NCBI GenBank assembly: GCA_025456085.1
Contig: JALOLF010000003.1
Span: 1 to 64,000 of the forward strand
From: Acidimicrobiales bacterium
Lineage (GTDB): Bacteria; Actinomycetota; Acidimicrobiia; Acidimicrobiales; Acidimicrobilacustridaceae
DNA: 64,000 nt
Direction: 5' to 3'
Part shown: positions 1-64,000 of the stretch, in pieces
Layout of the letters: every line of letters begins with the position of its first letter
Position numbering within the stretch: position 1 is the first letter of the stretch
Notes under the pieces: generated by a model
Databases searched by the model: none
Told to the model about the DNA's origin: nothing
Seen by the model: only the letters and a program-made list of their open reading frames with translations
Translations under genes and position numbers: made by a program

Positions 1-179
1 GCGGTCAGGTGCTCGTCCTTGCGGGAGGCGATGGCGATGGCGGCGCCCAGTCGGGCGAACTCCGACGCGATGGCCTTGCCGAGGCCGGTGCCGCCACCGG
101 TGATCAGCACGACCGTGCCGTCGTAGGTGCCGGCGGGCAGCGCCGTGGTGCCCACGGGAGGTGGCTCGGGAAGTCCCAT
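1..179 (-). CDS. SDR-family oxidoreductase, N-terminal part (cut by window edge)
   Basis: The minus strand reads from an ATG at 179-177 into a short-chain dehydrogenase/reductase. After about 14 residues of leader comes a beta strand and the nucleotide-binding glycine motif GGGTGLGKAIA, followed by FARLGAAIAIASRK, where the basic residues after the second beta strand suggest NADP(H). The motif version resembles 2,4-dienoyl-CoA reductases and related acyl-CoA SDRs, but the catalytic Tyr/Lys part lies outside the window, so the substrate cannot be given. It starts 41 bases after the stop of the upstream enoyl-CoA hydratase on the same strand, so the two are probably co-transcribed. Confidence 0.85.
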   Translation of the reverse strand, partial: MGLPEPPPVGTTALPAGTYDGTVVLITGGGTGLGKAIASEFARLGAAIAIASRKDEHLT

Positions 180-220
180 GTGTCGATCTCCTGATCGTTC
201 GGTCGTGGTCCGGTGGCGGG

Positions 221-1000
221 TCAGCCGCGGACGTAGCGCGGCTCGCGACCCTCGGTCCGTGCAGCGCGCAGCTCGGCCATGTCCTGGGAGCTCGTGAGCA
301 CCGTCTGGGCGAGCAGCTCTTCCTCCATCGAGGCCCGCACGTCGGGCGAGGCCAGGTTGGCGATGACCCGACGGGCCAGCTTGACGGTGAGCGGCGGCGC
401 GGTGGCGATGGCGTCGGCCATCTCGCGGGCGGCGGCGTCGAGGTCGTCGAGGGGCACGACGCGGCTCACGACGCCGTGGGTGAGGGCCTCGTCAGCGGTC
501 ATGATGCGCCCCGTCAGCACCATGTCGCTGACCAGACCGTGGCCGGCCATCTGGTACAGGCGGGCCACGCCACCGGTGTCGGGGATGACGCCGTGGGTGA
601 CCTCGGGGAGGCGGAAGCGGGCGCCCTCGGCGGCGACGCGGATGTCGCACAGCAGGGCCCGCTGGAACGAACCGCCCATGGTCCAGCCCTTGCACGCCAC
701 GATGACGGGCACGTCGAGGTCGAGGACCTGCAGGATGCCGCGGTGGCCCCGTTGCATGAGCTGGTGGTGGGTGAGCTCGGTCTTGTTGGTGCCGATCGAG
801 CCCACGTCGCGGCCGGACGAGAAGCTCTTCCCCTCGCCCCGCCACACGACGGCCCGGATCTCCGGGTCGGCCGCGACCTCGCCGAACGCGGCGAAGAGTT
901 GTGCGTCCATGTCGTCGTCGAACGCGTTGTGCTTGTCCGGGTTGTCGTTGGTGATCGTGGCCACGTGGCCCTCGATCTCCAGGTGCACGGCACCGGCCAT
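221..1000 (-). CDS. Enoyl-CoA hydratase/isomerase family protein (crotonase fold)
   Basis: This 259-residue protein has the full crotonase fold: the oxyanion-hole segments SSGRDVGSIG (about 61-70) and CKGWTMGGSFQRALLCDI (about 103-120), and the helix-10 region LPEVTHGVIPDTGG (131-144). Of the two catalytic glutamates of classical enoyl-CoA hydratase, the first position is Gln113 and the second is kept as Glu133, so it may be an isomerase or another crotonase activity rather than a hydratase. The start ATG is at 1000. It is the first gene of a short minus-strand unit with the SDR at the window edge. A 15-bp inverted repeat lies 23 bases upstream of the start. Confidence 0.92.
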   Translation of the reverse strand: MAGAVHLEIEGHVATITNDNPDKHNAFDDDMDAQLFAAFGEVAADPEIRAVVWRGEGKSFSSGRDVGSIGTNKTELTHHQLMQRGHRGILQVLDLDVPVIVACKGWTMGGSFQRALLCDIRVAAEGARFRLPEVTHGVIPDTGGVARLYQMAGHGLVSDMVLTGRIMTADEALTHGVVSRVVPLDDLDAAAREMADAIATAPPLTVKLARRVIANLASPDVRASMEEELLAQTVLTSSQDMAELRAARTEGREPRYVRG

Positions 1001-1022
1001 GGATCCCCCCTGAGTCGATCTC

Positions 1023-1037
1023 CTGACATCGTGTCAG
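1023..1037. promoter_or_regulatory. Inverted repeat upstream of the enoyl-CoA hydratase
   Basis: CTGACA-TCG-TGTCAG is a perfect 6-bp inverted repeat with a 3-bp spacer. It lies 23 bases before the start of the minus-strand crotonase gene at 1000 and about 100 bases before the plus-strand gene at 1138. Size and position fit a dimeric repressor operator (TetR or GntR type), but no matching regulator is adjacent. Confidence 0.4.
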
Positions 1038-1137
1038 ATCCCGACGTGGTCCGGGGACGGCCGACGGCCCGGATCCCGGGCTGGGGCTGTCCGGCGGCGT
1101 TGGGGCGGGCTGCGGCCGTAGCATCGAGCCGGTAGGG

Positions 1138-1641
1138 GTGGAACCCGGGGATGCGGATCTCGAGGCAGTGCTGTCGGCCCAACCACGACAGCGGTGGGAG
1201 GAGCTCGAGGCGGCTTTCGCCGCCGTCGAAGCCCTCGGTTCGGACGGCCTCGGTGACTGGACGGGCGGCGACGCTCGGACGATGGTCGTGGACGGCGTGC
1301 CGCGGCAGGTCTTCTCCATGCCCTGGGTCGACTACCCGCCGGAGGTGCTCGAGCTGCTGCGCGCCGCGGCCGGGGTGGGCGCCGTCCACCCGTTCGACTG
1401 GATGGCCTGGGAGGGGTTCGAGCGCTACCGGAGCGGCAGCGGTCTCGACCGTGCCCCGGCTGCAGACTGCGTCCGGGTGGTGACCACCATCGTCCGGGGC
1501 GACCGCTTCAGCGAGGGCACGCTGCTCGGCGCGCTCCGGGACGGCACCCTGCTCACGGCGCTCCGCCGCCTGCTGCGCTGGCATGGCGAGCTCCCCGGCG
1601 GGTCGGCGTCCGGGCCGGGCGGAGGGTCCGACCGCAGCTGA
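1138..1641 (+). CDS. DUF6508-like protein of unknown function
   Basis: The 167-residue product starts at GTG 1138, 13 bases after a TAGCAT -10-like hexamer (1119-1124), with GGTAGG as a weak ribosome-binding site. It has an N-terminal helical part, then a block FDWMAWEGFERY (about 83-94), then VRVVTTIVRGDRFSEGTLLGAL (about 107-128). The FDW..W and RxDRFxEGxL pattern is what I recall for DUF6508, small bacterial proteins without an assigned role. No transmembrane segment is visible. It is transcribed away from the crotonase gene and does not look linked to the catabolic genes. Confidence 0.6.
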   Translation: MEPGDADLEAVLSAQPRQRWEELEAAFAAVEALGSDGLGDWTGGDARTMVVDGVPRQVFSMPWVDYPPEVLELLRAAAGVGAVHPFDWMAWEGFERYRSGSGLDRAPAADCVRVVTTIVRGDRFSEGTLLGALRDGTLLTALRRLLRWHGELPGGSASGPGGGSDRS

Positions 1642-1703
1642 ACCGGGGTCCGGTCGGGCCGTCGTCTTCGCTGTCGCTCGCCTTCGATGTCGCACCCCCT
1701 GCG

Positions 1704-1709
1704 TACGCT
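1704..1709 (+). promoter_or_regulatory. Putative -10 box, leaderless start
   Basis: TACGCT lies six bases before the GTG at 1716. Combined with the lack of any purine-rich ribosome-binding site, this suggests transcription starts at or beside the start codon of the HNH gene. Confidence 0.3.
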
Positions 1710-1715
1710 GGGTTC

Positions 1716-2981
1716 GTGGGAAGCGAACAGGAGTTCGATAGGAGCACGGCAGAGTCGGATCCGCTCGCGTTGGCGGTCGGGGCGCTCGAGGCGTTGGCGG
1801 CACAAGACGTCGGAGGCTGGTCGACCGACGCGGTGGGCAGCTCGGCGGTTGCGGTGCTGGGGCTCGGGGAGCGGGCGCGGGCGGTGGCCGTGCTGCGTCT
1901 GGGCCGGTTCCTGGCTACCGGCGGGCACGTGCGGGACGGGTCGCGTGGCGCGGTGTCGTGGCTGGTGGCCCGCTCCGGGCTGGCGCGCCCCGACGCGGTG
2001 GGGTTGGTGCGCGCCGCCCGCTTGTGCCACCGCTTCGGGCTGGTGGCCGGCGTCTTGCAGGCGGGCGAGGTGGGGCTGTGCCGGGTGGCGCGCCTGGCCC
2101 GGGCCGCGGTCGGTCGGTCGGGCCTGTTCGCCCGCGACGAAGCGCTGCTGGTCGAGCTGGCCCGCACATTGGACGACGCCGACTTCGAGGACGCCGTCGC
2201 CACGTGGGAGGGCTACGCCGATGACGTCCTGGACCGGGGCGATCCGAGCCACCGCCATGCCCGACGGGGCCTGCGGCTGGCCGAGACCACGGGCGGGACC
2301 CGCATCACCGGGTTCCTGCCGGCCGGGGTCGACGCAGTGGTGCGCCGGGCGCTGGACGACCTCGCCCCGCCCGACCCCGTCGGCTGTGCGGGTGGGCCTC
2401 GCAGCCTCGCGCAACGCCGCGCCGACGCCTTCGTGGAGTTGGCGCACCGTCACCTGGCCGGGCGCAACCACGCGGCCGGCGGGCCGGTGGCCACCGTCGA
2501 CGTCACCGTGGACGCGGACGTGTTGGTGGCCCACGCCGGCCGCCACCACCACCAGGGTGCACCCATGGCCGTCCCCGTGCCGCTGCCGCTGTCGCTGGAG
2601 GCGCTGCTGCGGCCCCGCTGCCACGTCGACGGCCGTCCCGCCCCGGTCAGCGTGGTGGAGCGGTTCCTGTGCGAGTCCTGGGCCGGACGCCTCGTGCTGG
2701 GAGCCGACGGCGAACCCCTCGACGTCGGCCGTCGGCGTCGCACCTTCTCCGCCGCGCAGCGGCGGGCCATCACCGCCCGGGACCGGCACTGCCAGTTCCC
2801 GGGCTGCGACCTCGACGCCGACTGGTGCGACGTGCACCACCTGCACCCCTGGGAGGTGGGCGGGGGCACCGACCTCGACAACGGCGTCCTGGTGTGCCGC
2901 AGGCACCACACCGTCGTCCACGACCAGCGCTGGCAGGTCGGCCGCAGCCCCGACGGGCGACCCGTGCTCCAGCCGCCGTGA
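1716..2981 (+). CDS. DUF222 / HNH endonuclease domain protein (13E12 repeat family)
   Basis: This is a 421-residue member of the actinobacterial DUF222 plus HNH group (mycobacterial 13E12-type REP proteins). Residues about 20-330 are the helical DUF222 part. The C-terminal HNH domain (about 355-398) has the zinc-knuckle pair in CQFPGC, the DVHHLHPW active-site segment and a closing CRRHH. Family members often occur in many divergent copies per genome and are not clearly mobile; their biological role is not established. The GTG start is preceded by a -10-like TACGCT only six bases away and no ribosome-binding site, so the mRNA is probably leaderless. There is no inverted repeat or transposase around it. 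Confidence 0.88.
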   Translation: MGSEQEFDRSTAESDPLALAVGALEALAAQDVGGWSTDAVGSSAVAVLGLGERARAVAVLRLGRFLATGGHVRDGSRGAVSWLVARSGLARPDAVGLVRAARLCHRFGLVAGVLQAGEVGLCRVARLARAAVGRSGLFARDEALLVELARTLDDADFEDAVATWEGYADDVLDRGDPSHRHARRGLRLAETTGGTRITGFLPAGVDAVVRRALDDLAPPDPVGCAGGPRSLAQRRADAFVELAHRHLAGRNHAAGGPVATVDVTVDADVLVAHAGRHHHQGAPMAVPVPLPLSLEALLRPRCHVDGRPAPVSVVERFLCESWAGRLVLGADGEPLDVGRRRRTFSAAQRRAITARDRHCQFPGCDLDADWCDVHHLHPWEVGGGTDLDNGVLVCRRHHTVVHDQRWQVGRSPDGRPVLQPP

Positions 2982-3167
2982 GTCGCGGCACGCAAAGGGG
3001 CTCGAAATCGAGCGATCGGTTGCCGTTGTCCTCTGGCGCGGACGGCGAACCATGGTGGACGGTGGTTTCGACCGGAGATCCTCGGGTGTCCGGGTGATCC
3101 TCGGGTTGCTCATCGTGGTGGCGTCGCGCTGACCGCGAGGCCGAGGCGCTGCCGGAAGGGAGCGCTC

Positions 3168-5681
3168 ATGAAGTCGACATCCGCCATCACGGCTGCCGTC
3201 GCCGTGGTCCTCTTGGCGACGCTCGGCGTGGTTCGAGCGCCCGACGCCGCCGGGTACCCCACCGGCGACGACGGCTATCCGGTCCACGAGTACGCCGCCA
3301 TGACGGCGATGAACCTCTTCTTCGCCCCGCAGGCCGATCCCGAGCTCTTCCAGTACGCCGCGAACGTCGAAGCGGGTTCGCGCCACGAGGACTCCCACGA
3401 CCACGTCTACGGCCAGCACTCGGGCGCCTATCCGTTCACGCCCACCATCACGCACTTCTGGAACGCCGACGGCGGCCCCGCCGACCAGTTCTACGAATCC
3501 AACCTCGGCTACACGTTCCCGAACGCCTGGCAGAAGGCCCACGCGCTCTGGGCACTCGCCATCGGCGAGTACCAGGCGGGTCGCAAGGCGAACGCGTACG
3601 AGTACCTGGGTCACGTCGCCCACATGCTCGCGGACATGTCCGTCCCGGCCCACGCCCACGAGGACGCCCACAACCCCGGGGCTCCGGACTGGGAGCCGGA
3701 CACCTACGAAGGGTGGATGAAGACGAACTTCCAGCTGAGCCCGGCCGAGCAGCAGCAGCTCCGCACCGAGGGCCCGGTGGCCGTCGATCCCTCGGTCGTC
3801 ACTCCGGAAGGTGCGCTGTACTACCTGATGTACGTGGTCAACCAGGTGGGCGACGTCTTCCCGTCCGATGACGCGCCCGGCGACAAGGTCAACCCGACCG
3901 GCTGGTACCAGGCGGAGCTCGCCGCGGTGCCCTCCACCGATCTCGTGCCCAGCATCATCCGCCAGTACTCGTACCTCCACGCCATCCGGGCGACGGCCAC
4001 CCTCTACCAGCTGTTCGAGCTGGCGGTGGCGCAGTCGACGTTGTCGGTCTCCGTCGTCCGAGTGGCCGAGGATGGCGTCCACGACCCGGGGAGCGATCCC
4101 GACTTCTACGCCAAGGTCGTCGTCGACGAGGGCCAGCCGGACGCGATGTGGTCCAGCAACCGGGGCGATCAGATCACTGCCGACATCATCACGCCGACCC
4201 AGCGCTGGACGTTCGGGGCACCCGTGTCGCCGGTCGACGCGGAGCACTCGGTGCTCATCGAGATCTGGGACGCCGACGAGTGGCTCACCTTCGGTGACGA
4301 CCAGTCCGACATCACGCCGGGCACGGGCTCGTCGCTCGACCTCGCCGTCGACGTCACCAAGTGCCTGGCAGGGCAGGCTGGTGGCTTCCGTGGTGCGGGC
4401 AACGACACCGGCCTGACGTTTCCGGCGAACCCGCAGGCGGTGTGCGGCGTCTACACGCATCTCGACATCGGGAACAACCTCACGGCGTCGTCGCGGATCA
4501 GCTTCGTCATCTCCATGACCCCGCCGCGCACCTACCAGCCGCTCGTTCCCAAGCGGCTGCTCGATTCTCGGGACGGCACCGGTGGCTATGCCACGGCTTG
4601 GAACGCGGGCGAGACCCGCACCCTGACCGTCACCGGCGGCACCTCCACCGTGCCCCCCAACGCGACGGCCGTCGTGCTCAACATGACTGCGGTGGCGCGC
4701 AAGGACGCGTCGCACCTGACGGTGTGGCCCTTCAACTCTTCGATGCCCCTGGCGTCGAACCTCAACGTCGGCCCCGGCCAGTCGGTGGCCAACCTCGTCA
4801 CCGTGAAGGTCGGCGCGGGCGGCCAGATCTCCATCTTCAACAACGCCGGGGAGGTGGACGTCGTAGCCGACGTCGTCGGGTACTACGGGCGCGATCGGTC
4901 GGGATCCGTGCTCACGGGTGTGGTTCCCGAACGCGTGCTCGACTCCCGCGACGGCACGGGCGGTTACGCCACGGAGTGGCACGCCGCCGAGACGCGGTAC
5001 GTGACGGTCACCGGCGGCACGACGGGCGTCCCCGTCGGCGCGAAGGCCGTCGCCCTCAACGTCACCGGGGTGTTCCCGACGCAGGGGACGCACCTGACGG
5101 TGTGGCCCGCAGACACGACCATGCCGTGGACGTCGAGCCTCAACCTGCCGGCGAACGACGTCCGGGCGAACCTGGTGATCGCCAAGGTGAGCGCCACTGG
5201 CCAGGTCGCCATCTTCAACAACAGCGGCGACGTGGACGTCGTCGCCGACGTCGTCGGGTACTTCTCCGGCGCGGCCGTCGACGTCATCGGAGACGGTTCG
5301 ACGCTCACCGCGGTGCAACCGAAGCGGCTGCTGGACTCCCGTGACGGCACGCCTTCGCCCTGGACGCCCGGGGAAGTCCGCACGCTGACCGTCGCCGGGG
5401 GCACCACGCAGGTCCCCGGCCACGCCGTCTCGGTGGTGCTGAACGTCACCGGCGTGGTCCCGACGGCGGCGACGCACCTCACCGTGTGGCCGACCGGCGC
5501 CCCGCAGCCGTTCACGTCGAACCTCAACCTGCCGGCGAACGACGTGCGACCGAACCTGGTGATCGCCAAGGTCGGCGCCGACGGCCAGATCTCGATCGCC
5601 AACAACAGCGGCAAGACGCACGTCGTCGTCGACGTCGTCGGCTACTACACGATGCTGAGCGGCATGAACACGCCGATCTGA
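3168..5681 (+). CDS. Secreted zinc-dependent phospholipase C/S1-P1-like protein with three C-terminal repeats
   Basis: This 837-residue exported protein has a signal peptide (1 to about 28, hydrophobic core AVAVVLLATLGVV). Residues about 35-280 look like the zinc-dependent phospholipase C / S1-P1 nuclease helical fold: candidate zinc ligands are His40, the SRHED group at 71-75, His96 in THFW, then GHVAHMLADMSVPAHAHE with His149, His152, Asp156, His162, His164 and Glu165. About 285-450 is a beta-rich domain, perhaps C2-like. The C-terminus carries three units of about 120 residues, each opening with a (K/R)(L/V)LDSRDG motif and closing with a V(A/V)DVVGY(Y/F) motif, probably surface-attachment or glycan-binding modules. 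A strong GGAAGGGAG site precedes the ATG. The substrate (phospholipid or nucleic acid) is unknown. Confidence 0.8.
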   Translation: MKSTSAITAAVAVVLLATLGVVRAPDAAGYPTGDDGYPVHEYAAMTAMNLFFAPQADPELFQYAANVEAGSRHEDSHDHVYGQHSGAYPFTPTITHFWNADGGPADQFYESNLGYTFPNAWQKAHALWALAIGEYQAGRKANAYEYLGHVAHMLADMSVPAHAHEDAHNPGAPDWEPDTYEGWMKTNFQLSPAEQQQLRTEGPVAVDPSVVTPEGALYYLMYVVNQVGDVFPSDDAPGDKVNPTGWYQAELAAVPSTDLVPSIIRQYSYLHAIRATATLYQLFELAVAQSTLSVSVVRVAEDGVHDPGSDPDFYAKVVVDEGQPDAMWSSNRGDQITADIITPTQRWTFGAPVSPVDAEHSVLIEIWDADEWLTFGDDQSDITPGTGSSLDLAVDVTKCLAGQAGGFRGAGNDTGLTFPANPQAVCGVYTHLDIGNNLTASSRISFVISMTPPRTYQPLVPKRLLDSRDGTGGYATAWNAGETRTLTVTGGTSTVPPNATAVVLNMTAVARKDASHLTVWPFNSSMPLASNLNVGPGQSVANLVTVKVGAGGQISIFNNAGEVDVVADVVGYYGRDRSGSVLTGVVPERVLDSRDGTGGYATEWHAAETRYVTVTGGTTGVPVGAKAVALNVTGVFPTQGTHLTVWPADTTMPWTSSLNLPANDVRANLVIAKVSATGQVAIFNNSGDVDVVADVVGYFSGAAVDVIGDGSTLTAVQPKRLLDSRDGTPSPWTPGEVRTLTVAGGTTQVPGHAVSVVLNVTGVVPTAATHLTVWPTGAPQPFTSNLNLPANDVRPNLVIAKVGADGQISIANNSGKTHVVVDVVGYYTMLSGMNTPI
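4540..5660 (+). repeat. Three in-frame repeats encoding VVADVVGY-type modules
   Basis: Three copies (about 4546-4890, 4924-5267 and 5317-5650) encode homologous units of about 115-125 residues in the phospholipase-like protein. Shared landmarks are LDSRDG, HLTVWP, SNLN or SLNL, the QxxIxNN stretch and the terminal DVVGYY. The copies differ clearly in sequence, so this is an old protein-domain repeat, not a recent DNA duplication. Confidence 0.85.
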
Positions 5682-5715
5682 TGATCGCCGAGGTCGGCGG
5701 CCGTCCGTGGCGCGG

Positions 5716-7179
5716 TCACCCCAGGTCCTCTCGGACCATCCCGGCGACGTGGAAGGCCGAGTCGACCGCCTGGTGGGTGCCGGCGCCGCGGCCGCCGGCG
5801 TCGCAGCCCACGAGGTACAGGCCCGGCAGGGGCGTGCGGGGATCGGGTTTGGACGTGCCCACCTGACCGACCACTTGGGCCAGGCCCACCGCCTCGCCGC
5901 CCACGCCTGGCAGCGTGGCGTCACGGGTCATGCGGGAGATGTGGCGCGCCCCGTAGGGCTCGCGACGGATGACGTGGACGCGCCAGCCCGGCCAGACCTC
6001 GTCGAGCACGAGCTCCGAGCGGCGGATGGCCTCGTCGGCCATGGGTGAGCGGGGGTCCGGTGAGGTGAACACCTGGGTCACCGCCACCTGGTGGCCCGGT
6101 ACCGGGGTGAGCGACGGGTCGAACACCGTCGGCACGTCCACGGCCAACATGGGTACGTCGGGCCACTCGCCGCGCTCCATGGCCGCGAAGCGCTCGTCGT
6201 CGAGCCAGCTCTGATCCGAGAACACCGGGATCAGGGCGGCGTCGAACACCTCGGCGTCGAGCACGTAGCGCACGCCGGCGATGGCCCAGCTGGGTTCGAG
6301 CTCCCGCACGCGGGCGACGTAGTCGGCCGGGAAGTGCGTCTCACCGGTGAGTGCCAGCACCGTGGGCTGGATGCCGGCGTTGGACACCACGGCGCGGGCG
6401 GCGAGGAACCCGTCGTCGGTCTCGACGCCGACGGCGCGGCCGCCGTCCACGACGACACGGCGCACCCGGCGCGACGTCGTGAAGGTGCCGCCCTGCTCCA
6501 CCACGTAGTCGGCGCACACCTCGGCCACGCGGCCGTAGCCGCCGACGTGGTAGCGGCCGGTGCCGCCGGTGGCCATCTGGGCCAGGATCAGCGCCGTCTC
6601 CGACGCCGCCAGTCGATCGACGGGCACCACGAACAGCATGTTGAGGATGGCGCACCACTGGCTGAGCAGTGGCGTCGACAGGCCGAAGCCGCGCAGCCAG
6701 TCCAGTGAGCCGATCTCGTCGAGCGCCTCGACGTCGGCGGGCTGCAGCGCCAGCGCGGTCATGAACATCGAGGCCATCGCCTCCAAGTCGGCGTCGGTGG
6801 CACCGAACACCCGGCGCAGGTTGGCGATCTCGGTATCGCTCCCGGTCTGGTGCGCCGGCGACGACATGGCCCGCCACTCGCCGGAGGTCGCCTTGTAGCG
6901 GATGCCGGCCACGTTGTCGCCCTCGGGGATGAGGAACGGTGCCCGCTCGGCGATGCCCAGCGTGTCGACCAGCTCGTGGAACCTCGACCCGGTGGCGGGG
7001 ATGCCCACCGCGCCGAACATCTCGTAGCGGTAGCCCTTGCGGGGCAGCGTCTGCGTCTTGCCGCCGGCGCGCGGGGTCTTGTCGATCAGGGCGACCCGGT
7101 AGCCGGCGTGGGCCAGCAGACCGGCGACGCTGGCGCCGCCGTAGCCGGCACCGATGACGACGACGTCGTGGGACTCCAT
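5716..7179 (-). CDS. FAD-dependent oxidoreductase, phytoene-desaturase-like
   Basis: The 487-residue product starts with a Rossmann dinucleotide-binding motif, VVVIGAGYGGASVAGLLA, followed by the acidic residue of IDK and the GGK motif shared with phytoene desaturases and other carotenoid-type amine-oxidase-fold flavoproteins. A C-terminal PGLYLVGCDAGGRGAGTHQAVDSA segment (about 455-478) is the second FAD contact. The family covers carotenoid desaturases, isomerases and many uncharacterised dehydrogenases; without carotenoid genes nearby the substrate is open. It is the last gene of a likely three-gene minus-strand unit with the kinase-like gene (42 bases apart) and amidohydrolase. Confidence 0.88.
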   Translation of the reverse strand: MESHDVVVIGAGYGGASVAGLLAHAGYRVALIDKTPRAGGKTQTLPRKGYRYEMFGAVGIPATGSRFHELVDTLGIAERAPFLIPEGDNVAGIRYKATSGEWRAMSSPAHQTGSDTEIANLRRVFGATDADLEAMASMFMTALALQPADVEALDEIGSLDWLRGFGLSTPLLSQWCAILNMLFVVPVDRLAASETALILAQMATGGTGRYHVGGYGRVAEVCADYVVEQGGTFTTSRRVRRVVVDGGRAVGVETDDGFLAARAVVSNAGIQPTVLALTGETHFPADYVARVRELEPSWAIAGVRYVLDAEVFDAALIPVFSDQSWLDDERFAAMERGEWPDVPMLAVDVPTVFDPSLTPVPGHQVAVTQVFTSPDPRSPMADEAIRRSELVLDEVWPGWRVHVIRREPYGARHISRMTRDATLPGVGGEAVGLAQVVGQVGTSKPDPRTPLPGLYLVGCDAGGRGAGTHQAVDSAFHVAGMVREDLG

Positions 7180-7221
7180 GAGCCGTGCATCGTACGAGGA
7201 CCGGGCGGGGCGGGCTGGCGA

Positions 7222-8301
7222 TCAGACCAGGTCGAGGCTCCCCAGGTCGCGCACGGCCTGGCACGATCGGCGGATCATGGTCACGAACATGGCGTCACCC
7301 CGGTCGGTGCGGGTGCCGTAGGCGGCGCCCAGCACGGTGATCAGCGGGCCCTGCAGCATGCCGAACCGATAGTCCTCGAAGCAGGTGTGGGCCGGGTAGT
7401 CGACGACCCCCTGGCGACACAGCTCGTCGTGGTACGTGGCCACGAGATCCTGTTCGTGCACTCGGCGGTGCTCGGCCTCGAGGCCGGTGCCGAGGAAGAA
7501 CGCCAGGTCGCGCGCCGGCAGCCCGAGGGCCAACGTCTGCCAGTCCACCGCGGCGACCTGCGGGTCGTCGCCACCGTGGAACAGCAGGTTGTCGAGGCGG
7601 TAGTCGCCGTGCAGCAGCCCGAACCGCTCCGGGCGGCCCAGCACCCAGCGGTCGACCACCTCGGTCACGGCCCGCAGGGTGGCGAGGTCGTCGTCGTGGA
7701 CCGCGCCGGCGAAGTGCTCGGCGAACTGCTCCACCGCCAGGCCGGTGATGTCGTGCAGCAGGGCCGCTCCGGCGTCGTCCACCAGGGTCAGCGTCTCCAG
7801 CTCGGTCAGCGTGGGATCGCACCAGCGGGGTGCGTGGAGGCCGGCCAGGTTGCGCACCGCGGATCGGGCCTGCGCCACCGTGCACCCCGCGAGCTGGTCG
7901 CCCTGCTCGGCCGGGTGCAGGTCTTCCAGCACCAGCACGAAGGCGGTGCCGTCCTCGCTGCTGGCGGCGTACCAGCAGTGCGGCGTGCGCACCGCCAGCT
8001 CGGTGGCCAGCTCGGTGTAGAAGGCGACCTCGCAGCGGTAGACCCCGGCCACCAGGGCCCGTGCCGCGGGGTCTGCGACGGGGAGCTTCACCACGACGGT
8101 GTCCGGCAGCACGTCCGGTGGCAGCCCGTGGTCCAGGCGGGCGCGGTAGCTCTCGCCCATCTGTCCGGTGCCGATGCGCTCGAGCTCCACCGAGTGCACG
8201 GTCACGCCCGGGGCCACCGGGGCCAGGGCCGCGGTGAACCACGCGGGCGTGAGCTGGTGGTGCTCGGCGACGACGCCGGCGGCGGACGGGTGGACCGCCA
8301 T
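7222..8301 (-). CDS. APH-family (aminoglycoside phosphotransferase-like) kinase
   Basis: The 359-residue product has the protein-kinase-like APH fold. The catalytic loop HGDYRLDN is at 231-238, and the metal-binding Asp253 is in AAVDWQ, followed by LPARDLAFFLG. Actinobacterial members of this kind usually sit with acyl-CoA dehydrogenase and lipid-catabolism genes and are thought to phosphorylate small hydroxylated metabolites rather than antibiotics; its placement between an amidohydrolase and a flavoprotein fits that. The gene lies 22 bases downstream of the amidohydrolase stop and is probably co-transcribed. Resistance should not be inferred from the family name. Confidence 0.88.
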   Translation of the reverse strand: MAVHPSAAGVVAEHHQLTPAWFTAALAPVAPGVTVHSVELERIGTGQMGESYRARLDHGLPPDVLPDTVVVKLPVADPAARALVAGVYRCEVAFYTELATELAVRTPHCWYAASSEDGTAFVLVLEDLHPAEQGDQLAGCTVAQARSAVRNLAGLHAPRWCDPTLTELETLTLVDDAGAALLHDITGLAVEQFAEHFAGAVHDDDLATLRAVTEVVDRWVLGRPERFGLLHGDYRLDNLLFHGGDDPQVAAVDWQTLALGLPARDLAFFLGTGLEAEHRRVHEQDLVATYHDELCRQGVVDYPAHTCFEDYRFGMLQGPLITVLGAAYGTRTDRGDAMFVTMIRRSCQAVRDLGSLDLV

Positions 8302-8323
8302 GGGGATCAGGTGGCTCCGAGGT

Positions 8324-9595
8324 TCAGGCGGTGGCCTTGGCCTGGATCTCGGCCACCGTCTTGGCGCCGCTCATCTTCTGACCCGTGGAGCGGATGGTCA
8401 CGTCGTGGCCCGCGGCCTCGGCCCGCAGCGCCCCCACCGTGCACTGCTCGCGGGGGCGGGTCGAGAACGGGTCGTAGTCGAACAGCCGCATGGCGTTGAG
8501 GTGGGTGATCTTGTCGACCTCGTCGTCGGGCACGCCGGCCAGCTCCTGCTCGACGCATTCGGGGGCGTCGGGCCAGGCGGCGTCGGAGTGGGGGTAGTCG
8601 CACTCCCACGTGATCATGTCGATGCCGATCTGCTCGCGGTTGCGCACGCCGGCCTGATCCGAGATGAAGCAGGTGATGACGTGCTCCCGGAACAGCTCGC
8701 TCGGCACGTGGCCCTCGAGGTCCTGGCCGGTCCAGGCGCTGTGGCGGTCGTAGGTGCGGTCGATGCGCTCGAGGAAGTAGGGGATCCAGCCGATGCCGCC
8801 CTCGCTCAGCGCGACCTTCAGGTCGGGGAAGCGCAGGAAGATGCCCGACCACACGAGGTCGGTGGCGCACTGCACCAGGTTCAGGGGCTGCAGGGTGATC
8901 ATCACGTCGGCCGGGGCGTCGGGGGCGGTGTTGACGAGCTGCGACGACGAGCCGATGTGCATGCACGGCACGGTGCCGGTGTCGCTGCACGCCTTCCAGA
9001 ACGGGTCCCAGTAGGTGTCGTGCAGGCTGGGGAAGCCGAGCACGGCCGGGTTCTCGCTGAAGCTGATGGCGTGGCAGCCCTTCTCCGCCACCCGGTACAC
9101 CTCCCGGGCGGTCAGCTCGGCGCTCCACATGGCCGGCAGGGCCAGGGGCATGAACCGCTCGGGATAGGCGCCGCACCACTCGTCGATGTGCCAGTCGTTG
9201 TAGGCCTGCAGCACGGCGAGGGCGAAGTCCTTGTCCTCCGTGGCGGCGAAGAGCCGGCCCGAGAAGCCGGGGAAGGAGGGGAAGTTCAGCGAGCCCAGCA
9301 CGCCGTTGGCGTTCATGTCCTTGACCCGCTCGTGGACGTCGTAGCACCCGGGACGCATCTGCTCGAACGAGGTCGGGTCGATCCCGTACTCGTCCTTGGG
9401 GCGCCCGGCCACGGCGTTGATGGCGAGGTTCTGGATCTTCTGGCCCTCGTACATCCACACGTCGATGCCCGTGCTCGTGCGCCGGACGTAGGGGCGACGG
9501 TCGGCGTACCTGCCGGTCAGGTGGTTCTCGAACATGTCGGGCGGCTCGACGACGTGGTCGTCGACGCTCACCAGGATCATGTCTTCGGTCTTCAT
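8324..9595 (-). CDS. Amidohydrolase family 2 metal-dependent hydrolase
   Basis: This is a TIM-barrel hydrolase of the amidohydrolase-2 family (ACMSD/decarboxylase-like). The metal-site signatures are VDDHVVEPPD near the N-terminus, MHIGSSS in the middle and ECDYPHSD near the C-terminus, with SEGGIGWIPYFLERID between. I choose the ATG at 9595 (423 residues); an in-frame start at 9622 adds nine residues without homology. It is paralogous to the protein at 29550 and more distantly to the one at 39823. A paired TGAACC-type operator lies 67-100 bases upstream, overlapping the 3' end of the GntR gene. The reaction (hydrolysis or decarboxylation of a lipid or aromatic intermediate) is not determined. 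Confidence 0.88.
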   Translation of the reverse strand: MKTEDMILVSVDDHVVEPPDMFENHLTGRYADRRPYVRRTSTGIDVWMYEGQKIQNLAINAVAGRPKDEYGIDPTSFEQMRPGCYDVHERVKDMNANGVLGSLNFPSFPGFSGRLFAATEDKDFALAVLQAYNDWHIDEWCGAYPERFMPLALPAMWSAELTAREVYRVAEKGCHAISFSENPAVLGFPSLHDTYWDPFWKACSDTGTVPCMHIGSSSQLVNTAPDAPADVMITLQPLNLVQCATDLVWSGIFLRFPDLKVALSEGGIGWIPYFLERIDRTYDRHSAWTGQDLEGHVPSELFREHVITCFISDQAGVRNREQIGIDMITWECDYPHSDAAWPDAPECVEQELAGVPDDEVDKITHLNAMRLFDYDPFSTRPREQCTVGALRAEAAGHDVTIRSTGQKMSGAKTVAEIQAKATA

Positions 9596-9661
9596 CCCCT
9601 CGGTCCTCCCCGTCGTGAGCAAGGTGCTCGTCGCAGGATACGACGCGCAGGGAGCCTGTGT

Positions 9662-9695
9662 CGAGCCCTGGTTCAGAATCCTGAACCGGCGTTCA
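9662..9695. promoter_or_regulatory. Paired TGAACC-N2-GGTTCA-type operator, upstream of amidohydrolase
   Basis: Two 14-mers, at 9662-9675 (10 of 12 positions of TGAACC-N2-GGTTCA) and 9682-9695 (TGAACCGGCGTTCA, 11 of 12), are 20 bases apart. Between them the sequence also reads as GGTTCAG-AATC-CTGAACC, a perfect 7-bp inverted repeat at 9670-9687. The pair overlaps the last codons of the GntR gene and precedes the amidohydrolase start at 9595. Confidence 0.6.
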
Positions 9696-10383
9696 AACCC
9701 GACGCGAACAGTCCCCGGGAGGCCAGGACCTCGACCACCTGGTCGCCGTGTCGGCGCATGAGCCGGCCGTACCCGGCGGCTGCCTTGTCGCCGTCGCCGG
9801 CGCGCACGGCCCGGGCGATGGCGGCCAGATCTCGTCGCTGGGCGTCGGCGGCCCCCGGAACCTGGGCCATGAAGTTGCCCGGCACGAGGGTCGGCATGGC
9901 GCGCAGCACGGTGCGGGTGCGCGGCGAGCGGGCTGCCTCGAGGATCTCGGCGTGGAAGGCCTTCACGAGGCGTTCGCAGTCGTCGGCGTCCTCGGCGACC
10001 TGCAGATCGCGCACCAGCGCCTGGAGGCGGACCGCGAGGTCGGGGCCGCCGCGCGTCGTGGCACGGTCGGCGGCGAAGCCCAGCATGAGCCCGTAGAGGG
10101 CGTAGTGGTCACGGACGTCCTGTTCGTCGAACGCGCAGACGAAGGCGCCGCGGTGGTGCTCGAGGGTCACCCAGCCCTCTCGCTCGAGCGCGATCAGCGC
10201 CTCGCGCACCGGCATGCGGCTCAGCCCCAGCGCAGCGGCGACATCGTCCTGGGGCACCCGGGTCCCGGGGCGCAGGTGTCCGTCGAAGATGAGGTGGCGG
10301 AGGTACAGCTCGGCGATCTCGCTGCTGGAACGGGGGCGCTCCGTCGCCGGGGGCGGGAGCGGTCCCGAGGGCCACCTCGCCAT
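9673..10383 (-). CDS. GntR-family (FadR/FCD-type) transcriptional regulator
   Basis: The 236-residue regulator has an N-terminal winged-helix domain (about 20-85), with PQDDVAAALGLSRMPVREAL and the wing GWVTLEHHRGAFVC typical of GntR. The C-terminal part (about 95-225) is an all-helical FCD-type ligand domain with His-containing helices (KAFHAEI, RRHGDQ) that may bind a metal and a carboxylate or acyl effector. The ATG is at 10383, two bases after the thiolase stop, so it is translated as part of the SDR-thiolase unit upstream. It is the natural candidate to control that thiolase unit. Confidence 0.9.
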   Translation of the reverse strand: MARWPSGPLPPPATERPRSSSEIAELYLRHLIFDGHLRPGTRVPQDDVAAALGLSRMPVREALIALEREGWVTLEHHRGAFVCAFDEQDVRDHYALYGLMLGFAADRATTRGGPDLAVRLQALVRDLQVAEDADDCERLVKAFHAEILEAARSPRTRTVLRAMPTLVPGNFMAQVPGAADAQRRDLAAIARAVRAGDGDKAAAGYGRLMRRHGDQVVEVLASRGLFASGLNAGSGF

Positions 10384-10385
10384 GG

Positions 10386-11561
10386 TCAGAGCAGTTCGAG
10401 CACGAGCGCCGAGCCCATGCCTCCGCCGGCACACATCGACACGCATCCCAGGGTGCCACCCCGGCGGCGCAGCTCGTGGAGCATGGTCACGACCATCCGC
10501 GCGCCCGTGGCCGCGATGGGATGGCCGAGGCCGCACCCGCTGCCGTTCACGTTCACCAGCTCCTCGTCGAGGCCCAGGGCCCGGATGGCGGCCACGGTGA
10601 CCGAGCAGAACGCCTCGTTGATCTCGAACAGCTCGATGTCGCCCACGCCGAGCCCGGCCCGCTGCAGGGCCTTGGGGATGGCGTCGATGGGTGCCATGCC
10701 GGTGCGGGCGGGCTCCACGCCGACGCTGGCCCACGACACGACGCGGGCCAGGGGGGTGTGCCCGTGGGCGCGGGCGTAGTCGTCGCTCGCCACCACCAGC
10801 GCCGCCGCGGCGTCGTTCAGGCCGGCGGCGTTGCCGGCCGTGACCGTGGCGTCGTCGAGCTCGGGGTGCAGCACCGCCAGCGAGGCCAGGCGCTCCAGCG
10901 TGGTGTCGGGGCGGGGCTGCTCGTCGGTGTCGATGGTGCGCACCGTGCCGTCGGGCTGGGGCGCCTCGACGGGCACGATCTCCTCGGCGAACCAGCCCCT
11001 CGCGATGGACTCGGAGGCGCAGCGGTGGGAGTGCAGCGCCCACTCGTCCACATCGGCACGGGTGAGGCCGGCCTCGCGGGCGGTGTTTTCGCCCACGGTG
11101 ATGGACATGTCGAACGCCGGTGCCTCCGGGGTGGCACGGTGGCTGGGCGACATCCACTGCTGGTAGTCGCGCCTGGACGCCGGGATGGACTTGAGGCCCT
11201 GGGGCATGGAGCTGAGGCTCTCGGTGCCGCCGGCCACGACGAGGGCGTCCATGCCGGCGCGGATGGACCCGGCCGCGATCTGCACCGCGCTCAGGCCGGC
11301 CGCGCAGTGGCGGTTGTCGGCCAGACCGGGCACGTGGGCCAGACCCAGCTCGACCGCGGCGTACCGGGCGATCACGCCGCCGCCCTGCAGCGACTCGGCC
11401 ACGACCAGGTCGTCGATGTCGGTGCGGTCGACGCCGGAGCGGTCGATGGCTGCGCCCACCGCCACCTGGGCGAGCTCGAAGGCGTCGACGTCGATCAGGC
11501 CGCCCTTGTTGGCACGGCCGATGGGGGTGCGGGCACCGCTGAGGATGACGGCGTCAGGCAT
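10386..11561 (-). CDS. Thiolase (acetyl-CoA C-acyltransferase family)
   Basis: This 391-residue thiolase has its nucleophile Cys86 in DNRHCAAGLSAVQ. The C-terminal catalytic segments NGSGCGLGHPIAATGAR (His) and GCVSMCAGGGMG (second Cys) are complete. Length and motifs fit degradative or biosynthetic thiolases that cleave 3-ketoacyl-CoA to acetyl-CoA plus a shortened acyl-CoA. It lies between an SDR of the 3-hydroxyacyl-CoA dehydrogenase kind (34 bases upstream) and a GntR regulator (2 bases downstream). Together SDR and thiolase could perform the last two steps of a beta-oxidation turn. Confidence 0.95.
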   Translation of the reverse strand: MPDAVILSGARTPIGRANKGGLIDVDAFELAQVAVGAAIDRSGVDRTDIDDLVVAESLQGGGVIARYAAVELGLAHVPGLADNRHCAAGLSAVQIAAGSIRAGMDALVVAGGTESLSSMPQGLKSIPASRRDYQQWMSPSHRATPEAPAFDMSITVGENTAREAGLTRADVDEWALHSHRCASESIARGWFAEEIVPVEAPQPDGTVRTIDTDEQPRPDTTLERLASLAVLHPELDDATVTAGNAAGLNDAAAALVVASDDYARAHGHTPLARVVSWASVGVEPARTGMAPIDAIPKALQRAGLGVGDIELFEINEAFCSVTVAAIRALGLDEELVNVNGSGCGLGHPIAATGARMVVTMLHELRRRGGTLGCVSMCAGGGMGSALVLELL

Positions 11562-11595
11562 GGGAGGGGCTCCTGGTTGGTGGGACGGTGGGGGA

Positions 11596-12369
11596 CTACC
11601 TGGGGTCGAAGCGGATGGCGCCGTCGAGGCGGAACACCTCGCCGTTGAGGTAGCCGTTGACGAGCAGGTGCTCCACGAGGGCCGCGAACTCCTCGGGCCG
11701 GCCGAAGCGGCGGGGGAAGGGGACCTTGGCCTCGAAGGCCTGGCGCATCTCGGCCGGCGCCTGGTCCCAGGCCCGGGTGCCGATGGTGCCCGGCGCCACG
11801 GTGTTGACCCGGATGCCGTGCACGGCCAGGTCCCGGGCGGCCACGATGGTCATGCCGATGATCCCTGCCTTGGCCGAGCCGTAGGCGATCTGGCCGATCT
11901 GGCCTTCGTAGCCGGCGATGGATGCCGTCAGCACGATGGCACCGCGCTCGCCGTCGTCGCCGTCGGGCTCCTGGGCGGCCATGGCCGCTGCGGTGAGGCG
12001 CACGGTGTTGAAGGTGCCGGTGAGGTTCATGGCCACGATGTCGTCGAAGAGCTGGCGGTCGTGGGGCGCGCCGTCACGGTCGAGGGTGCGGGCGCTGCGG
12101 GGGGCGCCACCGGCGCAGGCCACGACGCCACGCAGCGGTGCCAGCGTCTGGACCGCGGCGATGGCGGCGGCCGTGTCGCCGTCGGAGAGCGTGCTGCCGG
12201 CGACGAAGGCGGCACCCTCGCCCAGCTCCTCGGCGATGGCCGTGCCGCGCTCGGCGTTCAGGTCGAACAGCACCACCCGGGCGCCGCGGCCGTGGAGCCA
12301 GCGCGCCGTGGCCTCGCCCAGGCCCGAGGCCCCTCCCGTCACGAGCACGCCGTTGCCGTGGATGTCCAC
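11596..12369 (-). CDS. SDR-family dehydrogenase, 3-hydroxyacyl-CoA dehydrogenase-like
   Basis: The 257-residue SDR has TGGASGLGEATARWL at the N-terminus followed by VVLFDLN, where the Asp suggests NAD(H). The catalytic residues are present: Ser in TASIAGYEG and the Tyr-x3-Lys in AYGSAKAG. The overall pattern resembles type-2 (HSD17B10-like) 3-hydroxyacyl-CoA dehydrogenases. I choose the GTG at 12369 because GAGGAGAGG sits just upstream and the SDR fold starts immediately after. It faces the aldehyde dehydrogenase across a 158-base divergent promoter and is followed by thiolase, consistent with a 3-hydroxyacyl to 3-ketoacyl oxidation step. Confidence 0.9.
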   Translation of the reverse strand: MDIHGNGVLVTGGASGLGEATARWLHGRGARVVLFDLNAERGTAIAEELGEGAAFVAGSTLSDGDTAAAIAAVQTLAPLRGVVACAGGAPRSARTLDRDGAPHDRQLFDDIVAMNLTGTFNTVRLTAAAMAAQEPDGDDGERGAIVLTASIAGYEGQIGQIAYGSAKAGIIGMTIVAARDLAVHGIRVNTVAPGTIGTRAWDQAPAEMRQAFEAKVPFPRRFGRPEEFAALVEHLLVNGYLNGEVFRLDGAIRFDPR

Positions 12370-12422
12370 GATGCCTCTCCTCGTCCGGCTCCCTGGCGCC
12401 GGTTGACGCCCCCGTTCAGGCG

Positions 12423-12442
12423 GATCATATATTTGATCAAAT
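12423..12442. promoter_or_regulatory. AT-rich palindromic operator/promoter between SDR and aldehyde dehydrogenase
   Basis: In otherwise GC-rich DNA, GATCATATATTTGATCAAAT contains a perfect 12-bp palindrome (ATTTGATCAAAT, 12431-12442) that overlaps a second inverted repeat, GATCA-N6-TGATC (12423-12438). It lies midway between the divergent starts at 12369 and 12528, and TATATT could serve as a -10. This looks like one operator controlling both directions. Confidence 0.5.
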
Positions 12443-12527
12443 CTGGTGCCCAGCCGCCGGTCGGCGGGACGGCACACCGAGACGACGCCGGACGCTGCCC
12501 GTCCGGCACCCGGCACGAGGGGGCGAC

Positions 12528-13997
12528 ATGGCTGAGCTGCGAGGCGAAGAGCGGCTGCTGATCGGCGGCGAGCTCGTCGGAGCGAGCGACGGGTCCACGT
12601 ATCCGGTGGTGAACCCGGCCACGGAGTCGGTCCTGGGGGTGGCGGCCGACGCCGGTGCCGCCGACTGCGACGCCGCGGTCGCCGCCGCGCGGGCCGCCTT
12701 CGACGCCACCGACTGGTCGACGAACCTCGAGCTGCGGGTGCGCTGCCTGCGCCAGCTCCACGCGGCCCTCGAGCGCAACGCCGAGGAGCTGCGGGCCACG
12801 ATCGTGGCCGAGGTGGGGTGCCCGGTCATGCTGACCCACTCGGCCCAGCTCGACATCCCGGTCTCGGGTGTGGGCTGGGTGGCCGACCTGGCCGAGCGCT
12901 ACCAGTGGGAGACCGACCTCGGGGTGCTCGACCTGTTCGGCATCCCCGCCCGTCGCACCCTGCGACGGGAGGCGGCCGGCGTGGTCGCGGCCATCACGCC
13001 CTGGAACTTCCCCATGCAGATCAACCTGGCCAAGGTGGCGCCCGCCCTGGCCGCGGGGTGCACGGCCGTGCTGAAGCCGGCCCCGGACACGCCGTGGACG
13101 GCGGCCGTGCTGGGCCGGATCGTGGCCGAGGAGACCGACCTGCCGCCCGGCGTGGTGAACATCGTGACGTCCTCGCGCAACGAGATCGGCCAGCAGCTCG
13201 CCGAGGACATGCGGGTCGACGTGGTGTCGTTCACCGGCTCCACGGCGACGGGCCGCAAGGTCATGGTCGCCGGCGCCACGAACCTCAAGCGGGTCTTCCT
13301 CGAGCTCGGGGGGAAGTCGGCGTCCGTGGTGCTCGACGACGCCGATCTGGGCTCGGCGCTCGGCAACGCCGCGTTCCAGATCACCACCAACGCCGGTCAG
13401 GGTTGCGCCATCACCACCCGGCTCCTGGTGCCCCGTTCGCGCTACGACGAGGCGCTCGACTCGCTGGTGGGGATCCTCGGGACCTTCCCCTACGGCGATC
13501 CGACCGACCCCGGCAACCTGATGGGTCCGCTCATCAGCGAGCGCCAGCGCCAGCGGGTGCTGGGCTACATCGAGACCGGGGTGCGCGAGGGCGCCCGGTT
13601 GGCCATGGGCGGCGGGGTGCCCGAGCACCTGCCGACCGGCTTCTACGTGGAGCCGACGGTGCTGGCCGACGTCGATCCCGACGCCACCGTGGCCCAGGAG
13701 GAGATCTTCGGTCCGGTGCTGGCCGTGATCCCCTACGACGGCGGCGACGACGAGGCCGTGGCCATCGCCAACAACTCCGTGTACGGCTTGTCGGGGGCGG
13801 TGTTCTCGGCCTCGCCGGAGCGGGCCCGTGCGGTGGCGAACCGCATCCGCACCGGCACCCTGGCGGTCAACGGCGCTCCGTACTACGGACCCGACGCTCC
13901 CTTCGGCGGCTACAAGCAGAGCGGCATCGGCCGGGAGATGGGCGTGCTCGGCTTCGAGGAGTACCTCGAGGCCAAGACGCTGGCCGAACCGGCCTGA
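12528..13997 (+). CDS. NAD(P)-dependent aldehyde dehydrogenase
   Basis: This 489-residue protein is a complete class-1/2-type aldehyde dehydrogenase. It has the cofactor segment ITPWNFPMQINLAKVAPALAAG, FTGSTATGRK, the general-base Glu259 in LELGGKSA and the catalytic Cys293 in GQGCAITTR, and the C-terminal EEIFGPVLAVIPY motif. It oxidises an aldehyde to a carboxylate; the substrate is not readable from sequence. I choose the ATG at 12528 because the leader MAELRGEERLLIGGELV is the normal family N-terminus, with GAGGGGGCG upstream. It is divergent from the SDR-thiolase unit and likely shares its AT-rich operator. Confidence 0.95.
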   Translation: MAELRGEERLLIGGELVGASDGSTYPVVNPATESVLGVAADAGAADCDAAVAAARAAFDATDWSTNLELRVRCLRQLHAALERNAEELRATIVAEVGCPVMLTHSAQLDIPVSGVGWVADLAERYQWETDLGVLDLFGIPARRTLRREAAGVVAAITPWNFPMQINLAKVAPALAAGCTAVLKPAPDTPWTAAVLGRIVAEETDLPPGVVNIVTSSRNEIGQQLAEDMRVDVVSFTGSTATGRKVMVAGATNLKRVFLELGGKSASVVLDDADLGSALGNAAFQITTNAGQGCAITTRLLVPRSRYDEALDSLVGILGTFPYGDPTDPGNLMGPLISERQRQRVLGYIETGVREGARLAMGGGVPEHLPTGFYVEPTVLADVDPDATVAQEEIFGPVLAVIPYDGGDDEAVAIANNSVYGLSGAVFSASPERARAVANRIRTGTLAVNGAPYYGPDAPFGGYKQSGIGREMGVLGFEEYLEAKTLAEPA

Positions 13998-14014
13998 TCG
14001 CGCCCGTCGGATCG

Positions 14015-14794
14015 CTACCGGCCGCCCAGCTGGCGGCGCATGTCCGCCACGCGGGCGCGGAACTCCGGCGTGGTCATCGACCACGCCTGGGCCTCCAGCT
14101 CCACCTCGAAGGCGCGGGCGGGGTCGTCGATGCCCGGCGACGCGTCCAGGACGGTCTTGGCCCGGCGCACCGTGGCCGCCGGTCGACCGGCGGCCCGCCT
14201 GGCCATGCGCATCGCGGCGGGCAGCAGTGCCTGGTGGGGATGGCAGGCCCACGCCAGCCCGATGCGGGCCGCGGTCTCGCCGTCCACGCTCTCGCCGCAC
14301 AGCGACAGCGCAGCCGCGGCCTGCCGACCGACGCGGTCGCGCAGGCGCCACAGGTGGCCGCCGCCGGGGTGGATGCCCAGGTCCAGGAAGCGGGGGTCGA
14401 AACGGGCCGACGGGCTGGCCAGGATGACGTCGCAGGCCAGCGCCAGGTTGACGCCGGCGCCGATGGCGGGGCCGTTGACGGCGGCGATGGTCACCACCGG
14501 TGCTTCGGCGAGCGCCAGGTAGCCGGCGTAGAGGTCGCGCAGCGGGGCTCTCGGCTCCAGCAGCTCTTCGGGGGAGCCGCCGGCGCAGAACACCGGCGGC
14601 GTGGCGGTGAGCACGATGGCCTCGGCGCCGCGATCGAGCGCCTCGGCCACCCGGTCGGCCAGCGCCCGCACCAGGGCGTAGCGCAGCGCGTTGCGGTTGT
14701 CGGGATCGTCGAGGCGCACGACGGCAACCCGGGTGTCGGCGTCGAGGTCCAGGGTGACGAGCTCGCGACCGTCGGGGTCAGGGGTGGCAGCCAA
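14015..14794 (-). CDS. Enoyl-CoA hydratase/isomerase family protein lacking the usual glutamates
   Basis: The 259-residue protein is crotonase-like, with oxyanion motifs FCAGGSPEEL (69-78) and NGPAIGAGVNLALACD (107-122). The position of the first catalytic Glu is Asn116, and the second region reads FDPRFLDLGIHPGGG, without the usual Pro-Glu. It therefore probably is not a classical hydratase and may catalyse a different acyl-CoA reaction. It converges on the aldehyde dehydrogenase (17 bases between stops). A pair of TGAATC-type operator sites lies 37-70 bases upstream, shared with the divergent gene at 14954. Confidence 0.88.
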   Translation of the reverse strand: MAATPDPDGRELVTLDLDADTRVAVVRLDDPDNRNALRYALVRALADRVAEALDRGAEAIVLTATPPVFCAGGSPEELLEPRAPLRDLYAGYLALAEAPVVTIAAVNGPAIGAGVNLALACDVILASPSARFDPRFLDLGIHPGGGHLWRLRDRVGRQAAAALSLCGESVDGETAARIGLAWACHPHQALLPAAMRMARRAAGRPAATVRRAKTVLDASPGIDDPARAFEVELEAQAWSMTTPEFRARVADMRRQLGGR

Positions 14795-14830
14795 GGGTGG
14801 ACCTCCGGTGGGGCGCCGGGAGCGAGGTTC

Positions 14831-14864
14831 TGAATCCCGGTTCGACAGATTGAATCACGTTTCG
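14831..14864. promoter_or_regulatory. Paired TGAACC-N2-GGTTCA-type operator between divergent genes
   Basis: TGAATCCCGGTTCG (14831-14844, 10 of 12 consensus positions) and TGAATCACGTTTCG (14851-14864, 9 of 12) are direct copies exactly 20 bases apart, in the intergenic region between the crotonase start at 14794 (minus) and the NIPSNAP-like gene at 14954 (plus). Confidence 0.6.
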
Positions 14865-14870
14865 AAACAC

Positions 14871-14962
14871 GCGAGGCTGAGCCGATGGGCGACGGGAGGC
14901 GGAGCCGATGAACGACGGGAGGCGGAGCCGATGAACGACGGGAGGCGGAGCCGATGAACGAC
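14871..14962 (+). repeat. Four tandem 23-bp units, each with ribosome-binding site and ATG
   Basis: Units start at 14871 (19 of 23 bases match), 14894, 14917 and 14940 (identical). Each of the identical units contains GGGAGGCGGAG followed by ATGAACGAC. Because 23 is not a multiple of three, successive ATGs (14885, 14908, 14931, 14954) fall in rotating frames. The first three open 8-codon frames (M-G/N-D-G-R-R-S-R) whose TGA overlaps the next ATG as ATGA. The last ATG (14954) begins the real gene. Confidence 0.9.
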
Positions 14963-15691
14963 AAGGTCTACATCCACGAGTTCATCGACATCATCGGGCA
15001 CAACCGCTCGAAGTACCTGCACCACATGACGGCCAACTGGTGTCCGATGGCCCGGGAGGAGCGCAACCAGCTCTGCTTCGGGGTGTGGGGCACGGTGGGT
15101 TCGACCGGTCGGTGGCCCGAGGTGGTGAACCTGTGGGAGCTCGACGGCTGGCAGGGTCTGGCCGACAACTTCGCCCACGAGCTGTCCCACGCGGGGCTGC
15201 AGGATCCGTCGCTGGCGGAGTGGTGGGCTGCCGCGGCGACGCTTCGGCGAGGGGGCTTCGACCGCATCCTCGTGCCCGCGCCCTGGACCCGACCCATCGA
15301 GGAGCTCACCGCGGCGGGGGTGCGGGGGGCGCTCTACGCCCACGAGGTGATCGAGGTGCCGAGCGGCACGGCGCCGGCGCTGCTGGAGCGCGTGGCCGAC
15401 ACGGGCCGGGCCGTCGTCGAGCCGCTGGGTCCGACGCTGATCGGGGCGTTCCGCACCGCCATGGTCAACGACCGGGAGGTGATCCTGTTGTGGGCCATCC
15501 CCGACTGGGAGACCTGGGCGGCCTTCGAGCAGCAGGACCGCGGCGACGGCGCGCTCGGCCCCTGGCGGCAGGCGCTCGTCGAGGCCGGGGCGACGCTGCA
15601 CCGCACGCTGCTGGTCGACGCCCCGCTCAGCCCGTTGCGCCTCGGCCGCCAGCCCGAGATCGGCGACCGACGCCCGCTCGACGAGGTGTGA
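14954..15691 (+). CDS. NIPSNAP-like dimeric alpha/beta-barrel protein
   Basis: The 245-residue protein seems to hold two ferredoxin-like halves: residues 1 to about 110, with VYIHEFIDI, VVNLWELDGWQGLADN and SLAEWW, and about 120-235, with ALYAHEVIEV, VILLWAIPDWETWAAFE and PWRQAL. The repeated W-E or W-D ...W...F pattern resembles NIPSNAP/ABM-type proteins found near actinobacterial lipid and steroid degradation genes; their biochemical role is unknown. Its start is the fourth ATG of a tandem 23-bp array that also duplicates the ribosome-binding site. Its stop is only three bases from that of the convergent crotonase gene. Confidence 0.65.
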   Translation: MNDKVYIHEFIDIIGHNRSKYLHHMTANWCPMAREERNQLCFGVWGTVGSTGRWPEVVNLWELDGWQGLADNFAHELSHAGLQDPSLAEWWAAAATLRRGGFDRILVPAPWTRPIEELTAAGVRGALYAHEVIEVPSGTAPALLERVADTGRAVVEPLGPTLIGAFRTAMVNDREVILLWAIPDWETWAAFEQQDRGDGALGPWRQALVEAGATLHRTLLVDAPLSPLRLGRQPEIGDRRPLDEV

Positions 15692-15694
15692 CGG

Positions 15695-16516
15695 TCAGAG
15701 CCGGCCGTCGATGCGCAGGTCCTCGGAGACCCAGGCGGGGGAGCGGCGTTCCTTGAAGGCCACGAACCCCTCGACCGGCTCAGGGCCGTAGAGGCTGGCA
15801 TCCATGGACATGCGGTCGTAGCGGCCGTAGAAGTCGTTGATGACCCGCTTCACGTCGCGGCGGGCATCGGGCGCGGTCCGGCAGCACCACTCGAGCGCAT
15901 CGGTGGCGGCGGCGAGCAGCTCGTCGTGGGGGACGGCGCGGGTGACCACGCCCCACTCGACGGCCTCGGCCGCGGCGAGCACCCGGCCGGTCAGCATCAG
16001 GTCGCGTGCCCGGGCGGGGCCGACCTGGCGGGGCAGGATCTGGCCGTAGTGGGTGTCGGCGATGCCGCGGAACAGCTCCGGGGCCCGGAACGTGGCCCGA
16101 TCGCTGGCCACCGACACGTCCGACAGCATGGCGATCATCAGGCCACCGCCCTGGGCGATGCCGTTGACCGCGCACACCACCGGCTTGCGGGAGTCGCGGA
16201 TGGCGTCGAAGGGCGTGACGTCCATGTGCAGCAGTCGTCCCAGATCGGCCCAGTCGTCGGGGCTGGCGCCGCCGAGGTCACCGCCGGGGATGAACACGTC
16301 GCCGGTGCCGGTGATGAGCAGCCCTGCCAGGTCGGGGTCGGTGTTCACGTGGTTCACGGCGTAGCGCACGCCGAAGTACATGGCCGGCGTCATGGCGTTG
16401 CGGGCCTCGGGCCGGTCCACGATGCAGTGACCGAGTGAGCCGTGGCGCTCGAAGCGCAGGTAGGGCGTACCCAGCCAGTCGCCCTCGGGTGGGCGGGGCT
16501 GCGGGTGCTCGGTCAT
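15695..16516 (-). CDS. Enoyl-CoA hydratase/isomerase family protein
   Basis: The 273-residue crotonase has an N-terminal extension of about 18 residues, then oxyanion segments FIPGGDLGGAS and NGIAQGGGLMIAMLSD, and FRAPELFRGIADTHYG. The first catalytic Glu is replaced by Met, while the second (in APE) is kept, so hydratase activity is uncertain. Family members with only the second Glu include isomerases and hydrolases. It is divergent from the TetR gene at 16598, and a paired TGAACC-type site occupies the 81 bases between them, so it is a likely direct target of that regulator. Confidence 0.88.
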   Translation of the reverse strand: MTEHPQPRPPEGDWLGTPYLRFERHGSLGHCIVDRPEARNAMTPAMYFGVRYAVNHVNTDPDLAGLLITGTGDVFIPGGDLGGASPDDWADLGRLLHMDVTPFDAIRDSRKPVVCAVNGIAQGGGLMIAMLSDVSVASDRATFRAPELFRGIADTHYGQILPRQVGPARARDLMLTGRVLAAAEAVEWGVVTRAVPHDELLAAATDALEWCCRTAPDARRDVKRVINDFYGRYDRMSMDASLYGPEPVEGFVAFKERRSPAWVSEDLRIDGRL

Positions 16517-16517
16517 G

Positions 16518-16552
16518 GGATCTCCCGTTCAATGGCGCGGAATGCTGGTTCA
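16518..16552. promoter_or_regulatory. Paired TGAACC-N2-GGTTCA-type operator between crotonase and tetR
   Basis: GTTCA half-sites at 16527-16531 and 16548-16552 are 21 bases apart. The corresponding 14-mers (16518-16531 and 16539-16552) match 8 and 9 of 12 positions of the consensus. The right site overlaps the expected -35 position for the TAGCAT -10 hexamer at 16569-16574 that would drive the TetR gene, which suggests autoregulation. Confidence 0.5.
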
Positions 16553-16597
16553 GCGCACAGTAAGGCCGTAGCATCGCGCTGAACAAGGAGGCGGGAC

Positions 16598-17263
16598 GTG
16601 GCGAAGGCGAAGCAGGAGGACGCGCCCGGTCGTCGCGAGCTGCGGCGGCAACAACAGCAGGACCTGAGCCGCCAACAGCTCCTCGACGCCGCGGAGGAGG
16701 TGTTCAGCCTCAAGGGCTACCACGACGCCACGCTGAAGGAGATCGCGGACGTGGCCGAGTTCTCGGTGGGCTCGGTGTACTCGTTCTTCGAGAACAAGGA
16801 CGACCTGTTCTTCTCGGTGTTCCTGCGGCGAGGCGACCAGCTCCTGCCGGCCATGCGCGACGTGCTCGAGGGGGAGGGCGCGCCCCTCGAGCAGCTCCAT
16901 GCGCTCATCGACCTCCAGATCGGCTTCTTCCGTCAGCACGCGCTCTTCGCCCGGTTGTTCCTGCGCACCTCCAGCACCGTGTCGTTGTCGACCGAGCGGC
17001 CGGTCGACCAGGTGATGCGCACCCGCTTCACCGAGGCCATGGACCTGGAGGCGGACCTGTTCGCCCGGGGGCAGGCCGCGGGTCAGTTCCGTGATGGCGC
17101 GCCCCACGTGCTGTCGCTGCTGTTCTCGAACCTGATCTCGGCCTATCAGGCCACCGATCCCGAGATCATGGGCAGCGACGTCGACGGCGAACCCCTGCCG
17201 CTCGCCGCGCTCCACGACCTCGTCGAGGCGGCGTTCGTGGCCCCGGGCGTCCGGCGGCGCTGA
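16598..17263 (+). CDS. TetR-family transcriptional regulator
   Basis: The 221-residue regulator has a charged Gln-rich leader and then a TetR helix-turn-helix (about 26-72) with LLDAAEEVFSLKGYHDATLK, the recognition helix in FSVGSVYSFFENKDDLFF, and a helical ligand domain. The GTG start at 16598 follows AAGGAGG. It lies between a divergent crotonase and the nine-gene acyl-CoA operon beginning 63 bases after its stop; both flanking promoters carry the paired TGAACC-type element. It is therefore the best candidate for the protein that binds this element, with an acyl-CoA as the likely inducer. That assignment is inference from position. Confidence 0.92.
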   Translation: MAKAKQEDAPGRRELRRQQQQDLSRQQLLDAAEEVFSLKGYHDATLKEIADVAEFSVGSVYSFFENKDDLFFSVFLRRGDQLLPAMRDVLEGEGAPLEQLHALIDLQIGFFRQHALFARLFLRTSSTVSLSTERPVDQVMRTRFTEAMDLEADLFARGQAAGQFRDGAPHVLSLLFSNLISAYQATDPEIMGSDVDGEPLPLAALHDLVEAAFVAPGVRRR

Positions 17264-17267
17264 GCGC

Positions 17268-17317
17268 TGAACCGAGGATCGGGCAGATTGAACGACGATT
17301 CAGAAACGCGCGATACT
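17268..17317 (+). promoter_or_regulatory. Operon promoter with paired TGAACC-type operator
   Basis: TGAACCGAGGATCG (17268-17281, 10 of 12) and TGAACGACGATTCA (17289-17302, 10 of 12) are 21 bases apart. A plausible promoter, TTGAAC (17288-17293), 18 bases, GATACT (17312-17317), overlaps the second site and ends nine bases before the ATG at 17327, so the mRNA may be nearly leaderless and a bound repressor would cover the -35. Confidence 0.55.
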
Positions 17318-17326
17318 GCCCGGACC

Positions 17327-18595
17327 ATGGCACGAGCACCCGGGGACTCGCGACCGACCGGCGTCATCACCGACGAGGGGATCGCCCGCCTGCGGGCCCG
17401 CATCGGGGTGCCGGAACCGCACCCGATGCCGCCGCACTACCGGCGGCCCGACGAGGACGCCCTCCGCCACGTGGCCGAGGCCTTCGGCGACGACAACCCC
17501 CTGTGGTGCGATCCCGGCTACGCCGCCGGTACCCGATGGCGCGGGGTCATCGCGTCGCCGGTGATGGTGGGTGGCGACACGCTCATCGGCGAGGACGAGG
17601 TCACCGAGGTCGCCGAGGACCGACGCGACCTCATGAAGGGCGACCCGCTGCGGGGCGTGCACGCCTTCTACTCCGCCAGCGCCCGCGAGTGGTGGGCGCC
17701 GCTGCGGCCGGGCCGACGGGTGCTGCGCCGCAACGCCCTGGTGGGGGTGCTCGACAAGCCGAGTGAGTTCGCCGAGCGGGCGGTGCACGAGTGGACGGCC
17801 CAGGTGTTCCAGGAGGCGGACGGTCCGCTGCTCGCCGGTCAGTACCGCCTCATGATCCGCACCCAGCGCGAGAAGGCCCGGGAGCGCAAGAAGTACGCGG
17901 AGGTCGGTCCCGAGCCCTACACCGACGACCAGATCGCCGAGATCGAGGCCCAGTACGCCGCCGAGGGACCCCGCGGCGCCGAGCCCCGCTTCTTCGAGGA
18001 CGTGGCCGAGGGCGACGAGGTCGGGCCCCTCGTGAAGGGGCCCCTCACCGTCACCGACATGATCTGCTGGCACGTGGGCATGGGCATGGGCCTGTACGGG
18101 GTGAAGGCCCTGCGCCTGGCGGCGCGCAACCGCAGCCGCGTCCCCCGGTTCTTCCACCGCGACGACCTCAACGTGCCCGACGTGATGCAGCGCGTCCACT
18201 GGGACCCCGAGTTCGCCCGCCGCTCCGGCAACCCCACCACGTTCGACTACGGGCGCATGCGCGAGACCTGGCTCGTGCACCTGTGCACCGACTGGATGGG
18301 CGACGACGCCTGGCTGTGGAAGCTGGACTGCGAGTTCCGCAGGTTCAACTACGTCGGCGACACCCAGTGGCTGCGGGGCACCATCACCCGCAAGTTCCTG
18401 GCCGAGGGCGACCGGCCTGCGGTGGAGGTGGACCTGGTGGCCGAGAACCAGCGGGGCGAGGTGACCACGCCGGGCCACGCCACCATCCTGCTGCCCAGCC
18501 GCACGCACGGCGAGGTACGCCTGCCCGAGCCCCCCGGCGGCGCCACCGACCTGCAGGGCGCCCTGGAAGCCATCTCCGAGCGGTTCGAACGTTGA
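17327..18595 (+). CDS. FAS1-like/MaoC-type double hot-dog dehydratase
   Basis: The 422-residue protein looks like a two-domain hot-dog dehydratase. Residues about 30-190 resemble the FAS1-like/MaoC N-terminal dehydratase domain (AFGDDNPLWCD, GVIASPVMVGG), and about 220-400 resemble a MaoC-type domain (FFEDVAEGDEVGPLVKGPLTVTDM). The first gene of the operon, it probably hydrates an enoyl-CoA or dehydrates a 3-hydroxyacyl-CoA. An in-frame TTG at 17288 would lie inside the operator, so I use the ATG at 17327. Its TGA overlaps the TTG start of the next gene (TTGA). Confidence 0.82.
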   Translation: MARAPGDSRPTGVITDEGIARLRARIGVPEPHPMPPHYRRPDEDALRHVAEAFGDDNPLWCDPGYAAGTRWRGVIASPVMVGGDTLIGEDEVTEVAEDRRDLMKGDPLRGVHAFYSASAREWWAPLRPGRRVLRRNALVGVLDKPSEFAERAVHEWTAQVFQEADGPLLAGQYRLMIRTQREKARERKKYAEVGPEPYTDDQIAEIEAQYAAEGPRGAEPRFFEDVAEGDEVGPLVKGPLTVTDMICWHVGMGMGLYGVKALRLAARNRSRVPRFFHRDDLNVPDVMQRVHWDPEFARRSGNPTTFDYGRMRETWLVHLCTDWMGDDAWLWKLDCEFRRFNYVGDTQWLRGTITRKFLAEGDRPAVEVDLVAENQRGEVTTPGHATILLPSRTHGEVRLPEPPGGATDLQGALEAISERFER

Positions 18596-19440
18596 GCGAC
18601 GCAGCAGGATCAGACGCCGGCTACACGCCCGTCGACGGACTCGACGTGCGCCTCGACGGCGCCGTGCTCCGCCTGACGCTCGACCGGCCCGACAAGCGCA
18701 ACGCCGTCGACGACGTGATGATGGCAGGGCTCATCGACGCCATCGACCGGGCCGGCCGCGACGAGCAGGTCCGGGCCATCGTGGTGCGCGGCGCCGGGAA
18801 GCACTTCTGCGGTGGCGCCGACATCGTGGCCCGCAACGCCCCGGCGGCCGAGGGCGACGCCAAGCCGGCCCGCCCCCGGGTGGGCAGCATCCAGCGCCGG
18901 GTCCCGTCGCTGGCCCACCGCCTGATCCCGCTGGTGCTGAGCGTGCAGACGCCGGTGGTGTGCGCCGTGCAGGGCTGGGCGGCGGGCATCGGCTTCCAGC
19001 TCGCCCTGGCCGCCGACGTCTGCGTCGCCGCCGACGACGCCCGCTTCTGGGAGCCCTTCGTCGAGCGCGGCTTCACGCCCGACAGCGGCGCCACCTGGCT
19101 CCTGCCCCGGCTCGTCGGAACGGTGCGGGCCCGGGAGCTGCTGCTGCTGGGGCGTGCGCTCACCGGCGCCGAAGCCCGGGACTGGGGACTCGTGCACGAC
19201 GCCGTACCGGCCGACCGGGTCGACGCCGAGGTCGATGCACTGCTCCAACGGCTCGCTGCCGGTCCGACGGTCGCCCTCGGCCTCACCAAGTGGCTGCTGC
19301 ACGCCTCGGCCTCGGCCACGCTCGACGAGCAGCTCCGCAACGAGGCCTTCGGGCTGGAGCTGTCCTCGCGCAGCGACGACTTCCGGGAGGGGCTGCGGGC
19401 CTTCCGCGACAAGCGTCCGCCACGATTCGAAGGCCGATGA
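18592..19440 (+). CDS. Enoyl-CoA hydratase/isomerase family protein
   Basis: This 282-residue crotonase starts with TTG at 18592, overlapping the preceding stop by four bases. Oxyanion motifs are HFCGGADIVAR and GWAAGIGFQLALAADV; the helix region reads FWEPFVERGFTPDSGATWLLPRLVG. The TPDSG version, with an Asp, is common in isomerase-type and phenylacetate-type crotonases, and the first catalytic Glu is replaced by Phe. It probably acts on an unsaturated acyl-CoA made by the adjacent dehydrogenase. Its stop overlaps the ATG of the acyl-CoA dehydrogenase. Confidence 0.88.
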   Translation: MSDAAGSDAGYTPVDGLDVRLDGAVLRLTLDRPDKRNAVDDVMMAGLIDAIDRAGRDEQVRAIVVRGAGKHFCGGADIVARNAPAAEGDAKPARPRVGSIQRRVPSLAHRLIPLVLSVQTPVVCAVQGWAAGIGFQLALAADVCVAADDARFWEPFVERGFTPDSGATWLLPRLVGTVRARELLLLGRALTGAEARDWGLVHDAVPADRVDAEVDALLQRLAAGPTVALGLTKWLLHASASATLDEQLRNEAFGLELSSRSDDFREGLRAFRDKRPPRFEGR

Positions 19441-20780
19441 GCGTGTCCCCGCCGACCGATCCCCTCCTGGTGCCCACCACCGACACGGCGGGCTACGTCG
19501 ACATCGACGACGACACCCCGGCCGACGAGGCCGCCGAGCGGACCCGCGCCTGGGTGCTCGAGCACGTGCCCGCCGCCTGGCGCGACGCCGCCCCGGGCGG
19601 TGCGGCCGCCATCCGGGCCGTGCGCAGCCGGGCCGACTACGAGGCCTGGTACCCCGTGTTCGGGGCCTCCGGGCTGGTGGCGCCGACCTGGCCGCGCCCC
19701 TACGGCGGCCTCGGCGTGTCGGGCTCGGTGGCACGGGCCATCGAGGCCGAGCTGCGTCCCTACAACCTGGGCCGGCTCAACCCGCTCGGCCTGAACCTGG
19801 CCGCCCCGGCGCTGTTCGCCCACGGCACCGAGGAGCAGCGGTTGCGGTTCCTGCCCCGCATCGTGCGGGCCGAGGAGCTGTGGTGCCAGCTCTTCAGCGA
19901 GCCCGGCGCCGGCTCCGACCTGGCGTCGCTCGCCACCCGGGCCGAACGCGACGGCGACGAGTGGGTCGTGACCGGCCAGAAGGTGTGGACGACCTGGGCG
20001 CACCTGTCGCACTTCGGCGTGCTGCTGGCCCGCACCACCCCCGACGAGCCCAAGCGCAGGGGCATCACCTACTTCCTGGTCGACCTGCACCAGCCCGGCG
20101 TCGAGGTGCGCCCGCTGCGCCACATCACCGGCGACATCGACTTCAACGAGGTGTTCCTCGACGCCACCCGGGTGCCCGACGCCTACCGGGTGGGCGAGGT
20201 GGGCCAGGGGTGGAAGGTCGCCAACGCCACCCTGTCGGGCGAGCGCCAGATGGTGTCGGGCTCGGGCTCGGGCGGCGTGGACCGCATCGGTGGGTCCGGC
20301 GCGACGCGGCTCGTGACGGCGGCCCGTGATCGCTCCGTCCGGGGACTGCCCGGCGGCTGGGACGATCCGGTCGTGCGCCAGCAGATCGTGCGCCTCTACA
20401 GCGAGGAGCGCATCCGGGGCTGGACCAACGACCGCATCCGCGCCGGGCTCAAGGCGGGCCGGGCGCCCGGCCCCGAGAGCTCGGTGGGCAAGGTCCACCA
20501 GGGTGGCCTCAACCAGCGCATCCAGCTCCTGGCCACCGACCTGCTCGGCCCCGATGCCATGGCGTGGGAAGCGGGCCCGCTCGAGGCGCCCACTGCGGTC
20601 GACGCCTACTGCGAGTCGCTGCCCTACGTGATCGAGGGCATGCTGCGCAGCCGGGCCAACACCATCGAGGGCGGCACCACCGAGGTGAACAGGAACATCA
20701 TCGGCGAGCGGGTGCTGGGGCTTCCCCGGGAGCCCGATCCCTGGCAGGACGCACCGTGGCGTGACGTCCCCCGGAGCTGA
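19437..20780 (+). CDS. Acyl-CoA dehydrogenase (FadE-type)
   Basis: The 447-residue flavoprotein carries the acyl-CoA dehydrogenase hallmarks: LFSEPGAGSDLASL with the FAD/substrate contacts, VTGQKVWTTWAH, then RHITGDIDFNEVFLDATRVP and the C-terminal IEGGTTEVNRNIIGERVLGLPRE. It introduces the alpha-beta double bond in an acyl-CoA and passes electrons to an electron-transfer flavoprotein encoded elsewhere. It is somewhat longer than typical straight-chain dehydrogenases (about 380), like the actinobacterial FadEs that act on steroid side chains or bulky substrates. It overlaps the upstream crotonase by four bases; the next gene begins six bases after its stop. Confidence 0.93.
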   Translation: MSVSPPTDPLLVPTTDTAGYVDIDDDTPADEAAERTRAWVLEHVPAAWRDAAPGGAAAIRAVRSRADYEAWYPVFGASGLVAPTWPRPYGGLGVSGSVARAIEAELRPYNLGRLNPLGLNLAAPALFAHGTEEQRLRFLPRIVRAEELWCQLFSEPGAGSDLASLATRAERDGDEWVVTGQKVWTTWAHLSHFGVLLARTTPDEPKRRGITYFLVDLHQPGVEVRPLRHITGDIDFNEVFLDATRVPDAYRVGEVGQGWKVANATLSGERQMVSGSGSGGVDRIGGSGATRLVTAARDRSVRGLPGGWDDPVVRQQIVRLYSEERIRGWTNDRIRAGLKAGRAPGPESSVGKVHQGGLNQRIQLLATDLLGPDAMAWEAGPLEAPTAVDAYCESLPYVIEGMLRSRANTIEGGTTEVNRNIIGERVLGLPREPDPWQDAPWRDVPRS

Positions 20781-20786
20781 ACCGCG

Positions 20787-21620
20787 GTGGCCTACCAGAC
20801 CCTCGTCGTGGAGCGTCGCGGCCCCGTGGGCTGGCTGGTGTTCGACCGACCCGACGCCGCCAACGCCATGGACGCCGTCATGCTGGGCGAGCTCGAACAG
20901 GCGTGGCGTGAGCTCGACGTGGATCCCGAGGTCCGGGTCATCGTCAACACCGGCGCCGGACGGGCCTTCCAGACCGGCCTCGACCTGGTGCAGCTGAGCC
21001 GGGACCGAGCGGCGCTGAAGGAGCAGTCCCGGCGCACCCGCGACGCCGCCCTGCGTCTCACCGCCTGGCACAACCAGGTGTGGAAGCCGGTCATCGCCGC
21101 CGTCAACGGGGTGTGCGCCGGCGGCGGGCTGCACTTCGTGGCCGACGCCGACATCGTCCTGGCGTCGAGCGACGCCACCTTCGTCGACCCCCACGTCTCG
21201 GTGGGTCAGGTCAGCGCCTACGAGACCATCGCCCTGGTGCGCACCTCGCCCATGGAGGCCATCACCCGCCTGGCGCTGCTGGGGCGCCACGAGCGCATCG
21301 ACGCCCACCGTGCCCACCAGCTCGGCATCCTGAGCCAGGTCGTCGACCCGCCCGAGCGGCTCCGGGACGCGGCCCAGGCCCTGGCCGAGACCATCGCCCG
21401 CAACTCGCCCGCCGCCATGGCCGCCACGAAGCGGGCCCTGTGGGGGGCGCTCGAGCAGGGCCTCACCGACGCCTGCATCGCGGGCACGCGCGAGCTGGTG
21501 GGCATGTGGGGTCATCCCGACCAGACCGAGGGGCCGCTCGCCTTCGCCGAGAAGCGCGAGCCCCGGTGGCAGCCCCTCACCCCGCGCCCTGCCGCCGACA
21601 CCCCGGGAGCCGAGTCATGA
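20787..21620 (+). CDS. Enoyl-CoA hydratase family protein, first of a tandem pair
   Basis: The 277-residue crotonase starts at GTG 20787. The oxyanion segments are AFQTGLDLVQ and NGVCAGGGLHFVADAD. Both canonical glutamate positions carry His instead (GLHFV and DPHVSVGQV), so the chemistry is likely not simple hydration. It shares long identical blocks with the next gene (ETLVVERRGPVGWL-like start, GAGRAFQTG, NSPAAMAATKRALWGALE, ELVGMWGHPDQTEGP), showing a tandem duplication. It overlaps the next start by four bases (ATGA). Confidence 0.88.
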   Translation: MAYQTLVVERRGPVGWLVFDRPDAANAMDAVMLGELEQAWRELDVDPEVRVIVNTGAGRAFQTGLDLVQLSRDRAALKEQSRRTRDAALRLTAWHNQVWKPVIAAVNGVCAGGGLHFVADADIVLASSDATFVDPHVSVGQVSAYETIALVRTSPMEAITRLALLGRHERIDAHRAHQLGILSQVVDPPERLRDAAQALAETIARNSPAAMAATKRALWGALEQGLTDACIAGTRELVGMWGHPDQTEGPLAFAEKREPRWQPLTPRPAADTPGAES

Positions 21621-22456
21621 GCTTCGCCTATGCCACCTACGAGACCCTCGTCGTGGAGCGCCGCGGCCCGGTGGGCTGGTTGATCTTCAACCGACCGGAC
21701 CAGCTCAACGCCATGAACAACGCCATGCGCGACGAGTTGGCCGTGGCCTGGAAGGAGCTCGACGCCGACCCGGACGTGCGGGTGATCGTGCACACCGGCG
21801 CCGGACGGGCCTTCCAGACCGGGGTGGACGTCACCGAGATCGCCACCGACGGTCTGGGCATGGAGCGCTACCGGGCGTCCATGGAGGACTTCGACCTGCA
21901 CTTCACCGCCTGGCACCAGCAGGTGTGGAAACCGGTCATCACCGCGGTCAACGGGATCTGCGCCGGCGGCGCCTTCCACTGGGTGGCCGACGCCGACATC
22001 GTCATCGCCGCCTCCGACGCCCAGTTCTTCGATCCCCACGTGTCCATCGGCCAGGTGGTCGCCATCGAGGCCATCGGACTGCTGCGCAAGATGCCGGCCG
22101 AGGCCGTCATGCGCATGGCCTTCGTGGGGCGTCACGAGCGCATGAGCGCCCAGCGGGCCTACGAGCTGGGCATGATCTCCCAGGTGGTCGACCCGCCCGA
22201 GCAGCTCCAGGACGCGGCGCAGGAGCTGGCCGAGAAGATCGCCAAGAACTCGCCGGCGGCCATGGCGGCCACCAAGCGGGCCTTGTGGGGCGCGCTGGAG
22301 CTGGGCCTCACCGACGCCTGCCGGGCCGGCGCCCGGGAGCTGGTGGGCATGTGGGGCCACCCCGACCAGACCGAGGGGCCGGCGGCCTTCGCCGACAAGC
22401 GCGACGCGAGGTGGGTCGTCGACGCGCCGGGCGAGTCGGGGAGCGCCCCGTCGTGA
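21617..22456 (+). CDS. Enoyl-CoA hydratase family protein, second of a tandem pair
   Basis: The 279-residue paralogue of the preceding protein keeps the same substitutions of the catalytic Glu positions by His (AFHWVADAD and DPHVSIGQV). It differs mainly in residues about 75-95 (a MERYRASMEDFDLHF stretch) and in the C-terminal tail. Two closely related copies side by side suggest two substrates or a hetero-oligomer. Translation is coupled to both neighbours: ATGA with the upstream stop and GTGA with the ligase downstream. Confidence 0.88.
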   Translation: MSFAYATYETLVVERRGPVGWLIFNRPDQLNAMNNAMRDELAVAWKELDADPDVRVIVHTGAGRAFQTGVDVTEIATDGLGMERYRASMEDFDLHFTAWHQQVWKPVITAVNGICAGGAFHWVADADIVIAASDAQFFDPHVSIGQVVAIEAIGLLRKMPAEAVMRMAFVGRHERMSAQRAYELGMISQVVDPPEQLQDAAQELAEKIAKNSPAAMAATKRALWGALELGLTDACRAGARELVGMWGHPDQTEGPAAFADKRDARWVVDAPGESGSAPS

Positions 22457-23976
22457 GGCTCGACGAGCTGCTCGCCGGGCTGGGGGACGAACCGGACCGG
22501 GTCGTGGTCCACGCCGGCGACCGGGAGTGGACCCTGGGGGACCTGGACGCCCATGCCGACGCCCTGGCCGCCGTGTTGCACCAGGGCGGGCTGCGGCCGG
22601 GCGACCCCGTGGCGGTCCTGCTGCCCAACGGCGGGGACCTGATCGCTGCCCTGTTCGGCGTGTGGCGGGCCGGTGGCGTGTACGTGCCGGTGAACCCGCG
22701 GCTGACCAGGACCGAGATCGAGCGGGTCGCCGAGCGCCTGCGGCCCGCGATGGGCGTCACCGTGGCGGCCGACGCCGATCGGGTGCCGGAGGCGGCGGGC
22801 GTCGTGGTGCTCGACGCCGACGCCTGGCGCCTCGAGCGCGACGCGGACCCCGACGCCGGCCGCCTCGGCACCGACGTCGCGCTCGTGCAGTTCACGTCGG
22901 GCACGACCGGGCCGCCCGAGCCCGTGCCGCTGGTGCACGACAACGTGGTGGCGCTCATGGACGGCGTGATCACCAAGCTCGGCGCGTCGTCCCGTGCGCC
23001 CGACAAGGCCCCCATGCCGAACCTCATCCCGGTGTCGCTGTCGCTGTGGGCGGGCATCTACAATGTGCTGTTCGCCTTCCGGGTCGGCGCCGCCGTCGTG
23101 GTCATGGAGCGCTTCGAGCCCCGCGCCTTCGTCGAGCTCGTGCGCCGCTTCGCCATCCGCTCCACGGTCCTGCCCCCGGCCGCCATGAGCATGCTGGCCG
23201 ACGACGAGGGCGTCGAGGACCTGGCGCCGCTGCGCTACGTGCGCAGCATCACCGCACCGTTGTCGCCCACCGAGGCGCGCCGCTTCGTGGGCCGCTTCGG
23301 CGTATCGCTGCTCAACAGCTACGGCCAGACCGAGCTCGGCGGCGAGATCGTGGGGTGGAACGCAGCGGACTCCCGCGCCTTCGGCTCGGCCAAGCTGGGC
23401 TCGGTGGGGCGGCCCCACGACGGCGTGCGCATCCGCATCCTCGACGGCGCGGGCGCCGAGGTGCCCGCCGGCGAGGCCGGCGAGATCTGCGTGCGCACCC
23501 GGACCCTCGACGACGCCGGGCCGAGCCCGGAGCTGGCCGGACGCCTCACCGCGGACGGCTGGTTCCGCACCGGGGATCTGGGCTGGGTGGACGCCGAGGG
23601 CTTCGTGTGGATCGAGGGGCGCGTGTCGGACATGATCAACCGAGGGGGGCTGAAGGTGGCGCCCGGGGAGGTCGAGGAAGTCGTGCGGACCGTGCCCGGC
23701 GTGGTGGACGTCGCCGTCGTGGGGGTGCCCGACGCCCGCCTGGGCGAGGTGCCGTGGGCCTTCGTGGTGCTGGGCGGAGGGGACGAGGGAGGCGCCCCGC
23801 CCTCGCTCGACGGGGTTGCCGGCGCCATCGACGAGCGCTGTCGGCGTGACCTGGCGCCGTACAAGGTGCCGGCCCGCGTGGTCGCCGTCGAGGCCCTGCC
23901 CCGCAACGAGATCGGCAAGATCCTGCGCAGGGACCTGGTCGCCCGGGGTGTCGCGACGCACGAGGCGCCCCGGTGA
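22453..23976 (+). CDS. AMP-dependent acyl-CoA ligase-like protein with altered P-loop
   Basis: The 507-residue ANL-superfamily protein has the adenylation core: the P-loop region FTSGTTGPPEPVPL (147-160), LNSYGQTELGGEIVGW, GWFRTGDLGWVDAEG, the hinge and GGLKVAPGEVEEV, and a C-terminal RNEIGKILRRDL with the catalytic Lys. The P-loop normally ends in PKG; here it reads PPEPVP, so the Lys and Gly are lost. Activity may be reduced or the substrate unusual. It activates a carboxylate to an acyl-CoA if functional. It is followed by a second ligase overlapping it by four bases (GTGA). Confidence 0.88.
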   Translation: MRLDELLAGLGDEPDRVVVHAGDREWTLGDLDAHADALAAVLHQGGLRPGDPVAVLLPNGGDLIAALFGVWRAGGVYVPVNPRLTRTEIERVAERLRPAMGVTVAADADRVPEAAGVVVLDADAWRLERDADPDAGRLGTDVALVQFTSGTTGPPEPVPLVHDNVVALMDGVITKLGASSRAPDKAPMPNLIPVSLSLWAGIYNVLFAFRVGAAVVVMERFEPRAFVELVRRFAIRSTVLPPAAMSMLADDEGVEDLAPLRYVRSITAPLSPTEARRFVGRFGVSLLNSYGQTELGGEIVGWNAADSRAFGSAKLGSVGRPHDGVRIRILDGAGAEVPAGEAGEICVRTRTLDDAGPSPELAGRLTADGWFRTGDLGWVDAEGFVWIEGRVSDMINRGGLKVAPGEVEEVVRTVPGVVDVAVVGVPDARLGEVPWAFVVLGGGDEGGAPPSLDGVAGAIDERCRRDLAPYKVPARVVAVEALPRNEIGKILRRDLVARGVATHEAPR

Positions 23977-25640
23977 GCGACGACTTCACCACGCACCACA
24001 GCGACGCCGTGCCCGCCACCTTCGCCTTCGCCGACGTCGTCGAAGCCGTGATCGACCGGGTCCCCCAGCGGGTGGCGCTCGTCGTCGACGACGTGCGCTG
24101 GACCTACGCGGAGCTGGAGGACCGGGCCAACCGCCTGGCGAACCACCTCGCGGCGCTCGGGGTGGGTCGCGGCGACGGCGTGGCGCTGTACCTCGACAAC
24201 CACCCGGACCACGCCGCCGCGTTGCTGGCCGGGTTCAAGCTGGCGGCGCTGCCGCTGAACGTGAACTACCGCTACGGGCCGGTCGAGCTGGCCGCGGTGC
24301 TCGCCGACAGCGCGCCGGCCGCCATCCTCTACGACCGCGCGTCGGCCGACACGGTGGCCCGGGCGGTGGCCGACCTCGAGCGCCGCCCCGCCCTGGTGGC
24401 CGTCGGCGCCGGGCTCGACGCCGCGCTGGCCGCGGCCTCGCCCGCCCGGCCGGTCGTGCCCCGCTCCGGCGACGACCCGTACCTGATCTACACCGGCGGC
24501 ACCACCGGCCACCCCAAGGGGGTGGTGTGGCGCCAGGAGGACGCCTTCTACGCCTGCCTGGGCGGCGGCGACCTGACCCGCCTGGAGGGACCGGTCGAGC
24601 GCCCCGAGCACCTGGGGAGCCGCATCGTGGGCTGGGAGTTCGCCCTGTTCCCGGTGGCGCCCCTGATGCACGCCGCGGCCCAGTGGCAGGTCCTCGGGCT
24701 GTGGATGGCGGGGGCGAAGGCCGTGCTGCACCGCGGCGCGCTGGACCCCGACGCCATCTGGCGACTGGTCGAGCGGGAGCGCGTCACCTCGCTGGTCATC
24801 GTGGGCGACGCCATCGGCGTGCCGCTCATCGAAGCCTGGGAGGCCGCCGACGGTGCCTACGACACCTCCAGCCTGTTCTCGCTCTCCTCGGGTGGGGCAC
24901 CGTTGTCGCCCGCGCTGCGCCAACGCATCGCCCGGGACTTCCCGAACCTGTTCCTGATCAACGGCTACGGCTCCTCGGAGACGGGCACCCAGGCCATCAG
25001 CCGTCAGACCGGCGCCGAGATCACCGAGCAGGGGACCGCCGGCCTGGCACCGGTGAGCGAGCACCTGCGGGTGGTCGACGACGACGGCGTCCCGGTCGAG
25101 CCGGGCTCGGAGGTGGTGGGACGGGTCGTGGCCGGCGGGCGCCTGCCCCTGCGCTACCACAACGACCCGGAGAAGACGGCGACCACGTTCCTGGCCATCG
25201 AGGGTCGGCGGTACCTGATCACCGGCGATCACGGGCGACTCCGCGCCGACGGCACCATCGAGCTGCACGGCCGGGGCTCGTCGTGCATCAACACCGGCGG
25301 CGAGAAGGTCTACGTCGAGGAGGTCGAAGGCGTGCTGCTGGGCAACCCCGCGGTGCGCGACGCCGTGGTGGTGGGCGTGCCCGACGAGCGGTGGGGCAAC
25401 GCCGTCACCGCGGTGGTGGTCCCTGCGGCGGGCCACGAGGTGGAGCTGGAGGAGCTGCGGGCCGCGGCCCGGGAGACCTTGGCCGGCTACAAGCTGCCCA
25501 AGCACCTCGTGCTGGTGGAGGAGATCCGCCGTTCCCCGGCGGGCAAGGCCGACCACCAGTGGGCCCGCGGCGTCGCCATGGCGGTGCTCGGGGAACCGGC
25601 GGACACGACAGGTACGACGACGGAGGGAGCGCAGCCATGA
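23973..25640 (+). CDS. AMP-dependent acyl-CoA ligase (FadD-type)
   Basis: The 555-residue ligase has a canonical P-loop, IYTGGTTGHPKG (172-183), INGYGSSETGTQAI, the ITGDHGRLRADGTIELHGR motif, INTGGEKVYVEEVEGVL, and the C-terminal Lys in RSPAGKADHQWA. It should convert a carboxylic acid, ATP and CoA into acyl-CoA, AMP and pyrophosphate; pattern and length are like FadD-type ligases for medium-chain or steroid-derived acids. With the preceding divergent ligase it gives the operon two activating enzymes. Its GTG start overlaps the previous stop and its stop overlaps the ATG of the SDR. Confidence 0.93.
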   Translation: MSDDFTTHHSDAVPATFAFADVVEAVIDRVPQRVALVVDDVRWTYAELEDRANRLANHLAALGVGRGDGVALYLDNHPDHAAALLAGFKLAALPLNVNYRYGPVELAAVLADSAPAAILYDRASADTVARAVADLERRPALVAVGAGLDAALAAASPARPVVPRSGDDPYLIYTGGTTGHPKGVVWRQEDAFYACLGGGDLTRLEGPVERPEHLGSRIVGWEFALFPVAPLMHAAAQWQVLGLWMAGAKAVLHRGALDPDAIWRLVERERVTSLVIVGDAIGVPLIEAWEAADGAYDTSSLFSLSSGGAPLSPALRQRIARDFPNLFLINGYGSSETGTQAISRQTGAEITEQGTAGLAPVSEHLRVVDDDGVPVEPGSEVVGRVVAGGRLPLRYHNDPEKTATTFLAIEGRRYLITGDHGRLRADGTIELHGRGSSCINTGGEKVYVEEVEGVLLGNPAVRDAVVVGVPDERWGNAVTAVVVPAAGHEVELEELRAAARETLAGYKLPKHLVLVEEIRRSPAGKADHQWARGVAMAVLGEPADTTGTTTEGAQP

Positions 25641-26512
25641 CGGCACCGTGGGGGAGCGAGAGCGACGTCAGCCACAGCATCGCGGTGGTGACCGGGGCCT
25701 CGGCCGGTGTGGGCCGGGCCATCGCGGAGGCCTTCGCCGCGCTGGGCTGGACGGTGGCCGTCGGCGCCCGGCGGGTCGACCGCCTGGAGGAGACGGCCGA
25801 GGCCATCCGAACCGCAGGGGGCACGCCCTTCGCCCACCGACTCGACGTGACCGACGCCGACTCGGTGGAGGCCTTCTTCGCCGCGCTCGAAGCCGAGGTG
25901 GGTGTGGCCGACGTGCTGGTCAACAACGCCGGCCTGGGGTACCTCGGCGCCGTCGCCGAGACCACCCCCGAGCGGCTGGAGACGGTGGTGGAGACCAACC
26001 TGCTCGGGGCGCTGCTGTGCACCCGGCGCTTCCTGTCGGCCCTGCTGACCCACCAGGTCGACCACGACGCCGACGGCGACGTGGTGTTCATCAGCTCGGA
26101 CTCGGTGCACAAGCCCGTCCCCCACATGATCACCTACGGGGCCACCAAGGTGGCGGTGGAGTACCTGGCCTCGGGCCTCGACGTGGAGCTCACCGGCACC
26201 GGCATCCGGGTCAGCACCGTCCGGCTGGGTCCCACGGTGAGCGAGTTCAACACCGCGTGGCCCGTCGAGGACATGGTGGCCTTCATGGAGACCTACGAGC
26301 GCCTCGGCATCAAGGAGGACTTCAACTACATCCCCGTCGAGCACGTGGCCCTGGCCGTCGTCAACGCGGTGACGGCACCCCGGGGGACGAAGATCAGCCT
26401 GCTGTCGGTGCGCCCCGAGTCGACGCGCTCCCAGGACGAGCGGGAGCGCTGGCGCACCGCGGCCACCCAGGGCCGCGCCAAGACGCAGGACGGGCCCGAG
26501 GGCGACACGTGA
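25637..26512 (+). CDS. SDR-family oxidoreductase
   Basis: The 291-residue SDR has VVTGASAGVGRAIAEAF, then VGARRVDRLEE where the Arg pair indicates NADP(H), NNAGLGYLG, the catalytic Ser in FISSDSVHK and Tyr-x3-Lys in TYGATKVAVEYL. It is longer than usual by a C-terminal tail of about 40 residues rich in Arg and Glu. It reduces or oxidises a carbonyl/hydroxyl group, probably of the same substrate handled by the operon. Four-base overlaps join it to both neighbours. Confidence 0.9.
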   Translation: MTAPWGSESDVSHSIAVVTGASAGVGRAIAEAFAALGWTVAVGARRVDRLEETAEAIRTAGGTPFAHRLDVTDADSVEAFFAALEAEVGVADVLVNNAGLGYLGAVAETTPERLETVVETNLLGALLCTRRFLSALLTHQVDHDADGDVVFISSDSVHKPVPHMITYGATKVAVEYLASGLDVELTGTGIRVSTVRLGPTVSEFNTAWPVEDMVAFMETYERLGIKEDFNYIPVEHVALAVVNAVTAPRGTKISLLSVRPESTRSQDERERWRTAATQGRAKTQDGPEGDT

Positions 26513-27264
26513 GCCGGCGGTTCGACGGCCGGGTGGTGCTCGTGACCGGCGCCGCCCAGGGTCAGGGTGCCGAGGAGGCCCGACGCTTCGTGGCCGAGGG
26601 CGCCCGGGTGGTGCTGGCCGACCTGCTCGACGACGCGGGACGGGCGCTCGCCGAGGACCTCGGTGAGGCTGCCGTCTACCAGCACCTCGACGTCGCCGAC
26701 GAGCAGGGTTGGGCCCGCTGCGTCGACGTCGCCGCGGAGCACTTCGGCGGCCTCGACGTCCTGGTGAACAACGCCGGGGTGCTGCGCTCCAACGCCGTGC
26801 AGGACACCCCGCCGGAGGAGTTCCGCTTCGTGGTCGACGTCAACCTGGTCGGGCCCTACCTGGGGATCCGGGCCGTGACGCCGCTGCTGCGGCAGCGGGG
26901 CGGCGGGGTGATCGTGAACATCTCCTCGGCGGGCGGGCTGATCGGCCTGCGCAACACCGCGGCCTACGTGGCCAGCAAGTGGGGGCTGACCGGTCTCACC
27001 AAGGCGGCGGCCATGGACCTGGGGTCGTTCGGCATCCGCGTGGTGTCGGTGCACCCCGGCAGCATCGACACGCCCATGAGCCGCTTCGGCGGCCTGCCCG
27101 ACGAGGTCTTCGAGCCGTTCCTGAGCCGGCTTCCCATCGCCCGGTTCGGCTTGCCCGAGGACGTGGCCAGCCTGGTGGCGTTCCTGGCCTCGGACGAGGC
27201 GTCCTACTGCACCGGCGGCGTCTACACCGTCGACGGCGGGTTCACCGCCGGCGATCTGGGGTGA
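26509..27264 (+). CDS. SDR-family oxidoreductase, hydroxysteroid-dehydrogenase-like
   Basis: The 251-residue SDR starts at a GTG overlapping the previous stop. It has VTGAAQGQGAEEARRF, VVLADLLDD (an acidic residue favouring NAD), VNISSAGGLIG with the catalytic Ser, AAYVASKWG with Tyr-x3-Lys, and VHPGSIDTPM. The GAAQGQG form and overall pattern resemble 3-alpha/20-beta-hydroxysteroid dehydrogenases and glucose dehydrogenase-like SDRs. It is the last gene of the nine-gene operon. Its last 23 bases overlap the 3' end of the convergent P450 gene. Confidence 0.9.
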   Translation: MSRRFDGRVVLVTGAAQGQGAEEARRFVAEGARVVLADLLDDAGRALAEDLGEAAVYQHLDVADEQGWARCVDVAAEHFGGLDVLVNNAGVLRSNAVQDTPPEEFRFVVDVNLVGPYLGIRAVTPLLRQRGGGVIVNISSAGGLIGLRNTAAYVASKWGLTGLTKAAAMDLGSFGIRVVSVHPGSIDTPMSRFGGLPDEVFEPFLSRLPIARFGLPEDVASLVAFLASDEASYCTGGVYTVDGGFTAGDLG

Positions 27265-28444
27265 ACGTCATGGGCATCTGCGCGTAGCCCCGCACGTTGC
27301 CCGAGTTGAACCGCACCAGGCGGTCCTCGTCGAAGGCGTAGTCGGCCATGGCCTCGTGGAGGTGCTCGAGGGCGATGCGGGTCTCGAGCCGGGCCATGGC
27401 CGCACCCAGGCACACGTGCACGCCGTGGCCGAAGGCGATGTGGGCGGTGTTGCGGCGGTCGATGTCGAAGCGCTCCGGGTCCGCGAACACCTCGCCGTCG
27501 TGGTTGGCCGAGCCCAGCAGCAACAGCACCTTGGCGCCCTCGGGCATGGTCACCCCGTGGAGGGTCACCTCGCGGGTGAGGGTGCGGGCCACCTGCTGGG
27601 TGGAGCCCTCGAAGCGCAGCGTCTCCTCGACCGCATCGGGGATGCGCCCGGGATCGGCGTAGAGCGCGGCCCGCTGGTCGGGGTTGGTGGCCAGCCGGTA
27701 CATGGCGTTGCCGATGAGCTTGGTGGTGGTCTCGTTGCCGGCGATGATGAACAGGAAGCAGAAGCTGATGACGTGCAGGTCGTCGAGCGGCTCGCCGTCG
27801 AGCTCCATGTCCAGGAACGAACCCAGCATGCCGGGGCCGGGCTCGCCGCTGCGGCGGCGCTGCTTCACCTCGCCGGCGAAGTACCGGTAGATGTTCGTGG
27901 CCCCCTCGATGCCGGCCGGTGGGATGTCGGGGTTGCCGTCTTCCCGGGACATCATGGCGTCGGTCCACTCCCGTAGCAGGTCCTGGTCGGCCTCGGGCAC
28001 GCCCAGCAGCTCGGAGATGACGTCCATCGGCACCTTGCCCGAGTAGTCCCGGATCAGGTCGCACTCGCCCCGGTCGCGGAACTCGTCCAGCCAGCGCGTG
28101 GAGATGCGGCGCATGGCCGGCTCGAGCTCCAGCACCCGGCGGGGGGTGAACGATCGGCTCACCAGGGACCGGACCCGGGTGTGCTCCGGCGGGTCCATGG
28201 TGAGCAGGAGGGGCAGCGGGCTGCGGGGCTCCAGGGTGATCCCGTGCCGGGAGCAGTACGTCTCCGGGTCGTGCAGGGCATCCAGCACGTCCGAGTAGCG
28301 CGACAGGGCGTAGAAGCCCAGCTCGGCGTTGTGGTACACGGGCGCCTCGGCCCGCAGGCGGGCGTAGACCGGGAACGGATCGCGGTTGAGGTCGGCGTCG
28401 TAGGGGTTGTACACGAACGGCTCGGTCGACGGCGTGGCGGTCAC
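27242..28444 (-). CDS. Cytochrome P450
   Basis: The 400-residue soluble P450 is full length for the bacterial class. It has the I-helix AGNETTT (235-241), the ExxR motif (Glu274 to Arg277), and the haem-binding loop FGHGVHVCLG with Cys345 as ligand. It inserts one oxygen into an unknown, probably lipid, substrate and needs a ferredoxin and reductase encoded elsewhere (a ferredoxin-P450 pair is at 52-53 kb). It follows the Rieske oxygenase gene by 11 bases on the minus strand and is probably in the same transcript. Its 3' end overlaps the convergent SDR. Confidence 0.95.
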   Translation of the reverse strand: MTATPSTEPFVYNPYDADLNRDPFPVYARLRAEAPVYHNAELGFYALSRYSDVLDALHDPETYCSRHGITLEPRSPLPLLLTMDPPEHTRVRSLVSRSFTPRRVLELEPAMRRISTRWLDEFRDRGECDLIRDYSGKVPMDVISELLGVPEADQDLLREWTDAMMSREDGNPDIPPAGIEGATNIYRYFAGEVKQRRRSGEPGPGMLGSFLDMELDGEPLDDLHVISFCFLFIIAGNETTTKLIGNAMYRLATNPDQRAALYADPGRIPDAVEETLRFEGSTQQVARTLTREVTLHGVTMPEGAKVLLLLGSANHDGEVFADPERFDIDRRNTAHIAFGHGVHVCLGAAMARLETRIALEHLHEAMADYAFDEDRLVRFNSGNVRGYAQMPMTFTPDRRR

Positions 28445-28455
28445 GGGTCCCCCTG

Positions 28456-29535
28456 TCAGCTCGCGGAGCTCATGCCGGCGTGGATGTCGGCCTCACCCTT
28501 GATGCGGGCCGAGGCCGTGAGCTTGTGCACGCCCTCCACCTCGGGCTCGGACGAGGACGGTCGGTTCGGCGGGTAGACCTCGCGGTCGTAGGTGACGCCC
28601 TCGGCGTAGAACTGCGAGGCCCACTTGCGGAACTGCAGGTACGGGCCGTCGGTGGCTGCGAGCGCCGGCACGGTGACGTGACCCTTGTGCTTCCAGATCG
28701 GGATGTCCTCCTGGACCTGGCGCGAGACCTCCTCCACGAAGGCGTCGCCCACGGCGGAGGTGAAGGCGGCGTCGTCGAACCTGCGCACGGTGAAGGTGAA
28801 GCGCAGCTGGCACTCCTCGGCCGTGACCGGGGTGCAGCACCCCATCAGCACCGTGTCCACGATGCCGCTGAAGCGGATGACGCCGAAGCCGGGGTTGTAG
28901 GTGTCGACGTCGATGCGTCCGTCGACCACGCCGCGGGGCGTGGGGAACTTCTGGGTGGACCGCAGGAACGCCATGTGGCCTTCGGTGGTGTACTCGGCGA
29001 CCTCGGGGATGATGTCGGTGTTGTGCACGTAGCGGAAGTGCGCCACGTCCACCTGGTTCTCGGCGATCTCCTGCCAGGCGGCGGGGATGTCGAAGCTGCG
29101 GCCCACCAGGGGGGAGAAGTGCTGCGGGTCGTTGAACTCGGGGATCTCGGGGATGTCCCACATCGGTGGGGCCTGCTCCGGGTGGTACCAGGCCAGGACG
29201 AGGCCGTTGCGGTCGAGCACCGGGTAGGTGCGCAGCCGGGCCTTGCCGTTGGGGCGCTCCGCGTAGGGGATCTCGACGTTGCGGCCCTCGCCGTCGAACA
29301 GCCAGCCGTGGAACGGGCACTGCAGGTTGCACTGCTCGACGTGGCCGCCGTGGCCGAGGTGGGCGCCCAGGTGGGGGCAGATGGCGTCCTGCACGTGGGC
29401 GGTGCCCTCGGCGTCACGCCACAGCACCAGGTCCCGACCGAAGTAGTAGAGCGGCCTGACGTCGCCGGGCTGCAGATCGGCGGACCAGGCGACCTGGAAC
29501 CAGCCGAAGGGGATGGGGAAGGGGAAGCGGCTCAT
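28456..29535 (-). CDS. Rieske non-haem iron oxygenase, KshA-like
   Basis: The 359-residue protein has a Rieske [2Fe-2S] domain with Cys53-x-His55 and Cys73-x2-His76, and a catalytic domain with the mononuclear iron ligands in ENQVDVAHFRYVH (Asp163, His166, His171). Size and domain order fit the terminal oxygenase of 3-ketosteroid 9-alpha-hydroxylase (KshA) and related Rieske oxygenases that hydroxylate steroid or terpenoid rings. It needs a reductase (KshB type) that is not in this window. It sits between an amidohydrolase (14 bases upstream) and a P450 (11 bases downstream) on the minus strand, so the three look like an oxidative ring-modification unit. Confidence 0.9.
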   Translation of the reverse strand: MSRFPFPIPFGWFQVAWSADLQPGDVRPLYYFGRDLVLWRDAEGTAHVQDAICPHLGAHLGHGGHVEQCNLQCPFHGWLFDGEGRNVEIPYAERPNGKARLRTYPVLDRNGLVLAWYHPEQAPPMWDIPEIPEFNDPQHFSPLVGRSFDIPAAWQEIAENQVDVAHFRYVHNTDIIPEVAEYTTEGHMAFLRSTQKFPTPRGVVDGRIDVDTYNPGFGVIRFSGIVDTVLMGCCTPVTAEECQLRFTFTVRRFDDAAFTSAVGDAFVEEVSRQVQEDIPIWKHKGHVTVPALAATDGPYLQFRKWASQFYAEGVTYDREVYPPNRPSSSEPEVEGVHKLTASARIKGEADIHAGMSSAS

Positions 29536-29549
29536 GGGTACCTCGTGGT

Positions 29550-30749
29550 TCAGCGGGCGAGGCCCAGCAGGTCGATGGCGTTGCCCCGGGCGATCTTGTG
29601 GATCTGCTCGGGTGTGAGGTGGCCGAAGGTCCGGCGGGCGACCTGCTCGGTCTCGGGCCAGGTGCTGTCCTGGTGCGGGTAGTCGACCTCGAAGCAGATG
29701 TTGTCCTCACCCACCCGGTCGAGCAGGTCCACGCCGACCGAGTCCTTGAAGAAGCAGCTGTAGATCTGGCGGTAGTACTGGGCCGAGGGCGGCTCGTCGA
29801 GCTTCGGTCCCCGGGTGGCCCAGATGCCATGGGTCTTCCACACGTCGTCGACCCGCTCCAGCACGTAGGGCACCCAGCCGATCTGGCACTCGGCGTAGAG
29901 CAGCTTCAGGTTCGGGTAGCGCAGCAGCACGCCCGAGAACAGGAAGTCGATCATCGACATGGCGCTGTTGGTGAAGATGCCGGTGGCGCCGACGGTCTCG
30001 GGGGCGTCCTCGCTGGTGAGGAAGGTCCTGGTGCCCGAGCCGATGTGCATGGCCACCACGGTGCCCGTCTCGTCGCAGGCCTCGAAGAAGGGATCCCAGT
30101 ACCCGGTGTGGATGGAAGGGAGCCCCAGCCACGCCGGGCACTCGCTGAAGGCGACGGCGTGCACGCCTCGGGCCGCGTTGCGCCGTATCTCGGCCGCCGC
30201 CAGCCGGGCGTCCCACAGCGGGACGAGGCACAGCGGCAGGAGGCGGCCGTCGCTGTCGCCGCACCACTCCTCGACCATCCAGTCGTTGTAGGCCTCGACG
30301 CACAGCCGGGCCAGCTCCCGGTCCTTGCCGTGCAGGAAGATCTGGCCGCAGAAGCGGGGGTAGTTGGGGAAGCAGAGCGAGGCCTCCACGTGGTTCAGGT
30401 CCATGTCTGCGATGCGGGCCTTGGGCTCGTGGCACCCGGGGCGCATCTCGTCGAAGGTGATGCCGTGGGGGCCGATCTCCTCCTCGGGCACACCGACCGC
30501 CGCGATGTAGCGCTTGAGGCTGGACCGCTGGTCCTCGTAGAACCACCAGGCGATGGGCTTGCCCTCGGTGCCGGGCGCCTCCTCGTAGCGGGCGCCGACG
30601 AGCACCGGCGCGTCGCCCATGGGATGCAGCTCGACACGGGGGCCGACGTCCCGGTACGTCGAGGGCAGGCGGCTGACCCACAGATCGGGCGGTTCGACGA
30701 CGTGGTCGTCGACGCTGATGATCCACGGGAACTCTCCGGCTCCGCTCAT
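29550..30749 (-). CDS. Amidohydrolase family 2 metal-dependent hydrolase
   Basis: The 399-residue paralogue of the protein at 8324 has SVDDHVVEPPDLW, the metal-site MHIGSGT and EVDYPHQDSTWPE, and CQIGWVPYVLERVD. It should be a TIM-barrel hydrolase or decarboxylase. I use the ATG at 30749, preceded by GAGGGGGAG; an upstream in-frame ATG at 30773 lies inside the operator. It heads a minus-strand unit with the Rieske oxygenase and P450. A perfect TGAACC-AC-GGTTCA element lies 17 bases upstream. Confidence 0.9.
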   Translation of the reverse strand: MSGAGEFPWIISVDDHVVEPPDLWVSRLPSTYRDVGPRVELHPMGDAPVLVGARYEEAPGTEGKPIAWWFYEDQRSSLKRYIAAVGVPEEEIGPHGITFDEMRPGCHEPKARIADMDLNHVEASLCFPNYPRFCGQIFLHGKDRELARLCVEAYNDWMVEEWCGDSDGRLLPLCLVPLWDARLAAAEIRRNAARGVHAVAFSECPAWLGLPSIHTGYWDPFFEACDETGTVVAMHIGSGTRTFLTSEDAPETVGATGIFTNSAMSMIDFLFSGVLLRYPNLKLLYAECQIGWVPYVLERVDDVWKTHGIWATRGPKLDEPPSAQYYRQIYSCFFKDSVGVDLLDRVGEDNICFEVDYPHQDSTWPETEQVARRTFGHLTPEQIHKIARGNAIDLLGLAR

Positions 30750-30765
30750 CGCTCCCCCTCGTGGC

Positions 30766-30799
30766 TGAACCACGGTTCAATCCGTTGTGATCTAGTTCA
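30766..30799. promoter_or_regulatory. Paired TGAACC-N2-GGTTCA operator upstream of the amidohydrolase-Rieske-P450 unit
   Basis: TGAACCACGGTTCA (30766-30779) is the only complete match (12 of 12) of this element in the window. A second GTTCA half-site (30795-30799; 14-mer at 30786-30799 matches 7 of 12) starts exactly 20 bases further. On the minus strand TAGATC inside the second copy could be a -10. Confidence 0.65.
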
Positions 30800-30800
30800 G

Positions 30801-30817
30801 CACACCCGGGGGGTGTG
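30801..30817 (-). terminator. Possible hairpin terminator after the Fur-family gene
   Basis: CACACCC-GGG-GGGTGTG forms a perfect 7-bp stem with a 3-base loop, 12 bases downstream of the Fur-family stop on the minus strand. No T-run follows, so it may instead be only a weak pause site. Confidence 0.35.
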
Positions 30818-30829
30818 GGCAAAGCAGGC

Positions 30830-31267
30830 TCAGGCTCCGGAGCAGGAGCGGCAGCGGCCGGTGATGGTGAGGTGGTGCGGGTCGGCGTGGAACCCGTGGT
30901 CGGCGAGGAGGCTGCGCCGCAACGAGGCCAGCACGGAGGGCGGGAGGTTGATGGTGGCGCCGCAGTCGGTGCACACCGCGTGGTGGTGCACGTCGGCGCG
31001 CAGGTGGTAGGTCGTGGGCTGGTCGGCGAAGGGGGCCGGCGTGAGCAGGCCGGCCTCCGCCAGCGCCTCCAGGGTGCGGTAGATGGTGGAGAGGTGGATG
31101 GCCGGGTGGTCGGCCCGCACGCGACGGGTCAGCTCGTCGGCGCTGAGGTGCCCGTCGCCGGCGGCCACGAGCACCTCCAGCACGGCTCGGCGGGCGGTGG
31201 TGGCGCGCTGACCCGAGCGACGCAGCTCGTCGAGGAGATCCTCGACCATGGGGGGCGGTTCGTGCAC
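30830..31267 (-). CDS. Fur-family metalloregulator (possibly nickel-responsive)
   Basis: The 145-residue regulator has a winged helix (about 8-80) with IHLSTIYRTLEALAEAGLL and a metal-binding C-terminal domain with DVHHHAVCTDCG and a closing GRCRSC, the two CxxC pairs of a structural zinc site. His-rich loops (HHHAV, HGFHADPHH) are the likely sensing site. Divergence from cbiMQO and nearness to hyp genes suggest a nickel sensor (Nur-like), but a zinc or iron role is not excluded. I use the GTG at 31267 because GATACT lies six bases before it, as in leaderless mRNAs; the ATG at 31249 is the alternative. Confidence 0.85.
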   Translation of the reverse strand: MHEPPPMVEDLLDELRRSGQRATTARRAVLEVLVAAGDGHLSADELTRRVRADHPAIHLSTIYRTLEALAEAGLLTPAPFADQPTTYHLRADVHHHAVCTDCGATINLPPSVLASLRRSLLADHGFHADPHHLTITGRCRSCSGA

Positions 31268-31273
31268 GGCGCG

Positions 31274-31279
31274 AGTATC
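31274..31279 (-). promoter_or_regulatory. Putative -10 box of the Fur-family gene
   Basis: Read on the minus strand this is GATACT, six bases before the GTG at 31267, compatible with a leaderless transcript. Confidence 0.3.
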
Positions 31280-31306
31280 GCGGGTGGTCGACACGGTCAG
31301 GGCGAA

Positions 31307-31340
31307 GGTGCGAGGATCGTTCCTGCGAACGGTTCGCACC
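31307..31340. promoter_or_regulatory. Nested palindrome between Fur-family gene and cbiM
   Basis: GGTGCGA (31307-31313) pairs perfectly with TCGCACC (31334-31340), and inside them CGTTC pairs with GAACG around CTGC. The 34-bp element occupies the middle of the divergent region, 38 bases before cbiM and 40 bases before the regulator, and is the best candidate operator for the Fur-family protein. Confidence 0.45.
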
Positions 31341-31377
31341 TGGCAGTCGTTCGCCGGACGTGACCGGGAGGAGTCGG

Positions 31378-32061
31378 GTGCACCTGCCAGATGGCTTCGT
31401 CGACCTGCCGACATCCGCGGGTGCCGGCCTCGTCGCGGCGGGCGTGGTCGCCGTGTCGCTGCACAAGGCCGCCGACGAGGATCTGGACTCCGCGGCGCCG
31501 CTCACCGGGCTGGTCGCCGCCTTCGTCTTCGCGGCCCACATGCTGAACGTGCCCGTCGCCGCGGGCACGTCCGGGCACCTGCTGGGTGGACTGCTGGCCG
31601 CCGTGCTCGTCGGGCCGTGGCTGGGGTGCCTGGCGCTCACCGTCGTGCTGGTCGTGCAGTGCCTGCTCTTCGCCGACGGCGGCCTCAGCGCCCTGGGGTT
31701 GAACGTGCTCAACATGGCCGTGATCCCGGTCTTCGTCGGCTACGGGCTCTTCGCGGCGGCCCGGCGGGTGTTGCCCGCCACACGCGTGGGCGCCCTCGCC
31801 GCCACGGCGGTGGCGGCCTTCGTGTCCGTGTTGCTCGCGGCGGTGGCCTTCACCGTCGAGTACGCCATCGGGGGCAGCGCGGCCGCCTCGGTGGACACGG
31901 TGCTGGTGGCCGTGGTCGGCGTGCACGTCCCCATCGGCATCGTCGAGGCCGTCCTCACGACCGCGACCGTCGGTGCCGTCCTGGCCAGCCGTCCCGACCT
32001 CGTGTACGGGGCCCGTGAACTGGCGTCGCCGGCGGTGGGCCTGGGGGAGGTCGTCCCGTGA
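31378..32061 (+). CDS. cbiM: Nickel/cobalt ECF transporter substrate-binding subunit CbiM
   Basis: The 227-residue membrane protein begins VHLPDGF, the CbiM/NikM signature in which the N-terminal Met-His supplies metal ligands; I therefore take the GTG at 31378, after GGGAGGAG. About six hydrophobic segments follow, with HMLNVPVAAGTSGHLLGG (about 54-71), the conserved loop with a ligand His. It is the S-component that binds Ni2+ or Co2+ and delivers it through CbiQ and the ATPase. Four-base overlap (GTGA) with the next gene shows an operon. Next to hyp genes, nickel is the more likely substrate. Confidence 0.92.
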   Translation: MHLPDGFVDLPTSAGAGLVAAGVVAVSLHKAADEDLDSAAPLTGLVAAFVFAAHMLNVPVAAGTSGHLLGGLLAAVLVGPWLGCLALTVVLVVQCLLFADGGLSALGLNVLNMAVIPVFVGYGLFAAARRVLPATRVGALAATAVAAFVSVLLAAVAFTVEYAIGGSAAASVDTVLVAVVGVHVPIGIVEAVLTTATVGAVLASRPDLVYGARELASPAVGLGEVVP

Positions 32062-32393
32062 CGGCGTCGCGACGTCCGTCGCGGCTGGCGCAGGTGCTCG
32101 TCGGGGGTCTGGTCGCGTCGCTGGTGGTGATCGCCGTGGCCAGCCGCTTCGCCAGCTCGCAGCCCGACGGCCTCGAGAAGGTCGCCGCAGACGAGGGCAT
32201 CGCCGCCACCGAGCAGGCGCACGACCTGGCCGAGGGGCCCTTCGCCGACTACCGCGCCCCCGGACTCGGCGCCGGTGCCGTCGGCGCCGGCGTGGCAGGG
32301 GCGCTCGGGCTCGCGGTCACCTTCGCCGTCTGCACCGCCGCCGTGGTCGTGGCTCGTCGGCGGCGAGCGGGGCCACACCCGGCCGCGCCGTGA
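32058..32393 (+). CDS. PDGLE-domain small membrane subunit of the metal transporter (CbiN-like role)
   Basis: The 111-residue protein has two membrane helices (about 11-28 and 72-98) flanking SSQPDGLEKVAADEG, the PDGLE motif. Such proteins replace CbiN or NikN as the small accessory subunit required for metal uptake by CbiM-type carriers. The start GTG overlaps the cbiM stop and its own stop overlaps the cbiQ start. A basic tail VARRRRAGPH should face the cytoplasm. Confidence 0.85.
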   Translation: MTASRRPSRLAQVLVGGLVASLVVIAVASRFASSQPDGLEKVAADEGIAATEQAHDLAEGPFADYRAPGLGAGAVGAGVAGALGLAVTFAVCTAAVVVARRRRAGPHPAAP

Positions 32394-33187
32394 GCTCGGG
32401 TCACGGGGGCCGGCACGCGCCCGGTCGTGCGGGTGCGCCTTCCGACGGGCTGCTGGGGCCCGTCGACAGCGCCGTGCGCGACCTCGACCCGGTGGTGAAG
32501 CTGGTGTGCCTGGTGGTCGGCGTCGTCGCCGTGGTCGCGACGCCGCCACCGGCCGTGTGGGCGTTCGGCGTGTACGTCCTGCTCGTCGTCGTCTCGGCCC
32601 GGGCCGCCCGCCTCCCGGCGCGGGTGCTGCTGCGCCGGCTGGGTGTCGAGGTCCCGTTCGTCGTGTTCGCCCTTGCGCTGCCCGTCGTCGGCGCCGGCCC
32701 GCGGGAGGAGGTCCTCGGCCTCTCGGTCTCGGTGGCCGGCGTCTGGGCGGCCTGGGGCATCCTCGCCAAGGCCTCGCTCGGGGTGGCCGCGGCCGTCGTG
32801 CTGGCCTGGTCGACGCCCGTGGCGGACGTGCTCGTGGGCCTCGAGCGGCTCCGTGTTCCCCGGGCGCTCGTCGCCATCGCCGGGTTCATGGTCCGCTACC
32901 TCGACGTCGTGAGCGGCGAGCTCCGGCGGCTCGGGATCGCCCGGGTGTCGCGGGGTGACGATCCCCGCTGGCTGTGGCAGGGGCGGGCGGTGGCCGCCAC
33001 CGCCGGAACGCTGTTCGTGCGCTCCTACGAACGGGGGGAGCGGGTGCAGCGGGCCATGGCCGCCCGCGGCTTCACCGGACGCTTCCCGGTGACGTCGGCG
33101 GCGCCGGATCGTGCGCCGGTGTGGTGGCCGGCCGCGACCATCCCGCTGCTGGCACTGGCGACGGCGGCCGTGGCGGTGGTGACGTGA
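32390..33187 (+). CDS. cbiQ: Energy-coupling factor transmembrane subunit CbiQ
   Basis: The 265-residue integral membrane protein starts at GTG 32390, overlapping the previous stop. After a hydrophilic leader of about 30 residues come about five hydrophobic segments and the cytoplasmic coupling motifs ERVQRAMAARGFTG (consensus ArgAMxxRG) that engage the ATPase. It links the CbiM/PDGLE substrate unit to CbiO. The leader is longer than in typical CbiQ proteins but the start is fixed by the coupled overlap. Confidence 0.9.
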   Translation: MSSGHGGRHAPGRAGAPSDGLLGPVDSAVRDLDPVVKLVCLVVGVVAVVATPPPAVWAFGVYVLLVVVSARAARLPARVLLRRLGVEVPFVVFALALPVVGAGPREEVLGLSVSVAGVWAAWGILAKASLGVAAAVVLAWSTPVADVLVGLERLRVPRALVAIAGFMVRYLDVVSGELRRLGIARVSRGDDPRWLWQGRAVAATAGTLFVRSYERGERVQRAMAARGFTGRFPVTSAAPDRAPVWWPAATIPLLALATAAVAVVT

Positions 33188-33933
33188 CCGCGGGCCCCGG
33201 GGAGCCGCCGGCGCTCGAGCTCGACGGCGTGCACTACGCCTACCCCGACGGACGGGTCGCCCTGCGCGGCGTCGATCTGCGGGTGGCACCGGGGGAGCGG
33301 GTGGCGGTGCTGGGCCCCAACGGGTCGGGCAAGACGACCCTCGTGCTGCACTGCAACGGGATCCTGCAGGCCGGTGCGGGGCGCGTCGTCGTCGAGGGCC
33401 TGCCGGTGGAGCAGGCCAACCTGCGTGAGATACGTCGGCGGGTGGGCATCGTGTTCCAGGACCCCGACGACCAGCTCTTCCTGCCCACCGTGCACCGCGA
33501 CGTGGCCTTCGGGCCCGCCAACCTGGGCCTGTCGGGCGGTGCTCTGGCCGTCCGGGTCGCCGACGCCCTGTCGGCGGTGGGCATGGCCGACGCCGCCGAC
33601 CGGGCGCCCCATCACCTGAGCCTGGGGCAGCGGCGCCGGGTGGCGCTGGCCACCGTGCTGGCCATGGAGCCCGGCATCCTGGTGTTCGACGAGCCGTCGG
33701 CGAACCTCGACCCGCAGGCCCGTCGCGAGCTGGCCGGGGTGGTGGTCGCGCTGGGGCTCACGACCCTGATCGTGACCCATGACCTGCTCTACGCCGCGGA
33801 GCTGTGCGAGCGGGCGGTGATCCTCGACGCCGGCCGGGTGGTGGCCGACGGCGCGACGCTCGAGCTGCTCGCGGACGGCGACCTGCTCGCCCGTCACCGT
33901 CTGGAGCTGCCCCGCCTGGCGCGGCTCACCTGA
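33184..33933 (+). CDS. cbiO: Energy-coupling factor ATPase CbiO
   Basis: The 249-residue ABC ATPase has Walker A GPNGSGKTT (44-52), Q-loop FQDPDDQLF typical of ECF ATPases, signature LSLGQRRRVALA, Walker B ILVFDEPSANLD and the switch His in VTHD. It drives nickel or cobalt uptake by the CbiM-PDGLE-CbiQ complex. Translation is coupled by a GTGA overlap. Its last eight bases overlap the 3' end of the convergent hypF gene, joining the two metal modules end to end. Confidence 0.94.
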   Translation: MTAGPGEPPALELDGVHYAYPDGRVALRGVDLRVAPGERVAVLGPNGSGKTTLVLHCNGILQAGAGRVVVEGLPVEQANLREIRRRVGIVFQDPDDQLFLPTVHRDVAFGPANLGLSGGALAVRVADALSAVGMADAADRAPHHLSLGQRRRVALATVLAMEPGILVFDEPSANLDPQARRELAGVVVALGLTTLIVTHDLLYAAELCERAVILDAGRVVADGATLELLADGDLLARHRLELPRLARLT

Positions 33934-36214
33934 GAACGGGGGCCAGCGCGCCCAGCACGGCCTGCCCCAACGCGAGCCCGCCGTCGTTCGGCGGCACCAG
34001 GCGGTGGGTCAGCACCAGGAACCCCGCGTCCTGGAGGCGCCGGGTGGCGTGGCGCAGCAGCACCGCGTTCTGGAACACCCCGCCGCTCAGCGCGACCGTG
34101 GGCAGGCCGCCGTGCTCGGCCCAGCGCACCAGCAGCTCGGCGACCGCGTCGTGGAAGCCGGCGGCCGTCGCGGCGACGGGCGTGTCCGCCCGCAGGTCGT
34201 CGACGACGGCCCGCACCACCGGGGCCGGGTCGGCGACGCCGTGCGTGTCCAGCGTGAACCGGTAGACGGGTGCCGGCCCCGACCAGCCCGACGCGGCGGC
34301 CTCCAGGGCCATGGCGGCCTCGGCCTCGAAGCGCGCCTCGTGGCACAGCCCCACCAGGCTGGCGACGGCGTCGAACAGGCGGCCCATCGACGACGAGGGC
34401 ACGCAGTGCACGTCGCGGTCGAGCTGGCGCTCGAGCAGTGCCAGGGTGTCGGGGCCGAGGGCGCGCACCGGTGGCAGGTCGTGGGCGCGGGCGACGCCGG
34501 CGGCGCGCAGGGCCACCACGGCGAGTCGGGCGGGGTGGCGGATGGCGGCGTCGCCACCGGGCAGGGGCGTGAGGGCCAGGTGGCCGATGCGCTCGAGCGT
34601 GGCGTACGTGCCCCGCAGGACCTCACCGCCCCAGATGGTGCCGTCGTCGCCGTAGCCGGTGCCGTCGAGGGCGATGCCGGTCACGGCCTCGTCGGGCCCG
34701 ATGCCGTGCTCGGCCAGCACCGCGGCCACGTGCGCCCGGTGGTGCTGCACCGTCACCGTGGCCGGGTCCCGCTGCTCCGCCCAGCGTCGCGACCGGTACC
34801 GCGGGTGGCGGTCGGCGACGGTGCGCTCGGGCGTGACCCCGTGGAACGCGACCAAGGCGTCGACGGTGCCCGCCAGTGCCTCCAGCGCGACCAGGTTCTC
34901 GAGGTCGCCGAGGTGCTGGCTGAGCCACGCCTCGTCGCCGGCGGCCAGACAGCAGGTGCCCTTGAGCTCGCCGCCCACGGCCAGCACCGGCGCCACGGCG
35001 ACGGGCAGCCGGATCGGCAGGGGGGCGTAGCCGCGGGAGCGACGCATCGGGAGCTCGGCGCCGTCCACGATGCGCACCACCGAGTCGTCGCACGGCACCC
35101 GGATGCGACGGTCGTGGGTGAGCAGTGTGTCGGCCAGGGAGCCGAGCAGGCGGACCCGGGCGTCGGTGTCGTCGTGGACGATGGGCTCCTCGCTGCGGTT
35201 GCCGCTGGTGAGCACCAGCACCGGGGGACCGCCCGCCGCCACGAGGTCGGCCAGCAGCAGGTGGTGGAGCCCCGTGTAGGGCAGCAGCACCCCGACCAGG
35301 GGGTTGTCGGGGGCCACGGCGTCGGCCATCAGGTGGCGGGTGTCGGCGCGACGGCGCAGCAACACGATGGGTCGGGCGGCACCGGTCAGCGTCCGGGCTT
35401 CGGCCTCGTCCACCTCGGCCAGGCGGCGAGCTGTGTCGAGGTCGCGGACCAGCACCGCGAAGGGCTTCGCACCGCGCTGCTTGCGGTCCCGCAACGTCCG
35501 CACCGCGGCCTCGTCGTCGGCCCGCACCGCCAGGTGGAAGCCGCCGACGCCCTTCACGGCCACGACCCGACCGGCGAGCAGGGCCGCCACGGCGGCGGCC
35601 AGGCTGGCCTCGTCACCGGTGACCGGTGTGGCCCCGGTACCGCTGCGCACCGACGCGAGGCGCGGCCCGCAGTCGGGGCAGCACAGCGGCTGCGCGTGGT
35701 GACGGCGGTCGGCGGGGTCGGCGTACTCCCGGGCGCACGCCGCGCACAGTGGGAAGCCCGCCATGGTGGTGTTGGGGCGGTCGTAGGGCAGGCGCTCGAC
35801 GATCGTGAAGCGAGGTCCGCAGTTGGTGCAGGTCACGAAGGGGTGGCGGAAGCGGCGGTCGGCCGGGTCGAACAGCTCGCGCTCGCAGTCCGCGCACAGC
35901 GCGAGGTCGGGCGACACCAGGGTGCGGGGCCGCGACGCCGGTGGCGTGCTGGCCTCTATGCGGAAGGCGGTCTCCCCGGTCGGGGCGACACGGGTCCGGG
36001 CCACGGCGTCCACCCGGGCGGCGGGCGGGGCATCGGCGGCCAGGCGACGGGCGAAGACGGCCACGGCCGGGGGTGGTCCCTCGACCTCGACCACGACCCC
36101 TGCGGCGTCGTTGGTCACGAACCCGGCCAGTCCCAGCTCCCGGGCCAGACGGTGCACGAAGGGTCGGAACCCCACCCCCTGCACGAGGCCGGTGAGCCGG
36201 AAGCGCTGGCGCAT
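33926..36214 (-). CDS. hypF: Carbamoyltransferase HypF (hydrogenase cyanide-ligand synthesis)
   Basis: The 762-residue protein has all HypF domains: acylphosphatase (1 to about 90, VQGVGFRPFVHRL), two zinc fingers (CADCERELF..CTNCG and CAACAREYA..CPDCG, about 105-185), a YrdC-like carbamoyl-adenylation domain (about 195-370) and a Kae1-like transferase domain with VQHHRAHVAAV, ALDGTGYGDDG and LSGGVFQN. HypF activates carbamoyl phosphate and transfers the carbamoyl group to the HypE C-terminal Cys. I use the ATG at 36214; a TTG at 36235 would overlap the hypB stop (TTGA) and add seven residues. It is the last gene of the hypCDEABF cluster. Confidence 0.95.
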   Translation of the reverse strand: MRQRFRLTGLVQGVGFRPFVHRLARELGLAGFVTNDAAGVVVEVEGPPPAVAVFARRLAADAPPAARVDAVARTRVAPTGETAFRIEASTPPASRPRTLVSPDLALCADCERELFDPADRRFRHPFVTCTNCGPRFTIVERLPYDRPNTTMAGFPLCAACAREYADPADRRHHAQPLCCPDCGPRLASVRSGTGATPVTGDEASLAAAVAALLAGRVVAVKGVGGFHLAVRADDEAAVRTLRDRKQRGAKPFAVLVRDLDTARRLAEVDEAEARTLTGAARPIVLLRRRADTRHLMADAVAPDNPLVGVLLPYTGLHHLLLADLVAAGGPPVLVLTSGNRSEEPIVHDDTDARVRLLGSLADTLLTHDRRIRVPCDDSVVRIVDGAELPMRRSRGYAPLPIRLPVAVAPVLAVGGELKGTCCLAAGDEAWLSQHLGDLENLVALEALAGTVDALVAFHGVTPERTVADRHPRYRSRRWAEQRDPATVTVQHHRAHVAAVLAEHGIGPDEAVTGIALDGTGYGDDGTIWGGEVLRGTYATLERIGHLALTPLPGGDAAIRHPARLAVVALRAAGVARAHDLPPVRALGPDTLALLERQLDRDVHCVPSSSMGRLFDAVASLVGLCHEARFEAEAAMALEAAASGWSGPAPVYRFTLDTHGVADPAPVVRAVVDDLRADTPVAATAAGFHDAVAELLVRWAEHGGLPTVALSGGVFQNAVLLRHATRRLQDAGFLVLTHRLVPPNDGGLALGQAVLGALAPVLR

Positions 36215-36231
36215 CTGGTGCCCGGCGTCGC

Positions 36232-36999
36232 TCAAGGCGGTCCGCCGGCCGGTCGCCGTGTGACCTCGAGCAGCCAGTCGCACCACGCCTCGACGCCCTC
36301 GCCGGTGCGCGCGCTCACCTGCAGGGTGCGCACCCCGGGGTGCACGTCGGCCAGCGCGGCGTGGAACCGGTCGAGGTCGACGTCGAGGTGGGGGAGCAGG
36401 TCCACCTTGTTGAGCACCACGAGCTCGACGCTGCGGAACATGACCGGGTACTTGTAGGGCTTGTCCTCGCCCTCGGTGGGCGAGAACACCATGGCCCGGG
36501 CGTGCTCCCCGACGGTGAACTCGGCCGGGCACACGAGGTTGCCCACGTTCTCGACGACGACGAGATCCAGCTCGGCCAGCGGGAGCGCGGGCAGGGCGGC
36601 GCGCACCATCGTGGCGTCGAGGTGGCACTCGCCGCCGAAGCCGTCCGCGGTGTTGAGCAGCGACACGGCGGCGGCGCGGTCACGCAGCCGGTCGGCGTCG
36701 AGGCTGGTCTCGATGTCGCCCTCCACGATGCCGATGCGCAGCCGGTCGCCCAGGTGCTCGAGGGTGCGCTCGAGCAGGGCGGTCTTGCCGGCGCCGGGGG
36801 AGGACATGAGGTTGACGGTGCGCACCCCGGCAGCGTCGAAGTCGGCCCGGTTGGCGGCGGCGGTGCGGTCGTTCTCGCCCAGGATGTGCGCCAGCACCTC
36901 CACCCGCAGCGGTCCGGTCTCGTACCCGTGGTGGTCGCCCACATCCGCGTGCTCGTGGGTGTGGGTGGTGCCGTCGGCGTGGCGGTGGAACCGTCCCAT
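36232..36999 (-). CDS. hypB: Hydrogenase nickel-insertion GTPase HypB
   Basis: The 255-residue GTPase has a short His-rich N-terminus with seven His in the first 24 residues (nickel storage), a P-loop SSPGAGKT (66-73), EGDIETSLDADR, the metal-site region FGGECHLDA, NVGNLVCP, and NKVDLLPH as the guanine-specificity motif. It delivers nickel to the hydrogenase large subunit together with HypA, whose gene ends two bases upstream. The His stretch is modest compared with the long poly-His of some HypBs. Confidence 0.96.
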   Translation of the reverse strand: MGRFHRHADGTTHTHEHADVGDHHGYETGPLRVEVLAHILGENDRTAAANRADFDAAGVRTVNLMSSPGAGKTALLERTLEHLGDRLRIGIVEGDIETSLDADRLRDRAAAVSLLNTADGFGGECHLDATMVRAALPALPLAELDLVVVENVGNLVCPAEFTVGEHARAMVFSPTEGEDKPYKYPVMFRSVELVVLNKVDLLPHLDVDLDRFHAALADVHPGVRTLQVSARTGEGVEAWCDWLLEVTRRPAGGPP

Positions 37000-37000
37000 G

Positions 37001-37339
37001 TCAGCGCTCCTGCAGCTCGAGCGAGGTCACGAGGAGCTCCTCGCCTGCGGTGACGCGCACCCCGGTGCTGCCACAGGAGCCGCATCGGAAGGCGGGCTCG
37101 TGCAGCACGGTGTGCGCGTCGCACGTCGGGCAGTGCACCGCGACCGGCACCTCCTCGATGTCGAGCACGCTACCCGCCAGGTCGCTGCCGTCGGTCGACC
37201 ACGTCCAGCACCAGGCCAGGGTGTCGGGCACCACCTGGCGCAGGTGGCCCACCTGCACGTGCACGCGCGCCACGGGGCGGCCGGCGGCGTGGGTGCGCAC
37301 GATGCCGGCGATCGACTGGCACAGGGACAGCTCGTGCAC
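37001..37339 (-). CDS. hypA: Hydrogenase nickel-insertion protein HypA
   Basis: The 112-residue protein opens with Met-His-Glu (nickel ligands at the N-terminus) and has the zinc-binding pairs Cys70-x2-Cys73 and Cys86-x2-Cys89. It works with HypB in nickel transfer to NiFe hydrogenase. It lies between hypE (12 bases upstream) and hypB (one base between stop and start) on the minus strand. Order hypC-D-E-A-B-F is slightly different from the E. coli A-B-C-D-E-F order. Confidence 0.96.
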   Translation of the reverse strand: MHELSLCQSIAGIVRTHAAGRPVARVHVQVGHLRQVVPDTLAWCWTWSTDGSDLAGSVLDIEEVPVAVHCPTCDAHTVLHEPAFRCGSCGSTGVRVTAGEELLVTSLELQER

Positions 37340-37351
37340 GGCACCGCTCGC

Positions 37352-38422
37352 TCAGCAGATCCGGGGAAGCTGTTCGGCCAGGGGGAGATCCACGACGCGG
37401 GTGCCGCCGATCCCGGTTCGGGCCACGACCGTCCCGGGGTGGTCGACCACGACTTCGCCGATGACGACGGCGTCCCGGGTGAGCTCGTCGCCCCGCAGGA
37501 TCTCGAGGGCGCGTTCGGCGTCGTCGCGGGCGACGAGGGCCACGAAGCAGCCCTCGTTGGCGACCTCCAGCGGGTCGAGGCCGAGGAACCCGCATGCGGC
37601 CCGGACCGCCTCGGGCACGGGCAGCGCCCGCTCGGTGACGACCATGCCCACCGCGGCCGCCGCGGCGAGCTCGTTGAGCGTGGCGGCGACGCCGCCACGG
37701 GTGGGATCCCGCAGCTGGTGCACGTCGACGCCGGCGCGCAACAGCGCCTGGACGGGACGGTGCAGGGCCGCGCAGTCGGAGCGCAGCTCGGTGCCGAACT
37801 CGAGGCCCTCGCGCACGCTGAGCACGGCGATGCCGTGACGACCGATGGGGCCCGAGACCACGACGACGTCGCCGGGTCGGACCCGGTGGGAGCCGAGGTC
37901 GACGTCCGGTGCGAGCAGCCCGATGCCGGTCGTGGCGACGTAGAGGCCGTCGGCCTGGCCTCGCCCCACCACCTTGGTGTCACCGGCCACCAGCTCCACC
38001 CCGGCGTCGCGGGCGGCGCCGCCGAGGGAGCGGGCGAGCGCATGCAGCTCGTCGAGGGCGAGGCCCTCCTCCAGCACGAACGCCGCCGACAGCCAGCACG
38101 GCACGGCGCCGGCCATGGCCACGTCGTTCACGGTGCCGTTCACCGCCAGCGTCCCCAGGTCGCCGCCGGGGAAGAAGCGGGGGCGCACGACGAAGGCGTC
38201 GGTGCTGACCGCGAGCCGGGTGGGGCCGGCGCGCACCACGGCGGCGTCGTCGAGGCGGGTCAGCACACCGGTCGCGGCGTCGCCGAGCGCGGGCAGGAAC
38301 AGGTGCCTCGTCAGCTCGGCCGACAGACGCCCCCCGCCGCCGTGGCCCGTCACCACCACCGGGTGGTCCCGCAACGGGACTGGACAGGACCAGGCGTCCA
38401 CGTCGACCCGTGGCTCGGTCAC
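37352..38422 (-). CDS. hypE: Hydrogenase maturation protein HypE
   Basis: The 356-residue PurM/AIR-synthase-like protein has [11 protein letters not shown] near the N-terminus, SPxxRHGIAV-like loops ([13 protein letters not shown]), [14 protein letters not shown] and ends in PRIC. The terminal Cys receives the carbamoyl group from HypF and is dehydrated to thiocyanate for the iron ligand. The GTG start at 38422 overlaps the hypD stop (GTGA). Confidence 0.95.
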
Positions 38423-39507
38423 GGCCCGCTCCGGTAGCGGAAGTACGCCGCGCAGGCCCCTTCGGCCGAGACCATGGGCGCCCCCAGGGGGGTCCGCGGC
38501 GTGCAGGCCGTGGCGAACGCGTCGCACTCGGTCGGGGCGAGCAGGCCCTGCAGCACCTCGCCGCTGCGGCACCGGGGCGACTCGAGTGGGCTGATGGTCG
38601 CGACGTCGAAGCGGGTCGCGGCGTCGAAGCCGGCGTACGACGGTGCGAGGCGCCAACCGGAGCGGGGGATCACGCCGAGCCCGCGCCAGGGTTGGTCGCA
38701 CGTCTCGAAGACCTCGGCCACGGCGGCCCGAGCCGTGGGGTTGCCCGCGGCTCGCACCGCCCGCGGATAGGCGTTGTCCAGCTCGGCGCGGCCGGCCTCG
38801 AGCTGCACCAGCACCCGCCGGAGGCCGTCGAGCACGTCGAGCGGCTCGAACCCGGTCACCACGATGGGCACCCGGTGGCGCTCGACCAGGGGTTCGTAGG
38901 GCGCGGTGCCCATGACCGTGCACACGTGCCCGGCGGCCAGGAACCCCTGCACCCGGCACCCGGGAGCGTCGAGGATGGCGGTCATGGCGGGTGGCACCAG
39001 CACGTGGGAGACCAGTACCGAGAAGTTGGCCAGGCCGTCCCGACGCGCCAGCTGCACCGCCAGGGCGCTGGCCGGCGCCGTCGTCTCGAACCCGACGGCC
39101 AGGAACACCACCTGGCGGTCCGGCAGCTCCCGGGCCAGCTGCACGGCGTCGAGGGGGGAGTAGACGAGGCGCACGTCCCCGCCGGCCGCCCTCACCCCGA
39201 AGAGGTCCTCGTGCGAGCCGGGGACGCGCAGCATGTCCCCGAAGGTGCAGAACACCACCTCCGGTCGGGCCGCGATGGCCAGGGCGCGGTCGATGGTCTC
39301 GAGCGGGGTCACGCACACCGGGCAGCCCGGGCCGTGCACCAGGTGCACCGCGTCGGGCAGCAGCTGGTCGATGCCGTTGCGCACGATGGTGTGGGTCTGG
39401 CCGCCACAGACCTCCATGACCGTCCACGGTCGGGTGACCGTGCGTCGGATCTCGGCCAGCAGGCCGGCGGCCAGCGCCGGGTCGCCGAACTCGTCCAGGT
39501 ACCTCAC
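38419..39507 (-). CDS. hypD: Hydrogenase maturation iron-sulfur protein HypD
   Basis: The 362-residue protein has the HypD cysteine motifs [18 protein letters not shown], then [18 protein letters not shown] and SHVLVPPAM, and the C-terminal cluster region with Cys in [21 protein letters not shown] and [10 protein letters not shown]. It scaffolds Fe(CN)2CO assembly with HypC and HypE. The GTG at 39507 overlaps the hypC stop by four bases. Confidence 0.95.
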
Positions 39508-39761
39508 GGCGAGCCGCTCCGGTCGGGCCCGCCCGGCGCGGCGTCGAGCGCACCGAGCAGCTCGAGGGTCTCGCGTGCCGCGTCCTCGTCGAGCCGGGTC
39601 AGCGCCACGCCGACGTGCACGATGGCGTAGTCGCCGACCTCCACCTCGGGCACGTACGCCAGGCAGACCTCCTTGTGGACCCCGCCGAAGTCCACCGAGC
39701 CCATGCGGATGCCGTTGGCCTCCCAGATGTCCTCCACCCGCCCGGGTACGCCGAGACACAT
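39504..39761 (-). CDS. hypC: Hydrogenase maturation chaperone HypC
   Basis: The 85-residue chaperone starts MCLGVPGRV, with the essential Cys2 that binds the iron centre, and has the conserved [15 protein letters not shown] strand and [13 protein letters not shown]. It is the first gene of the hyp cluster. It is preceded by a 61-base gap to the amidohydrolase stop at 39823, so read-through from that gene is possible. Confidence 0.95.
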
Positions 39762-39822
39762 GACGCGAGCCTCCCACAGCGATCGCTCGGCGCCGGCGTC
39801 GCGACGGGCCCTCGCCCGTCGA

Positions 39823-41019
39823 TCAGCGGTGGAACGCCGGGCTGGTGGCGTCTGCGGGCACCGATTCGAGCGGACGCTGCAGGTCGGCGGGGGTGGGGCC
39901 GTGGGCGTCGGCGATGGGTGCCAGCGCCTCGAGGTCGAAGCCGTAGACGCGCGCCGCCGTCTCACCCAGCACCTTGCGCAGGTCGGCGTCGTCCCAGCCG
40001 ACGAAGGTGTGACGCAGCGATTCCTTCGAGTAGGGGAAGGTGCCCTCCCGGTGGGGGTAGTCGCTGCCCCACATGAACCGGTCGACGCCGACGCGCCGGA
40101 AGACCTCGGCATCGGGCGGCGGCGGGAAGCTGGCGCCCACGAAGCAGTTCGAGGCGAAGTACTCGCTGGGTCGGCGGGGCAGCATGGCGGCCGACGGGCC
40201 CAGTTCGCCGCCGAAGCGGCCCTGCGCCATCGACTCGTGCAGGTCGTCCATGCGGTCGAGGCAGTCGGGGATCCACGACGAGCCCTGCTCGGTGAGCACG
40301 AACACCAGGTTCGGGTACCGCTCGAACACCCCTGACAGCACCAGGTGCCACAGGGCCCGGTTGGCGTAGAAGCCGACCTCCATGATGTACATGACCGTCG
40401 ACACCGGGAGCCGGCCCAGATCCGGCACACCGCTGCCGCCGCCGTGGTGGGTGACCGGGAGCTCGAGCTCCTCGCACAGCGCCCAGATCGGGTCGTAGAC
40501 CGGCGAGAACAGGGGATCGAGGGTGTTGGGGGCCACCCCGGGGAGCAGCACGCCGGACATGCCGTGCTCCCTGCCCCAGCGGATGTCGGCCAGCGCCTCG
40601 TCCACGTCGTTGAGCAGGATCTGCACCAGGCCCGCCCGCCGTGCCGGGTGCGCGGCGACGAAGTCGGCCAGCCAGCGGTTGTGGGCGCGGACCCCGGCCA
40701 GGCGCAGCTCGTAGTCCTCGCGGGTCACGGGTGCGGGTGCGATCACCACGCCGGTGGGGAAGAACGGCGGCACGGTGTTGGGGAACACGACCTCGGCCGC
40801 GACCCCGTCGGCGTCGAGATCGCCGTTTCGGCGCTCGTCGTCCCAGTTGCGCGAGCGGGTGTCGTCCTGCAGGTCCCGGAAGGGGTTCTTGTACCGGCCC
40901 CGCCAGGCGTCGAAGCGATCCCGGTAGGCGGGGTCGAGGTACTCGCGGTACTGGGCGTGGTTGCCCCCGGCGTGGCAGTCCGACGAGATGACGATGTAGT
41001 GGTCGGTGGCGGTCGGCAT
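39823..41019 (-). CDS. Amidohydrolase family 2 metal-dependent hydrolase (third paralogue)
   Basis: The 398-residue protein belongs to the same family as those at 8324 and 29550 but is more distant: VISSDCHAGG, THHGGGSG, TEQGSSWIPDCLDRMD and GSDYPHREGTFPYS provide the metal ligands. Residues about 30-65, with HAQYREYLDPAYRDRFDAWR, are typical of this subgroup. I choose the ATG at 41019 (CAGGGGGACC upstream). A KstR-like box lies 42 bases upstream of the start, in the 65 bases that separate it from the tetR stop. Confidence 0.9.
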   Translation of the reverse strand: MPTATDHYIVISSDCHAGGNHAQYREYLDPAYRDRFDAWRGRYKNPFRDLQDDTRSRNWDDERRNGDLDADGVAAEVVFPNTVPPFFPTGVVIAPAPVTREDYELRLAGVRAHNRWLADFVAAHPARRAGLVQILLNDVDEALADIRWGREHGMSGVLLPGVAPNTLDPLFSPVYDPIWALCEELELPVTHHGGGSGVPDLGRLPVSTVMYIMEVGFYANRALWHLVLSGVFERYPNLVFVLTEQGSSWIPDCLDRMDDLHESMAQGRFGGELGPSAAMLPRRPSEYFASNCFVGASFPPPPDAEVFRRVGVDRFMWGSDYPHREGTFPYSKESLRHTFVGWDDADLRKVLGETAARVYGFDLEALAPIADAHGPTPADLQRPLESVPADATSPAFHR

Positions 41020-41060
41020 CGCGGGTCCCCCTGGTGGCGCGCTCCGTCTGGTGCCTTCAG

Positions 41061-41074
41061 TAGAACACGTTCTA
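41061..41074. promoter_or_regulatory. KstR-like operator TAGAACACGTTCTA
   Basis: TAGAAC-AC-GTTCTA is a perfect 6-bp inverted repeat that fits the mycobacterial KstR consensus TNNAACNNGTTNNA. It lies 42 bases upstream of the minus-strand amidohydrolase start at 41019. Similarity to the KstR site is by sequence only; no KstR can be identified here. Confidence 0.5.
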
Positions 41075-41084
41075 GGCGGCGTCG

Positions 41085-41795
41085 CTAACGCGTGCGGCAC
41101 ACGCCGTCGAGGCCGCTGGCCACGAACTGCACGATGACGCCGACGTCGTCGGGGTCGAGGCCCCGGGTGGGGTCGGGGGCGGTGGCGGCCGCGGCGGCCA
41201 GCAGCTGGAGCAGGGCGGTCGAGGCCATGCGCCAGCGCGCCGCGATCACGGGTCGGGGGCGGGCGGGGTAGAGGCCGGCCACGTGACCCTCGATGCGCTC
41301 CTGCAGGCTGCCGGGGCCGTAGCCCTCCTGGTAGACGCGGTCGTCGTTGGCGGCGACCAGGTCGGCGATCATCGTGACCCAGCGGCGCCCGCCGACGGGG
41401 TCGAGGGTGATGATCTCGACGAGCGGATCGGCCAGCAGGCGCACCACCTCGGCCGTGCGGGGTGGACGGCGCCGGCCCTCGAGGCCCTCGAGCAGCGCCC
41501 GCTCCCGGTCGACGAGCGTCGCCCCCCGGCGGGCGATCACGGCGCGCAGCAGGCCGTCCTTGTCGCCGAAGTGGTAGTGCACGGAGGCCGGGGCGAGCCC
41601 TGCGGCGGCGTTGATGGAGCGGATCGAGACCGCCTCCACGCCCTCTTCCGCGAAGAGCTGCTCGGCCACGTCCATGAGCAGCTCGCGGGTCTCGGCACCG
41701 CCGGCGCGGCGGCGTGCACCCTGGCGGGAGCGGCTGGGGCGCTGGGTCACGGGCACCGCCAGATCATGACCGCTGGCGGTCACGATGTCGAGCAT
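41085..41795 (-). CDS. TetR-family transcriptional regulator
   Basis: The 236-residue TetR protein has a helix-turn-helix at about 36-85 (ELLMDVAEQLFAEEGVEAVS, then GLAPASVHYHFGDKDGLLRAV). The first about 30 residues are basic and not part of the fold, so an internal GTG at 41750 may be the real start; the ATG at 41795 has no ribosome-binding site. It is divergent from the LLM oxidoreductase at 41898 and separated from it by inverted GATCAG repeats that overlap the LLM promoter. It therefore likely represses the LLM genes and itself. Confidence 0.9.
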   Translation of the reverse strand: MLDIVTASGHDLAVPVTQRPSRSRQGARRRAGGAETRELLMDVAEQLFAEEGVEAVSIRSINAAAGLAPASVHYHFGDKDGLLRAVIARRGATLVDRERALLEGLEGRRRPPRTAEVVRLLADPLVEIITLDPVGGRRWVTMIADLVAANDDRVYQEGYGPGSLQERIEGHVAGLYPARPRPVIAARWRMASTALLQLLAAAAATAPDPTRGLDPDDVGVIVQFVASGLDGVCRTR

Positions 41796-41796
41796 T

Positions 41797-41828
41797 CGAT
41801 CAGATCAACTGATCATTGCAACTGATCG
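41797..41828. promoter_or_regulatory. GATCAG-type inverted repeats in the tetR-LLM intergenic region
   Basis: CGATCAG (41797-41803), CTGATCA (41809-41815) and CTGATCG (41822-41828) form overlapping inverted repeats, with the outer pair perfect. They abut the annotated tetR start and fall within the spacer of the plus-strand promoter. Typical arrangement for a TetR operator. Confidence 0.5.
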
Positions 41829-41844
41829 GGAAGTGGCCTAGGGT
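41816..41844 (+). promoter_or_regulatory. Promoter of the LLM oxidoreductase genes
   Basis: TTGCAA (41816-41821) and TAGGGT (41839-41844) are separated by exactly 17 bases. The right arm of the GATCAG operator lies in the spacer, so a bound TetR would block polymerase. A KstR-like GAGAACCTGTTCCA follows at 41850-41863. Confidence 0.5.
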
Positions 41845-41849
41845 CGGAC

Positions 41850-41863
41850 GAGAACCTGTTCCA
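41850..41863. promoter_or_regulatory. KstR-like operator upstream of the LLM gene
   Basis: GAGAACCTGTTCCA contains GAAC-CT-GTTC and matches TNNAACNNGTTNNA except at the first base. It lies just downstream of the predicted transcription start and 34 bases before the GTG at 41898. Confidence 0.35.
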
Positions 41864-41897
41864 TTCCGGGGGCGCGGCTCCCACTCCAGGAGGCACG

Positions 41898-43097
41898 GTG
41901 GAGTTCGGACTCTTCTTCAACGGCTACACGCCCGGTCCCGCGGCGCACGACACCGAGTGCGAGCACACGACGCTGATGCGTGAGGTCGAGTACGCGATCC
42001 ACGCCGACAGGTACAACTGGAAGTACACCTGGTTCGGCGAGCACCACGCCCTCACCGAGTACAGCCACATGTCGGCGCCCGAGGTGGTCATGGGCTACGT
42101 GGCGGCCCGCACGGAGCGCATCCACATGGGCTCGGCCATCATGAACCTGAGCCCCCGCGTGAACCACCCGGTGCGCAACGCCGAGCGCGTCGCCATGCTC
42201 GACCACATCACCGACCAGCGTTACGAGTGGGGCACCGGCCGGGGTGCCGGCAGCCACGAGATCGCCTCGTTCAACATCCTCGACAAGGACTCCACCAAGG
42301 TCGAGTGGGAAGAGGCGGTGCGGGAGATCCCCCGCATGTGGGAGCAGAAGGACTACGCCTACGAGGGCGACCACTTCACCGTGCCGTGGGCCCACAACGT
42401 GCTGCCCAAGCCCTACGGCAAGGGCCATCCGCCCATCTGGATGGCCTGTGGCAACCCGCCCTCGTTCGGTCGGGCCGGCGAGCTGGGCATCGGCGCCATC
42501 GCCTTCAACTTCGAGCCCATCTTCGCCATGAAGGGCCGCGTCGACGCCTACAAGGAGGCCGCCGCCAACTGCACCGAGCCGCTCGGGCAGTTCAAGAACG
42601 ACAACATCATGATGACCAACGCCGTCATCTGCCTCGAGGATCGCGACGAGGCCCGCCGCATCGCCCTCGGCCGGGGCCGCGGCTACCAGTACACGATGGT
42701 CGCTCTCTACCACGACACGATGCCCAAGAAGGAGGGCTCGTTCACCTGGCCCGCGCACCCGCCGGCGATCCCCAGCGAGGAGGTCCTCGACCAGGTCATC
42801 GCGGCGGGCATGATGCTGTGCGGCAACCCCGACGAGGTCGCCGAGCAGGCCGCCAACTACCAGTCCGTGGGGTGCGACCAGCTCGTGTTCGGCATGCCCG
42901 CCGACGGCATGCACCACGAGCAGGTGCTGGAGTGCATCGAGCTGTTCGGCGGCAAGGTCATCCCCGAGTGGGACCGCGACCCGGTGCACTCCACCACCCG
43001 GTACCGCGAGACGGCCGTGCCCAGGTACCCGGTGTTCAACGAGCCGCCGACCGACCTGGTGCCCGAGGTGCTGCCGCAGCACGCGCTCATCCGCTGA
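41898..43097 (+). CDS. LLM-class flavin-dependent oxidoreductase (luciferase-like)
   Basis: The 399-residue protein has the bacterial-luciferase TIM-barrel pattern: MEFGLFF at the first strand, WKYTWFGEHHALTEYSH, GSAIMNLSPRVNHPVRNAERVAMLDHIT, YEWGTGRGAGSHEI and PPIWMACGN. It uses FMN or F420 to oxidise an unknown substrate, possibly as a monooxygenase. The GTG start follows AGGAGG. It faces a TetR gene and overlaps in promoter with a GATCAG operator, and is followed 19 bases later by another LLM gene, probably in the same transcript. Confidence 0.9.
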   Translation: MEFGLFFNGYTPGPAAHDTECEHTTLMREVEYAIHADRYNWKYTWFGEHHALTEYSHMSAPEVVMGYVAARTERIHMGSAIMNLSPRVNHPVRNAERVAMLDHITDQRYEWGTGRGAGSHEIASFNILDKDSTKVEWEEAVREIPRMWEQKDYAYEGDHFTVPWAHNVLPKPYGKGHPPIWMACGNPPSFGRAGELGIGAIAFNFEPIFAMKGRVDAYKEAAANCTEPLGQFKNDNIMMTNAVICLEDRDEARRIALGRGRGYQYTMVALYHDTMPKKEGSFTWPAHPPAIPSEEVLDQVIAAGMMLCGNPDEVAEQAANYQSVGCDQLVFGMPADGMHHEQVLECIELFGGKVIPEWDRDPVHSTTRYRETAVPRYPVFNEPPTDLVPEVLPQHALIR

Positions 43098-43116
43098 TCC
43101 GGGTCGGGGACGGGTC

Positions 43117-44130
43117 GTGCGGGTCTCGATGACGGTGCCGACGGAGGACCCGGCGGTGGTCCCGGCGCTCTACCGGGAGCTGGAGGCCATCGGCTACGAC
43201 TCGGCGTGGTCCTTCGAGGCCCGTCACGACCCGTTCCTGCCCCTCGCCGTGGCCTCCCAGCACACCCAGCGGTTGCGGCTCGGCACCGCCATCGCCATCG
43301 CCTTCGCCCGCACCCCGATGGTGCTGGCGAACCTCGGCTGGGACCTGCAGACCATCACCGGCGGCCGGTTCGTCCTGGGGCTCGGGTCCCAGATCCGCCA
43401 GCACGTGGTGGAGCGTTTCGGGATGCCGTGGTCGCGCCCCGCCGCCAGGATGGCGGAGCTGGTCCGGGCCGTCCGGGCCATCTGGTCCTCGTGGGAGGAC
43501 GGCACCCCGTTGGACTTCCGGGGCGAGTTCTACCGTCACACCCGGATGATCCCCGCCTTCGACCCCGGACCCAACCGATTCGGTCGCCCGCCGATCTTCA
43601 CCGCCGGCGTCGGACCGCACATGACCGAGGTGGCCGGTGAGGTGGCCGACGGGTTCTTCGTGCACCCCGTGAACACCCGCCGGTCACTGCAGGAGCTCAC
43701 GCTGCCGGCGCTGGATGCGGGGCTGGCCCGTTCCGGTCGGACGCGCCACGATCTCGAGGTGGTGTGCGTGACCATCGTCGTCACGGGCCGCGACGAGGAG
43801 GAGCTGACCCGCTCGCGCGAAGCGGTGCGCCAGCAGCTGGCCTTCTACGGCACCACCCCGGCCTACCGACCCGTGTTCGACCTGCACGACCGGGGCGAGC
43901 TCCATCCGCTGCTCGTGGGGATGGCCCGCGACGGGCGCTGGGACGAGATGGCGGCGCTGATCGACGACGACTTCCTCGAGACCGTGGCCGTGGTGGGCGA
44001 GCCCGACGCCGTCGCCGGCCTCGTGCGGGCACGGCTGGCGGGTATCTCGGACTCGGTGAGCCTGGTCAACAACCGTGCGCCCGATCCCCGGCACCTCGCC
44101 GAGGTGGTGGCCGGGCTGCACGCAGGGTGA
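43117..44130 (+). CDS. F420-type LLM oxidoreductase (TIGR03617-like)
   Basis: The 337-residue LLM protein has RLRLGTAIAIAFARTPMVLA, GGRFVLGLGSQIRQHVVERFG, PPIFTAGVGPHMTEVAGEVADG and a C-terminal FDLHDRGELHPLLV stretch. This pattern is characteristic of the F420-dependent subfamily TIGR03617 of actinobacteria. Its substrate is unknown. It starts at GTG 43117 and follows the larger LLM gene by 19 bases. The stop is 21 bases before the convergent acyltransferase stop. Confidence 0.88.
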   Translation: MRVSMTVPTEDPAVVPALYRELEAIGYDSAWSFEARHDPFLPLAVASQHTQRLRLGTAIAIAFARTPMVLANLGWDLQTITGGRFVLGLGSQIRQHVVERFGMPWSRPAARMAELVRAVRAIWSSWEDGTPLDFRGEFYRHTRMIPAFDPGPNRFGRPPIFTAGVGPHMTEVAGEVADGFFVHPVNTRRSLQELTLPALDAGLARSGRTRHDLEVVCVTIVVTGRDEEELTRSREAVRQQLAFYGTTPAYRPVFDLHDRGELHPLLVGMARDGRWDEMAALIDDDFLETVAVVGEPDAVAGLVRARLAGISDSVSLVNNRAPDPRHLAEVVAGLHAG

Positions 44131-44151
44131 GGCCGAGGTCGGCCCGCGCCC

Positions 44152-46188
44152 TCAGCCGCCGTGGGCCGACCACACCTCGGCCAGCTCGGCGGCCAGGAAG
44201 CGGTTCATGGTCTCCACGGCCGTCTCGGGCTCCAGGTGCGCGCCGTCGGGACGCAGGCGCTCGTCCTCACCGGTCGAGGCGATCCAGCCGGCCAGGTCGA
44301 CGGCCGTCACGTCGTCTGGTCGGGCGGCGGCCAACTCCTGCACGAGCTCGTTGAAGCGCGCCATGCGGGCCGGATCGGCCGCCGGCTCGTAGAGGCGGTC
44401 CGGCGGTCGGCGGGTCGCCCCCTCCCACGGCGGAGAGGTGAGCCACACGACGTGGGCGCCCTGGGCCGAGAGCGCGTCCACGGCCCGGTTCATCTCGGCC
44501 AGGAGCCAGGCGTCGTACACGGGGTCGCCCGGGGCGCGCCAGGTGTCGTCGCCGGGGAGCTGGCGGTCGGCCACCTCCCAGCCGCCGAAGGCGGCCACGA
44601 CGAGGTCGGGGTTCCAGGTCGCGGCCAGGTCGGGGTAGGTGGGTCGAGGCTGGCCGTCGGTGCCGGTGATGGCCGCCGTCTCCCAGTCGCACTGGGGTGA
44701 CACGGGGCCGACGACGTCGGCGGCGGTGTGCATCGTGCCGCCGCGCCCCACCGGGCAGCCCAGCCGGGAGCCATCCCCGACGAAGACCGCGGCGCCCGTC
44801 GCCGTCGCCCAGGCCTCGACGCCCATGGCCAGCCGGTCGCCGGAGGAGTCACCCACCACCGCGAGGCGTGGGGGTGGCGGGGCGGTCGTGGACGGGGTTC
44901 CGGGGTCGGGTGCGGTCGTGGGGGAGGGCCGGGTCGTGGTCACCAGGGCGGCGAGATCCTCCCGGGTGGGCTCGGCCGGCTCGGGGTGCACGCCGAGGGC
45001 CACGGCGGTGAGGGCGGCGACGGCCACGGGCCAGGCGATCCGAGCGGTCAGGGTGCCCCGGCGGGGCCAGCGCCCCGTGCGGACCGGGATCTCGAGGGCG
45101 TAGAAGACCGGCACCGCGACGGCGAAGGTGGCCGCGAAGCGCAGGGCCAGCAGGGCCGTGCCGTCGAGGCCGGTGCGACCCTCGTCGAGCCACAGGAACA
45201 GCGGGAAGTGGAACAGGTACAACCCGTAGGCGAGGCCGCCCACCCAGGCAACCGGTCGCCAGGCGAGGCCCCGGCGCAGCGGGCCCGGGACCAGCAGGGC
45301 CACGAACACCGTGCACTGGGCCACCGAGTTGACGAGGAAGCCGCCCTGGTAGAGCCAGGCGGAGCTCTCGTAGATGGCGTTCTGGCCCAGGAGGAACGCG
45401 GTGAACAGCACGAGCCCCACCAGCGCCAGGACCTGCCGGCCCAGCGCCGTCACCCGGGGCGACAGGCGTCGCCACACCACGGCCAGCACGACGCCGGCCA
45501 GCAGCGACTGGGCGCGGGTGTCGGTGCCGTAGTAGAGGCGCGAGATCGTGGCGCCCGAGGCGTGCAGCGACTGCATCCACCAGGCGGAGGCCACGACGCC
45601 GGCGCCGGCCACCGCGGCCAGCAGCGTCTCGCCGCTGGTACGCAGGCGTCGGCCGAGCGCCAGCACGGCCACGGCCACGACCGGGAACAGCAGGTAGAAC
45701 TGCTCCTCGATGGCGAGGCTCCAGGTGTGCTTCAGGGGCGACACGGTCTCGAAGGCGGCGAAGTAGTCCGACCCCGTGGCGATGGCGCGCCAGTTGGCCA
45801 CGTAGAACAGTGCCGCCAGCACGTCGCCGGGGAGAGCCGCGAGCTGGGTCCGCTCCGCCACGAGGGCGAACAGGCCCATGCCCGCCAGGGCGAGCAACAG
45901 CGCGGGGGCGAGGCGGCGCACGCGGCGGGCCCAGAAGGCGACGAGGTCGATGCGCCCGGCGCGGACCTGCTCCTCGAGCAGCAGCGTCGTGATGAGGAAC
46001 GCCGAGAGGGTGAAGAAGCCGTCGATCCACAGGAACGCACCGGGGATGAGGTCGTTCAGGCCCCCGTGGTAGGCCATCACCATCACGATGCCGACGCCCC
46101 GCCACCCGTCGAGGGCGGGCTGGTAGCCCAGGCGCGGCGCGAGCGTCGGATCGGGTGCGGGTGGGGCGGCGCTCGCAGCGGTGGTCAT
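44152..46188 (-). CDS. Membrane O-acyltransferase (acyltransferase 3 family) with SGNH domain
   Basis: The 678-residue protein joins an N-terminal acyltransferase-3 membrane domain (about ten helices to residue 400; LDGWRGVGIVMVMAYHG, FFTLSAFLIT, ARRVRRLAPALLL) to an extracytoplasmic SGNH-type domain after a Pro/Thr-rich linker (TTTRPSPTTAPDPGTP, about 425-450). SGNH signatures are LAVVGDSSGDR and RPDGAHLEP. Such OafA/YrhL-type proteins acylate cell-surface glycans or lipids. I use the ATG at 46188. It is divergent from an SGNH lipoprotein gene 98 bases away, suggesting joint surface modification. Confidence 0.9.
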   Translation of the reverse strand: MTTAASAAPPAPDPTLAPRLGYQPALDGWRGVGIVMVMAYHGGLNDLIPGAFLWIDGFFTLSAFLITTLLLEEQVRAGRIDLVAFWARRVRRLAPALLLALAGMGLFALVAERTQLAALPGDVLAALFYVANWRAIATGSDYFAAFETVSPLKHTWSLAIEEQFYLLFPVVAVAVLALGRRLRTSGETLLAAVAGAGVVASAWWMQSLHASGATISRLYYGTDTRAQSLLAGVVLAVVWRRLSPRVTALGRQVLALVGLVLFTAFLLGQNAIYESSAWLYQGGFLVNSVAQCTVFVALLVPGPLRRGLAWRPVAWVGGLAYGLYLFHFPLFLWLDEGRTGLDGTALLALRFAATFAVAVPVFYALEIPVRTGRWPRRGTLTARIAWPVAVAALTAVALGVHPEPAEPTREDLAALVTTTRPSPTTAPDPGTPSTTAPPPPRLAVVGDSSGDRLAMGVEAWATATGAAVFVGDGSRLGCPVGRGGTMHTAADVVGPVSPQCDWETAAITGTDGQPRPTYPDLAATWNPDLVVAAFGGWEVADRQLPGDDTWRAPGDPVYDAWLLAEMNRAVDALSAQGAHVVWLTSPPWEGATRRPPDRLYEPAADPARMARFNELVQELAAARPDDVTAVDLAGWIASTGEDERLRPDGAHLEPETAVETMNRFLAAELAEVWSAHGG

Positions 46189-46286
46189 GGGTGGGGTGTG
46201 GCCGTGTCGGTGGCAGCGAACCGGCTCGACGGCCCAGTCTGTCGCACTACAGTCCCGGCATCCCGACGGCACCACCAGGAGCGGAG

Positions 46287-47129
46287 ATGCGGCAGCGGCG
46301 ACGGACGGACCGGGTGGTGGTGCTGGCGCTGGCCGTGCTGTGCCTGCTGGCGGCCAGCGCGTGCCGGATCGTGGAGACGCCGACCCACGGCTTCCACTTC
46401 ATCCCCGACAACCCCAACGGGGTGCGCATCCTGGTCATCGGGGACTCGCTCGTCCGCCAGCCCGGCCCGGCCTTCGCCGGCAAGCTGCTGGGCGCGGGGT
46501 ACGAGACCCTGCTCGAGCCGGTCAACACCGCCGGGTTGATCTCCGGGCCCGCCGACTGGCAGGTGTGGGCGCCCGAGCTGATCCGCTCCTTCCGACCCAC
46601 CCACGTGATCATCCAGTTCCAGGGGAACTTCTCGCCGCCCTACTGGGCGGGCTACGCCCCGCCGGGCCAGCCCGGGAGCCCCGAGTACGAGGGGTGGATC
46701 GCGGCCCAGTACGGGTCACCGGACTGGATCAGCCGCTACGTCACCGCGGCCCGCCAGCTCACGGGGCTGTTCGCGGCTGCCGGCGTGCGCACCTACTGGG
46801 TGCAGCCACCGGTCATGCCGCCGGCCTACGGCAACCCGTCGGTCACCGACCAGGTGTGGTCGGCGATCCGGGTCGCCCTCGCCGTCAGCTACCCGACGAC
46901 CCGCTTCCTCACCGGACCGCGGGCCCACATCTCGACGTCGTCGGGGGGCTGGCTGGAGTACAAGGGCATCTGCGGCAACGTGTACCAGATCCGCTCCACG
47001 GCATGGGACGGCGGGGTCCACTTCACCTCCGACGGAGCCGGCACCTACGGGCGGGCGCTGGCACGCGACCTGAGCGCGGCCGAGGGCTGGGCCCCGCCCC
47101 CACCCCACTGCCCGGGGCTCCCGGACTGA
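46287..47129 (+). CDS. SGNH/GDSL-like lipoprotein
   Basis: The 280-residue protein has a signal peptide with hydrophobic core VVVLALAVLCLLAAS and a likely lipoprotein cysteine in AASAC (about residue 26). VRILVIGDSLVRQPG is the GDSL-type nucleophile block (Ser in GDSL), and a WDGGVHFTSDGAG segment near the end supplies a DxxH-like catalytic pair. It may act as a surface acyl-hydrolase or acetyltransferase partner of the divergent acyltransferase. The ATG follows AGGAGCGGAG. Its stop overlaps the next gene (TGATG). Confidence 0.82.
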   Translation: MRQRRRTDRVVVLALAVLCLLAASACRIVETPTHGFHFIPDNPNGVRILVIGDSLVRQPGPAFAGKLLGAGYETLLEPVNTAGLISGPADWQVWAPELIRSFRPTHVIIQFQGNFSPPYWAGYAPPGQPGSPEYEGWIAAQYGSPDWISRYVTAARQLTGLFAAAGVRTYWVQPPVMPPAYGNPSVTDQVWSAIRVALAVSYPTTRFLTGPRAHISTSSGGWLEYKGICGNVYQIRSTAWDGGVHFTSDGAGTYGRALARDLSAAEGWAPPPPHCPGLPD

Positions 47130-48418
47130 TGGCCTCGCCGGGCGCCGACGGGTTGGTGCGCCCCCGGCCTGACTGGGTGCGGGCCCTCAACGCCAGCGCC
47201 GCCTCCGCCGGGGGGCCGTCGGCACTGGTGCCCCTCGACGAGGGGTCGCTGCGGGTGGCCGCGGCGGACGTCGGCGGCGACGTGGCGGACCCCGACTTCC
47301 CCGCGGAGGCGTTCGGGCTCCTGGTGGACGGACTCGAGTCCACCGCCGAGCTGCACACCGTGGGCCGCCTGCTCGCTCGCTCGGAGCTGGTGACCGCGCT
47401 GCGGGCCCGGCGCCAGGTGCTCTCGGCGAGGGCGGAGGCGCCGGCGGTGGCCGACGAGCGGATCGTGGAGCCGCTGTTCGTCACCGGGACCGGGCGATCG
47501 GGCACCTCGATCCTGCTCGAGCTGCTGGCCTGCGACCCCGGCAACCGTGCCCTGCTGACCTTCGAGACGCTCGCGCCCGTGGCACCCGTGGCGCCGGACC
47601 GGCGCGTCGACGAGGCCGACGCCGCGGTGCGGTTCTGGGACCACGTGACCCCCGAGTACCGAACGATGCACGAGAACGGGGGTGAGGTCCCCCAGGAGTG
47701 CACCTCCCTGTTCGCCCACTGCTTCGTCGGCGACGCCTGGACGGGCCAGTACCGCCTCCCGGCGTTGCAGCGCTGGCAGCTCCAGCACGGGTTGCGTGCC
47801 GGCTACGCCTGGCACCACGACGTGTTGCAGCTCCTGGCGCACCGATCGGGCGCGACGCAGCAGGATCGGACCTGGGTGCTCAAGGCGCCGATGCACCTGG
47901 TGGCCCTGGCCACGCTGTTCGAGCGCTATCCCGACGCGACCGTGGTGATCACCCACCGCGATCCGGCCCGGGTGATGGGTTCGCTGGTCAGCCTGATGGC
48001 CACGCTGCGCTGGATGCGCAGCGACGAGGTCGACGTGGCGCGTCTGGCCCGGACGGTCATCCCCGGCCTGGCCGGTCTGCTCGACTGGGTCGACACCGAG
48101 CGAGCCGCGGGCACGTTGCCCGCCGAGCGCATCGTGGACGTGCACTACGCCGAGCTCATGGCCGATCCCGTCGCCACGGTGGCGTCCCTCTACGAGCGTT
48201 GCGGACGCTCGCTCGGCTCGGAGGCGGCGGCGCGCATCTCGGCCTACGTCACGGCCAAGCCCCGGGCCCGCCACGGCGTGCACCGCTACGACCTGGGGGC
48301 CACGGGGTTCGACGCCGGGGCGCTCGAGGAGCTCTTCGCCGGCTATCGGGCCCGCCACGACATCCCGGCCGAGCCGGCCGAGCCCACCGGCCCGGTCGCT
48401 GCGGGAGGGGTGAGCTGA
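47129..48418 (+). CDS. Sulfotransferase family protein
   Basis: The 429-residue protein has a PAPS 5'-phosphosulfate loop-like motif, FVTGTGRSGTSIL (about 117-129), and the 3'-phosphate region VLKAPMHLVALATLFERYPDATVVITHRDPARVMGS with the Arg-Asp-Pro signature. This fits the large sulfotransferase family of actinobacteria that is often found near lipid genes; some members lack proven activity. It overlaps the SGNH lipoprotein stop by one base (TGATG) and is followed by a DUF1214-like gene one base after its stop, which suggests one transcript. Confidence 0.88.
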   Translation: MASPGADGLVRPRPDWVRALNASAASAGGPSALVPLDEGSLRVAAADVGGDVADPDFPAEAFGLLVDGLESTAELHTVGRLLARSELVTALRARRQVLSARAEAPAVADERIVEPLFVTGTGRSGTSILLELLACDPGNRALLTFETLAPVAPVAPDRRVDEADAAVRFWDHVTPEYRTMHENGGEVPQECTSLFAHCFVGDAWTGQYRLPALQRWQLQHGLRAGYAWHHDVLQLLAHRSGATQQDRTWVLKAPMHLVALATLFERYPDATVVITHRDPARVMGSLVSLMATLRWMRSDEVDVARLARTVIPGLAGLLDWVDTERAAGTLPAERIVDVHYAELMADPVATVASLYERCGRSLGSEAAARISAYVTAKPRARHGVHRYDLGATGFDAGALEELFAGYRARHDIPAEPAEPTGPVAAGGVS

Positions 48419-48419
48419 G

Positions 48420-49586
48420 ATGGCCGAGCCGACCGACGCCTGGGACCGGTTCTGCGACGAGCTGCGTCGGGCCGGTCGCCGCATCCTCGACGACGACTTC
48501 CCGGTCGGCGACCGCCACACCGCCGAGGGCTACCGCTACCTGGGACGGCTGGCCGTGTTCGCCCTGCAGTCGGCCGTCGAGTTCGACGACGCGGACGTGC
48601 CGGCCTTCCACCGCTACGACGACGACGTCGTGAAGTGGGGCGGTCCCAACGCCGACAACGTCTACCTGCGGGCCCGGGTGCGTCCCGACGCCGTGTACCG
48701 GATCACGGGCCGCGTGGACGGCGTGCACGAGCTGATCATCTCCGTGCACGAGGGGGACATGCAGCTCGGGCAGTACGGGGTGTTCGGGGAGGCGAACCTG
48801 GCGCAGCTCGCGGTGGGCCGCGACGGCTCGCTGGAGGTGATCCTGGGGGGCGAACCCGTCGACGGCAACTGGCTGCCCCTCGACGAGCGCGCCCGCTACG
48901 TGATCGTGCGTCAGTACCTGGTCGACTGGACCAGGGACGTCCCCGCCGACCTGTGCATCGAGCGGGTCGGCGGTGCCGGCCTCGCCCCGGCGCCGATCAC
49001 CGGGCCCGAGCTGGCCCGCCGGCTCGACACCGCCGGCCACTGGTTCACCTCGTCGCTCGAGTACTGGCGGGCCTACCTGGACGGCGTCGCCACCCGGCAG
49101 CCTCCGAACGTGGTGAGCCCGCCGCGCAGCGCCCCGGGCGGCGCCACGGACATCCTCTACGGCGGCGGCATCTACGGCCTCGCCGCCGACGAGGCCCTCC
49201 TCGTCACCTTCGACGAGCCGAGCGCCCGCTACTGGTCGATCCAGCTCTACTCGATGGGGTGGTTCGAGTCGCTCGACATCGCCAACCGCCAGACCAGCCT
49301 CAACGGCGCCCAGGCCCACGTCGACCCCGACGGCCGGGTCCGGGTGGTGCTCGCCGAACGCGACCCGGGTGTGCCGAACTGGCTCGACCTCGACGGCCAC
49401 CACCGGGGCATGGTCGCCTACCGGTGGGTGTGGTCGAGCGACGCCCCGGTGCCCGACACCGAGGTGGTGGGCCTCGAGGCGCTCCGGGCCCGCCTACCGG
49501 CGGGGCATCCGGTCGTCGACGCCGCGGGCCGGCGAGCGGCGATCGCGGCGCGACAACGGCACGTGGCGCGACGCTTCCGACGGTGA
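48420..49586 (+). CDS. DUF1214-like protein of unknown function
   Basis: The 388-residue soluble protein has two parts. The C-terminal region (about 230-350), with WSIQLYSMGWFESLDIANRQ, SLNGAQAHVDPDGRVRVVLAERDPG and LDLDGHHRGMVAYRW, fits the DUF1214 pattern. The N-terminal part (Trp-Gly-Gly-Pro-Asn-Ala-Asp-Asn, YLRARVRPDAVYRITGRV) is a beta domain often found before DUF1214. No catalytic residues can be named. It lies two bases after the sulfotransferase gene and should be co-transcribed; pairs of this kind recur in actinobacterial steroid or lipid regions, as far as I recall. Confidence 0.7.
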   Translation: MAEPTDAWDRFCDELRRAGRRILDDDFPVGDRHTAEGYRYLGRLAVFALQSAVEFDDADVPAFHRYDDDVVKWGGPNADNVYLRARVRPDAVYRITGRVDGVHELIISVHEGDMQLGQYGVFGEANLAQLAVGRDGSLEVILGGEPVDGNWLPLDERARYVIVRQYLVDWTRDVPADLCIERVGGAGLAPAPITGPELARRLDTAGHWFTSSLEYWRAYLDGVATRQPPNVVSPPRSAPGGATDILYGGGIYGLAADEALLVTFDEPSARYWSIQLYSMGWFESLDIANRQTSLNGAQAHVDPDGRVRVVLAERDPGVPNWLDLDGHHRGMVAYRWVWSSDAPVPDTEVVGLEALRARLPAGHPVVDAAGRRAAIAARQRHVARRFRR

Positions 49587-49679
49587 CCCCCGCCGCCGAC
49601 CGCGAGGACGATCGCCTCTGGGTGGGACCGCACGATGGGCGTACCAGGGAGGTGCAGGACCGGACCCCGAGGAGGTGCG

Positions 49680-50981
49680 ATGGCCCACGGTGCTCGCCTC
49701 CCGTTCGTGACCGTCGTCGTGGGTCTGCTGCTCGTGTCGTGCGCGGTGGCCTGCGGCGGGGACGGTGATCCGTCGACCAGCGGTGGTTCCGCCTCCCCGG
49801 TGCCCGCACAGGCGGACGGCGGTGCACGGGTGCTCCTCCTCGACGCGGCGACGGGCACGCCCCGGTGGGAGGTGGACGCCCCGACGGGGTGGGTGACGAC
49901 ACCGGTCGTGACCGGCGAGACCGTGCACCTCGAAGGTACGGACGACTGTCGCTCGCCGGACGCGGAAGCGGTGTCGTTCGCGCTCGACGCCGGGAGTGGC
50001 GCCCGGCGATGGGAGGCGCCGACCACCAACCGCTGCGGCTTCGGGCAGGTGGTGGCGCTGGCCGCCGACGGCGGCGTCGTCACCGTCGACCCGGCGGCCG
50101 CCGAGCCCCTGGCACTGATCGGCCGGGATCCGACGTCGGGCGCGGTCCGTTGGCGGACGGCGGTCGCCGAGCCCGGGTCGCCCATCGTCGCGGCGTCCAC
50201 GCTGCTCGTGGCGGCCGACCCGGTGCAGGGGACCGCCGGGGTCACCGCCGTCGACCTCGGCACCGGCGAACGGCGGTGGGCGACCGACGCGCTCGGCCCG
50301 TCGGGCCTCACCGGCGGGGACGGGCTGTTGGTGTCGCTGCTGGGGCCGTCCGACGCAGGGACGTGGCTGGTGTCGGCGGTGGATGCGTCGTCCGGCGTCG
50401 TGCGTTGGGCCACGCCGGTCGAGTACCACGAGCGCGTCACCGACCCGGCGGTCGGCAGCGGCGTCGTCGTGGTGAGCATGAGCAACGGGGTCCCCGCCGG
50501 GGCGGCCGTGGAACCCGAGGCCGGATCCCCCCAGGGCGACGCCGACACACAGCCGTCGCTTCGCACCACCGTGGTGGCCCTCGACGCAGTGACCGGTTTG
50601 GAGCGGTGGCGTCACGTCCGCACCACCTCGTCCGGTTCGGACGAGGAGGAGCTGCTCGCGCCGCCCGCGGTGGCGGTGGGCGGCGACGTCGCGTACGAGG
50701 TGGTCGGCGGCCAGCTGGTGGCCTCCGAGGCCACGACGGGCGAGGAGCGGTGGCGGGTCGCCGTCGACGTGGACCCGGCGGCCGTGCCGGTGGTTCGGGC
50801 CGACGGTGCAGGCGTCTATGTCGTCGAACGAGGGAGCCTGCGCGCCTACGCCGCTGTCGACGGCACCCGAGTGTGGTCGGTGGCGCTCGACGCACCCGGG
50901 TGGCGCGTCCGGGTCGGACTCGGCGGGGGAGCGGTCGTGGTCGCCGAGCTGGGTGACTACGAGGAGCCCGAGGGAGGCTGA
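49680..50981 (+). CDS. PQQ-like beta-propeller lipoprotein
   Basis: The 433-residue exported protein has a signal peptide with a candidate lipobox cysteine (LLLVSCAVAC, Cys at about 20 or 24), a low-complexity linker, and repeats of the PQQ-like type (LLDAATGTPRWEV, ALDAGSGARRWEA, GRDPTSGAVRWRT, DLGTGERRWAT, SEATTGEERWRV), about seven blades. Such propellers bind ligands or scaffold proteins at the cell surface; PQQ itself need not be bound. The ATG at 49680 follows GAGGAGG. Its last 25 bases overlap the convergent crotonase gene. Confidence 0.82.
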   Translation: MAHGARLPFVTVVVGLLLVSCAVACGGDGDPSTSGGSASPVPAQADGGARVLLLDAATGTPRWEVDAPTGWVTTPVVTGETVHLEGTDDCRSPDAEAVSFALDAGSGARRWEAPTTNRCGFGQVVALAADGGVVTVDPAAAEPLALIGRDPTSGAVRWRTAVAEPGSPIVAASTLLVAADPVQGTAGVTAVDLGTGERRWATDALGPSGLTGGDGLLVSLLGPSDAGTWLVSAVDASSGVVRWATPVEYHERVTDPAVGSGVVVVSMSNGVPAGAAVEPEAGSPQGDADTQPSLRTTVVALDAVTGLERWRHVRTTSSGSDEEELLAPPAVAVGGDVAYEVVGGQLVASEATTGEERWRVAVDVDPAAVPVVRADGAGVYVVERGSLRAYAAVDGTRVWSVALDAPGWRVRVGLGGGAVVVAELGDYEEPEGG

Positions 50982-51775
50982 CCGCCGACGCCGCCGACGC
51001 CGCCGGCGCGCCGGCTCCTCGCTTCCAGGTAGGCGAGGGCGGTGGCACGGGCCTCCGGGTCGGCGAGGGAGGCGACGAGCAAGGTGGCGTCGACGCCGGC
51101 GCCCGCGGTCGACGCCAGCGCCTCGGTGGCGGCGTGGACCTGGCGCTTGGTGGTCTCCAGCACCACGGCGGCCCTGTCGGCCAACACGGCGGCCAGCGCC
51201 TCGGCCTCGCCGTCGATGCGGTCGGACGGCACGACGCGGTTGAGCAGACCCAGTCGGCGGGCCTCGTCGGCGTCGAAGGGCCGGCAGGTCAGCACCAGCT
51301 CGGTGGTGGCGGCCGGGCCGATCTCGCGCACCAGGCGGGGGATGCCGCCCCAGGCCAGGGGGATGCCCAGGTCGGCCTCGGGGATCGAGAAGACGGCGTC
51401 GTCGCTGGCCAGGCGCAGGTCGCACGAGGCGGCCAGCACCAACCCGCCGCCGACGCAGTGTCCGTGCACGGCGGCGATCGTGAGCGGCCGGGTGGTGCCG
51501 ATGGCCTCCGCCATGCGTCGGCCGAGGTCGGCCACCGTGCGAGGGTCGTCGACCGGGTCGGCGAAGGCGCCGAGGTCGAACCCGGCGCAGAACGCCCGGC
51601 CCTGGCCACGAACCACCACGACCTTCACCTCCCGGGCGTCGTCGAGGTGGCGCGCCGCCTCGACGAGCTCGCGCAGCAGCGTGGGGCTCAGGGCGTTCAG
51701 CCGGTCGGGCCGGCGCAGCGTCAGGCGGGCGACGGGCCCGTCGACGTCCAGGGACAGACAGGTGAAGTCGGGCAT
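50957..51775 (-). CDS. Enoyl-CoA hydratase/isomerase family protein
   Basis: The 272-residue crotonase has AFCAGFDLGAF and HGHCVGGGLVLAASCDL as oxyanion motifs and FSIPEADLGIPLAWGGIPRL. The first Glu position is Val, the second (in IPE) is conserved. It follows the P450 gene by 11 bases on the minus strand and may belong to the ferredoxin-P450 unit, in which case it would process an oxidised acyl-CoA. The C-terminal GGVGGVGG tail is low complexity. Confidence 0.88.
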   Translation of the reverse strand: MPDFTCLSLDVDGPVARLTLRRPDRLNALSPTLLRELVEAARHLDDAREVKVVVVRGQGRAFCAGFDLGAFADPVDDPRTVADLGRRMAEAIGTTRPLTIAAVHGHCVGGGLVLAASCDLRLASDDAVFSIPEADLGIPLAWGGIPRLVREIGPAATTELVLTCRPFDADEARRLGLLNRVVPSDRIDGEAEALAAVLADRAAVVLETTKRQVHAATEALASTAGAGVDATLLVASLADPEARATALAYLEARSRRAGGVGGVGGQPPSGSS

Positions 51776-51786
51776 GGGGCGACCGG

Positions 51787-52986
51787 TCAGCCGACTCGGA
51801 TGGGCAGGGTGCGCGGTCCCCGCACCTGACCGCCCGACCACGTGACGGCGTCGGGGTCGGCCAACTCGAACACGGGCACGCGCGCCAGCCACACCTCCAG
51901 TGCGACCCGCAGCTCCATGCGGGCCAGGTTCGAGCCCACGCAGCGGTGGATGCCGAGGCCGAAGGCGGCGTGGCGGTTCTCGGCCCGATCCAGCACCACC
52001 TCGTCGGCCCGGTCGAACACCTCCGGGTCGCGGTTGGCCGACGGGAAGGGCAGCAGCACCCACTCCTCGGCCTTCATGGGGCAGCCCTGGAACTCGACGT
52101 CGTCCTTCACGAGGCGGGCCATGGTGACGGGGGCGTAGAACCGCAGCAGCTCCTCGACCGCCGTCGGCAGCAGGTCGGGCTCGTCGACCAGGCGCTGGCG
52201 GTGCTCGGGATGTGCGGCCAGGTGCCACAACGACGCACCGATGGCGCTCCACGTGGTGTCGATGCCGGCGATGAGCAGCAGCACGATCGAGCCCCGGATG
52301 TGTTCGGGGTTGAGGGGCCGACCGTCCATCTCCGCCTGGAGCAGGAAGGTGGTCAGGTCGTCGCGCGGGTTGGCCATGTGGTCCCGGATCTGGGCGCTGA
52401 GGTAGGCGTCGAGCAGGCCGAAGTTCTCCATGCGCTTCTCCACCGGCAGGTCGACCGACTCCAGCGTGTTGTGCACGAACAGCCGGAACTGGTCGGCGTC
52501 CTCGGGTGGGAAGCCCAGCATCTCGGCGATGATGCGCACGGGGATGTGCTGCGCGTAGTCGGTCGCCCCGTCGATCACGGCGTTGCCGGCCGCGGCGTCG
52601 AGGAGCCCCTCGCAGTAGGCGCGGGTGAACGGTTCGAGCGCGGCGACGGCCTTGGGGGAGAACGCGGGCAGCAGCAGCCGCCGTGCCTCGTGGTGGAACG
52701 GGGGATCCGAGGAGATGGGCGGCGCGATGCCCTGGGGGGCGGGGATCAGCGGTCGACCTTCGGTCACCACCACGCTGCGGGAGGTGAAGTGCTCGGTGTC
52801 GTAGGCGACGGCGGCCACGTCCTCGTGCCGGGTCGGCAACCACACCCCGCCGTAGCGCTCGGAGTGGGCGATGGGGCAGCTCGACCGCAGCTCGTCCCAG
52901 ATGCGGGGTGCCTCGGCCGCCCACACGGGATCGGCGTGGTCGAAGTCGGTGGCCCAGTCGGTGACGGGAGCGTGGTGACCGGTCAC
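51787..52986 (-). CDS. Cytochrome P450
   Basis: The 399-residue P450 has the I-helix AGIDTT (240-245), ExxR (Glu279 to Arg282), and FGLGIHRCVGSNLARMEL with haem ligand Cys349. Its GTG start overlaps the ferredoxin stop by four bases (GTGA), so the two proteins are made together. The substrate may be a steroid or fatty-acid type compound, judging from the neighbouring crotonase. It is distinct from the P450 at 27242 (different substrate-recognition regions). Confidence 0.95.
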   Translation of the reverse strand: MTGHHAPVTDWATDFDHADPVWAAEAPRIWDELRSSCPIAHSERYGGVWLPTRHEDVAAVAYDTEHFTSRSVVVTEGRPLIPAPQGIAPPISSDPPFHHEARRLLLPAFSPKAVAALEPFTRAYCEGLLDAAAGNAVIDGATDYAQHIPVRIIAEMLGFPPEDADQFRLFVHNTLESVDLPVEKRMENFGLLDAYLSAQIRDHMANPRDDLTTFLLQAEMDGRPLNPEHIRGSIVLLLIAGIDTTWSAIGASLWHLAAHPEHRQRLVDEPDLLPTAVEELLRFYAPVTMARLVKDDVEFQGCPMKAEEWVLLPFPSANRDPEVFDRADEVVLDRAENRHAAFGLGIHRCVGSNLARMELRVALEVWLARVPVFELADPDAVTWSGGQVRGPRTLPIRVG

Positions 52987-53183
52987 GCCTCCTCCTCGAC
53001 GGTGATGGCGAACTCCGGGCAGTTGGCGGCCGCCAGCCGCGCCTTGTCCTCGAGCCCCGCCGGCACCGCACCATCGTGCAGTTCGTGGGCGTAGCCGTAG
53101 TCGTCCACGTCGAACAGCTCCGGCGCGAGCGCGTAGCAGCGGTTGTGGCCCTGGCACTTGTCCCCATCGACGGTGACGCGCAC
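52983..53183 (-). CDS. Ferredoxin, [3Fe-4S]-type with His in the cluster motif
   Basis: The 66-residue ferredoxin has Cys10-x2-His13-x2-Cys16 and a distal Cys55-Pro56. The second position of the usual four-Cys pattern is His, which is a known variant among actinobacterial P450 partners and would bind a [3Fe-4S] or altered cluster. It delivers electrons to the P450 translated after it with a four-base overlap. The GTG at 53183 starts the unit. Confidence 0.93.
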   Translation of the reverse strand: MRVTVDGDKCQGHNRCYALAPELFDVDDYGYAHELHDGAVPAGLEDKARLAAANCPEFAITVEEEA

Positions 53184-53316
53184 GATCCCCCTCCGGTCGG
53201 CGAACGGCGCCGCGCTCCCCGGCGCGACGGCACCACCCTAAGGCAACCGACGTGGCTCCGGCGCCCTCGCAGAGGATGCACGCGTCCTGTCCGGGGGGAG
53301 GGACGAGAGGGGAGCG

Positions 53317-54600
53317 ATGACCGACACACTCGTGCGCCCGGTCGGCGACGATGAACCGGCGCACCAGCCGACCGCCGCGGACCGGTTCGATCTCGGGCCG
53401 CCCGGACGGGTCGTGCTCGCTGCCCTCGCCGCCGGTGCCGGCGTCATCCACCTGGTGATGTTCCCCTCGCATCTGGGCGAGTCGACGGTGGAGGGCCTGG
53501 GGTTCGCGCTGGCCGGCTGGGTCCAGGTCGCCCTGGCCGTCGGTCTCCTGCTGCGCCCCGCGCGTCGGCTGCTCGCGCTGGGCGCCACGGCGACTGCGGC
53601 CCTGCTCGTCGTCTGGGCCGTGAGCCGCACCGTCGGCTTGCCGTTCGGCGCCCACGCCGGCCACCAGGAGTCGGCGTCGCTCGTCGACCTGACCACCGTC
53701 GGCCTCGAGGTGGGGTTCCTGGTGGGGGCCGCCGTGTGGTCGCGCCACCCGCGCCTGGGCGTCGTCGGCCCCGACCGAGGGCGGCTCCTGGGTGGGGCGA
53801 CGGCGCTGGCGGTGCTGGCGGTGACGACCTTCGCGCTGGCGTCGCCCAGCGCCCGGGACCACGCCGCGGGCAGCCACGGCGACCACGGACTCGCCACCGA
53901 CGGCCACGACCACGGCGGCGACACCGTCGCCGCGGACGACAACGGGCTGTCGCTGCTCACCAACGGCCACCAGCACGCCACCGGCGAGGAGCCCCTCGAC
54001 ACCGCCACCCGGGCCGCCCTCACCGGGCAGCTGTCCCAGACGGCGGTCCTGGTCGAGCGCTACCCGACCGCAGCCGACGCCGAGGCCGCCGGCTACCGAC
54101 GTGCCGGACCCTACGCCCCCGGACTCGGCGCCCACTACGTGCCGTTCGACGACTACGTCGTCAACACCGACGGGGACATGGACCCCGAGGACCTCGTGGC
54201 GCCGATCCTCATCTACGACGGCACGACACCGGACGCGCCCATCGCCGGCTACATGTTCACCCACCTGGGCGAGGAGGCTCCGGAGGGCTTCCCCGGGCCC
54301 AACGACCACTGGCACTTCCACACCAACGTGTGCCTCACGACCTCACCCGACGGCCACGTCGACGCGCCGCTGGGAGCCGACCGCGAGGTGACGAAGGAGC
54401 AGTGCGACGCCTACGGCGGCGAGTTGATCGCCAACACCGGCACCATGGTCCACGTGTGGAGCGTGCCGGGCTACGAGTCGTCGCGGGGCCTTTTCAGCGA
54501 GGTCAACCCGGCCCTGGACTGCGAGGACGGCACCTACTACATGATCCCCATCGAGGAGCTGGGCGACAAGACGACGTTGTGTCGTGCGCAGAAGGGCTGA
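53317..54600 (+). CDS. Polytopic membrane protein with His-rich segment, unknown function
   Basis: The 427-residue protein has about five membrane segments (around 32-52, 62-80, 85-106, 126-143, 156-176). A His/Asp-rich stretch follows at about 182-228 (HAAGSHGDHGLATDGHDHGG, then NGHQHATG), likely metal-binding, and a soluble C-terminal domain (about 230-427) with PNDHWHFHTNVCL and Cys-containing tail (QCDAYGG, DCEDGTYYM, TLCRA). The HWHFH core could hold a metal ion such as copper or nickel. I do not recognise the family. GAGAGGGGAGCG precedes the ATG at 53317. Confidence 0.75.
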   Translation: MTDTLVRPVGDDEPAHQPTAADRFDLGPPGRVVLAALAAGAGVIHLVMFPSHLGESTVEGLGFALAGWVQVALAVGLLLRPARRLLALGATATAALLVVWAVSRTVGLPFGAHAGHQESASLVDLTTVGLEVGFLVGAAVWSRHPRLGVVGPDRGRLLGGATALAVLAVTTFALASPSARDHAAGSHGDHGLATDGHDHGGDTVAADDNGLSLLTNGHQHATGEEPLDTATRAALTGQLSQTAVLVERYPTAADAEAAGYRRAGPYAPGLGAHYVPFDDYVVNTDGDMDPEDLVAPILIYDGTTPDAPIAGYMFTHLGEEAPEGFPGPNDHWHFHTNVCLTTSPDGHVDAPLGADREVTKEQCDAYGGELIANTGTMVHVWSVPGYESSRGLFSEVNPALDCEDGTYYMIPIEELGDKTTLCRAQKG

Positions 54601-54637
54601 GGAGCGTGGCGAGTAGGGGATAGGTGGGTGTCGGCGC

Positions 54638-54643
54638 TAGCCT
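54638..54643 (+). promoter_or_regulatory. Putative -10 box of typA
   Basis: TAGCCT lies nine bases before the GTG at 54653 and no ribosome-binding site is visible between, so a leaderless transcript is likely. Confidence 0.3.
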
Positions 54644-54652
54644 CTTCCCTTC

Positions 54653-56488
54653 GTGCCCACCGACCCGACCGCCCTCCGCAACGTCGCGCTCGTCGCCCAC
54701 GTCGACCACGGCAAGACCACCCTCGTCGACGCCATGCTGCGATCGACGGGGGTGTTCGCCAGCCATGAACTTCTCACCGACCGGGTCATGGACTCCGTCG
54801 ACCAGGAGCGCGAACGCGGCATCACCATCCTCGCCAAGGCGGCGTCCGTGCAGTGGGGCGACGTGCGCATCAACCTCGTGGACACGCCGGGCCACGCCGA
54901 CTTCGGGGGCGAGGTCGAGCGGGCCCTGGCCCTCGTCGACGGGGTGCTGCTGCTGGTGGACGCCGCCGAGGGACCGTTGCCCCAGACGCGCTACGTGCTC
55001 TCCAAGGCGCTCGACGCGGGTCTCCCCGCGGTCGTGGTGTTGAACAAGGTCGATCGGGCCGACGCCCGTCCGGAGGAGGTCCTGCACGAGATCGAGGAGC
55101 TGTTCCTGGATCTCGAGGCTCCCGACGACCTGCTCGACTTCCCCATCGTGTCCGCCGTGGCCCGCGAGGGTCGTGCCGTGATCGGGGTGGGCATGCCCGC
55201 ACCCGACGCCGACCTGGCGCCGCTGCTCGACACGGTCGTGGCCCACGTGCCGCCACCGGGCGGAGATCCGGCGGCGCCGCTGCAGGCCCTGGTCACGAAC
55301 CTCGACGCCTCGGATTACCTGGGTCGACTGGCCGTGGGTCGCGTGGTGCAGGGCACGATGCGGCGCGGCGACACGGTGGCGCTGCTCGACGAGGAGACCG
55401 CCGAGGGCCAGGCGCCCCTGAAGCGACGGTTGAGCGGCCTGCTGGGTTTCGAAGGGCTGCGACGGGTGGATGCCGACGAGCGCGGCGCGGGCGACCTGTT
55501 CGTGGTGGCGGGCTTCCCGGAGGTGGAGATCGGCGACACCTTCGCCGACCCGCAGCAGCCCGTACCCCTGGCCCGCCTGAGCGTGGACGAGCCCGTGCTG
55601 CGCATGACCTTCGCGGTGAACACCTCGCCGCTGGCCGGCAAGGACGGGCGCTATCTGACGTCCCGGCACCTGCGTGAGCGCCTCGATCGCGAGGTGCTCG
55701 GCAACGTGTCGATCCGTCTGGCCGACACGGACTCCCCCGACGTGATCGAGGTCGCCGGACGGGGCGAGCTGCAGCTCGCGGTGCTCATCGAGTCGATGCG
55801 ACGCGAGGGCTACGAGCTGCAGGTGAGCCGGCCGGAGGTCGTGTTGCGCGAGATCGACGGTCACCGCCACGAGCCCCTCGAGCGAGGGGTGACCGACGTG
55901 CCCGACGAGCACGTGGGCACCGTCACACAGGCGCTGGCACCCCGCAAGGGTCGCGTCGTGGACCTGCGTCCGGGCGATCCGGGTCGCACGGTGATCACCT
56001 GGGAGGCGCCGGCGCGGGGCCTCATCGGGTTCCGGGGTCTGCTGCTCACCCTCACCCGGGGCACCGCCCTGCTGCACACCCACCACGCCGGCTGGGTGCC
56101 CTGGGCGGGCGAGCTGCCCCACCGCCAGGGCGGAGCCATGATCGCCGACCGTTCGGGTCCGGTGACCACCCACGCCCTCGACAACCTGCAGGCTCGTGGC
56201 GAGTTCTTCGTGAAACCGGGCGACGACGTCTACGAGGGCATGGTCGTCGGGGAGTCCGCCCGGGGCGAGGACATGGTGGTCAACGTCTGCCGGGCCAAGG
56301 AGAAGACCAACATCCGCACCCACTCCCACGACGAGGCCGCCAAGCTGGCCCCGCCCCGGGAGGTCACGCTCGAGACGGCGATCGAGTTCATCGCCGAGGA
56401 CGAGCTGGTCGAGGTCACCCCGGCCGCCATCCGGGTGCGCAAGCGCCTGCTGGCCGAGGCCGACCGTCGCCGCCAGCGCAAGCGGTAG
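54653..56488 (+). CDS. typA: Ribosome-associated GTPase TypA/BipA
   Basis: The 611-residue translational GTPase has G1 AHVDHGKT (15-22), the switch motif [23 protein letters not shown], and NKVDRAD. Domain II/III, the EF-G-like domain V and the BipA-specific C-terminal domain ([19 protein letters not shown], about 545-563) follow. TypA is involved in ribosome assembly and stress adaptation. Length and motifs are complete. The GTG start is supported by leaderless -10 spacing. Confidence 0.97.
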
Positions 56489-56494
56489 GGACGG

Positions 56495-56761
56495 CTACTC
56501 GACCTGGAGCTGGGTCATGAGCTCGGCCTTGCGCTCCTCGAAGGTGTCGAAGTCGACCACGCCGTCGTCGAAGTCCTGGTGGAGCTTCGCCAGCTGCGCG
56601 AGCACGGCGCCCTGGTCGCCGGCGGGTGTGGTCGTGGTCTCGTCGTCGCCGCCGCTCTCGTCGGCGGTGCGGTCCTGTCGCTTCTCGCGCTTGGCCGCAG
56701 CTCGCGCCTTCTTGGCGCGGTCGCGTTCACGCTTGTCGAAGCCGGTGCGCCTCGTTGCCAT
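56495..56761 (-). CDS. Small SHOCT-domain protein
   Basis: The 88-residue protein has a basic N-terminal half (RRTGFDKRERDRAKKARAAAKREKRQDR), an acidic linker, and a C-terminal SHOCT-type helix pair, LAQLAKLHQDFDDGVVDFDTFEERKAELM. The basic part may bind nucleic acid. It is 68 bases downstream of cspA on the same strand and may be co-transcribed. SHOCT domains are short oligomerisation or membrane-targeting modules; function is not known. Confidence 0.78.
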   Translation of the reverse strand: MATRRTGFDKRERDRAKKARAAAKREKRQDRTADESGGDDETTTTPAGDQGAVLAQLAKLHQDFDDGVVDFDTFEERKAELMTQLQVE

Positions 56762-56829
56762 CGTGGCTCCTTTCCGGACGCTGGCGACCACCCGGCGGTC
56801 GGGCGGTCGTTCGGCCGAACGGAGCGTCG

Positions 56830-57030
56830 TCAGGCGGGACGGACGTTCTGGGCCTCGTCGCCCTTGCGGCCCTGGCCCACGTCGAACACGACCTTCTGGC
56901 CCGCCTCCAGGGAACGGTAGCCCTGACCCTCGATGTTGGAGTAGTGCACGAACACGTCGGGGCCGTCTTCCCGGGAGATGAACCCGTAGCCCTTCTCCGC
57001 GTTGAAGAACTTCACGATGCCTTCGGCCAT
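56830..57030 (-). CDS. cspA: Cold-shock protein CspA-like
   Basis: The 66-residue protein is a single cold-shock domain: [12 protein letters not shown] contains RNP1 (KGYGFI) and [11 protein letters not shown] contains RNP2 (VFVHY). It binds single-stranded RNA or DNA as an RNA chaperone. The ATG at 57030 follows AGGCTGCC. About 110 bases separate it from the glycosidase stop at 57143; the region holds the promoter and a leader but no structure I can define. Confidence 0.96.
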
Positions 57031-57142
57031 GGCAGCCTGCCTTCGGATCTCGCGAGCAAGCCTGGATGACCACTCGACGTCGTTCGCTCGGAGTCTACCG
57101 AGCGACGGCGGCATCGGGCAGGTCCGTCGCCCACGGTTCCGC

Positions 57143-59824
57143 TCACGCGGTGCCGCGTCGAGCCAGGCTGACGACCAGATCGGCCACCAGGGCCGTCCAC
57201 CCCGTCTGGTGCGAGGCGCCGAGTCCCTCGCCGGTGTCGCCGTGGAAGAACTCGTGGAACCAGATGAGGTCCGCGCAGGCCGGATCGTCGGGGAAGACCC
57301 GCGACCCGCCCTCGCAGGGGCGCAGGCCGTCCTCGCCGGGCACGAAGAGCGAGACGAGTCGCCTCGAGAGGTCGTCGGCCACCGCGTCGAGCCCCACCTT
57401 GCGGCCGGAGCCGAACGGGTAGCGGACCTCCAGCCCCTCACCGAGGAATCGGGCCAGCCGCCGGATCGACTCGATCACGAGGAAGTTCACCGGGAACCAG
57501 ACCGGCCCGCGCCAGTTGGAGTTCCCGCCGAACAGGCGTGAGGTGGATTCGCCAGGGGCGTAGCTCACCTCGGAGCTGACCGGCCCGAGCTGCACCGTCA
57601 CCGGGTGCTCGAGGTGCCAGCGCGACAGCGAGCGCAGACCGTGCGGGGACAGGAATCGCTCCTCGTCGAACAGCCGCCGGCCCACCATCCGGATCTGGTC
57701 GATGCCCCCGAGGGAGATCACGACCCGGCTGCCCGCCTCGTCGTCGATCCGGGCCACGGTGGACGCGTACTCGGGGTAGTGCTCGAAGAAGGAACGGGCC
57801 CGCCGGTGGAACTCTCCCAACTGGGTGAGCTCGTCGGCCGATTCGGTGGCCAGGGCGAACAGCGGGATCACGCCCACCATCGAGCGGACCCGCAACGGCT
57901 GCGTGGTGCCGTCGGGGAGCCTCGCCAGGTCGTAGTAGAAGCCGTCGTCGTCGTCCCACAGGCCGCGGTCGTTCATGGCCCGCGAGATGAGGGCGAAGTG
58001 CTCGAGGAACTTGACCGCCATGTCCTCGTAGGCGCGGTCGTGCCGGGCGAGGACCAGCGCCACGTCGAGCATGTCGAGGCAGTACTTGGCCATCCACGCG
58101 GTGCCGTCGGACTGCTCGATCCATGCACCCTCGGGGAGGGGCTGGGAGCGGTTGAACGGACCGATGTTGTCGAGGCCGAGGAAGCCCCCCTCGAACACGT
58201 TGTTGCCGTCGGCGTCCTGGCGGTTGACCCACCAGGTGAAGTTCAACACCAGCTTGTTGAACATGCGGGCGAGGAAGGTGTGGTCACGCCCCCCGTCGAT
58301 CTCGAACACCCGCATCGTCGCCCAGGCCTGCACCGGTGGGTTGACGTCGGAGAAGTTCCACTCGTAGGCGGGCAGCGCCCCGTTGGCGTGCTGGTACCAC
58401 TCGCGGGTCAGCAGGAGGAGCTGGTCCTTGGCGAGCTCCGGGTCGACGTGGGCCAGCGCCACGCAGTGGAAGGCGAGGTCCCAGGAGGCGAACCACGGGT
58501 ACTCCCACTTGTCGGGCATGACGATGACGTCGTTGGCCTTGACGTGGGTCCACTCCCCGTTGCGGATCTCGCCGCGGCCGGGTGGTGGCGGCACGCGGTC
58601 GGGATCGCCGTCGAGCCACGCCTGCACGTCGTAGCGGTAGAACTGCTGGCTCCACAGCAGGCCGGCGAAGGCCTGGCGGGCCACGAGGCGATCGGCCGGT
58701 GGTGCCGTCGGAGGGATGACCGTGGCGTAGAACTCGTCGGCTTCGGCGCGTCGGTCCGCCATGGCGGCCTCGAACGACGCGCCCAGGTCGGGGGCGGTGG
58801 TGGCGGCGAGCGGGCCGCGCACCTCGGGTCCGGCGACGTACTCGGCGACGCGCTGCAGGCGCACCCGGACCTCGACCACCTCGTCGGGGTCGGCCTCCAG
58901 ACGGTGCCACCACGAGGCCTTCGTCCCCACCCCGTCGGGGTTCACGGTCGGCGCGCCAGCGACGACGTGATCGTTGATGCCGTCCTTGGGGAAGGGGGTG
59001 GCGTTGGGCGAGCCGTAGAGGCGCTCGGTGTTGGTCTCGTTCTCGCAGAACAGCCGGTCGGCCGGTCCGCCGGGGCCCGACGACGCCGCCACCCAGCGCC
59101 CGAGCCGGTAGTGGTCCACCGCGATCGCCGTGGGATCCGACGCGGCTCGCAGCTCCGACCGCGGGTACTCGGCGTTCCAGCCCCACACGTTGCGCACCCA
59201 CCACGTCGGCAGGAGGTGCAACGTGGCGCGCTCGGTGCTCGTGTTGCGGGCCCGGATGCGCATGCACAGGTCGTGGCTGTCGGCCTTGGCGTAGTCCACC
59301 GTCACGGCCCAGTAGCCCTGCTCGAACACGCCGGTGTCGACGAGCTCGTACTCCCGCTGGTCCTGGCCGCGTCGGGCGTTCTCGGCCACGAGGTCGGCGT
59401 AGGGGTACGTGTCTAAGGGGTAGTGGTAGCGCCACGACAGCCAGGAGTGCGTGGGCGTGGCGTCGACGTACCACCAGTACTCCTTGGCGTCCTCGCCGTG
59501 GTTGCCCTCGCTGTTGGTGAGACCGAACAGCCGCTCCTTGAGGATGGGGTCCTGCCCGTTCCACAGCGCCAGGCCCAGGCACATCCCCTGGCGGCGGTCG
59601 CACACCGAGGCGAGGCCGTCCTCGCCCCAGCGGTAGGCGTGGGAACGGGCCATGTCGTGGGTGACGTTGTTCCAGGCGTCGCCGTCGGCGCTGTAGTCCT
59701 CGCGGACGCTGCCCCAGGCCCGCTCCGACACGAAGGGCCCCCAGTCCCGCCAGCCGGGGAAGTCGAGGGTGTCGGAGGACGCGAGCCGCGCGTGCTCGCT
59801 GGTGCGGTGTGGATCGGTGCTCAC
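57143..59824 (-). CDS. GH63-like/MGH1-type glycoside hydrolase
   Basis: The 893-residue protein matches the family of bacterial GH63-like enzymes (mannosylglycerate/glucosyl hydrolases of the MGH1 type). An N-terminal beta-sandwich (to about 330) is followed by an (alpha/alpha)6 barrel with [15 protein letters not shown], where the Asp is the likely general acid, [18 protein letters not shown], and a C-terminal [20 protein letters not shown], where a Glu is the likely base. It probably cleaves a glucose or mannose residue from a small glycoside or glycan. Start GTG at 59824. It is divergent from the M32 peptidase gene. Confidence 0.85.
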
Positions 59825-59891
59825 GGTGCGATGTCTAGCGGACTCGGCCGCGGGCCGTCGGCTGCGCTCCGGAGCTGGCCCGTCGGGTCCC

Positions 59892-59897
59892 TAGACT
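59892..59897 (+). promoter_or_regulatory. Putative -10 box of the M32 carboxypeptidase gene
   Basis: TAGACT lies seven bases before the ATG at 59905 and no ribosome-binding site intervenes, the spacing of a leaderless transcript. Confidence 0.35.
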
Positions 59898-59904
59898 CGC
59901 CGGG

Positions 59905-61425
59905 ATGAGCACCGAGCCCACCGATCCGACGCAGGCCTTCCTCGACCGATGGGCCGACATCGCGGCGCTCGAGCGGGCCAGCGCGGTGCTCGGCTGGGAC
60001 CAGGAGACGTGCATGCCCCCGGCCGGGCAGGCGTCCCGTGGCCGCACGCTGTCGGCGCTGGCCGGACTGCACCACGAGAAGCTCACGGATCCGTCGCTCG
60101 CCGAGCTGGTCGAGCAGGCGGGCGCGGTGGCCGAGCGCGGCTCGGCGGCCCACGCTCAGGTCCGAGAGGCCCAGCGCTGCATCAGGCGGGCCACCGCCGT
60201 GCCCGGCGAGCTCGCCCGCCGGGTGGCCGAGACCCAGAGCCGGTCGCTCGCGTCGTGGCAGCAGGCCCGCCGTGACGACGACTTCTCGGTCTTCGCGCCG
60301 GACCTCACCGAGATGGTGTCGCTGACCCGCGAGGTCGCCGACGCCCTCGTGGCGGCGGGTGTGGCGGCACGGCCCTACGACGCGCTGCTCGACGACTACG
60401 AGCCCGGCATGACCGAGCAGGACGTGGCGCCCGTGCTGGCCTCGCTCCGTGACCGGCTGAGCCCCCTGGTGCAGGCCGTGGCCGACAGCGGGGTGGTGGT
60501 CGACGAGGGCGTCGCCCACGGGACCTTCCCCGGGCCGGCGCAGGAGGCCTTCGCCCGTGAGGTGGCGGTGGCGCTGGGCTACGACTTCGCGGCCGGTCGC
60601 CTCGACGAGTCGGCCCACCCCTTCTCCACCGGCTTCGGCCCGGGCGACGTGCGCATCACCTGGCGCTGGCTCGACGACGACTTCCGCTCCGGCCTCTTCG
60701 GTGTCATGCACGAGACCGGTCACGCCCTGTACGAGCAGGGCCTGCCTGCGGCGTGGGACGGCACCCCCATCGGCGGGGCGGTCTCACTCGGTGTCCACGA
60801 GTCGCAGTCGCGCCTGTTCGAGAACCTGGTCGGTCGCAGCCGTGGGTTCTGGGAGTGGGCGCTGCCCCGGTTCCACGAGGCGTTCCCCGCCTCGGGCGAC
60901 GTGAGCCCGGACGCGCTGTGGCCCGCACTGCACACCACGCGGCCGTCGCTCGTCCGGGTGGAGGCCGACGAGGCCACCTACAACCTGCACATCGTGGCCC
61001 GCTTCGAGATCGAGCGTCGCCTGTTCGCCGGTGACGTCGACGTCCACGAGCTGCCCGAGCTGTGGGACGCCACCTACGACGAGCTGCTCGGCGTCCACGC
61101 GCCGACGCCCGCCGACGGGGTGTTGCAGGACATCCACTGGTCGATGGGCGCCTTCGGCTACTTCCCGACCTACACCCTGGGCAACCTGCTGTCGGCGCAG
61201 CTGTTCGCCGCGGCCGAGCGCGATCTCGGCCAGCTCGAGCCGCAGTTCGCCCGGGGCGAGTTCGGCCCCCTCCTGGGCTGGCTGCGCACCCACGTGCACG
61301 AGCACGCCAGCCGCTACCCGGCCCCGGAGCTGATCGAGCGGGCGACCGGCGCGCCGTTGGCCGCCGACGACTGGCTCGCCTACATCACGCGGACGGTGGC
61401 CGACGTCTACGGCGTCACCGTGTGA
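59905..61425 (+). CDS. Carboxypeptidase M32 (Taq family)
   Basis: The 506-residue metallopeptidase has HETGH (269-273) as zinc motif, followed by ALYEQGLPAAWDGTP, the downstream HESQSRLFENLVGRS with the third ligand Glu, and the C-terminal HWSMGAFGYFPTYTLGNLLSAQ block typical of M32. It removes C-terminal residues from peptides in the cytoplasm and requires Zn or Co. Length equals the family norm. It shares a divergent promoter region of about 80 bases with the glycosidase. Confidence 0.95.
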   Translation: MSTEPTDPTQAFLDRWADIAALERASAVLGWDQETCMPPAGQASRGRTLSALAGLHHEKLTDPSLAELVEQAGAVAERGSAAHAQVREAQRCIRRATAVPGELARRVAETQSRSLASWQQARRDDDFSVFAPDLTEMVSLTREVADALVAAGVAARPYDALLDDYEPGMTEQDVAPVLASLRDRLSPLVQAVADSGVVVDEGVAHGTFPGPAQEAFAREVAVALGYDFAAGRLDESAHPFSTGFGPGDVRITWRWLDDDFRSGLFGVMHETGHALYEQGLPAAWDGTPIGGAVSLGVHESQSRLFENLVGRSRGFWEWALPRFHEAFPASGDVSPDALWPALHTTRPSLVRVEADEATYNLHIVARFEIERRLFAGDVDVHELPELWDATYDELLGVHAPTPADGVLQDIHWSMGAFGYFPTYTLGNLLSAQLFAAAERDLGQLEPQFARGEFGPLLGWLRTHVHEHASRYPAPELIERATGAPLAADDWLAYITRTVADVYGVTV

Positions 61426-61447
61426 GCCCCCGAGGAGTCGTACGCCC

Positions 61448-62185
61448 ATGATCCACCGCTTCCTGCGCGCTGTTGCGCTCGCCACGGTCCCCGCGGCGCT
61501 CTGGGCGAGCGCCGCCGCGGCCCACGTGAACGCCTCCGGCGACCAGCAGCCCGACGGGGTCACCTCCGTCACGTTCAGCTTCTCCCACGGGTGCGCCGGG
61601 TCCCCGACCACGGCGCTGCGCATCCAGCTCCCCGACAACGCCACCGACGCCGAGCCGGGCGCCGGTGAGCCGGGGTGGACCGCCGAGATCACCGACGGGG
61701 TGCTCACGTGGTCCGGCGGCAGCATCCCCGACGAGACGAAGGCCTCGTTCTCGGCCGTGCTGACCCTCTCCGGCGCCGCGGGTGACGTCGTGTACTTCCC
61801 GACGATCCAGGTGTGCGAACAGGGCCAGGAGGACTGGATCGACCGCAGCGACGACCCCGGGGCCGACCAGGCCGCGCCGCGCATCACCCTGACGCAGACC
61901 GTCGAACCTCCCTCCACCACGACGACGGTCGCCACCACCTCGACGACCTCCTCGACCACCTCGCGGCCGGACTCGTCGCCGAGCGAGGCGTCGTCCTCGA
62001 CGGCACCGCCCACGGCTGCGTCCACCACGGCGTCCGATCCGGACGACGAGGGCGTCCCGACCCTGCTCGTGATCGGCCTCGCCGTGGTGGCGGTGGCCGT
62101 CGTGGCCGGTGGGGTGGTCATGGCCCGGCGTCGACCGGGCGGTGGTGACGTCGGACCCCCACGGTCGGGTCCGGTCCCGCCCTGA
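61448..62185 (+). CDS. YcnI-like (DUF1775) copper-binding surface protein
   Basis: The 245-residue exported protein has a signal peptide ending SAAAA so that mature His26 is N-terminal, as in YcnI, where this His helps bind Cu(II). The domain (26 to about 155) includes SFSHGCAGSPTTALRIQLPD and a Trp/Cys-containing strand. A Ser/Thr-rich linker (about 156-195, TTTTVATTSTTSSTTS) and one membrane segment (about 200-221) with a basic RRR tail anchor it to the membrane. It is probably involved in copper handling. The gene follows the peptidase gene by 22 bases. Confidence 0.85.
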   Translation: MIHRFLRAVALATVPAALWASAAAAHVNASGDQQPDGVTSVTFSFSHGCAGSPTTALRIQLPDNATDAEPGAGEPGWTAEITDGVLTWSGGSIPDETKASFSAVLTLSGAAGDVVYFPTIQVCEQGQEDWIDRSDDPGADQAAPRITLTQTVEPPSTTTTVATTSTTSSTTSRPDSSPSEASSSTAPPTAASTTASDPDDEGVPTLLVIGLAVVAVAVVAGGVVMARRRPGGGDVGPPRSGPVPP

Positions 62186-62258
62186 CGCCGGTCCGCCCCG
62201 GTCCGCGTCACTGGTAGCGTCGTCGTCCTGACGGGCCATCAGATCCGGGGGAGGCCAC

Positions 62259-63350
62259 GTGCTGTCAGCTGGCGACGAGTATCCGATCCACCAGGTCGCG
62301 GAGCCCATCCGCCACGCGGGGACGAGCGATCGCAACTTCTACGACCGGTACTACTGGAACCTGCACCCGTGCAGCGGCGAGTACTTCGTGGTCATGGGCA
62401 TGGGGGTCTACCCGAACCTGGGGGTGCACGACGCCTTCCTGCTGCTCCGGCGCGGCACCACGCACCAGGTGGTGCGGGCCTCCCGGGAGCTGGGCGACCG
62501 CATGGACGTCTCCGTCGGGCCCTTCCGCGTGGAGGTGATCGAGCCCTTGCGGCGGGTGCGCTTCGTGCTCGACGACAACGAGTGGGGCCTGTCGGCCGAT
62601 CTCAGCTGGGAGGGAGCCATCCCCGCCTTCGAGGAGCCACGCCACTACGTGCGCCAGCACGGCCGCGTCTACTTCGACACGATGCGCTTCGCCCAGACCG
62701 GCCGGTGGACGGGCACGCTGCGGGTGGGCGACGAGGTGCTCGACGTCAACCCCGACCGGTGCTGGGGCACCCGGGACCGCTCCTGGGGCATCCGCCCGGT
62801 GGGGGAGTCCGAGCCCATGGGCATCCGCCAGGACCCGCTGTTCTTCAACATGTGGAACTACGCCCCCATGCAGTTCGAGGACTTCTCGATCCTCTACATC
62901 GTCCAGGAACGGGCCGACGGCAGCCGCACCATGGAGGAGGCGGTGCGGATCTGGGCCGATCCCGACCGGCCCGTGGAGTGGCTCGGACGTCCGGAGCACG
63001 AGCACACCTTCCGACCCGGCAGGCGGGAGGTCGACTCCGCGGTGCTGCGGTTCCCGGCGGCGCCCGGCGGGGGGTTCGACGTCCGGGTCACACCGCTGCT
63101 CGACGCGCACATCGGCATCGGCACCGGGTACGGCTTCGACGCCGACTGGCGCCACGGCGCCTGGCAGGGTCCCCTCGTGGTGCAGGGCGTCACCCTCGAC
63201 ACCGCCACCGACGCCGATCGGCTCTTCGGGATCGTGGACTCGGTGGCCCGCTTCGAGCTGGGGGACCAGGTCGGCTACGGCCTGCACGAGTACCTGTTCC
63301 TCGGGCCGCACGAGCGTTACGGCCTGACCAGCTTCCTCGAGGTGCCCTGA
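62259..63350 (+). CDS. Conserved hypothetical protein, beta-rich
   Basis: The 363-residue protein starts at GTG 62259 after GGGGGAGG. It is beta-rich with many aromatic residues; landmarks are NFYDRYYWNLHPCSGEYFVVMGMGVYPN, WGTRDRSWGIRPVGE (about 169-183) and NMWNYAPMQFEDFSILYIVQE. The WGxRDxSWGxR motif recurs in actinobacterial hypothetical proteins of lipid-related regions, which I recall without a firm name (lipocalin or AttH-like fold is possible). No signal peptide or membrane segment. Its stop is three bases before a further gene. Confidence 0.7.
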   Translation: MLSAGDEYPIHQVAEPIRHAGTSDRNFYDRYYWNLHPCSGEYFVVMGMGVYPNLGVHDAFLLLRRGTTHQVVRASRELGDRMDVSVGPFRVEVIEPLRRVRFVLDDNEWGLSADLSWEGAIPAFEEPRHYVRQHGRVYFDTMRFAQTGRWTGTLRVGDEVLDVNPDRCWGTRDRSWGIRPVGESEPMGIRQDPLFFNMWNYAPMQFEDFSILYIVQERADGSRTMEEAVRIWADPDRPVEWLGRPEHEHTFRPGRREVDSAVLRFPAAPGGGFDVRVTPLLDAHIGIGTGYGFDADWRHGAWQGPLVVQGVTLDTATDADRLFGIVDSVARFELGDQVGYGLHEYLFLGPHERYGLTSFLEVP

Positions 63351-63353
63351 TCC

Positions 63354-64000
63354 GTGGGGGAGCACGGGTCGGATCCCTACGGGCACCTCGGGGCGGTACC
63401 GGTGGAGCCGAGGCGGGTCCTGGTGGCGCGGGTGGCCACCAGCGGCTCGCGGGCCGTGCGCCGGGCGGTGGCGTTCGGCTCGCAGGAGGGGCACCGACGT
63501 CGCGAGCCGCTCCACCGCGAGCACGGCGTCCCGGCACCGGTGCGGGCAGCCGGCGTCGCGCTGCAGGGCGCCCTCGACGAGGTCGTGCTGGGCGGCTTCC
63601 AGGCCTTCGTCCCCCGTACCGGTGCACGCCGATGGCGGGCCATCGAGCAGGAGACCGATGACGCCCTGGCCTTCTTCGGACAGCGCGGGTGGCTGGACGC
63701 TCCGGCGACCTACCACCACACCCCACCGTCGCCGACCGACGCCCGCGTCCGGCCCCTGCGGGTGCTGGGGCGTGACCACGAGTCGCTGACCTTCACCTCG
63801 GGCTGGGTGCCCGAGGAGGGTGAGCCGGGGCGGGACCGCTGGCTGGGCCACGTCGCCAATCACCGGGTGCGGGTCCTGCTGCTGCGCCACCCCGGCCCGC
63901 CCCGCCCGTGGCTGGTGTGCGTGCACGGCGCGCAGATGGGTCGGGCGCCGTTGGACCTGCGGTTCTTCCGGGCCGAGCAGCTGCACCGGGAGCTGGGCGT
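63354..64000 (+). CDS. Alpha/beta hydrolase, N-terminal part (cut by window edge)
   Basis: An open frame starts at GTG 63354, three bases after the previous stop, and runs off the window at 64000 (about 215 residues visible). A long N-terminal extension (about 1-175) is followed by VRVLLLRHPGPPRPWLVCVHGAQMGR (about 169-194), where the strand plus VCVHG is the oxyanion-hole segment of alpha/beta hydrolases. The catalytic Ser, Asp and His would lie beyond the edge. It seems to be in one transcript with the preceding hypothetical gene. Confidence 0.7.
   Translation, partial: MGEHGSDPYGHLGAVPVEPRRVLVARVATSGSRAVRRAVAFGSQEGHRRREPLHREHGVPAPVRAAGVALQGALDEVVLGGFQAFVPRTGARRWRAIEQETDDALAFFGQRGWLDAPATYHHTPPSPTDARVRPLRVLGRDHESLTFTSGWVPEEGEPGRDRWLGHVANHRVRVLLLRHPGPPRPWLVCVHGAQMGRAPLDLRFFRAEQLHRELG

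Follow-up and report, generated by a model that had tools for sequence, protein, structure and literature searches.

Results

The window, the whole stretch of 64,000 nucleotides analysed here, carries at 14871-14962 a head-to-tail array of four 23-bp units that runs into the first codons of a gene at 14954-15691. The upstream neighbour is a divergent, enoyl-CoA hydratase-like gene (14015-14794). The coordinates of the array were confirmed to the base. TRF placed it at 14869-14962 with a period of 23, 4.1 copies, 94% matches and a score of 160, the highest of any tandem repeat in the window (the runner-up scored 84), and shuffles of the window gave zero expected matches to the unit at up to three mismatches. 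Units 2-4 are identical. Unit 1 has diverged at 4 of the 23 sites, yet it retains GAGG, ATG and an open frame. By sequence and by TRF, the four units, their positions, the three identical copies and the peptides of the mini-ORFs are all as the preliminary description had given them. It should be noted that the source genome, that of an uncultured actinobacterium, is a draft of 279 contigs, and the four-unit copy number is therefore the assembler's consensus. No Rfam family was matched within 14000-16000 of the window. The features of the array and of the gene that follows are:

14871-14893, + strand: unit 1, GCGAGGCTGAGCCGATGGGCGAC, with four substitutions relative to units 2-4; Shine-Dalgarno GAGG at 14873-14876
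14894-14916, + strand: unit 2, GGGAGGCGGAGCCGATGAACGAC; Shine-Dalgarno GGGAGG at 14894-14899, ATG at 14908
14917-14939, + strand: unit 3, GGGAGGCGGAGCCGATGAACGAC, same as unit 2; ATG at 14931
14940-14962, + strand: unit 4, GGGAGGCGGAGCCGATGAACGAC, the gene's own Shine-Dalgarno, ATG and codons 1-3, with the start set by homologues
14885-14911, + strand: mini-ORF 1, MGDGRRSR and stop
14908-14934, + strand: mini-ORF 2, MNDGRRSR and stop
14931-14957, + strand: mini-ORF 3, MNDGRRSR and stop; this TGA stop and the gene's ATG at 14954 overlap
14954-15691, + strand: downstream gene in an acyl-CoA catabolic cluster; encodes a NIPSNAP-like tandem alpha+beta-barrel protein of 245 aa

Each mini-ORF has eight codons and is closed by the TGA within the next ATGA (14908, 14931 and 14954). 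The arrangement is of the bicistronic type in two respects: the Shine-Dalgarno sequence of the next ORF (GGGAGG) lies inside the leader ORF, at codons 3-5 of each mini-ORF, and the leader stop overlaps the next start. Homologous proteins begin (V/M)-N-(D/T/S)-(K/R)-V-Y-x-H-E at the position matching 14954. On the evidence of these N-termini the real start is fixed at 14954, where it had been placed before, and the unit therefore consists of the gene's own Shine-Dalgarno sequence, start codon and first three codons. In-frame initiation at an upstream ATG was considered and is ruled out by stops; 14885 lies in the frame of 14954 and is stopped at 14909-14911. Stop/start overlaps of the form ATGA or TGATG are the classical geometry of translational coupling (PMC12548453), which makes the proposed step-by-step re-initiation along the chain plausible.

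The naming of the downstream product as NIPSNAP-like holds as a distant likeness only: 17 of 23 homologues weakly match the Pfam family PF07978 (NIPSNAP), with a best E of 1.5e-5, and the window protein itself, at 16.4 bits, falls under the gathering score of 22.3. The AlphaFold model of the 245-aa protein is confident (pLDDT 92.9), and the predicted fold is similar to that of tandem alpha+beta-barrel proteins, among them 2pgc and coproheme decarboxylase.

Two homologue searches yielded 46 distinct loci besides the window (15 contigs were common to both), and the 44 that include the upstream region and the start formed the comparison set. The array was found in none of these 44 loci, where the best self-similarity within 130 bp upstream was at most 9, as against 59 for the window. 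No further copy of the unit, at up to three mismatches, was found in the 4.85 Mb of its own genome. Because it is absent from the 44 loci and the unit is unique in the genome, the array is a duplication of the gene's initiation region that is local and specific to its lineage. A dispersed repeat element was also considered and is ruled out by the same uniqueness. The suggestion that the array expanded recently fits both the absence from the homologous loci and the three identical units, and the divergent unit 1 points to an expansion in at least two steps. The array is known from one genome only.

The linkage of the mini-ORFs was examined separately. The chaining of three eight-codon ORFs by ATGA follows from the unit length of 23, which is 2 mod 3, and from the ATGA with which the gene opens. 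Whenever a unit of length 2 mod 3 is repeated in front of a gene starting ATGA or GTGA, the upstream frame is closed at the following start; 45 of 53 homologues have A as their fourth base. When random segments around the starts of the homologues were duplicated in silico, overlapping stop/start pairs arose in 27% of cases and N-terminal extensions in 31%. Since 27% of the simulated duplications yield it, the ATGA linkage is a one-in-four by-product and not in itself evidence of function; as a sign of design it is unsupported.

A pair of operator-like sites lies between the divergent genes, 7 bp before the array, and a candidate regulator is encoded further downstream:

14831-14844, + strand: operator-like site 1, TGAATCCCGGTTCG, TetR-type half-palindrome TGAAYCnnGnTTCR
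14851-14864, + strand: operator-like site 2, TGAATCACGTTTCG, a copy of TGAAYCnnGnTTCR 20 bp after site 1
16598-17263, + strand: TetR-family regulator gene, candidate regulator for the operator-like sites

The motif occurs at five sites in the 4.85-Mb genome, and its reversed control at none. The remaining sites, at 30766-30779 of the window and on two other contigs (G000:C127:1951 and G000:C195:1649; L074 and L075), adjoin the starts of catabolic genes whose identities, read from translations, are acyl-CoA dehydrogenase, thiamine-pyrophosphate-enzyme, AMP-dependent ligase and amidohydrolase genes. Seven distinct homologues carry a looser form of the motif at -78 to -123, and a TetR-family gene also neighbours the homologue in L032 and L041. 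As an observation in its own right, the palindromes probably mark a regulon of acyl-CoA catabolism under TetR-type control, whose regulator may be encoded at 16598-17263. Because a TetR-type operator would overlap the promoter, transcription is expected to start before the array, and the array is probably a transcribed mRNA leader. No consensus sigma-70 promoter or terminator was found in 14600-15100, although this consensus is uninformative for actinobacteria.

The strength of the ribosome-binding sites was calculated with the canonical 16S tail as anti-Shine-Dalgarno, the genome's own 16S rRNA being absent from the draft. Good sites precede all four starts. The duplex of units 2-4 (-11.1 kcal/mol) is stronger than that of unit 1 (-8.0 kcal/mol), and it is the strongest when set against 52 homologue starts (median -8.5). 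The leader was then folded in silico, and the energies that follow are predictions that are uncertain on GC-rich leaders. One segment of the coding region is of importance here:

14980-14997, + strand: coding segment GTTCATCGACATCATCGG, complementary to CCGATGAAC in each unit and predicted to pair with upstream copies

In the predicted fold the pairing partners of this segment are the copies at 14908 and 14931, not the real start. The predicted energy of opening the main start is about 9 kcal/mol when four units are present and rises to about 13 for three and 15-16 for two; truncation is non-monotonic, as a single unit gives 11-17 kcal/mol, varying with the ends chosen. Shuffled leaders of equal length need 14.1 +/- 2.3 kcal/mol, only 2% of them being as low as the native one, while the minimum free energy of the leader is ordinary (z -1.1). 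Against the array collapsed to one unit, the native form shows a mean opening difference of -9.9 kcal/mol (native more open). These predictions suggest that the extra copies could unmask the real start. The native leader was the more open one in 8 of 10 arrays. A structural decoy as a general rule was rejected, since two phage arrays, L085 and L188, run the opposite way.

Similar arrays were sought in other genomes. Among 395 genomes of the class, searched for GGAGG-N8-ATGA pairs at most 32 bp apart, a tandem was found in the window genome only, and the five other matches were chance pairs. When three signals in a row were sought in 396 genomes of the phylum, two further true arrays before real genes emerged. 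The first (L326, G532:C32:16916-16964) lies in another actinobacterium between two genes whose apparent products are the alpha and beta subunits of 2-oxoacid dehydrogenase E1; its 17-bp unit makes three M-A-E-A-V mini-ORFs chained by TGATG. The second (L330, G489:C111:28315-28406) has a 38-bp unit with two 12-codon mini-ORFs, MTKVKPKCRRAA, likewise chained by TGATG, and lies between two genes reading like FAD-dependent oxidoreductases; it shares family f98 with L326. Scans of viral contigs revealed chains before ORFs of 75-398 codons, with units of 41 bp (L085), 29 bp (L144), 32 bp (L188), 38 bp (L241 and L243) and 20 bp (L248), and also arrays with a unit length of 1 mod 3 (L168 and L203). 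The phage array L203 (about 8138-8183) has 16-bp units whose starts read ATGTGA, a start and then a stop, and stands before a 270-codon ORF. In L188 (about 6934-7090) five start-region units, which come in a 33-bp and a 32-bp kind, precede a repeat-rich, tail-fibre-like phage gene whose relatives are too distant for a comparison of copy number.

The arrays L085, L144, L188, L241, L248, L326 and L330 resemble that of the window in having tandem Shine-Dalgarno and ATG, units of 2 mod 3 and ATGA or TGATG links, followed by a real gene, whereas the genes and the unit sequences (17-41 bp) are unrelated. In L241, L326 and L330 the array sits at a gene-gene junction, while the gene upstream of the window array is divergent. 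Tandem copying of the initiation region is thus rare, yet it is repeated and independent. Before ORFs of at least 75 codons, and with the window excluded, there are eight distinct arrays of 2 mod 3 against two to four of 1 mod 3; a selection for 2 mod 3 units is suggestive only (one-sided binomial about 0.06-0.19).

Among IMG/VR relatives of the L241 gene, L280-L283 (98% protein identity) have one 38-bp unit and L278 and L279 have three, which is direct evidence, at a phage locus, for gain or loss of units within this class of array. In the single-unit form the upstream gene already ends in the ATGA of the start, and the phage expansion therefore put two mini-ORFs into a pre-existing coupled junction. 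Copy-number variants of the L241 array were also sought in phage records and E. coli genomes, with no match.

Discussion

The present analysis indicates how a gene could acquire leader ORFs by copying its own start. Slipped-strand or unequal duplication may have copied the 23-bp initiation region three extra times in the 5' leader of a regulated catabolic gene. Ribosomes could then load at any of the four Shine-Dalgarno sites and be passed along the chain by termination and re-initiation, and the extra copies would keep inhibitory mRNA structure off the real start. In the reading that we favour (probability roughly 0.55) the array is a natural, multi-step 'bicistronic' leader made by slippage, most likely with a modest positive or a neutral effect on initiation. 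It is inferred that the array is transcribed, that its mini-ORFs are translated, that ribosomes re-initiate and that expression is affected.

It is also possible, albeit on balance improbable, that the array is a neutral product of slippage, tolerated because coupling keeps the gene translated, and has no selected role and no net effect. Absence from all the homologous loci examined would be expected in that case, as would a chain geometry that simulated duplications produce as a by-product 27% of the time, and the phage sisters live with either one or three units. Against neutrality, if not strongly, unit 1 has kept GAGG, ATG and the frame in spite of four changes in 23 sites, and in 98% of the shuffled leaders the main start is predicted to be less open than in the native one.

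A bolder generalisation would make start-codon tandem arrays an unrecognised, recurrent class of evolvable leader, in which slippage makes coupled mini-ORF chains (2 mod 3, ATGA or TGATG) that are kept because every additional unit offers ribosomes one more landing pad and exposes the real start, the unit number tuning the gene in phages and bacteria alike. We regard this as doubtful at present. Less credible still is tuning at the window array itself, suggested in the preliminary description and read here as a contingency locus, where frequent changes of unit number in the population would set the expression level of the gene. Three identical units, and a similar phage array with one unit in four 98%-identity sisters and three in two others, could be taken as signs of such tuning. 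However, with its 92 bp in 23-bp units the array would mutate far less readily than simple-sequence contingency loci do, and the gene resembles housekeeping catabolism and not a surface antigen, so that a tuner of this kind is unlikely.

Repression is very unlikely. Mini-ORFs could trap ribosomes on the upstream starts, as do the inhibitory minigenes before Bacillus subtilis ycbK and E. coli baxA and argF (reviewed in PMC8708949). In the window array, however, each stop overlaps a next start with a full Shine-Dalgarno sequence, a geometry that favours re-initiation, and the structure predicted for the leader is to the advantage of the real start. The direct repeats, close to a promoter and with operator-like sites 7 bp upstream, might instead work as DNA, as iterated binding sites to which the mini-ORFs are incidental; we give this little credence, since the unit copies the gene's Shine-Dalgarno, start and first codons, is absent at the other operator sites and in the rest of the genome, and has a period of 23 that is no multiple of the helical turn. 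An artefact of assembling a draft, metagenome-type genome of 279 contigs is the least probable of all, because the 92-bp array is shorter than ordinary reads and is anchored by the differing unit 1.

If the chain of the favoured reading works, it would be a natural, serial counterpart of the bicistronic designs of synthetic biology, and slippage alone could create leader ORFs and alter translation while leaving the protein untouched. The recurrence in unrelated phage and bacterial genes, together with one versus three units in near-identical phages, makes the effect of unit number testable. Such loci also present gene finders with several equally good start codons.

Comparison with known systems

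It is accepted that short ORFs can supply a coupled gene with ribosomes (PMC12548453; PMC4833913), and leader ORFs that aid re-initiation are reported to be common in Actinobacteria (PMC4833913). Minigenes may act in either direction (PMC8708949). The actinobacterial leader genes (PMC4833913) and the axe-txe minigene (PMC8708949) have in common with the window array a very short ORF near the gene start and an effect in cis on translation, but they are single ORFs of unrelated sequence, whereas the window shows a tandem duplication of the initiation region. Wording such as duplicated ribosome-binding site was not found in the open-access literature searched, by which absence is not proven.

Mycobacterial interspersed repetitive units (MIRUs) form small ORFs at start codons with -4 nt (ATGA) coupling, and tandem 77-bp MIRUs lie between senX3 and regX3, where their make-up differs among strains (PMC12548453; PMC4213456). 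Both MIRUs and the window array place a short repeat beside a start codon, with a small ORF coupled by a -4 nt overlap and tandem copies, and the mini-ORF chain does overlap the downstream gene by such an ATGA. MIRUs, however, are dispersed, seemingly mobile and 53-77 bp long, whereas the window unit has 23 bp, occurs at a single locus and duplicates the start of the gene itself. The window array would work much as tandem MIRUs do, but as no dispersed copies exist in the 4.85 Mb (up to three mismatches), it is not a MIRU by the defining test of dispersion.

The bicistronic design (BCD) is reportedly that of Mutalik et al. 2013. It shares with the window array a fore-cistron with an embedded Shine-Dalgarno sequence and a stop that overlaps the target start, and the clearing of structure at the real start by leader translation, known for the BCD, is what is proposed for the window. 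The BCD is engineered, with one fore-cistron and TAATG, while the window array is natural, with three in series linked by ATGA, which are copies of the target's own start. A BCD has been used in Corynebacterium glutamicum (PMC10367133). MIRU is the nearest natural system and the bicistronic design the nearest engineered one; the window array is a new form of the known coupled leader ORFs, and the wider class of start-codon tandem arrays is a lead.
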